This document shows positions 1 through 45,169 of a stretch of 45,169 bases of DNA, piece by piece; the first letter of the stretch is position 1; every line of letters starts with the position of its first letter. Below the pieces are notes generated by a model, which was given only the letters and a program-made list of their open reading frames with translations, was not told the DNA's origin and ran no database searches. The position numbers were made by a program, and so were the translations under genes. The DNA is taken from the NCBI GenBank assembly GCA_025360105.1, contig JANYCT010000025.1, positions 1 to 45,169 of the forward strand, written 5' to 3'. This stretch comes from Actinomycetes bacterium. GTDB lineage: Bacteria > Actinomycetota > Acidimicrobiia > Acidimicrobiales > Ilumatobacteraceae.

Positions 1-86
1 CGCCACACCGCCTGGTACACCGTCGTCGAGACGGTCGTTCCGTCCTGGCGCTCTCGGGTCTTCACCCGCTTCTTCACGTGCGGCAT
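1..86 (-). CDS. Probable tyrosine recombinase/integrase, N-terminal fragment
   Basis: On the minus strand an ATG at 86-84 opens a reading frame that stays open to the window edge (28 codons). The peptide starts MPHVKKRVKTRERQDG and continues into VYQAVWR. A basic start followed by a V-Y-x-x-x-W-R beta strand is typical of the N-terminal arm-binding domain of phage and ICE tyrosine integrases, where it usually runs on as a W-R-D-P-x-G-R strand. An AGAGG lies about 8 bases upstream of the start. It sits 43 bp after the relaxase stop in the same direction, the usual place for an integrase at the end of an actinobacterial element. The catalytic domain is outside the window, so the call rests on the start and the context. 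Confidence 0.55.
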   Translation of the reverse strand, partial: MPHVKKRVKTRERQDGTTVSTTVYQAVW

Positions 87-129
87 GGTTCAAGCCTCTC
101 ACGTCGCGGAAGGAGTTGGTATCCGGCGA

Positions 130-3100
130 TCACGCGATGCCCCGCCCGGTGCGGCGCAGCGACTTCGGGAGCAGCGTCGGCTCGACGACCTTCGCTTTCT
201 GGAGCATCGCCCAGTAGGCGACGAGCTGCCGGGTGTCGCTGGGCTTGAACCCCATCGGGTTGTCGGTGTCAGTGATCGCGTAGGTCATCCGGTACTGCTC
301 GACGGCACGGGCGCGGTCGCGCCAGACCTGCCGCCGCCTCGACCCCATCGGCGGTGCGCCGACCGCTCGGCGAAGGTAGTGCTCGCTGTCACCGTCGGCT
401 TCGATGACCGCCTCGTCGGCGCGCCTGGCGATGACGTCGTCGATGTGACGGAGGTCGGCGACATCAGCGGCGTGATCGACGAGGTATCGGCTGCGCTGGG
501 CAGTTGAGTCCTCCGCCTCGGTGACCGCAGTCGCGTGACTAGCAACATCGGCGGCAAAGCGATCGATGCTGCGATCGCGTTCGGCACGCGACTGTCCACG
601 CGATCGTCCTGGCATGTGGACGCGATTGCGCTCCTCCTGGAGCCTCCGGAGCTTCTGCTCGGCGGAGTCGCGTGCGGCAATCAGTTCCGGCAGGTCCGCA
701 GTGCGGTCGGTGGGCGCGCGATCCACGATGGTGGTCAGTCGCTTCCGCTCGCGGATCAGGTCGGCGCTCGGCATCGACGAGAAGTGGGCGGCCCGGTCGA
801 GATCGATCGCGAGTTGCTGCGCCCGGCTCGTCGACAGCCCCGACCGCAGGACGTCGAGACTGTCGCGCTCGACCGTCGGTGCGTGTGGCGGGCTTTCGAG
901 GTCGGGCTCGAGTTCGCCGACCGTGACAATGTGGTTGCCGAGCCGACCCCGGCTGAGCGCCACGTAGCCCAGCTCTTGGTACAGGTCGTCGGTCGCAAGC
1001 AGGAACGAACGGTCGCACGTCATTCCCTGGGCCTTGTGCACCGTCGACGCGTAGGCATGGGCGAGGTAGCCGGCATCGAGATAGTCCGGTGGGAGGGTCG
1101 CCTGCTCTCCGGTGGAGAACGCGACCGTCATCGTCCGGTGGTCGAGGTCGACGTCTTCCACCGAGCCGCGCGTGCCGTTGCGGACGCCGAGCCGAGCGTC
1201 GTTGCGGAGCGTCATCACCTCATCTCCGCGCTGGTAAGCCAACCCTCGAACCGACAGCTCCGGTCCCTCAAGCCGACCGGCCGCAGCGACGACGGTACGA
1301 GCGCTTCGGTTCAGGCTGGCGACATCTTGGTTGCGCGACGCGAGCATCACAGCGTCCTCGCCATTCGAGCGGGCGGCGGCCCAGCCACTGACGATGCTCT
1401 CGACCGCCTCGTCGTAGGAGTCGACGGAGGTGATGCGGTCGTGGCCGTGGTAGCCAGCCAACGCGCCATCGACATCGCCGTCGCGAAGCTGCCGTAACGC
1501 TTGCTGCTCCCATCGCTCGCGCTGGCGGCGGTTGGTGGTCAGCTTCGCACCGGGCATCCGCTCGGCGAGGGCGGCGAGCAGACCGCCGGCATCGATCTCA
1601 GGGAGCTGCTTTGGATCTCCGACGAGAACAACCTTGGCGCCGGCCCGCTCGGCGTGATCGAGCACGCGAGCGAGCACGCGCGTGCCGACCATCCCGGCTT
1701 CGTCGATGACGAGCACGGTGTTCGGCGCCATCGAGGAGCGGTCGAGTCGGCCCAGCAACCGCGTCAACGTCGACGACGGGATTCCTGCCGCGGACTGGAG
1801 CTCCGCGGCAGCGCGGGCGGCGAGCGCGGCGCCGATGACCTGATACCCGGTTGCCTCCCAGACCCGTCGTGCCGTGTTGAGCGTGTAGGTCTTGCCGCTG
1901 CCTGCCGGCGCGGTGAGCACGTCTACGCCGTTCCCTGAGGCGCCCAGGTGCTCAACGACAGCACCTTGGTCGTCAGGCAGAGCCAGCACGGCCTCAGACA
2001 GCGCCCGCCGGTCCACCAGACCGACACCGGCTCCACGACGGGCAAGCGCTCGGTCGACCGTTCGCTTTTCGAGAGCCAGCAGTTCGCGTGTAGTCCAGCG
2101 GGCGCCGGTCGAGGCCCGCGAGATCACTCGGCCGCTGTGGGTCCGGATCACGTCGTTGGTCTGGCCGGTGAGCGCCACCACCTCGGGGTGGCAGAGCAGC
2201 CGATCAGCGATCGCCTCGATGTAAGGAACTGAGGCTCCGTCGCGGAGAGCCTCGGCGACGCCGAGCAGAACGTCTCGCCGGTCGAACGAAGACGATCGCT
2301 TTGTCAGGCCGACGGGAGAAAGCAGTGCTGACTCGATGACGCGAACCTCGGCGAGGCCTCGATGCTCGGCCGGTTGCTGATCCAGCACAGCGGCCAGTTG
2401 CCGCGGCCCGAAGTTCATCGCCCGGGCCTGATCCCGCCACCGGCTCCGCAGCGTCGCCGGGTCGACATCGTGCTGCTTGGCCTTGCGGGTCGTCAGTGCT
2501 GCGATCTCGGCGGCGCGCGGCGACGACCAGCCGCCGATGGCGAGGCGCTCCTCGATCTCGGCGCGGCGGGTCGAGAAGGCGCCGAGGACTTCGAGGGACA
2601 CGCCCTCGATGTCGGCGATGCCCTTGAGTGCCTTCGTCCAACGGACGCCGAGACGGGCGGTCAGCTCCGATCGCAAATGGGCTTCGTACAGGTAGCCGGC
2701 CGTCTTCGAATGCCAGTACAGATGGCGGGCATCGACGGTCGACCATCGGCCGTCGACGCCGCGAACGGCGTTGGCGACGAGCACGTGCGTGTGGAGGTGC
2801 GGGTCGCCTGCGCGACTCGTCCGGTGGCGGAAGGCGGCTGCCACGAGCCCGTCGCCTCGAATCTGCTCGATGCCACCATGACCGCGCCGGGTCCACGTCG
2901 CGTGCCGCTCCAAGTAGCCGAGCGCGGCATCGACGGCGAGGTCGTGGGCCTCGGCAACCACGGCAGCGATGTCAGCCTCGGCGAGCCCGAACACGACGGA
3001 CACGGACTTCGGCGCACGGAAGGTCAGGTCGAAGCCGGGGATGCGCCCACCCTTCGACGATCGGAGCCATGTGTCGGTTGTTGGGTCACGGCCATCGAGC

Positions 3101-3273
3101 AAGGCCGCCAGGGCGTCGGCGTCGACGTCGCCCGCCAGCCCGAGCAGCGCGGCGCCGGCACCGAGCCATCGGCCGGGCGCCTCGCCCTCGAGGTAGTAGT
3201 CCTCCACGCCGCGAGCGACCGCGTCGAGGTAGTAGCCCTCCTGGCCTTTGGCCAGCTTGCCGATGCTCAGCAT
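130..3273 (-). CDS. MobF-family conjugative relaxase-helicase (TrwC/TraI type)
   Basis: A 1047-residue relaxase that would nick the element at oriT, stay covalently bound to the 5' end through a tyrosine, and unwind the strand for transfer. The N-terminal relaxase domain (about 1-300) shows tyrosine pairs at 14-15 and 26-27, the FDLTFRAPKSVSV signature at 81-93, and the metal-binding triad H159, H161, H163 (HLHTHV). A RecD-like SF1 helicase follows: Walker A APAGSGKT at about 455-462, Walker B LVIDEAG near 521-527, a GDPKQLP motif III, and STVHKAQG plus YVALSRGR near the C-terminal part of the motor. The last 250 residues are charged and likely coiled coil. It lies between the HTH gene and the integrase, all minus strand. 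Length and order are normal for MobF. The frame is intact. Confidence 0.93.
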   Translation of the reverse strand: MLSIGKLAKGQEGYYLDAVARGVEDYYLEGEAPGRWLGAGAALLGLAGDVDADALAALLDGRDPTTDTWLRSSKGGRIPGFDLTFRAPKSVSVVFGLAEADIAAVVAEAHDLAVDAALGYLERHATWTRRGHGGIEQIRGDGLVAAAFRHRTSRAGDPHLHTHVLVANAVRGVDGRWSTVDARHLYWHSKTAGYLYEAHLRSELTARLGVRWTKALKGIADIEGVSLEVLGAFSTRRAEIEERLAIGGWSSPRAAEIAALTTRKAKQHDVDPATLRSRWRDQARAMNFGPRQLAAVLDQQPAEHRGLAEVRVIESALLSPVGLTKRSSSFDRRDVLLGVAEALRDGASVPYIEAIADRLLCHPEVVALTGQTNDVIRTHSGRVISRASTGARWTTRELLALEKRTVDRALARRGAGVGLVDRRALSEAVLALPDDQGAVVEHLGASGNGVDVLTAPAGSGKTYTLNTARRVWEATGYQVIGAALAARAAAELQSAAGIPSSTLTRLLGRLDRSSMAPNTVLVIDEAGMVGTRVLARVLDHAERAGAKVVLVGDPKQLPEIDAGGLLAALAERMPGAKLTTNRRQRERWEQQALRQLRDGDVDGALAGYHGHDRITSVDSYDEAVESIVSGWAAARSNGEDAVMLASRNQDVASLNRSARTVVAAAGRLEGPELSVRGLAYQRGDEVMTLRNDARLGVRNGTRGSVEDVDLDHRTMTVAFSTGEQATLPPDYLDAGYLAHAYASTVHKAQGMTCDRSFLLATDDLYQELGYVALSRGRLGNHIVTVGELEPDLESPPHAPTVERDSLDVLRSGLSTSRAQQLAIDLDRAAHFSSMPSADLIRERKRLTTIVDRAPTDRTADLPELIAARDSAEQKLRRLQEERNRVHMPGRSRGQSRAERDRSIDRFAADVASHATAVTEAEDSTAQRSRYLVDHAADVADLRHIDDVIARRADEAVIEADGDSEHYLRRAVGAPPMGSRRRQVWRDRARAVEQYRMTYAITDTDNPMGFKPSDTRQLVAYWAMLQKAKVVEPTLLPKSLRRTGRGIA

Positions 3274-3400
3274 GGCCGAAACGCCGTGACCACCGGGGCC
3301 GCGACGGCCACGCGCGCCTGTGGTGCAAGTTCGTGACCTTCATTTGTGCGTGGCTGTGCGACGTTCGGCTGGCGCCTGTCGGCAGTCGTGTGGACGGAGT
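3274..3400. other. Gap upstream of the relaxase, possible oriT location
   Basis: This 127-bp non-coding stretch separates the HTH gene from the relaxase start. MobF origins of transfer commonly lie close to the relaxase gene, so this is a reasonable place to look. By eye I see short repeated TGTGCG words near 3345-3360 but no convincing inverted repeat or known nic sequence. Location is inference only. Confidence 0.2.
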
Positions 3401-3610
3401 TCATGCCGAGATTCGGCCAGCAGCCATGCGCTCGATCGGCTCGGACAGGAAGCGGATCGAGCGGCCGATGCGAACCGCCGGGATGCCGGCCTTGCCCGCT
3501 GTCTCGATGTAGAGCTGCGCTTCCTTGTAAGCCTTGGTGCGACTGATCTTGAAGAGGTGGGTGACCTCCTCGACGCAGAGGAACGGTCCATTGTCGGTGA
3601 TGGCACTCAT
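3401..3610 (-). CDS. Excisionase/AlpA-like helix-turn-helix protein
   Basis: A 69-residue DNA-binding protein of the MerR-like excisionase family (AlpA/Xis). The core reads FLCVEEVTHLFKISRTKAY, then a wing strand with VRIGRSIRF. This is the usual pattern of a helix-turn-helix followed by an R-x-G-R-S-I-R-F wing. The ATG at 3610 was chosen over a longer reading back to 3679 because GAGGAG sits 8 bases upstream of it and the extra N-terminal residues are low complexity. Such proteins bind attachment sites to steer excision, or activate element genes. The gene sits between the big nuclease gene and the relaxase, in the same direction as the integrase, which fits an Xis role. Confidence 0.8.
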   Translation of the reverse strand: MSAITDNGPFLCVEEVTHLFKISRTKAYKEAQLYIETAGKAGIPAVRIGRSIRFLSEPIERMAAGRISA

Positions 3611-3786
3611 GCGGTTCTCCTCGGTTTCGCCGGCCCCGCTCCTGGCGCGGGGCGGGTCGGCGATCCGCTGGGGACGCATTGCGCCGACACGGACTTACAG
3701 AGGGAGAAATCGCCTACGCGCAGCAGACTGCGCCAGAAATTTGTGTCGCCTGTCCGCAGGCGCAGATGCGCCCGCGCTGCCAACCG
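3611..3786. other. Intergenic gap, no feature recognised
   Basis: A 176-bp gap between the stop of the large nuclease gene and the start codon of the HTH gene. It probably holds the promoter of the HTH/relaxase/integrase set, but no clear -35/-10 pair or terminator hairpin was recognised. Confidence 0.3.
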
Positions 3787-6700
3787 TCAATGGGCGGGCT
3801 GGTGAAACCCGGGTTCTACGGCGCCATCATGGTCGACCACCTGCACCACGTCATCGACCACACAGAACGCAACTCTTGGGTCGACGGCGAAGGCCGCAGG
3901 GTCGACACGACGGGTGACTACAAGGGGGATGGTTTCCCAGGTGCGGCTCGGGTTCGCGATACCCAGCGCGTCGGCGATGCCATGAGCTGAGGCTTCTACT
4001 TCGGCAACCTTTGTCAACAGGGTGTCGACGTAACCGTTGGACTGGTGGAAGTCGTTGATGAGTCGACGAATCTGCCGAGGCGAGAACGGAATGAACGGAT
4101 CTTTCGCCTCGATCACCCAGATTCGGGACCGTGCCGGGTCCAGGCAGAGCGCGTCGATCTCGCCGGACAGGTCCGCGAGCCCATAGTGCCTCCGCTTCTC
4201 CGGCTTCACCCCGGCGCGAACCACGAAGCCCTTCTCGGCGAGCGCGCCGGCGCAGTCGCGTTCTAGTTCACGGTTCTGCACCTGCCGATACGTGTTCAAA
4301 ACCCTGCTCACTGGATTGGGAAGAGCAGACTCCGGCCATGGCAGGCGGCCGTCAGTTAGATAGTTGGCCAAGATTCGTATCGTCGACTCGATTGTCCACG
4401 GTAGGACCCACACGTGGCCGTCCTCGGCTTCGACAAGTGGACAAACTGCGATTCTCCGGGCCCTCCGTTCGGTTTCCCAGTGCGGAATCGTCTCGCCACG
4501 CAGCTGAACCGATCGCAACGTCAGCCACTCCACCGCGGCGAGGTACTCCTCGCGAGTCGCGCCGGTGGTGAGCTCGATGCACGCGTCAGCGATCTCTTCA
4601 GGTGTCGCGAGCGTGATCGGTGCCGCAGTCGTAGCGTCCCATTGAGTGCCGACGTTGAGCACGCCCGTGAGTGCGTCGAGTCCGAATCCGAGTGACCCAC
4701 GCATCGCCGTATCGATGTCAGTGACCTTTGGCAACAGCTCCAGCATCGACCGAGGCTCGTCACCATCTGAATCGTCGTCGGTCGCAACGTCCTGCCCAGG
4801 CGTGATTGGGACTGCAGACGGCATCGTTGCCGCCGCGCGGGCAAGCGAGTATCCGCGCATATCCACATCAGTCGCGTCGTCCGTTTCGTGAACTGCGATT
4901 TCGAACAGGTCTGTCAACTCGACCGACGTGTTTCGGATATTGCGAAAGATCGCATCTGACCGGAAACATGACTCGATGCAGAGTTCAGCCACCGCCAGCA
5001 CGCTCGCCCACGAAGTCTTGTTCACTGGTGCGTCTCCGCCTGGCGGACGAGCCATGACCTCCTCCACGATGAAGGACAGAACTCGGGTCGCCTTGGTGAT
5101 CGTGAGTCGCTTGTCAACGCCGTCATCGCCCCGCCGGACTGGGAATCCCCGCTCCCACCCGAGCCGCTTGTCGTACATGAATCGTTGATGGCCGATCGAC
5201 TCGAGCTGGACCATTGCGAAGTGCAATAGATCGGCGTAGTCGAAGCCGGCGATCGTCTCGTGGAACCGCTCGAGGAGCCATGGGAAAACCTGTCCACTCT
5301 CAAGTTGGGTCGCTGACCTTCCTTCTCGGACCCCGGAGGGCACCCCGGCGTCACGCAGAGCTGTCGCAAGGTCGCGGAGAACGTCAGTGTGAAGCGTGTT
5401 GTGCGCAGTCAGGGGGTCGGGGAGGCCCGTGGCACGCTGACGGACGCTGAAGCCGTCCACCCGGATCCCCGGCGGAGCCGCGTCCCACGCTTCGATGAAG
5501 GCCTGACGATGCGGCTGAGCGAACAACTCGGCGACAAGCCGGCCAGCGAGTGCCTCCACTTCGAATGAATTGGATGCCAACGCATGCTGAAGCCGGGCGT
5601 CCCAGCCGATCGTCAGCCGTCCGGACTCGTTCACATTCTGGACCGTGAGCACCGGCCCGTCCTCGCGGTCCTCGAACTCGAGTCCAATTCGAATGTTTCT
5701 CAAGCCGGCTGCTGTCGCGGCAGCGAGATACGCCTTGCTGGAGTACTCGAGCTTCCACTCCAATCCGATAGCGAACCGCCAGCGGGTCTGCCAGTGCTCG
5801 TTCGGTGTGGACTGATCCGTCTTGTCGACCGCAGTGGGCACGGTCCAGGGGTGGATCTGAATGCACTCGCCGGTCGCGAGGTCCCCGACTTCGAATCCTC
5901 CGTTCAGATCCAAGTCGACACACGGCCAGTCCCGCAACGGCCGTAACCCCAGTTGCAAGAGTGCCCGTTCGGCCGGGGCGGCCTCGGCGGCGTTCTCCCA
6001 CTCGGCAATGGCTGTGTGTGGCTCGAACGACATCAGATCAACGTTCGTTGCGCCTCGATAGAAGGCCTTGTCGGTACGCCACGCCTGCCACTTGTCGATC
6101 AAGTCCCAGCCAGCGAGGCTTCGGATTCCGGGCGTGGACGTCAGGTCCCGAATGAAGAACCACAGGTCGTCACTGCTGCGAAGCGATGAGTAGAGGATCC
6201 ATTCCAGATCATCGAGGCCCATCGCTGGCACCGAAAGGCCGAGTAGCGGTGCGTTCTGAGGCCCGGCGTGAACCTGGAGCCGAAGGATCTCTGCATCGCC
6301 GGGGATTGTGTGGGTTGCGATGCGATTCTCCACGGTGGCGCCAGGGCGCACAAGAGCAAGCCGCAAGCCACCTTCGTTGAGGAGGTGCTGTCGCCGAGCG
6401 GCTTCGAGGGATGGGGCGAGGTCGATCGCGAGGACCCGCCGATCGTCGAACCAGACCAGAGAGTGGATCGGACTTTGCTTGTCGACCTTCACTGGTCCTT
6501 CGATGCGAAACCCTGCGCCCTTGAAAAGCAGTCCGACCCGGTTGTTTACGTATCGGCGCCAAGCGTTGTCGATCGTGCTATCCAGCTGCATCGCATGCGC
6601 GGCGAGGTCGTTTGCGATGGCCGGGAGCACCTCCAGTAAGAGCCCGGTGGGCAGAGCGATCGTCCGTCCTCCAACCCGAGTGGCGAGATTCGGACCGAAC

Positions 6701-7404
6701 GTCGCCAACGGGTGCCCAATGTCAGCCACCGCCGCGCGGGCGTTGACGGTGTACCGCCGAAGAACAGCGCGGGCAGCCTGGGGGCGGCGGCACTGCTCAA
6801 TCAGGTCGACAATCGGGGGGATCGCTGCCGCGGCGTCGACCTCGGCCTGGGTGACCGTCGCGGGGTCATTCGCATCGGCCGCCGGGCCATCTGGCCAGAC
6901 GGGAGCAAGCCCGTCGGCGACCTGGTCGATTCGGCGGAGAATCAACTCGCCGACGTCACCGAGTCCAAATCCGAGCTGTGGCATCAGCACCTCATCGAGC
7001 ACGCCGGCGAGGTGGGCGTGCTGGTTCACCATCGCCGTCGGGCGTTCCATCGGACCCGGCAGGAGCCGAAAGAGATCAGGGCCCCATCGGACCAGCACCT
7101 CGGATCGCCCGTCGTAGGGCTGGAAGTCCTCCAGTTGTCTCAGACGCGAGTGCGACGCGGCGACAGCTTCGATCGCGCCGGCCAGAGTTGCAGCTGTGGC
7201 GACCATCTCGCCTGGCGCGCGCCTCGTGATCACCGATTCGAACAGGAGAGCGATAGACAGCCCGCGGTGCGCCGCCATTGGTGACACTGAGGCTGCGTCG
7301 ATCAAAGCAGCCATGGATTCGGTGGAGTAGTCCGAAATCAGCTGACCGAGAGGCCCGTCACCCTCGTCTCTTCGTTCTTTCTTTGCTCGGCTCTTCCTGC
7401 CCAT
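3787..7404 (-). CDS. Large uncharacterised protein with C-terminal PD-(D/E)XK nuclease
   Basis: I do not recognise this 1205-residue protein as a named family. The start is basic (MGRKSRAKKERRDEG). The ATG at 7404 is preceded by GGAGG at 7 bases, which I prefer to a TTG six codons upstream. The body (about 20-1000) has no clear ATPase, helicase or methylase motif and no membrane segment. It includes an acidic patch (DDDSDGDE) near residue 895. The C terminus shows a nuclease core: a helix ELERDCAGALAEKGF, then GEIDAL (D1084) and IWVIEAK (E1099, K1101), matching D-(x)n-E-x-K of PD-(D/E)XK enzymes. It is transcribed away from the methyltransferase operon across a 298-bp gap. It could be a restriction or anti-phage effector, or an element-maintenance protein. 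The nuclease call is fairly sure; the role is inference. Confidence 0.7.
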   Translation of the reverse strand: MGRKSRAKKERRDEGDGPLGQLISDYSTESMAALIDAASVSPMAAHRGLSIALLFESVITRRAPGEMVATAATLAGAIEAVAASHSRLRQLEDFQPYDGRSEVLVRWGPDLFRLLPGPMERPTAMVNQHAHLAGVLDEVLMPQLGFGLGDVGELILRRIDQVADGLAPVWPDGPAADANDPATVTQAEVDAAAAIPPIVDLIEQCRRPQAARAVLRRYTVNARAAVADIGHPLATFGPNLATRVGGRTIALPTGLLLEVLPAIANDLAAHAMQLDSTIDNAWRRYVNNRVGLLFKGAGFRIEGPVKVDKQSPIHSLVWFDDRRVLAIDLAPSLEAARRQHLLNEGGLRLALVRPGATVENRIATHTIPGDAEILRLQVHAGPQNAPLLGLSVPAMGLDDLEWILYSSLRSSDDLWFFIRDLTSTPGIRSLAGWDLIDKWQAWRTDKAFYRGATNVDLMSFEPHTAIAEWENAAEAAPAERALLQLGLRPLRDWPCVDLDLNGGFEVGDLATGECIQIHPWTVPTAVDKTDQSTPNEHWQTRWRFAIGLEWKLEYSSKAYLAAATAAGLRNIRIGLEFEDREDGPVLTVQNVNESGRLTIGWDARLQHALASNSFEVEALAGRLVAELFAQPHRQAFIEAWDAAPPGIRVDGFSVRQRATGLPDPLTAHNTLHTDVLRDLATALRDAGVPSGVREGRSATQLESGQVFPWLLERFHETIAGFDYADLLHFAMVQLESIGHQRFMYDKRLGWERGFPVRRGDDGVDKRLTITKATRVLSFIVEEVMARPPGGDAPVNKTSWASVLAVAELCIESCFRSDAIFRNIRNTSVELTDLFEIAVHETDDATDVDMRGYSLARAAATMPSAVPITPGQDVATDDDSDGDEPRSMLELLPKVTDIDTAMRGSLGFGLDALTGVLNVGTQWDATTAAPITLATPEEIADACIELTTGATREEYLAAVEWLTLRSVQLRGETIPHWETERRARRIAVCPLVEAEDGHVWVLPWTIESTIRILANYLTDGRLPWPESALPNPVSRVLNTYRQVQNRELERDCAGALAEKGFVVRAGVKPEKRRHYGLADLSGEIDALCLDPARSRIWVIEAKDPFIPFSPRQIRRLINDFHQSNGYVDTLLTKVAEVEASAHGIADALGIANPSRTWETIPLVVTRRVDPAAFAVDPRVAFCVVDDVVQVVDHDGAVEPGFHQPAH

Positions 7405-7702
7405 CGATGCCTCCGCGGCCAACTCACATGCCAGTTAATCGCGCCCGTCCAGCGCTCGTCGGGGAATTGTTCGTGACGATTCGGCCTTCTCCTGGATCTC
7501 GGATCGACGTCGTCGCCAGGATCCGACGCCGCCGGTCGAGTCAAGCCGTGGGCTCTCTCTCACACCCCTCGTGCAGAGTGTCGACCACGAGGCGACGTTC
7601 TGCCTTGAGCAATGGGTGATCGCCTGGCACCAGTTCGCTTCCAGGCCTGGTTTGGTCCCTGCCCCGGTCCGCCGCGGCAACTAGTTTCTGGAGGGCGCCG
7701 CG
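7405..7702. promoter_or_regulatory. Divergent promoter region of the defence cargo
   Basis: The 298-bp gap separates the large nuclease gene from the methyltransferase gene, so promoters for both should lie here. A 7-bp inverted repeat TCGGATC/GATCCGA (7499-7505 and 7520-7526, 14-base spacer) and a perfect 10-bp palindrome CCAGGCCTGG (7641-7650) are visible and could be operator sites. Both are short enough to be chance in GC-rich DNA. No separate controller gene was found in the cassette. Confidence 0.4.
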
Positions 7703-9424
7703 ATGAGTGGAACCCGTCTGGTATCGGGGCGCCAGATGAGCCTCGACTTGGACGAAGGAGCGTGTACGGAGGTGTTTCAGATCGATGAGTCCGGCCAGCA
7801 TGGCGAGGTCTTCACCCGCCGATGGGTCGTCGAACTGATCCTTGACCTGGCCGGCTTCACGGCCGACCGAGACCTCGCCGCGATGGTGGCCGTCGAACCG
7901 TCGTGCGGCGCAGGGGCCTTCTTGGTTCCCATGGTTGAGCGCCTCGTGGAGTCCGCCCGCCTGCATGGGCGGTCACTCGATGAAGCCCGGATGGCCCTAC
8001 GCGCCTTCGATCTCCTGCCGGTCAACGCCGAGCTGGCTCAGAAGGCGGTCGTGAAGGTGCTGACCGACGACGGCATCGACTTGACACTTGCGACCGACAC
8101 CGCAGCAGCCTGGGTGCGGTGCGGCGACTTCTTGCTCACCGATCACGGCGACGGCGGCGTCGACTTCGTCCTTGGCAATCCGCCGTACATCCGGCTCGAG
8201 GACGTGCCTGCCGCCCGAGGCGCCGCTTATCGACGTGCATGCCCCACGATGCGCGGCCGAAGCGACATCTTCGTGGGTTTCATCGAGACAGGCCTCCGGT
8301 TGCTCGCGCCCGACGGGGTGCTCGGGTTCATCGTCGCCGATCGCTGGATGCACAACCAGTACGGAGCTGGCTTGCGAGATCTCGTGTCGACGCACTTCGC
8401 CGTCGAGGCAGTCGTGAGCATGCACGATGTCGCCGCCTTTGAGGAACCGGTCTCGGCCTACCCAGCGGTGACGATCATCCGACGCTCGTCGCAGTCGACG
8501 GCGGTGTTGGCGAACGCCAAGAAGTCGTTCGGCGAGAAAGACGCCCGAGCACTTCTGAAGTGGTCGGGGTCCCGCAGCAAACGACTCAGCTCCGTATCGG
8601 TCAGTGCCGCCAAGCTCCCAACCTGGTTCGGTGCGAGCGCGTCGTGGCCCTCGGGTGACCCCGCGAACCTCGCTCTCATCGCGGACCTCGAACGTCGGTT
8701 CCAACCCCTCGAGTCGCAAGCGACCGGCACCCGCGTGGGCATCGGCGTCGCCTCAGGTGTCGATGAGGTGTACCTGATCAAGGACCCGAGTCTGGTCGAG
8801 GCAGACCGGCTGCTGCCGTTGCTGATGACGAGGGACACCAACAACGGTACGGCCGACTGGTCGGGCACATACCTCGTGAACCCGTGGCAGGACGGGCGGC
8901 TCGTGAATCTCGCGGACTTCCCGCGTCTGCGCGCGTACCTCGAGTCACATGCCGCCTCCGTCAAGGGCAGGCACGTCGCACGGACCAACCCCGAACGCTG
9001 GTTCCGGACCATCGATCGAGTCGAGCCCGGCTTGCTCGAGCGCGAGAAGCTCGTGATTCCGGAGCTCAAGGCGTTCATCCAGCCGGTGCTCGACTCGGGC
9101 CAGACCTATCCGCATCATGGTCTCTACTTCGTCACTTCGGATCAGTGGGACCTCGAGGTGCTCGGTGGTCTCCTGCTGTCGGACATCGCGGAGCTGTTCG
9201 TCGCCACCTATTGCGTGAAGATGCGCGGCGGGTGCTACCGCTTCCAGGCCCAGTACCTCCGAAGGATTCGCGTGCCGGAGCCGACGTCGATCGCCAAGCG
9301 GGATCAGGCCGCGCTTCGCCGGGCGTTTCGCACGCGAGATCGAGCGTCGGCGAGTGCAGTTGCGCGTCGGCTGTACGGCATCCCTGAGGATCTCGTGGTG
9401 GCCGTTCGCAAGGGTGGTATCTAG
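7703..9424 (+). CDS. Eco57I/TaqI-class N6-adenine DNA methyltransferase
   Basis: A 573-residue enzyme that would transfer methyl from S-adenosylmethionine to adenine N6 in a specific DNA site, protecting host DNA from the linked nuclease(s). Motif X is GQHGEVFTRRWVV (31-43), the SAM-binding motif I is EPSCGAGAF (65-73), and the catalytic motif IV is NPPY (159-162). The C-terminal third resembles a TaqI-type target recognition domain, ending with FQAQYLRRIRVPE. The gamma-class order X-I-IV-TRD is typical of Eco57I/TaqI/XamI-like methylases. The ATG is preceded by GGAGG at 8 bases. It is first in a plus-strand operon with two nuclease-fold proteins, the next starting on the last base of its stop codon. 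The target sequence cannot be deduced. Confidence 0.92.
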   Translation: MSGTRLVSGRQMSLDLDEGACTEVFQIDESGQHGEVFTRRWVVELILDLAGFTADRDLAAMVAVEPSCGAGAFLVPMVERLVESARLHGRSLDEARMALRAFDLLPVNAELAQKAVVKVLTDDGIDLTLATDTAAAWVRCGDFLLTDHGDGGVDFVLGNPPYIRLEDVPAARGAAYRRACPTMRGRSDIFVGFIETGLRLLAPDGVLGFIVADRWMHNQYGAGLRDLVSTHFAVEAVVSMHDVAAFEEPVSAYPAVTIIRRSSQSTAVLANAKKSFGEKDARALLKWSGSRSKRLSSVSVSAAKLPTWFGASASWPSGDPANLALIADLERRFQPLESQATGTRVGIGVASGVDEVYLIKDPSLVEADRLLPLLMTRDTNNGTADWSGTYLVNPWQDGRLVNLADFPRLRAYLESHAASVKGRHVARTNPERWFRTIDRVEPGLLEREKLVIPELKAFIQPVLDSGQTYPHHGLYFVTSDQWDLEVLGGLLLSDIAELFVATYCVKMRGGCYRFQAQYLRRIRVPEPTSIAKRDQAALRRAFRTRDRASASAVARRLYGIPEDLVVAVRKGGI

Positions 9425-10434
9425 TGGCGCCGAAGCCCGGCAAACTCGAGCGCTTCGATCCCTACATCCCTGTCGACCCGTGGGTCAACCCATGGGAGCC
9501 CGACGGCTCGTATCGATCTGACCTCGGGCTTCTCACGAGTCTGCTGTCGGTCGCCGTTGGTACTTCTCAGCAATCTGGAGTCGTCGCAGGTGCTGCCGAC
9601 GTCTGGGCGGCGGAGGAGTTACGTCGTGCGGGCTTTCATCCGGACGAGGTATGGCCACGACGGACCCAGCCGCGAGTGATGCCGCGAGATCTCAGGAACT
9701 TCGTCGAAGACGGCTTGACGAAGAAGCTTCGGGCTGATGTGGAAGCTCGCTTTTCGTCCTCCGGGGCGAAGAAGGCGCTTCCCGCAGAGGCCCACGTGAT
9801 GGGCCGGGCTTACTCGAAGCAGAGCGATGTGCTGATTGCCTCGTGGCCCGCTGGGATTGAGGTACTCATCTCGACGAAGACGATGTTGTCGAGTTACCAG
9901 AAGAACCTCAGGAACCGCTTCGAGGAGGGCTATGGCGATGCGAAGAACCTGCGAGGTCGCCACCCACTCGCCGCACTTGGGTTTCTGTTCATCGCAGGCG
10001 CTGACATTCCTGAGTCCAGCCTGGTGTTCGCGATCGACATGCTCCGCAAGCTCACCACCGAACCGGACGTGTACGAGTGCGCCTGCCTGCTCATCGTCGA
10101 CGGAGCCCAGGGCAAGGTCGAGGAAGACAGCGCGGCTGGGCGAGGTCCGGAGGATGAATCCTCGGGACTGGTCGTGGAGCCGAGAGGTGATTCCGAACCC
10201 GAGGATGAGGAGTCAGCTGACGAGGACGAGGACGAGGATGTCTCTGTCTCGCAGAGCGAGGGCGAATCAGCTGTGCGGCTCTTGCAGTCGAAGGTGCCGG
10301 CAGATCTCGGGCCGGACGTGTTCTTCAGGACGTTGATTGGCGCAGCTCTAGAGCGAATGCCAGTGGCGGTCTACCCCGAAGTACGCCGACGTCGAGATTC
10401 GGCGCTCGACCAACCAGCACGCCACCTTCCGTGA
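9424..10434 (+). CDS. Probable restriction endonuclease partner of the methyltransferase
   Basis: A 336-residue protein starting GTG on the last base of the methyltransferase TAG (1-base overlap), so translation is probably coupled. The core reads SKQSDVLIASWPAGIEVLISTKTM (131-154, shown here only as motif): D135 and K152 fit the PD-(D/E)XK fold, but the position two before the lysine is Ser (S-T-K), with E146 nearby, so the acidic residue is replaced or shifted. After it come GYGDAKNLRGRHPLAALGFLFI-type conserved helices. A long acidic linker spans about 243-281. Residue 66 uses the rare Leu codon TTA (9619). By context it is the cleaving subunit of a type II-like R-M system; the layout resembles XamI-type pairs, but the family assignment is unverified. 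Confidence 0.7.
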   Translation: MAPKPGKLERFDPYIPVDPWVNPWEPDGSYRSDLGLLTSLLSVAVGTSQQSGVVAGAADVWAAEELRRAGFHPDEVWPRRTQPRVMPRDLRNFVEDGLTKKLRADVEARFSSSGAKKALPAEAHVMGRAYSKQSDVLIASWPAGIEVLISTKTMLSSYQKNLRNRFEEGYGDAKNLRGRHPLAALGFLFIAGADIPESSLVFAIDMLRKLTTEPDVYECACLLIVDGAQGKVEEDSAAGRGPEDESSGLVVEPRGDSEPEDEESADEDEDEDVSVSQSEGESAVRLLQSKVPADLGPDVFFRTLIGAALERMPVAVYPEVRRRRDSALDQPARHLP

Positions 10435-10473
10435 ACGGAGAATTGCAGACGGAGATGGGCAGGTGCGAGCGCA

Positions 10474-11217
10474 ATGCTTGAGCAGCGCTTCTATCGAGCA
10501 CCCCTGCTGCGGGTCTTGGCGGCAGCCGGAGGATCGCTTTCGCGTCCGGATGCCCTTGCAGCGATGGAGCGTGAACTGGTTTCGGCCTTGCAACCCGAGG
10601 ATCGAGTGCCAATGGCTGATCGGCTGACCGAAGAGGGTTGGCGAAATCGGACATCGTGGGAGGTCAAAGATCTCAAGGAGGAGGGCCTGTTGCTGCCGAC
10701 CTCTGTCGCCGGCCGGGGGCGGTGGGCGCTGTCTCTACTTGGGTCCAGTCGAGCAGCCACGGTGGCGGTCCGCACTGATCCGGCCGGCGTTCCGTACGTC
10801 GCGCCGCCACGCCCGAGTCTCGCTTCGGCCCCGGCGCCGTTTGATGTTGACCCAGACGCCGTTGATCGTGGCCTCGGCGCCCACCACGACGTGATCCAGT
10901 TGCTCGCTGCGTGGGTTCGTTCGAGGGGAGGACTTCCGCTTGCGCCGCCGCCGTCGGGACCGTTCTACGACCTCGCTTGGCGTGATGGAACTCTCCTCAT
11001 CGTTGCCGAGGTGAAGAGTCTCACTCCGACGAACGAGGAACGACAGCTCCGCCTGGGGCTGGGTCAACTACTTCGATACCGACAAGCTCTGGCAGCAGTG
11101 TCGCCCGGCGGTGTGGTCGGTTGGCTGGTGGTCGAGCATGAACCATCCGACCGCGGGTGGAGCGCCCTCTGCGATCAACTCGGTCTGAAGCTGATGTGGC
11201 CGGCCCTCCTCGTGTGA
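10474..11217 (+). CDS. Winged-helix plus PD-(D/E)XK nuclease-like protein
   Basis: A 247-residue protein with two parts. Residues 1-90 look like an Mrr-N-type winged helix (helices around 8-40 and 45-70, then a GLLLPTSVAGRGRWALS wing). Residues 130-247 carry a nuclease-like core: HDVIQLLAAWVRSRGG, then FYDLAW (D166), LLIVAEVKS (E179, K181) and GLGQLLRYRQAL (Q198). That gives D, E-x-K and a Q helix as in active PD-(D/E)XK enzymes. It starts 39 bases after the endonuclease stop and ends the plus-strand set. It could be a second nuclease, a specificity or control subunit, or a modification-dependent (type IV-like) enzyme. The domain layout is visible; the role is inferred. Confidence 0.7.
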   Translation: MLEQRFYRAPLLRVLAAAGGSLSRPDALAAMERELVSALQPEDRVPMADRLTEEGWRNRTSWEVKDLKEEGLLLPTSVAGRGRWALSLLGSSRAATVAVRTDPAGVPYVAPPRPSLASAPAPFDVDPDAVDRGLGAHHDVIQLLAAWVRSRGGLPLAPPPSGPFYDLAWRDGTLLIVAEVKSLTPTNEERQLRLGLGQLLRYRQALAAVSPGGVVGWLVVEHEPSDRGWSALCDQLGLKLMWPALLV

Positions 11218-11350
11218 GGCTTGGTCCCGGATTGGTCCTTCTCAGGTCCTTCCTCCAAACGAACAGGGCGAAACTGAACGCACCTAGAAGGACACAAAAG
11301 ACCAGCTCAGAGGCACTATGGCCGAAACGCCGCTGATCGCGAAACCCCTG

Positions 11351-12439
11351 TTATACGTTGAAGCGAAACTCGGTGACGTCGCCGTCGACGAATTCATATT
11401 CCTTGCCCTCGACGCGTAGCTTGCCGACTTCTTTGGCCTTGCTCCACGAACCGAGCGCGAGCAACTCATCCCACTGGATCACTTCGGCGCGGATGAAGCC
11501 ACGCTGCAGGTCGGTGTGGATACGGCCGGCACATTCGGGGGCCTTGGCGCCGGCACGAAAGGTCCAGGCACGCGTTTCCTTCTCGCCGGTGGTGAGGAAG
11601 GTGCGCAGACCGAGCAGGTGATACGCGCTGCGTACCATGCGGAACAGGGCGCCCTCGCCGAGGCCGAAACCCTCGAGCATCTCGGCTCGTTCAACGGGAT
11701 CGACGATGGTAGCGGCCTCTGCCTCGAGCTGCACGCACATGCCGATGACTTCAACGTTAGCGCCGGCGTCGTTCATCTCGGCGCGCACGCGGTCTTCGAT
11801 CTCGGGGATGCGGTCGAGTTCGTTCTCGCCCACGTTCACCACGACGAGCACGGGCCGGTTGGTGAGCAGGAAATGCGGTGCGAGCGTCTCGCGGTATTCG
11901 GGCTTCAACCCGGCGCGATACAGGGGACGACCGTTGCTCAGTGCTTCGTTCGCGGCCTCCAACGCGGCGATCTCGTCGCCGAGGGTCTTGTCGAGCTTCG
12001 ATGCGCGAATGGCTTGATTGAGCCGCTTTTCCACGGTCTCCAGATCGGCAAGCGCGAGTTCGATCTCGACGATGCGCAGATGCTCGAGCGGATCGTCGGG
12101 GCCGGTGACATCGCCGTCTTCGAAGGCACGCAGCACGAACACGATCGCGTCGACCTCGCGGATGTTGGCGAGGAACTTGTTGCCCAGACCCTCGCCTTTG
12201 CTTGCCCCCTCGACCAGTCCGCCGATGTCGACAACCTGCACCGACGCATGCACCAACGACTTCGTCTTGCTCATCACGCCCAGCTGATCGACTCGGGTGT
12301 CGGGAACTTTGGCGACACCGATGTTGGGGTCCTTCGTAGCAAACGGATACGGCGCGGCCAGCGCACCGCCACCCGTGAGTGCGTTGTACAGCGAACTCTT
12401 GCCCGCATTGGGAAGGCCAACCAGGCCGAAACGTTCCAT
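11351..12439 (-). CDS. ychF: Redox-regulated ATPase YchF (Obg-like)
   Basis: A 362-residue Obg/TRAFAC-class P-loop NTPase that binds ribosomes and prefers ATP over GTP. The P-loop is GLPNAGKSS near residue 8, switch regions follow, and the G4 element reads NVGE, the N-x-x-E form that marks YchF and gives ATP preference. A coiled-coil insert lies about 130-200, and the C-terminal TGS-like domain ends in EFRFNV, a nearly invariant end for this family. Full length. It is the first clearly chromosomal gene right of the mobile element and is transcribed toward it, leaving a 133-bp gap at the likely junction. Confidence 0.97.
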
Positions 12440-12516
12440 AGCGAGGCGAAGGCTACCGGCGGCACCGTCGCGAGTTGTTTTCCGCCTGCGACGACTCGGT
12501 GCACGTAGTCGCTCCG

Positions 12517-13803
12517 ATGAACAGAACTCGGCGAGTGATGATCGTGGTGCTGATGTGCATCACCGTGGCTGTACTGCTGGGTTGGCCCGTCCGATTCGTT
12601 GGCGCCGCCGCCCCGCGCCAGGCCCCCGGACGCGTCGACCCGGCAGTCGCCACCATCCCGTCAGGGTGCGTGTCGCATCTACCCCTCGACGGTGGTGCGG
12701 ATTTCGCCGATGACTATCACTGTGCGGGAATTGCCCTGAACTATCACGTCAAAGGAACCGCCCACTCGCCGTTTCCGATCTGGGCCGGGCAATGGTTGTT
12801 CGTGGACGATCAGGGTGCGTTTCGTCGAGGTTCGTGCACGTTCAATCGAGGGATTCATCCGACTGTCGATTCCCCTGCAGTACCAGTGAACCAAGCACTT
12901 CCGAACGATCCTGGCGGCGGCAGAGCCGCGTATCTCACGTGGCGATACGGCAACACCTCGAACGATCTCACGGCTGCTGCATTGTGGGCCGTTTTTCACT
13001 ACTACGCCCAGGATGCGGCCGGCTCGAATCGTGCCACCGATCCCAACTCCGCGCTCGTGCCGTCGCTCGACGTTGTCGCCGCTGCGTCGGGGCGGACAGA
13101 CGTCGCCGCCACTGCTGTTGCTCTGGATTCAGAGGCGCAGCGTTTCTCGGCAGGCTTCACCTTGGACGTGGAGCTTGCCGAGAACGGTCACGGTGAAGCG
13201 CACGTGATGTCCGGCTCCACGCCGGTGGATCGCGTGGCCGTCACCATCACGGTTGCGTTGGTGCCGGGCTCGCCGACTTCGCTCGAGGTCACCACCGACG
13301 CAAGCGGCGCCGCAGCGTTCTCCGTCACGGGGATCACTGCCGACTCAGGTGCAGAGACGGTGTCGGTCACCGCCGTCATCGATGCTCCGGCGCAGGCTCA
13401 GGTGTATCAGGGTGCACCAGCCGATCGGGACGCGTCCGCGCAAACGCTGATCACCTCGGGTGGTACGACGCGATTGACCGCCACCGCGAACGCGGTCGTG
13501 TCGCCACCCCGCTCCACCATCCCAGCGACGACAACCACCACGAGCATCCCACCGACGACGACCACGACTGCGCCCTCAACGACGACAACCACACCAACAA
13601 CGACGACAGAAGCGGAGACATCCACCACATCGATCACGTTGCCGCCAACGACGGAGCCGCCCACCACGCCTCCCACGGCTCAGGTGGAACCGCCGCTACC
13701 GGTCACCGGCGCAGCTTCCGATGGAGTTGCCTACTGGGCCACGGCAATGCTCGTGGCCGGCGTAGGAGTGGTCGGTGCGGTCCGCCGCCGGCTCGCCGGG
13801 TGA
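12517..13803 (+). CDS. LPxTG-type surface protein
   Basis: A 428-residue exported protein. The start MNRTRRVMIVVLMC with a hydrophobic run to about residue 30 is a signal peptide; I chose the ATG at 12517 over one 14 codons upstream because the signal peptide then sits at the N terminus. The middle has a Thioester/Ig-like look (CVSHLPLDGGADF, later VDRVAVTITVALV) without a recognised enzyme motif. A Thr/Pro-rich spacer spans about 340-400 and is followed by LPVTG, a membrane segment and RRR, a standard sortase signal. The product should be covalently fixed to the cell wall. Function is unknown. No sortase gene is in the window. It converges on another surface-protein gene. Confidence 0.75.
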   Translation: MNRTRRVMIVVLMCITVAVLLGWPVRFVGAAAPRQAPGRVDPAVATIPSGCVSHLPLDGGADFADDYHCAGIALNYHVKGTAHSPFPIWAGQWLFVDDQGAFRRGSCTFNRGIHPTVDSPAVPVNQALPNDPGGGRAAYLTWRYGNTSNDLTAAALWAVFHYYAQDAAGSNRATDPNSALVPSLDVVAAASGRTDVAATAVALDSEAQRFSAGFTLDVELAENGHGEAHVMSGSTPVDRVAVTITVALVPGSPTSLEVTTDASGAAAFSVTGITADSGAETVSVTAVIDAPAQAQVYQGAPADRDASAQTLITSGGTTRLTATANAVVSPPRSTIPATTTTTSIPPTTTTTAPSTTTTTPTTTTEAETSTTSITLPPTTEPPTTPPTAQVEPPLPVTGAASDGVAYWATAMLVAGVGVVGAVRRRLAG

Positions 13804-13819
13804 CGGGTGCAGACGCATC

Positions 13820-13862
13820 GAAAAAGGACGGTCCCCCAACACCACAGCGGTGTTAGGGGACC
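13820..13862 (-). terminator. Rho-independent terminator
   Basis: Arms 13830-13843 and 13849-13862 (GGTCCCCCAACACC with GGTGTTAGGGGACC) form a 14-bp stem with one mismatch around a 5-base loop. Read on the minus strand the stem is followed by a run of T (AAAAA at 13821-13825 on the plus strand), so it terminates the leftward surface-protein gene. On the plus strand the tail is not T-rich, though the hairpin may also slow the facing gene. Confidence 0.75.
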
Positions 13863-13891
13863 CGATATTCCAGCGATTCGGTCGTCGCCTG

Positions 13892-15025
13892 TCAGGGTGG
13901 CGAGACTGTGCCGAGGCTGATGTCGTTGAGGATCCCGCCGGACTCGATGCCTGCGGTGCAGACCACGGTCGACGGGCTGCCGACGGAGACCGAGCCGCAC
14001 GTGGCGACTCCGCTGTCGAGCACCGTGTCGAAGTTGCCGGTGATCGTGAACTGATCGCCCGGATACACCTGCCCACCGGCCTGTGTGTTGTTGAAGATGG
14101 TGCCCTTACCCGGCGTTCCATCAGTGCTCGAGTCGGTGAGATCGGTGATGACCGGCTCGACACAGGTGTGTCCCTGTCCCGCTGCGCAGAACGCAGTCAT
14201 CTCCAACAGCGGCATGGGCTTTGCCACGATGATGTCGGTATCCGAGTTGATCGTGCAGCTGAAGGTGTTGTCGAGATTGTCGACGCAGCTGGCGCCGCCA
14301 TCATCGACCATCACGAGATCGGAGCTGCCAGCGATCTTGATGACCGTGCCGGGGGGGACGTCGCCGGTTGCGGTCGGCCCGGTGAAACCGCCATCCACGT
14401 AACCGCTCGGCTTCGTCAAGAAGAAATCGACACACGTGTATTTGTTCGGACTCGACGACGTGTCACACGAAACGGTGAAGTGCGCCGATGTTCCGATCTG
14501 CACGCGGTTCGGCCCGCCGCCACCAGCGGTGCACGTAACGCTCGAAGGATCGCCCACGGTTACGGCGCCGCACGTTGCGTTCTCGGCTTCCACGACCACG
14601 TTGAAGTCGCCGACGATGGTAAAGGTGTCACCAGCGTGAACGGTGCCGTCCGCTTCGCTCTTGCTCGCTGTGACCGTGGCATGCTGCACGCTGACCAAAA
14701 GCGGATCTGCGCAACCCGCACTCTTGTCCTCTCCGCAGAATACGAACAACGACAGTTCGGGCGTCGTCGTAGTGGTTGTCGCGGCAATGGTCGTTGTCGG
14801 CATCGGCACGTTCGAGGCATCACATGCTGGAGCGGCATCGGCTCGCTGATTGGTAGTGAATGCGCCGAGTGTGATGACGCACAGAACAAGAACCGCGAGC
14901 ACACCATGGACGCGATGCCCTCGCCTCGAGGCGATAACGGCGAGTACGCCGAAGGCGACAAGAGCGGCGGCAGAGGCGAGCAGCACCCAGCTGCCTCCGC
15001 CCGTTGTAGGTAGCTGACAATCCAT
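13892..15025 (-). CDS. Exported protein with an LPTTG-like sorting signal at its N terminus
   Basis: A 377-residue protein of unknown function. The ATG at 15025 is preceded by GAGAGAAGA and is the best start. Right at the start it reads MDCQLPTTGGGSW, then a hydrophobic segment and ASRRGHR, which looks exactly like a C-terminal sortase signal but is placed at the N terminus. A second hydrophobic segment (VHGVLAVLVLCVITLGAF) follows and ends ADAAPA, a signal-peptidase-like site. The rest, outside the cell, has a Thr run and then three similar beta-rich blocks, each with a GDxFTI(V/T)G(D/N)F motif and paired cysteines (CGAVTVG.., CGSVSVG..). Function is not known. It converges on the LPVTG gene with a terminator between. 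Confidence 0.7.
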   Translation of the reverse strand: MDCQLPTTGGGSWVLLASAAALVAFGVLAVIASRRGHRVHGVLAVLVLCVITLGAFTTNQRADAAPACDASNVPMPTTTIAATTTTTTPELSLFVFCGEDKSAGCADPLLVSVQHATVTASKSEADGTVHAGDTFTIVGDFNVVVEAENATCGAVTVGDPSSVTCTAGGGGPNRVQIGTSAHFTVSCDTSSSPNKYTCVDFFLTKPSGYVDGGFTGPTATGDVPPGTVIKIAGSSDLVMVDDGGASCVDNLDNTFSCTINSDTDIIVAKPMPLLEMTAFCAAGQGHTCVEPVITDLTDSSTDGTPGKGTIFNNTQAGGQVYPGDQFTITGNFDTVLDSGVATCGSVSVGSPSTVVCTAGIESGGILNDISLGTVSPP

Positions 15026-15045
15026 GGGTCTTCTCTCTCGTGTGT

Positions 15046-15059
15046 CGTCACGGGTGACG
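15046..15059. promoter_or_regulatory. Short palindrome upstream of the N-terminal LPTTG gene
   Basis: CGTCAC-GG-GTGACG lies about 20 bases upstream of the start codon at 15025, in the divergent gap to the PHP gene. It could be an operator, but a 12-base dyad is only weak evidence. Confidence 0.25.
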
Positions 15060-15169
15060 GCTGAACTGATCACGTTAAGCGAGAAACGACAAACGTCGTG
15101 ACATCTCGCGAAAGATCTTCGGCTGATGGCCCGATCTGGCGGTTTCGTTCGGTGGCTACGCTCTGAGCC

Positions 15170-16177
15170 GTGACCCCCGTGGAGGCATTGGAAAGAGTTG
15201 TGCATTGCCTCGATCGCGCGCACGACAGTGGGTTCAAGAACAAGGCGTTCGTGCGGGCCATCGAGGTTGCCCGCGAGACATCGGCCGACGAGCTCGCCGA
15301 TCGTGCGGCCACGAACACGCTCACGAAGCTCGACGGCATCGGTGACAGTTCAGCGAAGGTGATCACCCAAGCGCTGGCGGGCGAGACGGCATATCTGGAC
15401 GCGCTCGAGCAGCGCACGCAGATTCCCATCTCGCCCGCGGGCGCGCGGTATCGGGCGGCACTGCGTGGCGATTGTCATCTGCACTCGCGTTGGAGCGACG
15501 GTGGCGCAACCATCGAGGCCATGGCGTGCACCGCCCGCTCGTTGGGACACGACTACATGGTGCTCACCGATCACAGCGGGCGCCTCACCATTGCCCATGG
15601 CCTGAACCGTGAGCGGCTGCTCGAACAACGTGCCGACGTTCGTGAGCTCAACAATCGCCTCGACCCGTTTCGCATTCTCAACGGCATCGAAGTGGACATC
15701 CTCGAAGATGGCTCGCTCGACCTCGATGACGAGTTGCTCGGCGAACTCGACGTGGTGGTCGCCAGCGTGCACAGCAAGTTGCGCATGGGCCGCGAGCAGA
15801 TGACGAAGCGAATGGTGGCAGCAGTCTGCTCGCCACACGTGGACATCCTCGGTCACTGCACCGGTCGGCTGATCGGCAAACGACCCGAATCGGCCTTCGA
15901 TGTCGACGCTGTATTCACAGCGTGCGCCGACAACGGCACTGCGGTCGAGCTGAACTGCCGGCCCGAACGGCTCGACCCGCCTCGGGCCATGCTCGATCAG
16001 GCGATCGAACTCGGTTGCTACTTCTCGATCAGTTCCGATGCGCATGCCACCGGCCAGTTGGAATGGCAGCCGTTCGGCTGCGACCGGGCCGCGGAGCGCG
16101 GCGTGCCCATCGAGCGGATCATCAACACGTGGTCGGTCGATGAATTGCTGGCGTGGACTCGGTCATCAAACCGGTGA
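15170..16177 (+). CDS. PHP-domain phosphoesterase with helix-hairpin-helix
   Basis: A 335-residue protein built like the C-terminal half of bacterial DNA polymerase X without the polymerase. A helix-hairpin-helix DNA-binding element is seen around 45-65 (LDGIGDSSAKVITQAL). The PHP metal site follows: GDCHLHSRWSDGG near 100, VLTDHSG near 125, GIEVDI near 178, SVHSK near 204, HVDILGHC near 223 and SSDAH near 286. These are the metal-binding His/Asp/Glu residues of a trinuclear-metal phosphoesterase. GTG start at 15170. It probably acts on DNA 3' ends or a phosphate ester; the substrate is not known. Confidence 0.9.
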   Translation: MTPVEALERVVHCLDRAHDSGFKNKAFVRAIEVARETSADELADRAATNTLTKLDGIGDSSAKVITQALAGETAYLDALEQRTQIPISPAGARYRAALRGDCHLHSRWSDGGATIEAMACTARSLGHDYMVLTDHSGRLTIAHGLNRERLLEQRADVRELNNRLDPFRILNGIEVDILEDGSLDLDDELLGELDVVVASVHSKLRMGREQMTKRMVAAVCSPHVDILGHCTGRLIGKRPESAFDVDAVFTACADNGTAVELNCRPERLDPPRAMLDQAIELGCYFSISSDAHATGQLEWQPFGCDRAAERGVPIERIINTWSVDELLAWTRSSNR

Positions 16178-16240
16178 TCGGGCCCGCCAGTCGATTGCCG
16201 GGGTGGGAGCCGTGAATCCTGCCCGATAGCATCGGCACCT

Positions 16241-16327
16241 ATGTCGAAGAAGACCAAGAAGCGTAAGGCCAAGATGCGCCGCTCAAAGGCGAATCACGGT
16301 AAGCGACCCAACATGGGACGTGGCTAA
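16241..16327 (+). CDS. bL37-like mini ribosomal protein (28 residues)
   Basis: A 28-codon reading frame, very basic, beginning MSKKTKKRKAKMRRSK and then ANHGKRPN. The end A-N-H-G-K-R-P-N is the hallmark I know from the 24-residue large-subunit protein bL37 of mycobacterial ribosomes, which binds 23S rRNA near the peptidyl transferase centre. Its ATG is 63 bases after the PHP gene and its TAA overlaps the first codons of the peptidase gene (start 16320), suggesting co-transcription. Genes this small are usually missed. The call is by motif recall, not a search. Confidence 0.75.
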   Translation: MSKKTKKRKAKMRRSKANHGKRPNMGRG

Positions 16328-18362
16328 CACCACGGTTCCCGCACCACCGCCCAGCCCCAGGCAGGCGGTGGTCGACGTCTACCATGGCGTTTCGGTACAC
16401 GACCCGTACCGTTGGTTGGAAGACGTTGAGTCGCAGACCACCGCACAGTGGGTGGCACTGCAAAACGAACGCACCCGTCAGGCGCTCGATGCCCGGCCCG
16501 ATCGTGGCCTGTGGCACGAGCGCCTTGTCGCGCTCATGGGCCAACCAGTGGTGCTGTCTGCGAAGGTCCGCGGTAACCGGCTCTTCGTGGTGGAGCGCGG
16601 CGCCGGTGCCGAGCAGTATTCGCTCGTGCTGCGCTCGGCCACACTGCGAGATGTCGAGCCGCGCGTGCTCGTAGATCCAGCCAGGGGGACGATCGATGCT
16701 GCCACGGCCCTCGACTGGTTCGAACCGTCGAGCGATGGTCGGCTGGTGGCCTATGGAACGAGTGATGCCGGCAGCGAACACAGCACGCTCGCGGTGCTGA
16801 ACGTCGACGCCGGAACGCACCTCGTCGACTCGATTCCCAATACCAGAGCAGCCTCGGTCGCGTGGTTGGCGGATTCGTCGGGTTTCTACTACACGGCTTA
16901 TCCGGCCGATGATCAGTACAACCGGCGAGTGCTGTTCCATCTGCTCGGCAGTGACCCTGCCGACGACGTGGTGATCTGGAGCGATGCCGCGGCGCCGCAA
17001 TCGTGGCCTGACGTGCAGATCTCCCCCGATGGTCGGTATGTGCTCGTCGTTGTCAGCGTCGGGTGGGCGCGCGTCGATGGCTTCCTCCTCGACCGTCACG
17101 CGGACTCGTGGGCAACTGTCGTTTCAGGCGTCGATGCCACGAACGGGTTCGCCTTCATGGGCGATCAACTGCTCATCGCCACAACGCTCGACGCGTCGCG
17201 GGGGCGGGTCAGTCTCGCTCCGCTGGCAACACCCGGCACGGATCACTGGCGCACTGTTGTGCCCGAGGGTGCCGGTGTGATCTCACACGCAGTGGCGTGC
17301 GCTGGGGAGATCTTGGTTGTGGTCACCGAACGTGCCATCGACCGACTCGAACGGTGGCGACCCGACGGCAGCTTCGTCGGTCCAGCTGCCGATTTCGGTG
17401 TCGTGTCCATCGCCGGCCTCGCCAACGACTCTGCCGCGACCGGAGCGTTCATCACCGTTGCCGGGTTCGGCGAGCCCGCGAGTCTCTACCGCTGCTGTGC
17501 TGTCGACGGCACCGTTCGTTGGGTGCCAGTCGGTCCGCCCGACTCCACGCTGCCCGAACTCGCGGTGCACAAGGTGTCGTATCCGTCACTCGACGGCACA
17601 TCGATCGGACTGTTCGTGATTCATCGTGCCGACGTGGTCCCGTCGTCCGACACGCCCACCATCCTCAATGGGTACGGCGGTTTCGCCATCTCCGAGACTC
17701 CGGTCTGGTCGCCCACGATTGCGGCGTGGTGTGCACAGGGTGGGCTCTATGCAATCGCGGGTCTACGCGGCGGACTGGAGGAGGGCGAGCCGTGGCATCA
17801 CGCCGGCAGGCGCGCCCTCAAGCAGAACGTGTTCGACGACTTCCACACCGCGGCCGACTGGCTCGTTGCCTCCGGACGAACGAGCCGCGATCGGCTCGCG
17901 ATTGCCGGTGGATCCAACGGTGGGCTCTTGGTCGGTGCTGCGCTCACGCAGCGCCCCGACCTCTGCCGAGCCGTGTGGTGTGCCGTGCCGTTGCTCGACA
18001 TGGTTCGCTTTCCACAGTTTCTGATCGCGCAATTGTGGACCGATGAGTACGGCGACCCCCAGGTGGCCGAGGAGTTCGGATGGCTCCACGCGTACTCGCC
18101 GTATCACCACGTGGCCGAGGGCGAGCGCTATCCGGCCGTGTTGCTCACCACCGCGGAGGCCGACACACGCGTCGATCCGCTGCACGCGCGCAAGATGGCC
18201 GCGATGTTGCAATGGGCGGCCTCTGATCAGAACGAGCGACCGATCTTGCTGACGCAGCAAGACCGTGCCGGCCACGGCGTGGGGAAACCGGCCAGCAAGC
18301 GCGCCGCCGAAGCCGCTGATGTGCTCGCCTTCTTCAGCTGGCAGCTCGGTGGGCCGTCGTGA
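16320..18362 (+). CDS. Prolyl oligopeptidase family S9A
   Basis: A 680-residue serine peptidase, full length for the family. The N terminus has the conserved DPYRWLED that starts the S9 propeller. A seven-bladed propeller fills about 70-420. The alpha/beta hydrolase domain has GGLEEGEPWH, the nucleophile elbow GGSNGG (S532), the acid in ADTRVDPLH and the histidine in AGHGVGKP (H652). No signal peptide is seen, so it is probably cytoplasmic and cleaves short peptides after proline. The GTG start overlaps the bL37-like stop. The next gene overlaps by 4 bases, so the three form an operon. Confidence 0.95.
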   Translation: MANTTVPAPPPSPRQAVVDVYHGVSVHDPYRWLEDVESQTTAQWVALQNERTRQALDARPDRGLWHERLVALMGQPVVLSAKVRGNRLFVVERGAGAEQYSLVLRSATLRDVEPRVLVDPARGTIDAATALDWFEPSSDGRLVAYGTSDAGSEHSTLAVLNVDAGTHLVDSIPNTRAASVAWLADSSGFYYTAYPADDQYNRRVLFHLLGSDPADDVVIWSDAAAPQSWPDVQISPDGRYVLVVVSVGWARVDGFLLDRHADSWATVVSGVDATNGFAFMGDQLLIATTLDASRGRVSLAPLATPGTDHWRTVVPEGAGVISHAVACAGEILVVVTERAIDRLERWRPDGSFVGPAADFGVVSIAGLANDSAATGAFITVAGFGEPASLYRCCAVDGTVRWVPVGPPDSTLPELAVHKVSYPSLDGTSIGLFVIHRADVVPSSDTPTILNGYGGFAISETPVWSPTIAAWCAQGGLYAIAGLRGGLEEGEPWHHAGRRALKQNVFDDFHTAADWLVASGRTSRDRLAIAGGSNGGLLVGAALTQRPDLCRAVWCAVPLLDMVRFPQFLIAQLWTDEYGDPQVAEEFGWLHAYSPYHHVAEGERYPAVLLTTAEADTRVDPLHARKMAAMLQWAASDQNERPILLTQQDRAGHGVGKPASKRAAEAADVLAFFSWQLGGPS

Positions 18363-18979
18363 CCACCGTTGTCGAGTTCGTTCTGGCTCTCGACCCGCAA
18401 CCGTGGCGAGCGGTCGGCTTCTACGTCGATGCGAATGACACGATGCAACTCGGCGGAATTCGCCTGCGGTTCATCGGCGCCGATGAGGGCGCGGGTATCT
18501 CGTCGTGGGTGTTGTGCGACGCGCCCGACTCCTCGACCATGCTGGTCGACGGATTGCGCACTGCCCACGGCGAGCCGCCTGATTCTGCTCGGTCGAACGT
18601 TCAGCCGAACAGCGTGACCGGTATTGATCATGTGGTCGTCTACACCCCCGATCTCGAACGAACCTGCGACGCAATCGCGGCTGCCACTGGTGCGCCGTTG
18701 AAGCGCATCCGCGAGGTCGGCCAACTCCGCCAGGGTTTCCATCGCCTTGGCGAACTGATTGTCGAAGTCGTCAACTTTCCCGGTGTGCCGGTAGAGCACG
18801 CCACATTCTGGGGTCTTGCGTTGAACGTACGCGACATCGATGCGCTGTTTGCCACACATGGTGAAGACGTGCTCACGACGCCCAAAGATGCCGTACAGCC
18901 GGGCCGACGAATCGCCTCGTTCCGCGACGCTGCGTCACTCGGTTTGCCAGTTGCCGTGATGACGACCGGCGCTCGTTGA
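18359..18979 (+). CDS. VOC (glyoxalase-like) family protein
   Basis: A 206-residue protein with two halves of a vicinal-oxygen-chelate fold. The second half is clearest: GIDHVVVYTPDLERTCDAIAAATG, then LGELIVEVVNFPG and FWGLALNVRDID. The usual second-sphere metal ligands are only partly evident, so it may not be an enzyme of the classic type. GTG start overlaps the peptidase stop by 4 bases (GTGA), so it is translationally coupled. Substrate unknown. Confidence 0.8.
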   Translation: MTTVVEFVLALDPQPWRAVGFYVDANDTMQLGGIRLRFIGADEGAGISSWVLCDAPDSSTMLVDGLRTAHGEPPDSARSNVQPNSVTGIDHVVVYTPDLERTCDAIAAATGAPLKRIREVGQLRQGFHRLGELIVEVVNFPGVPVEHATFWGLALNVRDIDALFATHGEDVLTTPKDAVQPGRRIASFRDAASLGLPVAVMTTGAR

Positions 18980-19004
18980 AGGGGCCGCGTAGACTCAACG
19001 CATC

Positions 19005-19682
19005 ATGCGACGCAACTACACGATCCTGCTGATCGCACTCGGGGGATTCGCACTGCTCGCACTTGGCGCACAACTCATCGGCCATAGCTCGTCGTCGATC
19101 AGCAGTGCTTCAGCCGTCAACCCTGCCGATGCGCCACGGTCCACGGCCGTCGGTGCCGTAACTGTGACGTCGCTAGCCGTCACCGACGTCGTGGAGCCCA
19201 TGATCACCGACCCAGTCGGAGCCGTCGCAGGTGCAGCAACGACATCGCCCAGCGTCGCCGCAAACGCCGGCTGCGCTCCGAGTGGGCATTCGGCGGTGGT
19301 CGACCGTGCCAACCAACGAACGTGGCTGTGCAACGACGGTCGGGTCACCGAAAAGTTTCCGATGACGAGCGCCAAATCGCAACCCGATCCGGGCGCTTAC
19401 AAGGTCTACGCGAAGGACTTGAACTCGTCGTCGATGCTCACCGGCAAGTACTCGACCATGACGCACTTCGTTGCCTTCACGAAAGGCAAGGTGACGGGGG
19501 CGCGCATTGCGTTCCACTCGATCCCGAAGTATTCGAATGGCGACTACGTTCAGCCTCTGGACTCGGTGGGTACACCTGCAAAACGCGGTGTAAGTTCGGG
19601 TTGTATCCGCGTGCTCTACGACGACTCGGTGAAGATTTGGGATTGGCTCGCAATCGGCGATCCGGTAACCGTGATTTCCTGA
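19005..19682 (+). CDS. L,D-transpeptidase (YkuD domain)
   Basis: A 225-residue cell-envelope enzyme forming 3-3 peptidoglycan cross-links or attaching proteins. Residues 5-27 form an uncleaved-looking signal anchor (ILLIALGGFALLALGAQL), then a Ser/Ala/Thr-rich spacer to about 85. The YkuD domain has VVDRANQRTWL at its start, H171 in IAFHSIP and the catalytic C200 in SSGCIRV, matching the H-x(n)-(S/T)-x-G-C-x-R pattern. The chain ends a few residues after, as in compact single-domain members. No peptidoglycan-binding domain is present. Confidence 0.9.
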   Translation: MRRNYTILLIALGGFALLALGAQLIGHSSSSISSASAVNPADAPRSTAVGAVTVTSLAVTDVVEPMITDPVGAVAGAATTSPSVAANAGCAPSGHSAVVDRANQRTWLCNDGRVTEKFPMTSAKSQPDPGAYKVYAKDLNSSSMLTGKYSTMTHFVAFTKGKVTGARIAFHSIPKYSNGDYVQPLDSVGTPAKRGVSSGCIRVLYDDSVKIWDWLAIGDPVTVIS

Positions 19683-19708
19683 CCCCAGGCCGACTAGACC
19701 GACCTTGT

Positions 19709-20650
19709 TCAGTTGTCGAGGTCGTCCTCGGCATGCAGGTAGATCTGACCCTCTGGGCAGTCTGCGCTGATGGGGCACCAACGGCACGACGCGCCCGGCG
19801 TTCGCTTCGCGGGTCGGCCCTCGAACTTGATCTCGATGAGCGCGTTGATGCCGTCGAGCGTGCGGCGCAGTGCCGAGCGCAGTAGACCCTCGGTGACGTC
19901 TTCGGTCACGGCCTGCGCTGCGTCGAGATAGAAGCTGGCCAGCAGGCGTGGCGGTACCTGTCGAGAGAGCGTCTCGACCACTGCGTAGAAGCGGAGATCC
20001 TCGCGATGACGTTGCACCTGACGTCCGCTCTTGAGGTCGACAATGAGCTTGCGACTCTCGCGTCCCACAGGCCTGCCGATGGTGAGATCGGACCGGCCGC
20101 GCAAGAGGATGAGTCCGTCAACGGGCCACTGCGTACTGGATTCGGTGACCGGGCGCGAGCGCGGGTCGAGCGGAGGGAAGCACTCCATGAACTTGGTGAC
20201 GAGGTCGCACGACTGCGCGCGTAGGTCGGCCTGATCGGCCGCGTCGAGCGTGTCGAGCCAGCCGCCGAGGCCACGCTCTTCGTTGATGAGCCGGCCGATG
20301 GCATCGTCGACGAGGTCTACCGGCACGGCATCGCCACGCCAGTTGATGAGCAGTTGGATGGCGCGGTGCGAAACCTGACCCTTTGCCCGAGCGGGTGTCC
20401 ACTCGAATTCGTCGGGAGCAAGGAAATGAGCCTCGCAATCGAACAGGCTTCCCAACGTGTGCTTGGTGATGAACATGGTGTTGCCGTTCAGCCGATCGGC
20501 GAAGTGGGCGAGGGCTTCGTTGGCTTCGTCGCGTAGGCCGGCCACGAACGCCTCGCTGAACACCAGTGGCTCGCCACTCCGGCGCAGCAGCGCGAGCGTG
20601 GATTCCTGCGACGGTGTCAGGGGTGGGTGTGCCTGGCCGGAGTCGCTCAC
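19709..20650 (-). CDS. RecB/Cas4/AddB-like PD-(D/E)XK nuclease with Fe-S cysteines
   Basis: A 313-residue protein. The nuclease core has H95, D188 (GRSDL), D205 and K207 (IVDLKSG), and a QxxxY-like helix HREDLRFYA (215-223). Four cysteines are placed as in Cas4 and AddB: C72 far upstream, then C289, C292 and C298 at the C terminus (CRWCPISADC), which in those families hold a 4Fe-4S cluster that pins the nuclease fold. It would cut single-stranded DNA ends. No cas genes and no helicase partner are nearby. The GTG at 20650 was preferred to the ATG at 20725, which would leave only 9 bases to the divergent gene. It faces the transpeptidase gene. Confidence 0.8.
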   Translation of the reverse strand: MSDSGQAHPPLTPSQESTLALLRRSGEPLVFSEAFVAGLRDEANEALAHFADRLNGNTMFITKHTLGSLFDCEAHFLAPDEFEWTPARAKGQVSHRAIQLLINWRGDAVPVDLVDDAIGRLINEERGLGGWLDTLDAADQADLRAQSCDLVTKFMECFPPLDPRSRPVTESSTQWPVDGLILLRGRSDLTIGRPVGRESRKLIVDLKSGRQVQRHREDLRFYAVVETLSRQVPPRLLASFYLDAAQAVTEDVTEGLLRSALRRTLDGINALIEIKFEGRPAKRTPGASCRWCPISADCPEGQIYLHAEDDLDN

Positions 20651-20734
20651 GATGGCGACACTATCGAGCACCTGTGACAGCGACGTTGTGCTCGCCCCGA
20701 AACCTCTCGCGCACCCCTGTGTCATCCTGCAGAC

Positions 20735-21055
20735 ATGCAGTCCGGCACTACCATCGAATTCGCTCAGGCGGCGCGGTCGCTCACGCGTGAGGCGCAGCGG
20801 CTCGGCCTCATCGGACCCAGCTATCGCTGCCCGCCGCGCATCGTCGGCGTCGATCGCTCGATCCGTCGCCATGTCTCGGGCGTGGTGGTGTCGGTGAAGC
20901 TGCGTGGTCGCCCATGGGCCGCAGTGCTCGCCGACATGATCGAAGGTGTGATCGCCGCGAACCAACTCACGTCGCCGCACGCCGATCGTCTGCGCGCCGA
21001 ACTCTGGCAGGTGTTGGGTTTCGATGTCACGCCGCTGCGCACGCGGGTGGCGTAG
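20735..21055 (+). CDS. Conserved actinobacterial small protein, function unknown
   Basis: A 106-residue protein. It has the segment SYRCPPRIVGVDRSIRR followed by GRPWAAVLADMIEGVIAANQL and a C-terminal LRAELWQVLGF, which I recognise as a small conserved hypothetical protein found widely in high-GC actinobacteria. No catalytic motif, membrane segment or signal peptide is seen; a helix-rich cytoplasmic protein is likely. It is divergent from the Fe-S nuclease gene across an 84-bp gap and convergent with the membrane protein gene. Confidence 0.75.
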   Translation: MQSGTTIEFAQAARSLTREAQRLGLIGPSYRCPPRIVGVDRSIRRHVSGVVVSVKLRGRPWAAVLADMIEGVIAANQLTSPHADRLRAELWQVLGFDVTPLRTRVA

Positions 21056-21075
21056 CTGTCGGTGGCCGCGCCTGG

Positions 21076-22131
21076 TCACGCCACCATCGCGCGAACCAGG
21101 TCGCCTTTCGATCGCCAGATGACGGCATCCACCATGTAGTGGTGCAGGTTCAGGAACACGAATAGGGTGGCCGAGAACACCAGTGGCCCACCACCGCTGG
21201 CGAATGCCCGATTGAGCGCCTGTGGCCCCCACGTGGTGAGCAGCAAGCCACCGCACGCCGCACCAGCGAAGACCTCGAGCCATCGCGTCAGATTCACCTC
21301 ACTGTGCTGGGCTCGGGCCACCGCTATTTCCGCCCGATGCGCGCATGTGAGGTACTGCATTGCGTGGAAGACGCCGATCAGTATTCCGAAGCTCGCGTAG
21401 CCCACCGGTATGCCGAGCCACAGGAATGCCGCGACATACGGCGCCAGCATCACGCTGGGAGGCCGTCCGCCGTTGCGTCGAGCCACCTGTATGAACACCA
21501 CGGCGAGCGGTAGTGCGCTGGCAAGGGCGACCACGCGGGTGACATCAAACACCCAGGGCGCAAAGATCTCGGCACCAACGCGATATCTCGCAAAACTGAA
21601 ACTGTGCCCGCGTGTCAGGATCCGGGCCACACTCATCAGCCACAGCGGATACACCCCATAACGCAGCACCCGAACCTCGTTCACCGTGAGCGAGATCTTT
21701 GCGTAGGTGGCGCCGAGTCGGGCGATGCCGTAGGCCTGCTTGATGTAGTGCCACATCGTGAGCAGGTACACCGACGTGATCAGCGCGCTCGTGAGTCCGT
21801 TTCTGGAATCCGATCCTGAGGCCAGAGCGACTGCGGTCGTGGTGGCCAGTATGACGATCAAGAACGCGGGGGCGATGAGGAGTGCGAGGGGTCGACTGCG
21901 CACCGTGTTGCGGGCGTCGGCATAGGCGAGGTGATACGAGATGCCAAAGTGCATTGCGCTCGCCGTGAGAGCGAACCAGTAGAACGGCCCACTCAGCCCA
22001 CGCACGGCGATGTTGCGTTGCTCGGCGACTCGGAGCACGACCCAAACGGCGACGGCAAACCAGCCGACCAGCCATCCATCGACGCGGCCCGAGACCAGCG
22101 TGCGCGGTCGGTCGAGCGTTGCCGTAGCCAT
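21076..22131 (-). CDS. Multipass membrane protein with conserved histidines
   Basis: A 351-residue integral membrane protein with about eight hydrophobic segments. Histidines recur at membrane edges: MHFGISYH, MWHYIKQAYG, FHAMQYL and LNLHHYMVDAVIWR near the C terminus. The H-H-Y-x-x-D-x-x-I-W motif and FHxxQYL suggest a metal-binding membrane enzyme, loosely like the Brp/Blh or other histidine-rich families, but I cannot place it. The following gene set gives no functional link. The start ATG at 22131 is followed by a short polar N tail. Confidence 0.65.
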   Translation of the reverse strand: MATATLDRPRTLVSGRVDGWLVGWFAVAVWVVLRVAEQRNIAVRGLSGPFYWFALTASAMHFGISYHLAYADARNTVRSRPLALLIAPAFLIVILATTTAVALASGSDSRNGLTSALITSVYLLTMWHYIKQAYGIARLGATYAKISLTVNEVRVLRYGVYPLWLMSVARILTRGHSFSFARYRVGAEIFAPWVFDVTRVVALASALPLAVVFIQVARRNGGRPPSVMLAPYVAAFLWLGIPVGYASFGILIGVFHAMQYLTCAHRAEIAVARAQHSEVNLTRWLEVFAGAACGGLLLTTWGPQALNRAFASGGGPLVFSATLFVFLNLHHYMVDAVIWRSKGDLVRAMVA

Positions 22132-22198
22132 CGTCGAGATACTACTTTAGGTGTGCTACTTTTTGAAGAACTCCTGCGAGCTGTGAAAGCGGTATGTG

Positions 22199-22717
22199 AT
22201 GAAGCGCCTCGGCCCCATTCTGGTCATCTTGTTCGGTGCAGTTCTCGCGTTCGGCGGTCTGTCCAGCAGTCCCGTCTCCGTGGGCGCAGGGCCGCCCACG
22301 TGCTCCCCCAATGTGAATCCGGGCGTCGTCATCGCGGTAGAGGCCACTCTTCCTCCCTGCGTCCCATGCAGCAACCTTCTGACCGGCCTCGGTGCGACTG
22401 TCGACTCAATTCCTTGTGATCCATGCCTGCGACCCGCCGGTGCCAACATTGTTGTCCAGCCGGATCCGTGCGTGCCTCCGTGCGATTCGATTCCTTTCTT
22501 TAACGGTACCCAGGTGCCATGTGAGACCACGACCACAATCGCCGCAACCACCACCGTTGCACCCACGACGACCGAGTTCAGTGGATCTGGGGCAAATCTT
22601 CCAGCCACCGGCTCCAGGGGTATCAGCGTCACCCTCGTGATAGGCGTTGCACTGATGACCCTGGGTGTCGTTTTGCTCCTGGTTCGCCGGCGCTCGCCAT
22701 CGGCACCGATCAGCTGA
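22199..22717 (+). CDS. Short cysteine-rich LPATG surface protein
   Basis: A 172-residue exported protein. A signal peptide spans 1-30 (LGPILVILFGAVLAFGG). The mature part is dominated by Pro-Cys pairs (PPCVPC, PCDPC, DPCVPPC), ten cysteines in all, then a Thr-rich spacer, LPATG, a hydrophobic segment and RRR. It should be attached to the cell wall by a sortase. The ATG at 22199 was taken; a GTG one codon upstream is equally possible. The PC-repeat part may bind metal or form disulfides. I do not recognise the family. Confidence 0.7.
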   Translation: MKRLGPILVILFGAVLAFGGLSSSPVSVGAGPPTCSPNVNPGVVIAVEATLPPCVPCSNLLTGLGATVDSIPCDPCLRPAGANIVVQPDPCVPPCDSIPFFNGTQVPCETTTTIAATTTVAPTTTEFSGSGANLPATGSRGISVTLVIGVALMTLGVVLLLVRRRSPSAPIS

Positions 22718-22773
22718 GCCCACACCCACAGCGCCTCCTGCGCTGCCAGTCGCCTAACCTGTGACCACACGTG

Positions 22774-22857
22774 GCCCGGGTGGCGGAATTGGCAGACGCG
22801 GGGGGCTTAAACCCCCCTCCTCGCAAGAGGGTGCGGGTTCGAACCCCGCCCCGGGCA
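22774..22857 (+). tRNA. tRNA-Leu(UAA)
   Basis: An 84-base class II cloverleaf. The acceptor arms GCCCGGG (22774-22780) and CCCGGGC (22850-22856) pair fully, discriminator A at 22857. The anticodon stem is GGGGG/CCCCC around loop CTTAAAC, giving anticodon TAA at 22808-22810. A long variable arm (CCTC GCAA GAGG) and a GGTTCGAA T loop follow. The 3' CCA is not fully encoded (CCG). It reads UUA, a rare codon here: one lies in the restriction endonuclease gene (9619) and one in the DUF4202 gene (32659). Confidence 0.96.
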
Positions 22858-22889
22858 CCGCTTCTGAGCAGGTTGTGGATGCGAACGGT

Positions 22890-23504
22890 TCAGCGCGTGT
22901 CGGTGAGCACCGGCAACAGCGCTGCGGCGACCTCGGCAGGGCGCTCCTCGTGTGAAAACAGGCCGGCGCCCGGAATCACGTCGAGATGGGCGTCGGCGAA
23001 GGTACCCACCATTTCCCTGGCCCACTTGAGTGGGAAGAACGGGTCCTGATCGCCCCAGACCATCTGGACCGGCACCTCGATGCGCCGATGGATCGCAGCA
23101 AGGTCGAGAACATGTTGTTTGTCGAAGCTGCGCAGTAGTTGTATCGCCGCGGCCTGGTGTTTGCGCGACGTGTTCAGTGGCTTCAAGAAGAACTCGTCGA
23201 ACTGGCCGTCGAGCAGCGACGAGTCCGCAAAAGCATCGCCGAGGACGAAGCCGTTGCGACGTAGACGCGGTCGACCTGCGACCCGGCTGGACCCGGCGCC
23301 GGGGAGGTCGATGATGTGACACGTGACGTGGTCGACCAGGTGGGGGAGGAGCGTGCGGAACGTCGCTCCGCTCACGGGCCAACCGTGGACGAAGAGCACG
23401 TCTGGCCCGCTGCCAGCGCTTCGGTAGGCGACCTCGCCTGCGCCCACGTCGAGGAACCGAGGGGGCTCCTGGCGGAACAGGTCGGATGCTTCCTGCGCGT
23501 TCAT
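22890..23504 (-). pseudogene. Alpha/beta hydrolase lacking the nucleophile segment
   Basis: A 204-residue relative of haloalkane-dehalogenase-like and epoxide-hydrolase-like enzymes, which are near 290 residues. The N part is normal: VLFVHGWPVSG oxyanion region and HIIDLPGAGSSRVAG. The next residues jump straight to a cap segment (RLRRNGFVLGDAF). The nucleophile elbow (G-x-S/D-x-G) and the strand and helix around it, about 80 residues, are missing without a frameshift. The acid (WGDQDPF) and the histidine (FSHEERP) remain. An in-frame deletion is the simplest reading, so the product is probably inactive or has another role. Two operator-like palindromes lie just upstream of its start. Confidence 0.7.
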
Positions 23505-23524
23505 TGGAACTCCTTGGCGATGGT

Positions 23525-23564
23525 TGTAGTGATCACTCCAAAACTAGCTGTAGCGATCACTACA
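23525..23564. promoter_or_regulatory. Paired TetR-type operator in front of the hydrolase gene
   Basis: Two near-identical 16-base palindromes, TGTAGTGATCACTCCA (23525-23540) and TGTAGCGATCACTACA (23549-23564), start 24 bases apart. Each is built from TGTAG-GATC-CTACA half sites. Two such sites about 20 bases upstream of the hydrolase start fit a repressor of the TetR class. No TetR gene is adjacent. The regulator may be elsewhere. Confidence 0.65.
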
Positions 23565-23847
23565 ATCAAGTCCTACTGTGCAGGCCGAGCGCAGAATTTG
23601 GCCGACGAAAAGTATCAAGACTTGACACTTTCCCTCGGCCAAACGGCTGGGGGTGGGACGCGTGGGTTGGAGTGTCGACTGGTGATGACACTCGTGGCCG
23701 AGATGTCAACAACCGCAGACGACTTCTCGGGGATACAACCTGTGTGGACCAACGGCCGCGCACGAGACAGGTGCTTCGATCTGAGATTCAGCGAACAGCT
23801 CACCTACCCTGTGAACGATCAGGTAGATCCGACCACAGGAGGTGCGT
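23565..23847. promoter_or_regulatory. Regulatory region upstream of the monooxygenase
   Basis: Together with the stretch from 23505 this makes a 343-bp gap between divergent genes. No credible coding frame is seen. It holds the 41-base palindrome at 23600-23640, a TTGACA (23622-23627) inside that palindrome that could serve as a -35 box although no good -10 follows, a 7-bp inverted repeat GAGTGTC/GACACTC (23670-23676 and 23687-23693), and the AGGAGG ribosome site at 23837-23842. Confidence 0.5.
23600..23640. promoter_or_regulatory. 41-base imperfect palindrome (operator or hairpin)
   Basis: The sequence is symmetrical about 23620: GGCCGA (23600-23605) with TCGGCC (23635-23640), and AAAGTATCAAG (23609-23619) with CTTGACACTTT (23621-23631) with one mismatch. 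The size and symmetry fit a dimeric or tetrameric regulator site, possibly for the monooxygenase gene. Confidence 0.6.
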
Positions 23848-25662
23848 ATGGCTGGTAGGGACGTACTTGACGAGCAGGCTGACCACTCGGCGCTTCGAGC
23901 CAAGTATCGCGAGGAGCGCGACAAGCGCCTTCGCGCCGATGGCAACGAGCAGTACATCGAGCCAACGGGACGCTTTTCCCACTTGCTCGATGACCCCTAC
24001 GTGGCACGCTCCGAGCGTGAGCCGATGCTCGACGAGGTCGACGTGGCCATCATCGGCGGGGGCTTCTCCGGACTCGTCACTGGTGCTCGGCTCAAGCAGG
24101 CCGGCGTCACTGACATTCGCATCATCGAGGGCGGCGGCGATTTCGGCGGCGCGTGGTACTGGAATCGCTATCCCGGCGCCATGTGCGACACCGCAGCAAT
24201 GGTGTACCTGCCGCTGCTCGAAGAGACCGGGCACATGCCCAGCCAGAAGTACGTCTTTGCGCCCGAGATCTTCGGTCACGCGCAGCGCATCGCGCAACAC
24301 TTCGGGCTCTACGACAACGCCGCGCTGTCCACACAGGTGACCGCACTCGAATGGGACGATCAGTCGTCGCGCTGGATCATCCACACCGATCGGGGTGATC
24401 GGATTCGCGCGAGGTTCGTGAGCATGGGCACCGGCCCGCTGCACCGCCCGAAGCTGCCCGGCATCCCCGGCATCGAGACCTTTGGCGGGCGGGCATTCCA
24501 TACGAGCCGGTGGGAGTACGACTACACGGGCGGCGACCCAGGTGGCTCGCCGATGGTGAACCTGGCCGACAAGCGCGTCGGCATCATCGGTACGGGCGCT
24601 ACCGCGGTGCAGTGCATCCCCCGTCTCGCGAAAGACGCCGGTGAGTTGTTCGTCTTCCAACGCACGCCATCGTCGATCGATGTCCGCAACAACCACCCCA
24701 TCGAGCCCGAGTGGTTCCAGACGCTTGAAGCGGGTTGGCAGCACAGGTGGCTGATCAACTTCGCCACGCTGCAGACCGGTGGCTTCGCCGAAGAAGACCT
24801 CGTGCACGACGGCTGGACCGACATCTCCAAGCGCATCCGTGATCGGGTCGTGGCCGATCTCGGTGCCGGTGCTGCGTTCACTCCGGCAACCATGCTCAAG
24901 GCCTACGAGGACAGCGACGACGAGAAGATGACCGAGATTCGGGCTCGCGTCGATGCTGTCGTGCACGATCACTCCGCCGCCGAGGCACTCAAGCCGTGGT
25001 ACCGGCAATTGTGCAAGCGGCCGTGCTTTCACGACGAATACCTGCTGGCCTACAACGAACCCGGCACCCATCTGATCGACACCGATGGCAAGGGTGTGGA
25101 GCGCATCGACGAGATCGGCGTATGGGTGGCCGGCAAGCACTATGACCTCGATTGTCTGATCTTCGCATCCGGGTTCGAGGTCGGTACCTCCACAGCGCGG
25201 CGCGCCGGTTTCGAGACAACGGGTCGCGGTGGCCTCACCCTCTCCGAGCGTTGGGCCGAGGGCATGCAGAGCATGCACGGCATCCACGTGCACGACTTCC
25301 CGAACCTGTTCATCGTGGGGCCGAGCCAAGGAGCGAACCTCATCTCGAACATCACCCAGAATCTCACCGAGGCAGGGGAAACAATCGCCGCGATCGTGCG
25401 GCACGCGCTCGATGAAGGTGCGACCGAAGTCGAGGTCACCGAGGATGCCGAGCAAGCGTGGGTGGCGATGCTCGAGGGCAGCGAGCGAGCGTTCCTCGGC
25501 AATGCCGACTGCACCCCCGGCTACTACAACAACGAGGGTCGCCCGATCGGCCGACGTGAACGGCTCAATGCCAGCGGTTACCCGGCAGGACCGGTGGCGT
25601 ACTTCGAGTACATCGATGCGTGGCGTACCACTGGCGACTTTCTCGGCCTCGAATTCCGTTGA
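23848..25662 (+). CDS. Baeyer-Villiger monooxygenase (FAD, NADPH)
   Basis: A 604-residue flavoprotein that would insert oxygen next to a carbonyl, making esters or lactones. FAD-binding GGGFSG lies at 70-75, the family fingerprint FGGRAFHTSRW at 212-222 (F-x-G-x3-H-T-x-x-W), and the NADPH-binding GTGATA at 248-253. The N-terminal 60 residues before the first fold match the longer class of these enzymes (phenylacetone or cyclododecanone-type). The ATG at 23848 follows AGGAGG by 5 bases; a GTG two codons earlier lies inside the ribosome site and is unlikely. The substrate cannot be told. A VOC gene follows in the same direction. Confidence 0.95.
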   Translation: MAGRDVLDEQADHSALRAKYREERDKRLRADGNEQYIEPTGRFSHLLDDPYVARSEREPMLDEVDVAIIGGGFSGLVTGARLKQAGVTDIRIIEGGGDFGGAWYWNRYPGAMCDTAAMVYLPLLEETGHMPSQKYVFAPEIFGHAQRIAQHFGLYDNAALSTQVTALEWDDQSSRWIIHTDRGDRIRARFVSMGTGPLHRPKLPGIPGIETFGGRAFHTSRWEYDYTGGDPGGSPMVNLADKRVGIIGTGATAVQCIPRLAKDAGELFVFQRTPSSIDVRNNHPIEPEWFQTLEAGWQHRWLINFATLQTGGFAEEDLVHDGWTDISKRIRDRVVADLGAGAAFTPATMLKAYEDSDDEKMTEIRARVDAVVHDHSAAEALKPWYRQLCKRPCFHDEYLLAYNEPGTHLIDTDGKGVERIDEIGVWVAGKHYDLDCLIFASGFEVGTSTARRAGFETTGRGGLTLSERWAEGMQSMHGIHVHDFPNLFIVGPSQGANLISNITQNLTEAGETIAAIVRHALDEGATEVEVTEDAEQAWVAMLEGSERAFLGNADCTPGYYNNEGRPIGRRERLNASGYPAGPVAYFEYIDAWRTTGDFLGLEFR

Positions 25663-25746
25663 GTGCACGGCGACCAGCCTGACTGACGAATCGCCTCCGT
25701 GGAACTGCCAGTATTGGCGGGTTCGCCAGTACGAAGGAGACAACGA

Positions 25747-26175
25747 GTGGGTCAGATTCTGGGGCAGTTCTGTATCAACGTCAGCGACCTCGAGCGATCG
25801 ATCGGCTTCTGGGAGGGTGTGTGCGGGTTGCCGGTGCGTAGCCGCACCGAGATCCCGACAGCGCTCGAAGCTGTCCTGCAAGCCGACGAGGGCGGGTCGC
25901 GCCTGCAGCTCGCGCAGCAGCTCACCCAGACGGGACCCATCGACATGGGCACTGCGATGTGGAAGTTGTATCTCAACACCGACGACTGCCACGCGCTCTA
26001 CGCGAAGTGCATCGCTGCGGGTTGCGAGTCGGTGATGGAGCCCGAGCGACTGGATCGTTGGCCGGTGACCGTTGCGTTCGTGAAGGACTTCGACGGCTAC
26101 CTGATCGAGCTGATCGAGTACCACGAGGGCACACCCGCCGGCGTGCCGGATCCCGGTTCCACCAACCGGAAGTAG
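25747..26175 (+). CDS. VOC (glyoxalase/dioxygenase) family protein
   Basis: A 142-residue single-domain protein: QFCINVSDLERSIGFWEGVCGLPV at the N terminus, then LQLAQQ, KLYLNTDDCHALYAKCIAAG and VAFVKDFDGYLIELIEY. The second half ends with the D-x-D-G-x-x-(I/V)-E-(L/F) motif whose Glu is a usual metal ligand. The GTG at 25747, preceded by GAAGGAGA, was chosen over an ATG 16 codons upstream. It lies 84 bases after the monooxygenase and may share its pathway. Confidence 0.85.
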   Translation: MGQILGQFCINVSDLERSIGFWEGVCGLPVRSRTEIPTALEAVLQADEGGSRLQLAQQLTQTGPIDMGTAMWKLYLNTDDCHALYAKCIAAGCESVMEPERLDRWPVTVAFVKDFDGYLIELIEYHEGTPAGVPDPGSTNRK

Positions 26176-26180
26176 CGCTG

Positions 26181-28094
26181 TCAGAGGTCGATCGCGGCGG
26201 CGGCGAACTGGGCGTTGTAGAGCGTGAAGTATGCGCCGCGCGCGGCGAGCAACTCTGTGTGCGTGCCCTGCTCGACGATGCTGCCCGCGTCCATCACCAA
26301 GATCAGATCGGCGTCGCGAATAGTGGACAGACGGTGTGCGATCACGAAGCTGGTGCGCTTCGAGCGCAGTGCGGCCATCGCCTTTTGGATCAACACTTCG
26401 GTGCGTGTGTCCACAGAACTGGTTGCCTCGTCGAGGATGAGGATCGCAGGGTCGGCCAAAAAGGCGCGAGCGATGGTGAGGAGCTGCTTCTCGCCGGCGC
26501 TCACCGTGCCACCTTCGTCGTCGATGGGTGTGTCGTAGCCGAGCGACAACGAGTGCACGAACCGGTCGACATAGGTAGCCCGCGCGGCCTCAAGAATCTG
26601 TTCCTCTGTGGCACCGATCTTGCCGTAGGCGATGTTTTCGCGGATGGTGCCGCTGAACAACCAGGTGTCCTGCAGCACCATGCCCACGTTGGCGCGCAGG
26701 TCGTGGCGGGACATCTCGGCGATGTTGGTGCCGTCTAGGCGGATCTCGCCGCCATCGAGTTCGTAGAACCGCATGATGAGGTTCACGAGGGTGGTCTTGC
26801 CCGCACCCGTGGGTCCCACGATGGCCACAGTGCGGCCGGGTTCGGCCACGAGTGACAGGTCGGTGATCAGGGGATTGGCAGGGTCGTACGAGAACGACAC
26901 GTGATCGAACTCCACGCGACCGCGGGTCTCGGGCCGTGGCCCGGTCGGTTCGGGGTCGGGGCTCTGCTCGGGTGCGTCGAGCAACTCGAAGACTCGCTCG
27001 GCAGAGGCGATACCCGACTGCAACACGTTGGCCATCGAGGCGAGTTGCGTGAGTGGCTGGGTGAACTGGCGCGAGTATTGGATGAACGCCTGCACATCGC
27101 CCAGGCTCATTGCGCCCGACGAGACCCGCAGTCCACCGATCACGGCGATGGCCACAAAGTTGAGGTTGCCGACGAACATCATCGCGGGCTGGATCACCCC
27201 GGCAATGAACTGGGCGCCGAAGCTTGCTTGATAAAGCTCATCATTCTTTGCGCTGAAGCGTTGTTCCACTTCGCGCTGGCGACCGAACACCTTCACGAGC
27301 GCGTGGCCGGTGAAGGCTTCCTCGATCTGCGCGTTCAGCATTCCGGTGTGTGCCCACTGCGCAATGAAACGCTTCTTCGAACGCTTGGTCACGAAGCGCA
27401 TGACGTAGATCGACAGCGGGATCGTGATCACAGCGATGAGCGCGAGCGGTGGCGAGATGATGAACATCATGATCACGACGCCGGTGAGCGAAAGGGTGGA
27501 GGTGAGCAACATGCTCAGCGACTGTTGGAGGCTTTGGGAGATGTTGTCGATGTCGTTGGTGACGCGGCTGAGCAGGTCGCCACGTGGTTGGCTGTCGACG
27601 TAGCGCAACGGCAGTCGGCTGAGCTTGTCCTCGACGTCGGAGCGAAGGTTGAACATGGTGCGCTGTACCACGCCGGCCAACGTGTACGACTGGAGATACG
27701 ACAGCACTGAGGAACCCACGTACAGAGCGAGCGCGAACAGCAATACGTTGCGCAAGGCGTTGAAGTCGATGCCGCCTGGGCGACCGCGCAGGCCTTTGAA
27801 GATGATGTCGGTGCCGCGTCCGAGCACCTTGGGGCCGAGGACCGACAGAGTCACGCTCACCACAGCAAGGGCGAGTACGAAAATCGCGCCGCGACGTTCG
27901 GGACGCATGAGCCCGAGCAAGCGCCGGGTCGACCCACCGAAGTCTTTCGACTTCTCAGCGGGCATGCCCATCGTGGCCATTCGCCCGGCCGGGCCCATGT
28001 TGCGCAACTCGGCACCGGGGTTGCGCGGCGCAGTGGGATTTGGAGCTTCGTCGCCGGCGTCGCTGGCCTGAGGGTCGGAAACTGATGTGCTCAT
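26181..28094 (-). CDS. ABC exporter half-transporter, canonical ATP site
   Basis: A 637-residue ABCB-type protein: a polar N tail of about 55 residues, six transmembrane helices (about 65-360), then an ATPase domain with Walker A GPTGAGKTT near 426, the signature VSAGEKQLL, Walker B ILILDEATSSVD with the catalytic Glu, and H-loop IAHRLST. The signature is slightly unusual (SAGEK for SGGQ). It overlaps the partner gene by 4 bases and follows it, so the two form a heterodimer. This half has the working catalytic residues. Substrate is probably a lipid or drug; not determinable. Confidence 0.93.
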   Translation of the reverse strand: MSTSVSDPQASDAGDEAPNPTAPRNPGAELRNMGPAGRMATMGMPAEKSKDFGGSTRRLLGLMRPERRGAIFVLALAVVSVTLSVLGPKVLGRGTDIIFKGLRGRPGGIDFNALRNVLLFALALYVGSSVLSYLQSYTLAGVVQRTMFNLRSDVEDKLSRLPLRYVDSQPRGDLLSRVTNDIDNISQSLQQSLSMLLTSTLSLTGVVIMMFIISPPLALIAVITIPLSIYVMRFVTKRSKKRFIAQWAHTGMLNAQIEEAFTGHALVKVFGRQREVEQRFSAKNDELYQASFGAQFIAGVIQPAMMFVGNLNFVAIAVIGGLRVSSGAMSLGDVQAFIQYSRQFTQPLTQLASMANVLQSGIASAERVFELLDAPEQSPDPEPTGPRPETRGRVEFDHVSFSYDPANPLITDLSLVAEPGRTVAIVGPTGAGKTTLVNLIMRFYELDGGEIRLDGTNIAEMSRHDLRANVGMVLQDTWLFSGTIRENIAYGKIGATEEQILEAARATYVDRFVHSLSLGYDTPIDDEGGTVSAGEKQLLTIARAFLADPAILILDEATSSVDTRTEVLIQKAMAALRSKRTSFVIAHRLSTIRDADLILVMDAGSIVEQGTHTELLAARGAYFTLYNAQFAAAAIDL

Positions 28095-29824
28095 GCCGCT
28101 TCCTCAGCGCTCATCTGCGACGCGACGATCTCGGCGTAGGTAGGGCAGTTGGCCAGCAGTTCGGCATGTGTTCCGAGTCCGACGGTCTCACCATCCTCGA
28201 GCACCAAGATCTGATCGGCGTTCTTGATGGTGGACACACGCTGGGCCACGATCACCACGGTCGCGTCGGCGATGTGCGGTGCGAGCGCAGCTCGAAGCCG
28301 TGCGTCGGTGGCCAGGTCGAGCGCCGAGAACGAATCATCGAACAGGTAGATTTCGGGTTTACGAACCAGTGCGCGGGCGATAGCGAGACGCTGTCGCTGC
28401 CCACCCGACACATTTGATCCGCCCTGCGCGATTGGTGCGTCGAGTCCGCCGGGCATCGCGCTCACGAAGTCGGAGGCCTGTGCGATCTTCAGCGCGTCCC
28501 AGAGCTGTTCGTCGGTGGCGTCGGGGTCGGCGAAACGGAGATTGCTCGCCACCGTGCCGGAGAACAGATATGGCTTCTGTGGGACCAGTCCAATGCGCCC
28601 CCACAACACGTCAGGATCCAGTTGGCGCACGTCAACGCCGTCGACGAATACCGTGCCCGCCGTGGCATCGAAGAGGCGTGGCACGAGACTGAGCAGAGTG
28701 GTCTTGCCCGACCCCGTGCTGCCGATGATGGCCGTCGTTTGACCAGCCGCGGCATGCACAGAAATGCCCGACAGTACCGCCGCTTCAGCACCCGGATAGT
28801 GAAAACCCACGTTGCGCAGTTCGAGGGTGCCATGACTCGTCAACGCCGTGATCGGCGTGGCTGCGGTGACCACTGAGGAGTCGGTATCGAGCACTTCGTT
28901 GATGCGCTCGGCACACACCGCGGCGCGAGGAATCATTACTGCCATGAACGTGGCCATCATCACGGCCATCAGGATCTGGGCCAAATAGCTGAGGAACGCG
29001 ATGAGCGCACCGATCTGCATCTCGCCCCGACTGATGCGATGGGCGCCGAACCACAGCACGGCCACGCTCGAGACGTTCAGGATGAGCATCACCGTCGGGA
29101 ACATGATCGCCTGCAACCGTCCGGCACGGAGCGCAGCATCGGTGACGTCGGCGTTGACCTCGGCAAAGCGCGCGGCCTCGACTGGCTCACGCACGAAGGC
29201 GCGCACCACGCGCATGCCGGTGATCTGCTCGCGCAGCACGCGGTTGACGGTGTCGATGCGTTCCTGCATCACGCGGAACTGCGGCACCATGCGCGACACG
29301 ACCATGCTCACGCAGATGAGCAGCAGCGGCACGCTGACGGCAAGAATCCATGACAGACCGCCGTCTTCGCGCACGGCCATGATGACGCCGCCGAGTGCGG
29401 TGATGGGTGCGGCAACGAGCATCGTGCAGGTCATCAGTACGAACATCTGCACCTGCTGCACATCGTTGGTGATGCGCGTGATCAACGACGGCGCCCCGAA
29501 CTGGCCGACCTCGCGCGCCGAGAAATCGGAGACATGGTGGAAGATGCCACTGCGTACGTCGCGACCGAATCCCATCGAGGCTCGCGAGCCGAAATACACA
29601 GCGCCGCATGCACAGATCACCTGCAACAGCGTGACCGCCACCATCACTGCACCGGTGGACCAGATGTAGCCGGTGTCCCCGCGGGCAACGCCTTTGTCGA
29701 TGATGCTCGCGTTGAGGCTGGGCAGGTAGAGCCCAGCGGTTGCTTGGAACGCCTGCAGCACCAACACCGCGATCAACGCGTTGCGGTATCGCCCGAGATA
29801 CGAGCGCAGCAGCCGTAACAACAT
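28091..29824 (-). CDS. ABC exporter half-transporter, degenerate ATP site
   Basis: A 577-residue partner of the next gene. Six transmembrane helices fill about 15-300, then Walker A GSTGSGKTT near 363 and a perfect signature VSGGQRQRL. Walker B reads IYLFDDSFSALD, with Asp for the catalytic Glu, and the H-loop is IVAQRVSTI, with Gln for His. The same two changes mark the degenerate subunit of heterodimeric exporters such as TM287/288. The complete pair thus has one consensus and one non-hydrolysing site. ATG at 29824. Confidence 0.93.
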   Translation of the reverse strand: MLLRLLRSYLGRYRNALIAVLVLQAFQATAGLYLPSLNASIIDKGVARGDTGYIWSTGAVMVAVTLLQVICACGAVYFGSRASMGFGRDVRSGIFHHVSDFSAREVGQFGAPSLITRITNDVQQVQMFVLMTCTMLVAAPITALGGVIMAVREDGGLSWILAVSVPLLLICVSMVVSRMVPQFRVMQERIDTVNRVLREQITGMRVVRAFVREPVEAARFAEVNADVTDAALRAGRLQAIMFPTVMLILNVSSVAVLWFGAHRISRGEMQIGALIAFLSYLAQILMAVMMATFMAVMIPRAAVCAERINEVLDTDSSVVTAATPITALTSHGTLELRNVGFHYPGAEAAVLSGISVHAAAGQTTAIIGSTGSGKTTLLSLVPRLFDATAGTVFVDGVDVRQLDPDVLWGRIGLVPQKPYLFSGTVASNLRFADPDATDEQLWDALKIAQASDFVSAMPGGLDAPIAQGGSNVSGGQRQRLAIARALVRKPEIYLFDDSFSALDLATDARLRAALAPHIADATVVIVAQRVSTIKNADQILVLEDGETVGLGTHAELLANCPTYAEIVASQMSAEEAA

Positions 29825-29952
29825 ATTTTCTCCAGAACGGGGTGAGCGATGTGCTCATCAGATAGTACGCGGCTGGGGCCGCCAACTCACTGTTCGCCGC
29901 ACAAGTCTCGGGGTCGTTCTCGTTTCTTGCTGATCCATGGCAGTCTGACGGC

Positions 29953-30210
29953 ATGCGCCGATCAATCGATGACTATCCCTTTGCGGAGGCAGACATGCCA
30001 GAAGGCGCGGAGGATGCTGCTCGTGTGTCCTGGGCGGTCGCGATCAGCGACGACTACGACGATGCCGAGCCCCGCGTCGTGCTCACGGTCGAGGAGGTCG
30101 GCCATCCGGGGGAGGGCCTGGTCGCGCATCTGCCGGCACATCTCGCGCGGCGGCTGCGCGGTGCGATCCACGACGCCCTGCGCGAGGTCGGCGAGGATCC
30201 CGGGCGTTGA
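29953..30210 (+). CDS. Small conserved protein, unknown function
   Basis: An 85-residue acidic protein: MRRSIDDYPFAEADMPEG, then VSWAVAISDDY, a central strand VVLTVEEVGHPGEGLVAHL and a helix HLARRLRGAIHDALREVGEDP. The alternating strand-helix pattern suggests a small alpha/beta fold. I recall similar small proteins in actinobacteria but no function. It is divergent from the ABC transporter genes and 130 bp before the sulfite reductase. Confidence 0.55.
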   Translation: MRRSIDDYPFAEADMPEGAEDAARVSWAVAISDDYDDAEPRVVLTVEEVGHPGEGLVAHLPAHLARRLRGAIHDALREVGEDPGR

Positions 30211-30340
30211 CCGTCCGACGAATCTCGGCAAATATCGTTGGTGATCGCCGTACACACCCTATTGTTGAGTGAAGTAGTCGGCTTTCATTTTGCTGAGTCT
30301 GTGTTCGTTGTCTTGTCCGTTGTCTCTTTGGAGGTTGTCC
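30211..30340. promoter_or_regulatory. Leader of the sulfite/nitrite reductase operon
   Basis: A 130-bp stretch noticeably richer in T than its surroundings, ending in the ribosome site TTTGGAGG (30327-30334). It should hold the operon promoter. It also carries the first half of a cysteine-rich out-of-frame reading frame described separately. No known riboswitch fold was recognised by eye. Confidence 0.4.
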
Positions 30341-30375
30341 GTGGGTGTCACCCCGATTGTTGCTGCACCCCGTGA
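30301..30375 (+). other. Candidate cysteine-rich leader reading frame overlapping the reductase start
   Basis: In a different frame from the reductase, GTG at 30301 opens 24 codons ending at TGA 30373-30375. The last residues read G-C-H-P-D-C-C-C-T-P, four cysteines in seven codons. Polycysteine leader frames control sulfur-assimilation operons in mycobacteria by sensing cysteine. Here the Cys codons fall inside the reductase coding region, so they may be a by-product of its V-A-A codons. A hypothesis only. Confidence 0.25.
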
Positions 30376-32131
30376 TCTCGATGCCGAGCAGCAGCGCGAC
30401 ATCGAGCGCTTCGAGCGGGCCATAGCCCAGTACCTCTCGGGCGAGATCAGCGAGGACGTTTTCCGGGTCATGCGCTTGAACAACGGCATCTACGGGCAGC
30501 GCCAGGGTGGCACCAATCAGATGGTGCGCATCAAGCTGCCGGCCGGCACCATCACGCCCGAGCAGATGGACATGATGGGCTTTCTCGCCGAGACATACTC
30601 ACGCGGATGGGGGCACATCACCACGCGTCAGAACGTGCAGGTGCATTTCGTCGAGCTCACGCAGGTGCCCGAAGTGATGCGTCATCTCGCATCGGTCGGG
30701 CTCACCAGCCGCGAGGCCTGCGGCGACACGGTCCGCAACGTGATGGCCTGCCATCTCGCCGGTGCCTGCCCGCACGAGCATCTCGATGTCACCGCGTGGG
30801 CCGAGGCAACGTTCCGTCACTTCGTCCGCAACCCGTTGGGCCAGCGCTTGCCGCGCAAGTTCAAGGTGAACTTCAGCGGCTGCAGCACCGACTGCGGGCA
30901 GGCGATGTTCAACGACGTCGGTGTCATCGCCACCACACGCACCCTCGACAACGGCGACACCGAAGCCGGCTTCCGCATCTACATTGCGGGTGGCCTGGGT
31001 GCCACGCCGCACCCCGCATTGGCGCTCGAGGACTTCACCACACGTGAGGATCTGCTGCCCACCATCGAAGCTGCACTGCGAGTCTTCGAGCAGACGGGCA
31101 ACCGCGACAACAAGCTCCGCGCCCGGATGAAGTGGGTGGTCGATCAGCTCGGCATCGACGAAGTTCGTCGCCGCGTGATCAAGGTGCGCCACACGCTGCC
31201 GGCGTCGTCATCGTGGCCGGGCGGTATTCCCGACGAAGTGCTGAAGGCCGGCGATTCGCCTGCCGGACGCTCGTCGACGGTAGAGGCCACGCAGGTCGGT
31301 CAAGGTGTGCGCGTCGAACTCACACCACGCGATCCATACGAGCGCTGGGTGGCCACCAGCGTCATCCGCGGCGCAGCCAACGGATCTGTCTCGGCCGTTG
31401 CCTACGCGGTGCTCGGCGATCTCACCACGGCGCAGTTCCGTGCGTTGGCTTCAGTGCAGCGCGAGTTGGGCGCCGATGTTCGCCTCAGCAACCGTCAGAA
31501 CGTGGTGTTCCGCGGCCTCACCGAGGCGCAATTGCCGGTACTGTACGCCCGGCTCGAAACCATCGGGATGGCCCGTCCAGGCGCGGAGCTGGCACGCGAC
31601 GTCGTCGCCTGCCCCGGCGCCGACACCTGCAACATTGCCGTCACGCAGTCGCGCGGGTTGGCCAAAGCAATCGGCGAGCGGCTCGAAGAAGAGGGCCTTG
31701 CAGAGGTCGGCGGGGTGCGCATCAACATCTCCGGATGCACCAACAGTTGCGGCCAGCATCACGCGTCCGACATCGGCTTCTTCGGCGCCGAGCGCCGTGC
31801 CCACGGCAAGGCCGCCCCTGGGTATCAGATGCTGCTCGGTGGCTATGTGGGCGAGGAGCAGATCCACTTCGGCGAGAAGGCACTTCGTCTGCCGGCCAAA
31901 GCTGCGCCAGAGGCAGCAGCTCGTGTGGTGCGTCGCTTCGCCGCAGAGCGCTCCGCCGGCGAGGGATTCCGCACGTGGATGGATCGCGTCGGCGGTGCCA
32001 CGGCGGTTGCCGACGGCTTGCGCGAACTCGACTTTTTTCCCTCACCCGAGGATGCCCCGGAGTTCTATGCCGACTACGACGAGACCGGCCCGTTCGTGGC
32101 GGCTGTCGGCGAGTCGGAGTGCGCAGTCTGA
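30341..32131 (+). CDS. Ferredoxin-dependent sulfite/nitrite reductase (siroheme)
   Basis: A 596-residue siroheme/4Fe-4S enzyme reducing sulfite to sulfide or nitrite to ammonia with ferredoxin electrons. Two homologous halves are seen: the N half with NNGIYGQRQGG and FSGCSTDCG, and the C half with the cluster cysteines in ACPGADTCNIA and SGCTNSCGQH. The GTG at 30341 was chosen because TTTGGAGG lies 6 bases upstream and the extra upstream residues look like translated leader. The coupled DUF4202 gene, common beside sulfur-assimilation genes, favours sulfite over nitrite. Confidence 0.93.
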   Translation: MGVTPIVAAPRDLDAEQQRDIERFERAIAQYLSGEISEDVFRVMRLNNGIYGQRQGGTNQMVRIKLPAGTITPEQMDMMGFLAETYSRGWGHITTRQNVQVHFVELTQVPEVMRHLASVGLTSREACGDTVRNVMACHLAGACPHEHLDVTAWAEATFRHFVRNPLGQRLPRKFKVNFSGCSTDCGQAMFNDVGVIATTRTLDNGDTEAGFRIYIAGGLGATPHPALALEDFTTREDLLPTIEAALRVFEQTGNRDNKLRARMKWVVDQLGIDEVRRRVIKVRHTLPASSSWPGGIPDEVLKAGDSPAGRSSTVEATQVGQGVRVELTPRDPYERWVATSVIRGAANGSVSAVAYAVLGDLTTAQFRALASVQRELGADVRLSNRQNVVFRGLTEAQLPVLYARLETIGMARPGAELARDVVACPGADTCNIAVTQSRGLAKAIGERLEEEGLAEVGGVRINISGCTNSCGQHHASDIGFFGAERRAHGKAAPGYQMLLGGYVGEEQIHFGEKALRLPAKAAPEAAARVVRRFAAERSAGEGFRTWMDRVGGATAVADGLRELDFFPSPEDAPEFYADYDETGPFVAAVGESECAV

Positions 32132-32709
32132 GCCCCCTCCTTCAGCCCGCGATCGACGCGATCGACGCGGCCAACGAGCATGACCCCACGCACGTTGTCG
32201 TGCGTGGTACGCCGACTCCGCTCGCGTTGGCGCACGGTTGGCTTGCGTCGGAATGGGTTCGCGACCTCCGTCCCGACGCCACCGATGCGCTTGTGCTGGC
32301 TGCGCGGGCGCATCATCTGCGTCGCTGGGAGGTGCCTCGCTCAAGCTATCCCGAAGGACGGCCGGCATATCTGCGCTGGCGACGTGATCAGAAGCTGCGC
32401 CATGCGCGCGACGTCGAGGTGATCCTGCGCGATGTTGGTTACGGCGATGCCGTGGTCGAGCGCGTGCAGGCGTTGATTCGCCGAGACAACCTCGGCACTG
32501 ATGCAGATGTGCAGGTGGTCGAAGATGCAGCGTGTCTGGTGTTCATCGAGACGCAGCTCGCAGAGATGGCCCCACGTTTCGAGCGCGAGCACCTGCTCGA
32601 GGTGATCCGCAAGACCACCCGCAAGATGAGTCCGGCCGCACTCGAGGCGGTCAGCCGGTTAGCCATCGGCGACGTGGAGCGTGAATTGATCGCCGCCGCG
32701 CTGCGCTGA
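32119..32709 (+). CDS. DUF4202 family protein
   Basis: A 196-residue protein with HH and W-x-x-PR features: LAARAHHLRRWEVPRSSYPEGR, then YLRWRR, HARDVEVIL and EDAACLVFIETQL. The HD-like helix pattern (H-H ... E-D) recalls metal-dependent HD proteins. I recognise it as DUF4202, often found with sulfite reductase. The GTG start at 32119 overlaps the reductase by 13 bases, so the two are co-translated. It uses a rare TTA codon at 32659. It is convergent with a lipoprotein gene. Biochemical role unknown. Confidence 0.85.
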   Translation: MRSLSPLLQPAIDAIDAANEHDPTHVVVRGTPTPLALAHGWLASEWVRDLRPDATDALVLAARAHHLRRWEVPRSSYPEGRPAYLRWRRDQKLRHARDVEVILRDVGYGDAVVERVQALIRRDNLGTDADVQVVEDAACLVFIETQLAEMAPRFEREHLLEVIRKTTRKMSPAALEAVSRLAIGDVERELIAAALR

Positions 32710-32724
32710 CGATGCAGCGTGCAC

Positions 32725-33312
32725 TCAGGGCACAAGACGGCCGGCGACAACCTTCGCGAGGGCGGTGACTGCGGCGGCGCCGGTGTCGTCGGTGGTCGAC
32801 ATCGTGAAGAACGTGTCACCGATTCGCACTCCGACTTCGAAATCGTGGTCGGTCGCATCGAACGAGGAGGTCTTGTCCTCGAGATAGGCCTCGTCGCCGA
32901 TCGATGGCCGCGTGACCTTACCGAGTTGCGCCAGCGACAGGTCGCTGGCAAAGGCATCCTTCGCGCCGCCCGTACCGATGACGAGCTCCCAGCTGCCGCC
33001 GACGTTGTTGTCGAAATTCGTCCACTGACACGCGGTGCTCGACGTGGTCGAGAGATTGAAGTTCTTGCTCGCGTCCTCGCCCGCATGATCCACGGTGAAA
33101 CCAACAGCGGCGAAGTCCGTGGGGCTGAGCATCGCGCACGCCTTCGAAGAACCGCCCGCCGAACCAGTGTCTGTCGTTAGCGCGTCGGTTGCGACGACGG
33201 AACTCTCGGGTGTCTTCTCCGTAGCTGGCGCCGAGGCGGGCGTACTTGTACTGCTCGAACATGCTCCGAGAAGCAGCGCTACCACAGGGCCTAACAAGTA
33301 CGCACGACGCAT
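32725..33312 (-). CDS. Secreted lipoprotein, DUF3558-like
   Basis: A 195-residue lipoprotein. The signal peptide ends in the lipobox LLGAC, so Cys18 would be lipid-modified. A Ser/Thr/Pro-rich linker runs to about 55. The folded part has KACAMLSPTDFAAVGF, later CQWTNFDN and FASDLSLAQL, two cysteines that could pair, and a C-terminal beta strand with VGVRIGDTFFTMST. The C-x-x-L-x-x-x-D/E-x-x-x-x-G start is typical of DUF3558-type actinobacterial lipoproteins. It lies 3 bases after the decarboxylase stop. Confidence 0.75.
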   Translation of the reverse strand: MRRAYLLGPVVALLLGACSSSTSTPASAPATEKTPESSVVATDALTTDTGSAGGSSKACAMLSPTDFAAVGFTVDHAGEDASKNFNLSTTSSTACQWTNFDNNVGGSWELVIGTGGAKDAFASDLSLAQLGKVTRPSIGDEAYLEDKTSSFDATDHDFEVGVRIGDTFFTMSTTDDTGAAAVTALAKVVAGRLVP

Positions 33313-33315
33313 ACA

Positions 33316-34464
33316 TCAAACGTAGTGCTCGTGCAGCGGCGGGAAGCCGTTGAAGCCCACTGAGCTGTACGTCGTGGTGTACGCGCCGGTGGACAAGATG
33401 TCGACCATGTCGCCCTCGGCGAGCGCGAGCGGCAATTCGTAGGCGCTCTTTTCGTAGAGCACGTCGGCCGAATCGCAGGTGGGCCCTGCGAGCACGACAG
33501 GTCCGCTGAGCTGGCCGTCGTGTGGAGTGCGCAGGCGGTAGCGGATGGCTTCGTCCATGGTCTCGGCCAGGCCGTGGAACTTGCCGCAGTCGAGATACAC
33601 CCAACGCTCGCTGTCCTCGGGTGAACGACGCGACACGAGGACGACTTCGCTGCGGAGCACACCAGCATCGGCAACGAGGTACCGACCGGGCTCGACCATG
33701 ATCTCGGCAATGCCGTCGGGGAACCACTTGGCGATGGCGGCGCGGACGGCGGTGCCATACGCGGTGATCGCCGGCGACGCTTCGCGATACGTGCCGGGGA
33801 AACCACCGCCGAGATTCACGAAGGTGGGATTCGCGCCCTGGTTGCGGGCGCGGTCGATGATCTCGGCGACGACCGACAGTGTGTCGTCCCACGCCAGTAG
33901 ATCGCGCTGTTGCGAGCCCACGTGGAACGAGACGCCCGATTCCATGCCTGCCTCGGCGGCCAGACCGAGCACTCGGACAACGTCGGGTGCCTCAGCGCCG
34001 AACTTGCGCGACAGCGGCCAGTCGGCACCGCCGCACTCGTGACGCAAACGAACGCACACCGATGCGCCCGGTGCCTCGGCCGCGACCTTGTCGAGTTCGG
34101 CTTCGACGTCGATGGTGAACCGACGCACGCCACATGACGTTGCATACGCGATGTCGCGACGCTTCTTGATCGTGTTTCCGTAGGAGATGTCGTCGGGCTT
34201 GGCGCCGGCCTCGAGGCAGCGGTCGATCTCGGCCGGACTGGCAACATCGAACGCCGAACCGAGACGCACTAGGCGCTCGATGATCGCCAGCGCAGGGTTG
34301 GCCTTCACGGCGTAGTACACACGGGCTTGAGGGATGGCTTCGACGAGCTGCACATAGCGCTCTTCGACGAGGTCGACATCGACCACCACGAAGGGTGTGG
34401 GCACATTCTGATCACGCAAGAAGGCGTCGATCTTCGCGGAAGGAGATGAGATCGTTCGGGTCAC
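33316..34464 (-). CDS. Fold-type III PLP decarboxylase (ornithine/diaminopimelate class)
   Basis: A 382-residue alanine-racemase-fold decarboxylase. The PLP lysine is in YYAVKANP, the phosphate loop is NLGGGFPG and EPGRYLV, the base-stacking H is in FHVGSQ, and the active-site Cys from the neighbouring subunit is in TCDSADVLYE. Length near 390 and absence of the diaminopimelate-specific motif suggest ornithine or lysine decarboxylase (polyamine synthesis). The GTG at 34464 (MTRTISSP) gives a start like relatives; an ATG 11 codons upstream is possible. It is transcribed with the lipoprotein gene. Confidence 0.9.
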   Translation of the reverse strand: MTRTISSPSAKIDAFLRDQNVPTPFVVVDVDLVEERYVQLVEAIPQARVYYAVKANPALAIIERLVRLGSAFDVASPAEIDRCLEAGAKPDDISYGNTIKKRRDIAYATSCGVRRFTIDVEAELDKVAAEAPGASVCVRLRHECGGADWPLSRKFGAEAPDVVRVLGLAAEAGMESGVSFHVGSQQRDLLAWDDTLSVVAEIIDRARNQGANPTFVNLGGGFPGTYREASPAITAYGTAVRAAIAKWFPDGIAEIMVEPGRYLVADAGVLRSEVVLVSRRSPEDSERWVYLDCGKFHGLAETMDEAIRYRLRTPHDGQLSGPVVLAGPTCDSADVLYEKSAYELPLALAEGDMVDILSTGAYTTTYSSVGFNGFPPLHEHYV

Positions 34465-34581
34465 GGCTGGCGACCCTACAAACGGCGCGGCCCCCATTGC
34501 TACTGGTCATTTCATCAGTCAGCGCGCCTGCCGCGTCAGTCAGTACGGCTGACCGAACAGCCGGTGAAGTGGCGATGCCGT

Positions 34582-35184
34582 CTACAGAACGATGTCGAGC
34601 AACTTGCGCACGAATGCCTTGTCGATTCGCCCGCCCGTGAGCAGGCGGCGATAGATCACCGGCCCGACGAGTGCCTCGATCATCACGGTGCGATCGACGT
34701 CGGCAGAGATCTCGCCGCGCTGCGCTCCGCGGCGCAGAATGGCGCGCATCGGCTCCTGGCGCTGCTTGATGTATTCATCGAGCGACACTCGAACCTCGGC
34801 GTCGTAACAGGCGGCCTCGATGAGATGGGGCAGCACGTCGGAGCCGTCGTTGGCCGCGAAGCGGTCGATGATGCCGGCGAAGTACGCCTCAAGATCGGCA
34901 CGCAGGTTGCCGGTATCGGGTACCTCGATCGGCGCGGTGTCAGAGCGCAGCGCCTCGAGCACGAGCGATTCCTTCGAGGTCCACCGGCGGTAGATGGTGG
35001 CCTTGCCCACGCCCGCACGCGCCGCAACGGCGTCGATCGACAGACCTGCCACGCCACCTTCACCGAGGATGTCGAGCGTGGCCTGCAAAATGGCGTGATC
35101 ACACCGAGCATCGCGCGGTCGTCCGGGACGACGAGTTGGTGACGCGTCGTGAGTCGGCGGCGTCGCGGCAGAGAGTTGGCTCAC
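34582..35184 (-). CDS. TetR/AcrR family repressor
   Basis: A 200-residue regulator. The DNA-binding domain reads ATLDILGEGGVAGLSIDAVAARAGVGKATIYRRW in outline (shown as its core AGVGKATIYRRW), followed by an alpha-helical ligand-binding domain with C110-type helices and DRFAAND. It starts 9 bases after the efflux pump stop, so both are one transcript, and it probably represses it through the operator at 36856-36886. The ligand would be a pump substrate. Confidence 0.92.
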   Translation of the reverse strand: MSQLSAATPPTHDASPTRRPGRPRDARCDHAILQATLDILGEGGVAGLSIDAVAARAGVGKATIYRRWTSKESLVLEALRSDTAPIEVPDTGNLRADLEAYFAGIIDRFAANDGSDVLPHLIEAACYDAEVRVSLDEYIKQRQEPMRAILRRGAQRGEISADVDRTVMIEALVGPVIYRRLLTGGRIDKAFVRKLLDIVL

Positions 35185-35193
35185 GACCGTGAC

Positions 35194-36840
35194 CTACTCG
35201 CCGGCAACGATCGACAGGTCACTGGTGTCGACTTCATCGGCATAGCCGGAAGGTAACAGATCGTGATCGGCGGCTCGTGCAGGCAGATAGCGCCAGACTA
35301 CGAAAGCAGCGGCGATCACCACGATCGACGCGAGCCGAAGTCCGGAGCTGAGTCCGGTGACAAAGCCGTCCTTGATGGCGTTCGTGAGGCCGGCGGCCTG
35401 ATCGCCGAGCTGAGCGGCCACTTTCAGTCCGCCACCCAATGATGACCTCGCCTCGTTCAGTGCGGGACCGGTGAGGTTGTAGGTGCTGGCAATGCTGTCG
35501 ACGTGGCTGGCATAGATGCTCGACACCACGCTGCCGATCAGTGCGACGCCCAGGGCGCCACCCATCTGGCGGGTGGTGTCGTTGACAGCTGAGCCCACGC
35601 CGGCCTTCTCGCGGGGGAGTGATCCCATGATCGATTCGGTGGCCGGAGGCATGGTCATGCCGATCCCGGCGGCCATCAGGCAGTAGGGCAGGATCGCCAA
35701 CACATACGGCGTTTCGCGCTGCACGAGCGAGAGCAACAGCAACGCTGTGGTGACCGTGAAGAGTCCGATGGTAATGACCCGCTTCGATCCGATGCGTTCG
35801 ACGATGCGCGCCGACAGTGGCGCAACGATCATCATCGACGCGGCGTATGGCACAAGACGCACGCCAGCCTCGAGCGGTGTGTATCCGTGCACGAACTGCC
35901 AGTACTGGGTCATCAGGAACAACGAACCGAACATCGCGAAGAAGGTCATCGTGACGGCCATGTTCGCTGCAGCAAAACGAGGGTTCTTGAAGAAACGCAT
36001 GTCGAGCATCGGGTGATCGGTGTGCAGTTCCCAGGCGATGAACGCCGCGATGGCCAGAACCCCGAGCACAAAGCCGGCAATCACCTGGCTGTCCGACCAG
36101 CCGCGCGCGGGCACTTCGATGATGCCGAACAGCAGAGCACCGAGACCGAAGATCGACAGGAGCGAACCGAAGGGATCGAGGCGGCCCTGATTCGGGTCGC
36201 GTGACGTGGTCAGCAGGAACGCACCTGCGACCAGGGCGAATATGCCGATCGGCACGTTCACCCAGAACACCGAGCTCCACGAGAAGTGCTTCAACAACAA
36301 CCCGCCGGTGATCGGCCCAAGAGCTACGCCCACACCCGAGAACCCGGCCCAGATGGCAATGGCTCGTCCGCGCTCTTTCGGGTTGCGGAACACATCGGTG
36401 AGGATCGACAGCGTCGCGGGCATGATCAACGCGCCACCGATACCCATGAATGCCCGGGTCACGATCAGTTGCGTTGCCGAGGTTGCCAGAGCAGATGCGA
36501 CCGAACCGGCCATGAACAACATGATGCCCGCCTGCAGCGCTCCTTTGCGGCCGAAGCGATCGCTCAGGCTGCCGGTGGTGAGCAGCAAACCTGCGAACAC
36601 GAGGGTGTACGAGTCGATGATCCACTGCACTTGGCTGTTGGTGGCGTTCAGCTCGCGGATGAGCGAGGGGATGGCCACGTTGAGGATGGTGTTGTCCATC
36701 ACGATGATGGTCATGCTGAGGCACAGCACGCCAAGGACCCACCATCTTCGGGCGTGCACAGCGGGATCGAGGCCGTGCATATCCACGAAGGGTGTCTCAA
36801 TGACGGTGTTGGCGGCGGTGGTGGCGGTGGAAGTACTCAC
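35194..36840 (-). CDS. MFS drug efflux transporter, DHA2 (14-TM) type
   Basis: A 548-residue inner-membrane exporter. Transmembrane helices cover nearly the whole chain in a 14-helix pattern. Motif A after TM2 is GSLSDRFGRKG, and the antiporter motif C is GVGVALGPITGG. The D1 motif DNTILNVAIPSL is in TM1, typical of EmrB/QacA proteins that expel drugs with proton exchange. It is followed by TetR in the same transcript. A palindromic operator sits just before its start. Confidence 0.94.
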   Translation of the reverse strand: MSTSTATTAANTVIETPFVDMHGLDPAVHARRWWVLGVLCLSMTIIVMDNTILNVAIPSLIRELNATNSQVQWIIDSYTLVFAGLLLTTGSLSDRFGRKGALQAGIMLFMAGSVASALATSATQLIVTRAFMGIGGALIMPATLSILTDVFRNPKERGRAIAIWAGFSGVGVALGPITGGLLLKHFSWSSVFWVNVPIGIFALVAGAFLLTTSRDPNQGRLDPFGSLLSIFGLGALLFGIIEVPARGWSDSQVIAGFVLGVLAIAAFIAWELHTDHPMLDMRFFKNPRFAAANMAVTMTFFAMFGSLFLMTQYWQFVHGYTPLEAGVRLVPYAASMMIVAPLSARIVERIGSKRVITIGLFTVTTALLLLSLVQRETPYVLAILPYCLMAAGIGMTMPPATESIMGSLPREKAGVGSAVNDTTRQMGGALGVALIGSVVSSIYASHVDSIASTYNLTGPALNEARSSLGGGLKVAAQLGDQAAGLTNAIKDGFVTGLSSGLRLASIVVIAAAFVVWRYLPARAADHDLLPSGYADEVDTSDLSIVAGE

Positions 36841-36855
36841 ATCATGCTCTCGATC

Positions 36856-36886
36856 ATTACGAAACTAGACTGTTCCGTATCGTAAT
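36856..36886. promoter_or_regulatory. TetR-type operator upstream of the efflux gene
   Basis: An outer inverted repeat ATTACGA (36856-36862) with TCGTAAT (36880-36886), and within it ACGAAAC (36859-36865) with GTTCCGT (36872-36878), both matching ACG-x-AAC-N6-GTT-x-CGT symmetry. It lies 16 bases upstream of the pump start. Repression by the adjoining TetR is the likely use. Inferred from position. Confidence 0.65.
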
Positions 36887-36937
36887 GGGCCTGAGGTCGT
36901 CACAACGCCGACGACGCGTGTGGCATGTGCCACGCCG

Positions 36938-37792
36938 TCAGTTCGAACGGCGAAACCGCACCGAGTTCCCTGGCCTGGCCTGTGCCAACGCGTCCAGTCC
37001 CTCTTGGCTCACCATCCCCAACACGGGGTAACCCCCCGTGACGCCACAGTCGGGCCCGAGGATCATCGGCCGGCCGTCGCCGGGCAACTGCACGCAGCCG
37101 GCAAGCACAGGAAAGCTGGCTATGTCTGAGGCCGGTGCCGCGAGCGCTGGCCCGGCGAGGCGAAAGCCGATGCGGTCACTGCGCGAATCGATGTGCCACT
37201 CGGTCTGCAACATTGACTTCCAGCCCGACGCACCCAGAATGTCGTCGTGCGGCCCGGGCGCGATCGTCAGCGTGATCGAGTCGCTGGGTGCCCGTACTGC
37301 GGCGATGTCGAGCCACGCTGGTTCGGCCACATGATCGCCGATGGGGAGCATGTCTGTAGCAGCGAGGGGCGCGGGGCCAAGCCCGCCGAGGGTGTCACGC
37401 GACCGGCTTCCGAGCACTTCAGCCACGGCCAATCCGCCGCGTACCGCCACGTATGCGCGCATGCCGATCGATGCCTGCGAGAGCGCGAGCACCGATCCTG
37501 CAGGTACAGCGAAGGCATGGTTGATGCCCTGAAGCACACCATCGACCGACACCTCCACGAGCGCTCCGGTGACGGCCATGATGCAGGCCTGTGCGGTTCG
37601 CAGACGGAGCCCACCGAGCAATACCTCGAGCCCGGCGGCCGTCGGCCCGTTGCCGCACAAACGTTGGGCCAACGCGTGCGACGCCAGATCGGCCGCACCA
37701 GCACGGGCAACCCCCTGAGACGCGTGGCTGCCCCTCCCGAGATCCTGCACGAGCGTGAGCATGCCCGGGTCGATGACGACCAGATGGTTCAT
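36938..37792 (-). CDS. pxpC: 5-oxoprolinase subunit C (biotin-dependent carboxyltransferase-like)
   Basis: A 284-residue KipA/PxpC protein: MNHLVVIDPGMLTLVQDLGR at the start, AVRGGLAVAEVLGSRSRDTLGGLG in the middle, then PVLAGCVQLPGDGRPMILGPDC and GYPVLGMV near the end. This order matches the family, and it would form the kinase-like 5-oxoprolinase with PxpA and PxpB, turning 5-oxoproline into glutamate with ATP. It overlaps pxpB by 4 bases. No pxpA is within the window. The start ATG at 37792 begins the conserved part. Confidence 0.93.
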   Translation of the reverse strand: MNHLVVIDPGMLTLVQDLGRGSHASQGVARAGAADLASHALAQRLCGNGPTAAGLEVLLGGLRLRTAQACIMAVTGALVEVSVDGVLQGINHAFAVPAGSVLALSQASIGMRAYVAVRGGLAVAEVLGSRSRDTLGGLGPAPLAATDMLPIGDHVAEPAWLDIAAVRAPSDSITLTIAPGPHDDILGASGWKSMLQTEWHIDSRSDRIGFRLAGPALAAPASDIASFPVLAGCVQLPGDGRPMILGPDCGVTGGYPVLGMVSQEGLDALAQARPGNSVRFRRSN

Positions 37793-38406
37793 GTCCGCCC
37801 CGCGACGAAGCGAACGTGGTCGCCCGGCTGAACGAGCGATGGCGGATCGTTCTGCTCGTCGAAGAGCACCGCGCCGGTGTGCCCGAGCAGGTGCCAGCCG
37901 CCGGGCGAAGCCTGCGGATAGATGCCTGTCTGTTCCGCGGCGATCGCAACCGATCCGGCGGGCACACGCACTCGTGGCGTATCGCGCCGGGGGAGCCACA
38001 GCGCCCGATCGAGACCGGCGAGATACGGAAACGCACGCGAGAACCCGAGGCAGATCACGATGTAGTCGGCCCCCGTGTGGCGGGCGATGACTTCCTCGCG
38101 AGACATGCCGGTTCGTGACGCAACGTCGTCGAGGTCGTCGCCGTCGTAGGTCACCAATATGTCGAAGTGTCGTTGCGTTGTTCGTGGCACATGGTCGAGC
38201 GAGAGCGCGCGCAGCGAGTCCAGCAATTGCGTGATCGGGAGATCTGATGTGACCAGTACCGATCGCCAGCCGGGCCGAGCCTCGGCATCGAGGTCGGAGG
38301 TCGTGACAGCGCGACACCACTGGTTCGCCTCGACGCCGTCGTCGAATTCCAAGAGCACGCCGACGTCGCCGAAGCGTCGCCAGCGCAACGGATCAGTCGG
38401 CGTCAT
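37789..38406 (-). CDS. pxpB: 5-oxoprolinase subunit B (KipI family)
   Basis: A 205-residue allophanate-hydrolase subunit 1-like protein: FGDVGVLLEFDD near the start, HFDILVTYDGDDLDDVA, then HTGADYIVICLGFSRAFPYLAGLD and the conserved PRVRVPAGSVAIAAEQTGIYPQASPGGWHLLG. This is the cyclophilin-like family partner of PxpC. The 4-base overlap with pxpC shows one transcript. Together they make the 5-oxoprolinase B-C unit. Confidence 0.93.
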   Translation of the reverse strand: MTPTDPLRWRRFGDVGVLLEFDDGVEANQWCRAVTTSDLDAEARPGWRSVLVTSDLPITQLLDSLRALSLDHVPRTTQRHFDILVTYDGDDLDDVASRTGMSREEVIARHTGADYIVICLGFSRAFPYLAGLDRALWLPRRDTPRVRVPAGSVAIAAEQTGIYPQASPGGWHLLGHTGAVLFDEQNDPPSLVQPGDHVRFVAGRT

Positions 38407-38659
38407 CCTCGAGGGATTCGATCAGCTGGTCATGGCGTTCGTCCGTTACAGCATCCGCTTCGTCGGCTTCCCAGACCTCGGGCTCTTCCTGCGCGGCGCG
38501 GTCGGCCACTGATTCGTCGGTGACATCGGCGTCGGCAAAGGGTATGCCCACGGGCTTGTTCGGCGGGAACTCGACCTCGGCCTCGTCGCTGCCATCGGCC
38601 GAGAGACCGATCATCTCGTCGTCGAGGGACTCTGCGTTGTCCTGCTCGTCACCGCTCAT
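38393..38659 (-). CDS. Small acidic conserved protein
   Basis: An 88-residue, very acidic protein. It has the segment EVEFPPNKPVGIPFADADVTDESVADRAAQEEPEVWEADE, shown here in outline as FPPNKPVG and RAAQEEPEVW. I recall similar short proteins (DUF5709-like) in actinobacteria. No membrane or catalytic motif. The ATG at 38659 was chosen; the stop overlaps the start of pxpB by 14 bases, so it may head the operon. Function unknown. Confidence 0.6.
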   Translation of the reverse strand: MSGDEQDNAESLDDEMIGLSADGSDEAEVEFPPNKPVGIPFADADVTDESVADRAAQEEPEVWEADEADAVTDERHDQLIESLEDDAD

Positions 38660-38706
38660 GTCCGCACAATAGTCCTGCAGTGGTCGACGTGCCCCGTGCG
38701 CTCGCA

Positions 38707-39423
38707 CTACATCCCGACTTCGGCGAAGAGGTCGATCATCGCGCGCCATGAGCGCTCGTCGGTGAGCCGGTCGTACGCGATGCCGGCCATCCCGGCGTCA
38801 CCAGCATTGGGGTTGGTGAAGCTGTGCTCGGCGCGCCCGTACAGGTTCATCCGCCAATCAATGTCCGCGGCGCGCATCTCGGCTTCGAAGTCGGTGCGTT
38901 GCGCGGCGGGAATCAGCGGATCCTCGGTGCCGATGCACACGAGCACCTTGGCCACGATGTTGGCCGCATCCTGGGGCCGTGATGTTCCGAGGCCGGAGTG
39001 GAAACCCACCACAGCCTGCAGAGCGGCACCGCTGCGAGCCAGTTCGAGCGCCATCGTGCCACCGAAGCAATAGCCAATTGCCGCAACCCGGCCGGGATTC
39101 ACCTGCGGTTGCGCGAGCAACACGTCGAGGCCGGCGTGAGCCAGCGCGCGGATACGGTCTGCGTCGCCCATCAACGGTCCGAGGCGGGCCATCATCGCGG
39201 CCATGTCGGGCAGTCGCTCGCCGCCACCGTGATAGTCGAGCGCGAACGCGACATAGCCAAGATCGGCGAGACGATCAGCTCGACTACGTGCGTGCTCATC
39301 GATACCGGGGCCTTCGTGACATACCAGCACTGCCGGATGCGGCCCGGGGGCATCCGGGACGGCGAGATGGCCCACCATGGTGGCGCCGTCGACGTCGTAG
39401 CTGATCACTGATGAAGTTGCCAT
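38707..39423 (-). CDS. Dienelactone hydrolase family protein
   Basis: A 238-residue alpha/beta hydrolase. The nucleophile is the Cys in IGYCFGGTM, the acid in GTEDPLIP and the histidine in AEHSFTN, the Cys-Asp-His triad of dienelactone hydrolases. These open enol-lactones in aromatic catabolism, though many family members have other ester substrates. The ATG at 39423 is preferred to a TTG two codons upstream. It lies in the same direction as the quinone oxidoreductase. Confidence 0.9.
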   Translation of the reverse strand: MATSSVISYDVDGATMVGHLAVPDAPGPHPAVLVCHEGPGIDEHARSRADRLADLGYVAFALDYHGGGERLPDMAAMMARLGPLMGDADRIRALAHAGLDVLLAQPQVNPGRVAAIGYCFGGTMALELARSGAALQAVVGFHSGLGTSRPQDAANIVAKVLVCIGTEDPLIPAAQRTDFEAEMRAADIDWRMNLYGRAEHSFTNPNAGDAGMAGIAYDRLTDERSWRAMIDLFAEVGM

Positions 39424-39489
39424 GGGCAAACTGTAGCGAAGCAGCCCGGTTGCTTCGGCTTCCGGACGTCAGCCCTATCACGCTGTGTC

Positions 39490-40461
39490 CTACGGTTCGA
39501 GGAGCACCCGGCCGAACGCCTGCCGGCTTTCGATGTAACGATGCGCCTGAGCGGCTTCGGCCAGCGGGAACACCTTGTCGGTGACCACCGTGAGTTCGCC
39601 TTCGGCGATGCGCTCGATGAGCCGCTCGATCATCGGTCGAGTGCGTTGCGGGTTGATGGCCATCTCGGCGCCAAGGAACACGCCGTGAATCGAACCGTTC
39701 TTTTGCATGATCGGCCATACCTCTGGTGGACGTTCCTCACGCCCGGCACGGCCCACCCAACTCACCCGACCCCGATAGGCCAATGAGGCAATGCTGCCCT
39801 CGAGCGTCTTGCCGCCGACGGGATCGATCACCAAGTTCACGCCCTTGCCGTCGGTGAGGCGCATGACCTCGGCTGCCACATTCGCGTGTGCGTAGTTGAT
39901 GCCGTGGTCCAGACCGAATTCGCTGAGCCGGGCCAAGCGTTCGTCGCTCGACGCGGTTGCGAGCACCATCGACGCACCGGCCTGCTTGGCCAACTGGATC
40001 GCCGCCAGGCCGACGCCACCGGCGCCCGCCTGGATCAGCACGGTCTCGCCGGGTTGTAGCCCACCGAACTCGAACAGGCAGTCATCGGCCGTACCGAACT
40101 CAATGGGGATGCCAGCGGCGTCATGCACCGACATCGAGTCGGGCACCGCGAACGCGGAACCCTCGGGCACGCTCACCAACTCTGCGTGACTGCCGAATGC
40201 CATCGTGGCCACCACCTTTTGGCCAACATGCAACAACGTCACGGCTTCGCCGATGGCGATGATCACGCCGGCTGCCTGGTACCCGACGATGTGCGGATTG
40301 CTCATCACGGCACCGCCCTGGCGGTTCAGCAGGTCGCCACCCTGAATGCCGATCGCGCCGACGTGCACGAGCACGCTGTTCTTTCGAACGAGCGGATCTG
40401 GCACCTCCTCGTAGCGGAACACGTCAGGGCCACCAGTTGCGTAATACACAGCTGCTTTCAT
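39490..40461 (-). CDS. Zinc-independent quinone oxidoreductase (MDR family)
   Basis: A 323-residue NADPH-dependent medium-chain reductase: GGPDVFRYEEVPDP at the start, then IGIQGGDLLNRQG, IVGYQAAGVI, and the coenzyme-binding AGAGGVGLAAIQLAKQAGA. No zinc-binding Cys motif, so it belongs to the zeta-crystallin type. It reduces quinones or enones. Full length. Same strand as the dienelactone hydrolase. Confidence 0.93.
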   Translation of the reverse strand: MKAAVYYATGGPDVFRYEEVPDPLVRKNSVLVHVGAIGIQGGDLLNRQGGAVMSNPHIVGYQAAGVIIAIGEAVTLLHVGQKVVATMAFGSHAELVSVPEGSAFAVPDSMSVHDAAGIPIEFGTADDCLFEFGGLQPGETVLIQAGAGGVGLAAIQLAKQAGASMVLATASSDERLARLSEFGLDHGINYAHANVAAEVMRLTDGKGVNLVIDPVGGKTLEGSIASLAYRGRVSWVGRAGREERPPEVWPIMQKNGSIHGVFLGAEMAINPQRTRPMIERLIERIAEGELTVVTDKVFPLAEAAQAHRYIESRQAFGRVLLEP

Positions 40462-40490
40462 GCCTCGACACTACGTGCATACGATGACGC

Positions 40491-41168
40491 ATGGATCACG
40501 ACGACATGGATCAGCACGCGATGGCTCAGATGCTCGATCACACGCTGCTCACGCCCGAGGCCACCGCGGCGCAGGTGATAGCGCTGTGTGCCGAGGCCAT
40601 CGACCTCGGGGTCTTCGCCGTGTGCGTGTCGCCTTCGATGGTGTCGGTGGCACGGTCTGCGCTCGATGGCTCGTCTGTGCGGACGGCTTGCGTTGCCGGC
40701 TTTCCCTCCGGAGCGCACGAGGGTGCCGCGGTCGCCGCTGAGGCCGCGATCGCAGTTGCCGCGGGGGTCGATGAAGTGGACATGGTCATCGATCTCGGGC
40801 GCGCCAAGGCCGGGGATTGGGCAGGGATCGAAGCAGCGATCGCCGCGGTGCGAGCCGAGGTTCCTGCGCCGAAGTTGCTGAAGGTGATTATCGAATCATC
40901 CGTGCTGACAGACGATGAGATCGTCTCGGCGTGCGAAGCAGCAGCGCAGGCGAACGCTGATTTCGTGAAGACATCCACGGGCTTTCACCCAACGGGTGGC
41001 GCAACCGTCGAGGCCGTACGGCTGATGCGACAAACCGTCGGCCTCGCGCTCGGCGTGAAGGCGTCGGGTGGCGTACGCACTGCCGAGGTTGCGCTGGCGA
41101 TGATCGACGCCGGAGCATCTCGAATTGGTACATCGTCGTCGGCCGCGATCCTTGCCGCACTGCACTGA
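40491..41168 (+). CDS. deoC: Deoxyribose-phosphate aldolase
   Basis: A 225-residue class I aldolase that splits 2-deoxyribose-5-phosphate to acetaldehyde and glyceraldehyde-3-phosphate. The start is [15 protein letters not shown], the Schiff-base lysine is in [10 protein letters not shown], and the second catalytic lysine is in [21 protein letters not shown] marks the early barrel. Full length. It faces deoA, whose product feeds it through phosphopentomutase. Confidence 0.97.
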
Positions 41169-41187
41169 CGATTCACACGACTCAGGT

Positions 41188-42459
41188 TCAGGCTCTCAGG
41201 ATGTCGGCAATCAGAGGCAGCGCTTCCACGGGTTCGTCCGCGATCGAGATCGCTCCCTGCAACGCCTGCAGCGCCGCCGGCAGCCGGCCGGGATCGTCGA
41301 CATGCAGCTCAAGAATCGGCTCGCCCAGCTCGATGCGGGCTCCGGGCTTGGCGAGGCACACCACGCCTGCGATGGGACTCACGGGGTCCTCTTTGCGTGA
41401 GCGTCCGGCACCAAGCCGCCACGCTGCAACGCCGACGCCGAATGCGTCGAGCCGAGTGATGTAGCCGGTCCGCTCGGCTCGCACGACCTCGCGTTGTGTT
41501 GCCACGGGGAGCAGCGCTGCCGGATCGCCGCTCTGAGCTCGGATCATCGCGTCCCACACCGACAGTGCGCGGCCGTCGTTGAGCAGCGGCGCTGGGTCCA
41601 TGTCGATATGTGCAAGTGCAAGCATCTCGCGAGCAAGCGTGAGCGTGATATCGATCAGGTCCGCTGGCCCCCCGCCCGAGAGCGTCTCGACCGATTCGGT
41701 CACTTCGATCGCGTTTCCCGCGCTGCGCCCCAGCGGTGTGTCCATACGCGAGAGCACCGCAGTGGTGCGAACTCCATTGGCCGTGCCGATCCGCACCATG
41801 GTCTCGGCCAGTTCGCGCGCCTGATCGAGCTGCTTCATGAACGCGCCCGTGCCGAAGGTGACATCGAGTACCAGTGACTCGGTACCTTCGGCGATCTTCT
41901 TCGACATGATCGATGATGCAATGAGCGGTATCGACTCCACGGTGCCGGTGACATCGCGCAGCGCGTAGAGCTTGCGGTCCGCGGGTGCAAGACCAGGTCC
42001 GGCAGCGCAGATCACCACGCCGATGTCGTGCAGTTGGCGCAACATCTGCACGGGGGTGAGCAACGCCTGCCAACCCGGTATCGCCTCGAGCTTGTCGAGG
42101 GTTCCTCCGGTGTGACCCAGCCCTCGCCCTGACAACTGCGGCACGGCGGCACCGCAGGCCGCAACGAGTGGGCACAGCACAAGGCTGGCTTTGTCGCCCA
42201 CGCCGCCGGTGGAGTGCTTGTCGACAGTGGGCCTACCCACCGACGAGAGATCCATGCGCTCACCGCTGTTGATCATCGCAGAAGTCCAGGTAGCCAACTC
42301 GGCAGCGTCCAGACCGCGGAACAGAATGGCCATCAGCATCGCGCTGGCCTGCTCGTCGGCGATGTGGGCGTGCGTGTAGGAATCGATGAACCAACGGATC
42401 TCATCGTCGCCGAGTCGGCCGCCATCGCGCTTTGTTCTGATCAGATCGACAACTTGCAT
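41188..42459 (-). CDS. deoA: Thymidine/pyrimidine-nucleoside phosphorylase
   Basis: A 423-residue phosphorylase: MQVVDLIRTKRDGG, then STGGVGDKAS phosphate-binding loop, SGRGLGHTGGTLDKLEAIPG, the family signature near residue 110-130, and a C-terminal domain. It cleaves thymidine with phosphate. I chose the ATG at 42459, the conserved start; upstream residues lie in the divergent gap. It ends 19 bases from the deoC stop on the opposite strand, so the salvage genes converge. Confidence 0.95.
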   Translation of the reverse strand: MQVVDLIRTKRDGGRLGDDEIRWFIDSYTHAHIADEQASAMLMAILFRGLDAAELATWTSAMINSGERMDLSSVGRPTVDKHSTGGVGDKASLVLCPLVAACGAAVPQLSGRGLGHTGGTLDKLEAIPGWQALLTPVQMLRQLHDIGVVICAAGPGLAPADRKLYALRDVTGTVESIPLIASSIMSKKIAEGTESLVLDVTFGTGAFMKQLDQARELAETMVRIGTANGVRTTAVLSRMDTPLGRSAGNAIEVTESVETLSGGGPADLIDITLTLAREMLALAHIDMDPAPLLNDGRALSVWDAMIRAQSGDPAALLPVATQREVVRAERTGYITRLDAFGVGVAAWRLGAGRSRKEDPVSPIAGVVCLAKPGARIELGEPILELHVDDPGRLPAALQALQGAISIADEPVEALPLIADILRA

Positions 42460-42524
42460 CTCATCAGCCTCGCGTACGGATGCGCTCTTCCGGTAGGGCC
42501 GTTGGTCGGTATAGCGTCGGGTCC

Positions 42525-43619
42525 GTGACGTCTCCGGCAACTGCGCGCTCGCTCGACCCTGTTCGCTACGGCATCATCGGCTCGGGGATGATGGGCGGCG
42601 AGCACATCCTCGACCTCGTCAAGAACCCCGACGCTTGCGTGGTGGCATTGTCGGATCCGGTCGATACCTCGCTCGAGTGGGGCGTTGCCTGCGCAGGCGA
42701 ACCTGTCGCCACCTATCGCGACCACCGCGATCTGCTGGCTCGCGACGATCTTGATGCGGTGGTCATTGCGTCTCCCAACTTCACCCACGCCGCGTTGCTC
42801 GCCGACGTACTCGATACCGATCTGGCGGTGATGGTGGAGAAGCCGATGTGCACCACGGTGCAGGACTGCCTCGACGTGAAGCGCCGGGCCGAGGGTCGCA
42901 GCGCGCTCACATGGGTCGGGTTGGAGTACCGGTACATCCCGGTGGTTTCGGCCCTGCTCGAACAGCTACGTACGGGCGTGTGCGGAACAACCCGGATGGT
43001 GTCGATTCGCGAGCACCGGTTTCCGTTTCTGGTGAAGGTGGGCGACTGGAACCGATTCACCGAGAACACCGGTGGAACCCTGGTCGAGAAGTGTTGTCAC
43101 TTCTTCGATCTCATGCGGCTGGTTGCGGGTGCTGAGCCGACGCGCGTGTTCGCTTCGGGCGCACAGGACGTGAACCATCTCACCGAGGTCTACGACGGGC
43201 GCGTGCCCGACATTGTGGACAACGCCTACGTGATCGTCGACTTCGCCAATGGCGTTCGTGGCGCGCTTGATCTGTCGATGTTCGCCGAGGGCGGTCGCTT
43301 CGAGCAGGAGATCACCGTGGTCGGTGACCGTGGCAAGTTGGAAACGACCTTCCCCGGCGACGAGGTGTTCGTCGGGCGGCGCCATACTCCGGGAGTCGTC
43401 AGCGTTCCGGCGCCGACGCCGGTAGACGTGCCCTACCCCGAGTTCCACGGTGGGTCGTCGTACATCGAGCACGTGCGTTTCATCGATTGCCTGCGCAGCG
43501 CAACTGTTGCCGAGGTGACCGTCGACGATGGTCTGTGGTCGGTGGTGATGGGCGCTGCGGCGCACCGCTCGATCGACGAGGGCCGCGTTGTGCACATTGC
43601 CGAGTACGGCCTGGGCTGA
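42525..43619 (+). CDS. Gfo/Idh/MocA family oxidoreductase
   Basis: A 364-residue NAD(P)-dependent oxidoreductase. The Rossmann motif is YGIIGSGMMGGEHI at the start, VVIASPNFTHA follows, then EKPMC (the conserved E-K-P of the family) and a C-terminal beta-sheet domain with the catalytic-region KVGDWNRFTENTGGTLVEKCCHFFDL. The GTG at 42525 begins the conserved part. Likely substrate is a sugar or cyclitol. It is divergent from deoA and ends 64 bases before the zinc transporter gene. Confidence 0.9.
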   Translation: MTSPATARSLDPVRYGIIGSGMMGGEHILDLVKNPDACVVALSDPVDTSLEWGVACAGEPVATYRDHRDLLARDDLDAVVIASPNFTHAALLADVLDTDLAVMVEKPMCTTVQDCLDVKRRAEGRSALTWVGLEYRYIPVVSALLEQLRTGVCGTTRMVSIREHRFPFLVKVGDWNRFTENTGGTLVEKCCHFFDLMRLVAGAEPTRVFASGAQDVNHLTEVYDGRVPDIVDNAYVIVDFANGVRGALDLSMFAEGGRFEQEITVVGDRGKLETTFPGDEVFVGRRHTPGVVSVPAPTPVDVPYPEFHGGSSYIEHVRFIDCLRSATVAEVTVDDGLWSVVMGAAAHRSIDEGRVVHIAEYGLG

Positions 43620-43653
43620 ACCGCTGACCCCTATCGGCCGGCCCTATTATGGG

Positions 43654-43666
43654 AATGACTCTCATT
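43654..43666. promoter_or_regulatory. Zur-like operator upstream of the zinc/manganese transporter
   Basis: AATGA-CTC-TCATT is a perfect 5-bp inverted repeat, 18 bases before the start codon. Metal repressors of the Fur/Zur family bind A/T-rich dyads with such NATGA/TCATN halves. Its place just ahead of a znuA-like gene fits zinc control. The site overlaps a TATTATGG that could be a -10 box. Confidence 0.5.
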
Positions 43667-43683
43667 GTGGGTATCGTGGTCGG

Positions 43684-44634
43684 GTGATCCGCCTTCGAAC
43701 TGTTGCCGCGATCGCACTCATCACGAGTGCCTTCGTCGTGGGTTGCTCGAGCGCATCGACCTCGCCCTCGTTCGTGAGTGGCACGGTGAAGGTGGCTGTT
43801 GCCTTCTACCCGATCGAGGAAATCGTCCGCTCCGTCGGTGGACCCGGGGTCTCCATCGTCGACCTCGTGCCGCCTGGCGAGTCGGCGCACGACTACGAAC
43901 CGACGCCGCAGCAGATCACCGATCTGCAGTCAGCAGACATCGTGTTCTACCTGGGGAGCGGCTTTCAGCCGAACGTGGAGAAAGCGATCGCATCACTTCC
44001 TTCCCGCGTGCGGCGCGTCGACCTGCTGGTGTCGGTACCACTCATCGCCGTTGACTCCCAACTTGCTGGAGCCGATGGGCAGACCAGCGGTGAGGTACTC
44101 GCCAACGGCAAGGATCCACATGTGTGGTTGGATCCGGCAAACATGCAGTTGATGACGACCGAGGTGCAACAGTCGATCGCGGGACTTCCCGGTGCCGACG
44201 CCGCATCGCTCGCGTCCGGAGCGGCCGCATACACGGCCACGCTGGTGCGGCTCGATACCGAGTTCTCGGCCGGCCTTGCTCAGTGCAGGTCGAACGTGAT
44301 CGTCACCAGCCATCGCGCCTTCGGGTATCTCGCCAAGGCGTACGGGCTGCTCCAGATCGCGATCTCGGGAATCTCGCCCACAGAGGAGCCGTCCGCAAAG
44401 ACGCTCGAAGCTGTCGCGCAGGCCGCCAAGGCGAACAAGGTCACGACCATCTTCTTCGAGAACAACCTGCCGCCCGATCTTGCCAAGACGATCGCCAGTG
44501 AAATCGGCGCAACGACCGCCGTGTTGGATCCCGTCGAATCGCTCTCGAGGGATCAGCTCAAGGCCAACGCCGACTACTCGTTGATCATGCAGCAGAACCT
44601 GGCCGCGTTGGTGAAGGGGTTGGGCTGCTCATGA
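43684..44634 (+). CDS. Metal ABC transporter substrate-binding lipoprotein (ZnuA/AdcA-like)
   Basis: A 316-residue lipoprotein: hydrophobic signal followed by lipobox VVGC, then KVAVAFYPIEEIVRSVGG and SAHDYEPTPQQI (first metal histidine), HVWLDPANMQL (second), VTSHRAFGYLAKAYGL (third) and FFENNLPPDLAKTI (acidic ligand). These are the cluster A-I zinc or manganese ligands. The short loop lacks the long His-rich insert of some ZnuA proteins. GTG at 43684. It overlaps the ATPase gene by 4 bases. Confidence 0.93.
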   Translation: MIRLRTVAAIALITSAFVVGCSSASTSPSFVSGTVKVAVAFYPIEEIVRSVGGPGVSIVDLVPPGESAHDYEPTPQQITDLQSADIVFYLGSGFQPNVEKAIASLPSRVRRVDLLVSVPLIAVDSQLAGADGQTSGEVLANGKDPHVWLDPANMQLMTTEVQQSIAGLPGADAASLASGAAAYTATLVRLDTEFSAGLAQCRSNVIVTSHRAFGYLAKAYGLLQIAISGISPTEEPSAKTLEAVAQAAKANKVTTIFFENNLPPDLAKTIASEIGATTAVLDPVESLSRDQLKANADYSLIMQQNLAALVKGLGCS

Positions 44635-45169
44635 GTAGTGCCCCCGTTCTCGAGGTCCGTGACCTTGGCGTCCACTACGGCGACCGTCAGGCGCTTCGCG
44701 ATGTCAACTTCTCCGTCAGCAGCGGCGAGTTGATCGGGGTCATCGGGCCCAACGGCGCTGGCAAGAGCACGCTGTTCAAGGCCATTTGTGGACTGGTGAA
44801 CCACGAGGGTTCGGTCGATGTCAACGGCGTGCACTGCCACGACCGAGTCGATCGCATGGACGTTGCTTACATCCCGCAGCGCAGCGACGCGGATCTGTTG
44901 TTCCCGATCACCGTCGGTGAACTGGTCGTCGCCGGGCGCCGGCGTTTCGGCCGTTGGTACCAGAGGGCCAACGCCGCCGACCATGCGGCAGCCACCGAGG
45001 CGCTGGCTGCAGTCAAGCTGTCGGGCTACGAGGATCGGTCGCTGTCCGAGCTGTCCGGTGGCCAGCTGCAGCGCGCCTACATCGCCCGTGCGCTCACTCA
45101 GGAGGCATCGGTGGTGTTGCTCGACGAAGCGCTCAGCGGCGTGGACCAACCCACCACGAACGAGCTGTT
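44631..45169 (+). CDS. Metal ABC transporter ATP-binding protein, cut by the window edge
   Basis: The first 179 codons of a ZnuC/MntB-type ATPase. Walker A is GPNGAGKST near 38-46, the Q-loop is YIPQRSD, the signature is LSGGQLQRAYIARAL, and Walker B is VVLLDEALSGVD. The ATG sits on the last bases of the lipoprotein stop (4-base overlap). The membrane subunit and rest of the ATPase are right of the window. Confidence 0.93.
   Translation, partial: MSSAPVLEVRDLGVHYGDRQALRDVNFSVSSGELIGVIGPNGAGKSTLFKAICGLVNHEGSVDVNGVHCHDRVDRMDVAYIPQRSDADLLFPITVGELVVAGRRRFGRWYQRANAADHAAATEALAAVKLSGYEDRSLSELSGGQLQRAYIARALTQEASVVLLDEALSGVDQPTTNEL

What the first reader, a model, noticed from the sequence alone, without database searches (positions are those of the whole stretch)
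13892..15025. Sortase-type LPTTG signal at the wrong end of a protein
The chain starts MDCQLPTTGGGSW, a hydrophobic helix and RRG, the normal order of a C-terminal cell-wall sorting signal, then a second hydrophobic helix with a signal-peptidase-like end (ADAAPA) and a repeated beta-rich ectodomain. A sorting signal at the N terminus is not the standard topology. It may be a relic of gene fusion, an N-terminal double anchor, or a novel arrangement. The two neighbouring surface proteins (12517-13803 and 22199-22717) have normal C-terminal signals.
Basis: partly seen in the sequence, partly recalled or inferred. Interest (0 to 1): 0.55.

Follow-up and report, generated by a model that had tools for sequence, protein, structure and literature searches.

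The report
Portable N-terminal LPxTG surface-anchor module
Some uncultured actinobacteria carry the sortase sorting motif at the front of their surface proteins instead of the back, inside a reusable two-helix module framed by two conserved cysteines, which suggests an unusual way of fixing proteins to the cell wall.

Summary
The 377-residue protein (15025->13892, minus strand) starts MDCQLPTTG, then helix, RRG, second helix, ADAAPAC. The same-genus relative starts at the same ATG, with an in-frame stop 4 codons upstream. It is neither a one-off nor a fusion relic: a profile search of 221 genomes of the family gave 31 strong matches in 17 genomes of 6 genera, and three genomes of a second family carry it. 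Copies share C-x-LPxTG (few exceptions) near the N-terminus, two membrane helices around a positive loop (34 of 34), and a cysteine outside helix 2. Ectodomains differ (Lcl_C, plastocyanin-like, DUF285, Gly-rich, others). Codon-position bias shows that the LPxTG part is translated. Best explanation: an N-out/C-out hairpin shows CxLPxTG to sortase, and the cysteine pair holds wall-bound stub and ectodomain together by a disulfide. Topology is well supported by charge; sortase cleavage and disulfide are inferred. N-terminal LPxTG is known from streptococcal IgA1/Zmp proteases, so this is a new variant of a known kind; the cysteine pair and the reuse on unrelated ectodomains did not turn up in the paper searches made.

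The parts
13892..15025 (-). gene of the N-terminal LPTTG surface protein, 377 aa
   Evidence: open frame; same-start relative between the same two neighbouring genes; gene names of the neighbours (ychF-like, PHP/polX-like) are recalled, not searched
15030..15039 (-). purine-rich GAGAGAGAAG before the ATG, possible ribosome-binding site
   Evidence: sequence; not conserved letter for letter in the relative
14999..15019 (-). C3-x-LPTTG (residues 3-9), sorting motif with the first conserved Cys, outward-facing by prediction
   Evidence: C and G invariant, L, P, T nearly so in 32 modules; C, T, G invariant in 16 diverse modules; LPXTG_anchor match
14930..14989 (-). first membrane helix (about residues 13-32), with conserved mid-helix Gly26
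   Evidence: hydropathy; AF2 helix 11-34 in a low-confidence model; G26 invariant
14903..14929 (-). positively charged loop SRRGHRVHG, cytoplasmic by the positive-inside rule
   Evidence: charge count over 34 modules
14855..14902 (-). second membrane helix (about residues 42-57)
   Evidence: hydropathy; AF2 helix 38-62, low confidence
14834..14842 (-). A-D-A, possible signal peptidase I site (residues 62-64)
   Evidence: sequence; kept in the same-genus relative; an A.A within 14 residues before the Cys in 11 of 32 modules only
14822..14824 (-). Cys68, second conserved cysteine just outside helix 2
   Evidence: present in every row of the alignments, whose rows were chosen with it and cut two residues after it; exceptions are listed in the report
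14759..14800 (-). Thr-rich linker (residues 76-89)
   Evidence: sequence; 23 of 32 modules have 15 or more Thr in the next 60 residues, the window protein 12
13895..14758 (-). Cys-rich beta ectodomain with internal repeats; a stretch (about residues 94-180) is missing in the relative
   Evidence: AF2 strands, low confidence; no Pfam family at 0.001; no PDB relative at E<=1
12517..13803 (+). neighbouring surface protein with ordinary C-terminal LPVTG signal (comparison, not part of the module)
22199..22717 (+). second surface protein with ordinary C-terminal LPATG signal (comparison)

Best explanation
The first ~68 residues are a portable N-terminal surface-anchoring module. Two helices form an N-out/C-out hairpin with the positive loop in the cytoplasm. 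This places the C-x-LPxTG at the outer membrane face in the same orientation as in a C-terminal sorting signal. Sortase would cleave T|G and move the short Cys-bearing N-terminal stub to a wall precursor. The stub's Cys is disulfide-bonded to the Cys just beyond helix 2, so the ectodomain, on its (often Thr-rich) linker, stays covalently joined to the wall. It is also held by the hairpin where there is no signal peptidase site, or is free of the membrane where AxA is cut, as may happen in the window protein. Shown: translation, conservation of the module and the charge pattern. Inferred: sortase cleavage (about 0.6), the disulfide (about 0.55), and the disulfide tether to the wall as the purpose (about 0.35-0.4).
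For: Start and translation: in-frame stop 4 codons upstream in the relative. Among 21 modules with a 13-residue N-part, differences at codon positions 1/2/3 of codons 2-13 are 0.18/0.15/0.54 per site, against 0.68/0.63/0.64 by phase in the 30 bases upstream. Family: 31 matches at E<=2.2e-10 in 17 of 221 family genomes, 6 of 27 genera, 17 of the 31 being query rows. Of the 14 not in the query, 14 of 14 have the N-terminal Cys, 13 of 14 LPxTG, and 12 of 13 readable the outer Cys. Two further cases in another family, found without any motif filter, have CLPSTG/CLASTG and AAC. Topology: mean K+R 0.18 before helix 1, 2.9 in the loop, 0.15 after helix 2; the loop is the most positive in 34 of 34; the loop was placed at the lowest hydropathy, which favours charge of either sign, but its mean D+E is 0.06. 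Cys pair: Cys two before L in 31 of 32 modules and directly before it in the other, against 4 of 74 C-terminal LPxTG signals in the fetched loci. Two plastocyanin-like members have only these two Cys plus one Cys in the cupredoxin domain, and a 71-aa member has only these two. Sortases: 16 of 17 module genomes of the family have one, against 156 of 221 overall, hypergeometric P 0.018, not corrected for kinship or genome completeness.
Against: No experiment. No VKOR homologue in the window's genome. No sortase found in 37 neighbourhoods (some overlapping) around module genes and some other matches. One module genome (G107, 69% complete) shows no sortase. The own-genome sortases look most like class E, under the model's cut-off; class E is recalled to prefer LAxTG, and only two of 34 modules have that. 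Exceptions: G101:C85 keeps the hairpin and outer Cys but no N-terminal Cys or LPxTG; G015:C4 has MNRQLPATG, no Cys before the motif, and its frame ends 64 residues on from the motif; G137:C32 has no outer Cys in frame; G131 has FPSTG; a second G015:C1 copy has LPISG and a more distant Cys. The profiles contain the Cys columns and many rows were first seen through an LP.T filter, so conservation is somewhat inflated. A.A within 14 residues before the Cys is seen in 11 of 32 only.
Confidence: 0.4

Rival explanations
1. It works as described in print for streptococcal IgA1/Zmp proteases: sortase acts on the N-terminal LPxTG, the protein is cut behind helix 2, and the ectodomain is held in some other way or released. 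The Cys pair only stabilises the hairpin or links subunits.
For: [quoted passage not shown] The window protein has A-D-A about 56 residues after LPTTG (residues 62-64 against 5-9). Zmp proteins are described as having an amino-terminal LPXTG, ZmpC as sorted by it (passages in PMC7939560).
Against: Does not explain a Cys pair kept at low identity on unrelated ectodomains, nor the modules without an A.A site (21 of 32).
Confidence: 0.22
2. A plain two-helix membrane anchor, descended from a C-terminal signal moved to the front; the LPxTG is no longer cut and the disulfide closes the outer ends of the hairpin.
For: Many copies lack a signal peptidase site, so the ectodomain would stay in the membrane anyway; G101:C85 has lost LPxTG but keeps the hairpin.
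Against: The motif stays while the surrounding sequence diverges; T-G is kept in five rows read without the LP.T filter (L176, L178, L181; L250, L251), L182 being the one that lost the motif.
Confidence: 0.22
3. The cut serves to expose an outward N-terminal Gly on the hairpin, which then accepts another LPxT protein, so the module is an acceptor rather than a substrate.
For: The G after T is invariant and often followed by G; sortases are known to use N-terminal Gly as nucleophile (recalled).
Against: The residue after that Gly varies (G, S, L, A, Q, T); gives no role to the Cys pair.
Confidence: 0.06
4. Wrong start: translation begins after the LPTTG, at GTG codon 14 or later.
For: A GGAGG lies 7 bases before GTG14 in the window, and the relative has ATG there.
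Against: The GGAGG is not in the relative; the N-part shows codon-position constraint and the upstream bases do not.
Confidence: 0.02

Closest known systems
Streptococcal/Gemella M26 IgA1 protease and ZmpB/C/D with atypical N-terminal LPXTG
   Same: LPXTG near the N-terminus, ectodomain behind it, cleavage reported 56 residues downstream of the motif (passage in PMC9637739; passages in PMC7939560, PMC2705793 and PMC6722419)
   Different: There one protease family carries it; here unrelated ectodomains do, with no M26 or G5 match in the proteins scanned. The two-Cys frame is not mentioned in the passages seen. Homology was not tested; no streptococcal sequence was fetched.
C-terminal LPXTG cell wall anchor (TIGR01167 / PF00746)
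   Same: LPxTG, hydrophobic helix, basic end; 29 of 32 modules match TIGR01167 at E<=1 and 23 of 32 PF00746
   Different: Position at the N-terminus, second helix after the basic loop, Cys on both sides; scores of the members shown lie near or under the cut-offs
C-terminal signals with Cys at -2 in genus g23 (e.g. NCELPTTGGG, L073, L075, L186)
   Same: C-x-LPxTG; those of G243 are the best matches to the window's module after the same-genus relative
   Different: C-terminal; no second helix
Bacterial lipoprotein
   Same: Cys after a hydrophobic segment
   Different: No lipobox as a rule: the residue before the outer Cys is mostly P, D, E, S, T, N or V

Membership tests
C-terminal LPXTG cell wall anchor (TIGR01167/PF00746) | LPxTG followed by hydrophobic helix and basic residues | tested here: met
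   residues 5-36; TIGR01167 16.0 bits against 15.9 but 15.4 on the 70-residue piece and not listed for the whole protein; PF00746 13.7 against 20
C-terminal LPXTG cell wall anchor (TIGR01167/PF00746) | located at the C-terminus | tested here: not met
   motif at residues 5-9 of 377
Streptococcal-type N-terminal LPXTG proteases (IgA1P/Zmp) | LPXTG near the N-terminus ahead of the ectodomain | tested here: met
Streptococcal-type N-terminal LPXTG proteases (IgA1P/Zmp) | G5 and M26 protease domains | tested here: not met
   no such Pfam match in the window protein nor in the further members scanned
Sortase substrate | cleavage by sortase and linkage to peptidoglycan | not testable with these tools
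   4 sortase-fold genes in the genome, one without His and Cys at the usual places
Sortase substrate | motif on the outer face of the membrane | tested here: met
   positive-inside count, 34 of 34; a prediction, not an experiment
Lipoprotein (lipobox) | [LVI][ASTVI][GAS]C (recalled consensus) | tested here: not met
   by eye on the rows; only G407 (VAAC) fits

The most novel reading that the evidence does not exclude
A mode of wall anchoring in which sortase attaches only a 6-10 residue cysteine-bearing stub and the real protein hangs from it by a disulfide, giving a redox-releasable surface protein. The mode is used as a portable module on many ectodomains in a lineage of actinobacteria.
Probability: 0.35. 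Interest if true: 0.85.

Novelty: new variant of a known kind. Interest (0 to 1): 0.68.

Why it matters
Sorting-signal searches usually assume a C-terminal position (recalled), so proteins like these are easily missed or filed as odd membrane proteins. A short N-terminal module, reused on plastocyanin-like, Lcl_C, DUF285 and Gly-rich ectodomains, shows that the N-terminal LPxTG of streptococcal proteases is not a single-family oddity. The conserved Cys pair gives a concrete, testable answer to why a sortase motif at the front would make sense, and suggests a redox-sensitive surface attachment and a new two-anchor display tag.

Tried and rejected
Wrong start codon: rejected. Fusion relic of one gene: rejected by the family. 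Lipoprotein: no lipobox as a rule. Sortase beside the module genes: none at E<=1e-5 in 37 neighbourhoods, with 4 own sortases and 4 from relatives as queries. The G023 hit is in a frame of a stretch where other, likelier genes lie, and lacks the module. Weak matches: those of the family read are C-terminal signals or unrelated proteins, apart from the module copies named in the report; the loci returned for the order, class and phylum searches were re-scored and, apart from G407, none holds a full-length module at the N-terminus (C-terminal signals, an internal case in G261, multi-helix proteins, signal peptides). In the order, class and phylum searches only the best 15-17 candidates of each genome were scored, so distant members may be missed. 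Structure prediction of the whole protein is poor (mean pLDDT 49.9, 2 sequences), so no fold search was run. PDB sequence search: nothing at E<=1. Plasmid search: nothing. Genome-contig scan with the whole protein: only the same-genus relative. The second prediction job was not used. A look for further helices behind the module (32 of the 34, five of them cut by a contig end) found five weak hydrophobic stretches of mean hydropathy 1.65-1.97 and no C-terminal signal was seen.

Full report
What is there. The minus-strand gene 15025->13892 codes for 377 residues starting MDCQLPTTGGGSWVLLASAAALVAFGVLAVIASRRGHRVHGVLAVLVLCVITLGAFTTNQRADAAPAC. The order is: motif, helix, basic loop, helix, A-D-A, Cys, Thr-rich linker, Cys-rich beta ectodomain (15 Cys in all). 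No Pfam family matches at 0.001.

Is the start right? The same-genus relative (G007, which is public contig WLMZ01000095.1, a MAG titled Actinomycetota bacterium isolate UFOp-RH-23may17-1058) lies between the same two genes (ychF-like and PHP/polX-like, names recalled). It starts at the same ATG and has an in-frame TGA four codons before it. In the window a GGAGG stands before a GTG at codon 14, but the relative has no such sequence there. Among 21 modules of the commoner type, codons 2-13 differ at positions 1/2/3 by 0.18/0.15/0.54 per site, while the 30 bases upstream show 0.68/0.63/0.64. The LPxTG part is therefore translated.

Could it be chance? For one genome, yes: a rough composition estimate gives 0.08-0.25 N-terminal LPxTG ahead of a helix per genome, assuming 3,700 genes and 10-30% with such a helix. 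The answer comes from relatives.

The family. A two-sequence profile of the first 68 residues (A3) in 221 genomes of the family found further N-terminal cases. A 17-row profile (A4) in the same 221 genomes gave 31 matches at E<=2.2e-10, in 17 genomes and 6 of 27 genera (g1, g2, g8, g11, g14, g22); 17 of the 31 were query rows. One genome (G121) has six of these and a seventh, weak match that was not read. Of the 14 non-query matches, 14 of 14 have the N-terminal Cys and 13 of 14 LPxTG (the other FPSTG). The outer Cys is present in 12 of 13 that can be read; the thirteenth (G137) lacks it in frame and the fourteenth is cut by the contig end. Outside the family, G407 (family f22) came up at E 3.3e-6 among 397 genomes of the order, was read and put into the 32-row profile A5. 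A search of 110 genomes of f22 then found two more, G1275 (MLANCLPSTG...AEAAC) and G1192 (MVLATCLASTG...AAAAC), without any motif filter. Samples of 345 genomes of the class and 396 of the phylum gave no further full-length N-terminal match besides query rows and one weak match of G121 that was not read, but only 15-17 candidates were scored per genome.

What is conserved. In the 32-row alignment the invariant columns are C3, G9, G26 and C68, and L5, P6, T8 and R34 are nearly so. In a 16-row alignment chosen for diversity and including the two new f22 rows they are C3, T8, G9, G26 and C68, with L5 nearly so. Rows were cut two residues after the outer Cys, the profiles contain the Cys, and many rows were first seen through an LP.T filter, so the figures lean upward. 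Exceptions: G101:C85 (no N-terminal Cys or LPxTG), G015:C4 (MNRQLPATG, no Cys before the motif, short frame), G137:C32 (no outer Cys in frame), G015:C34 (LAATG), second G015:C1 copy (LPISG, more distant Cys), G131 (FPSTG).

Topology. Mean K+R is 0.18 before the first helix, 2.9 in the loop and 0.15 after the second; the loop is the most positive in 34 of 34. The loop was placed at the lowest hydropathy, which favours charged residues of either sign; its mean D+E is 0.06. By the positive-inside rule both ends are outside, so the CxLPxTG faces outward, as sortase needs. AF2 gives two helices, 11-34 and 38-62, in a low-confidence model.

Portability. The same module precedes Lcl_C (L095, L168 over the curated cut-off; L102, L170 under it), plastocyanin-like (L094, L103, over), DUF285 (L172, over), Gly-rich PGRS-like (L099, under; others by eye), squalene-cyclase-like (L251, under) and family-less ectodomains. 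No Pfam or NCBIfam model describes the module: the LPXTG_anchor model touches 29 of 32 at E<=1 (best 8.4e-4), PF00746 23 of 32 (best 0.002), and the few other low E-values, such as one at 2.2e-4, concern single members or general membrane families. A Thr-rich linker follows in 23 of 32 (15 or more Thr in 60), mirror-wise to the neighbour at 12517-13803, where it stands before the C-terminal signal.

The cysteines. Cys two before the L occurs in 31 of 32 modules (one before in G407), but in 4 of 74 C-terminal LPxTG signals in the fetched loci, all four from genus g23; a fifth of that genus (L045) was dropped by the filter. Members with few Cys leave no other partners: the two plastocyanin-like ones have C7, C66 and one Cys in the cupredoxin domain, and a 71-residue one has only C7 and C63. 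Both Cys would lie at the outer membrane face, so a disulfide between them is the natural inference.

Mechanism. Without the disulfide, a sortase cut at an N-terminal LPxTG would put only a short stub on the wall. With it, the stub is a hook that carries the ectodomain. Where an AxA-like site follows (window, G007, copies in G015, f22) the ectodomain could also be freed from the membrane; in genus g22 16 of 20 rows lack an A.A in the 14 residues before the Cys and the hairpin would remain as a second anchor. The genome has four sortase-fold genes, nearest to the class E model but under its cut-off; one has lost His and Cys at the usual places. 16 of 17 module genomes of the family have a sortase, against 156 of 221 (P 0.018, not corrected for kinship or completeness). 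Against: no VKOR in the genome, no sortase in 37 neighbourhoods.

Known relatives. [quoted passage not shown] PMC7939560 gives the N-terminal position also for ZmpB, ZmpC and ZmpD (passages), PMC2705793 reports one in S. suis (passage), and PMC6722419 calls the location in IgA1 proteases atypical (passage). PMC7695701 calls the mature enzymes covalently linked to the surface by sortase A (passage). The primary paper (Bender and Weiser 2006) was seen only in reference lists. Four other papers use the words 'N-terminal LPxTG' (PMC4572922, PMC5152845, PMC5902611, PMC7663024; passages); in my judgement they mean ordinary sorting motifs. Full-text searches listed no title or abstract start about such a module in actinobacteria, and no paper holding both 'sortase' and 'Acidimicrobiia' (that class name for the window is my guess from recall; the tools gave no name). 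PMC3910706 (passage) mentions 13 LPXTG ORFs in Ilumatobacter, without position.

Verdict. Real, conserved and translated; N-out hairpin well supported by charge; sortase processing likely; disulfide tether a testable proposal. New variant of a known kind.

Noticed in passing
G000:C24, L008:1168-2124 +: Sortase-fold protein with GRR in place of GHR and no Cys at the usual catalytic place (LVSA for LVTC): apparently a catalytically dead sortase, close to a C-terminal LPGTG protein (L028).
   Followed up: partly
G000:C100, L007:1474-3174 -: 567-residue protein with a sortase domain at its C-terminal end behind about 420 residues of another repeat-like region.
   Followed up: no
L073, L075, L186, L045 (genus g23): Ordinary C-terminal sorting signals with Cys two residues before LPxTG (NCELPTTGGG, NCNLPETGG, SCNLPETGG, DCELPTTGGG), resembling the N-terminal module's motif.
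   Followed up: partly
L184:4433-4606 (G261:C325): An LPVTG-helix-RKR-helix-ASA stretch in the middle of a 401-residue frame, 210 residues from the frame's start and without the Cys pair: an internal sorting-like signal.
   Followed up: no
window 13892-15025 vs L042:5001-5891: The relative lacks about 87 residues of the ectodomain (residues ~94-180) and has a longer Thr-rich linker; the C-terminal-LPVTG neighbour at 12517-13803 is not seen between the two genes there.
   Followed up: partly
L101 (G111:C262): Two module genes about 1.5 kb apart, one of them only 71 residues long, little more than the module.
   Followed up: no
L108 (G015:C4), L173 (G137:C32): Shortened frames starting with the module, possibly decaying copies.
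   Followed up: no
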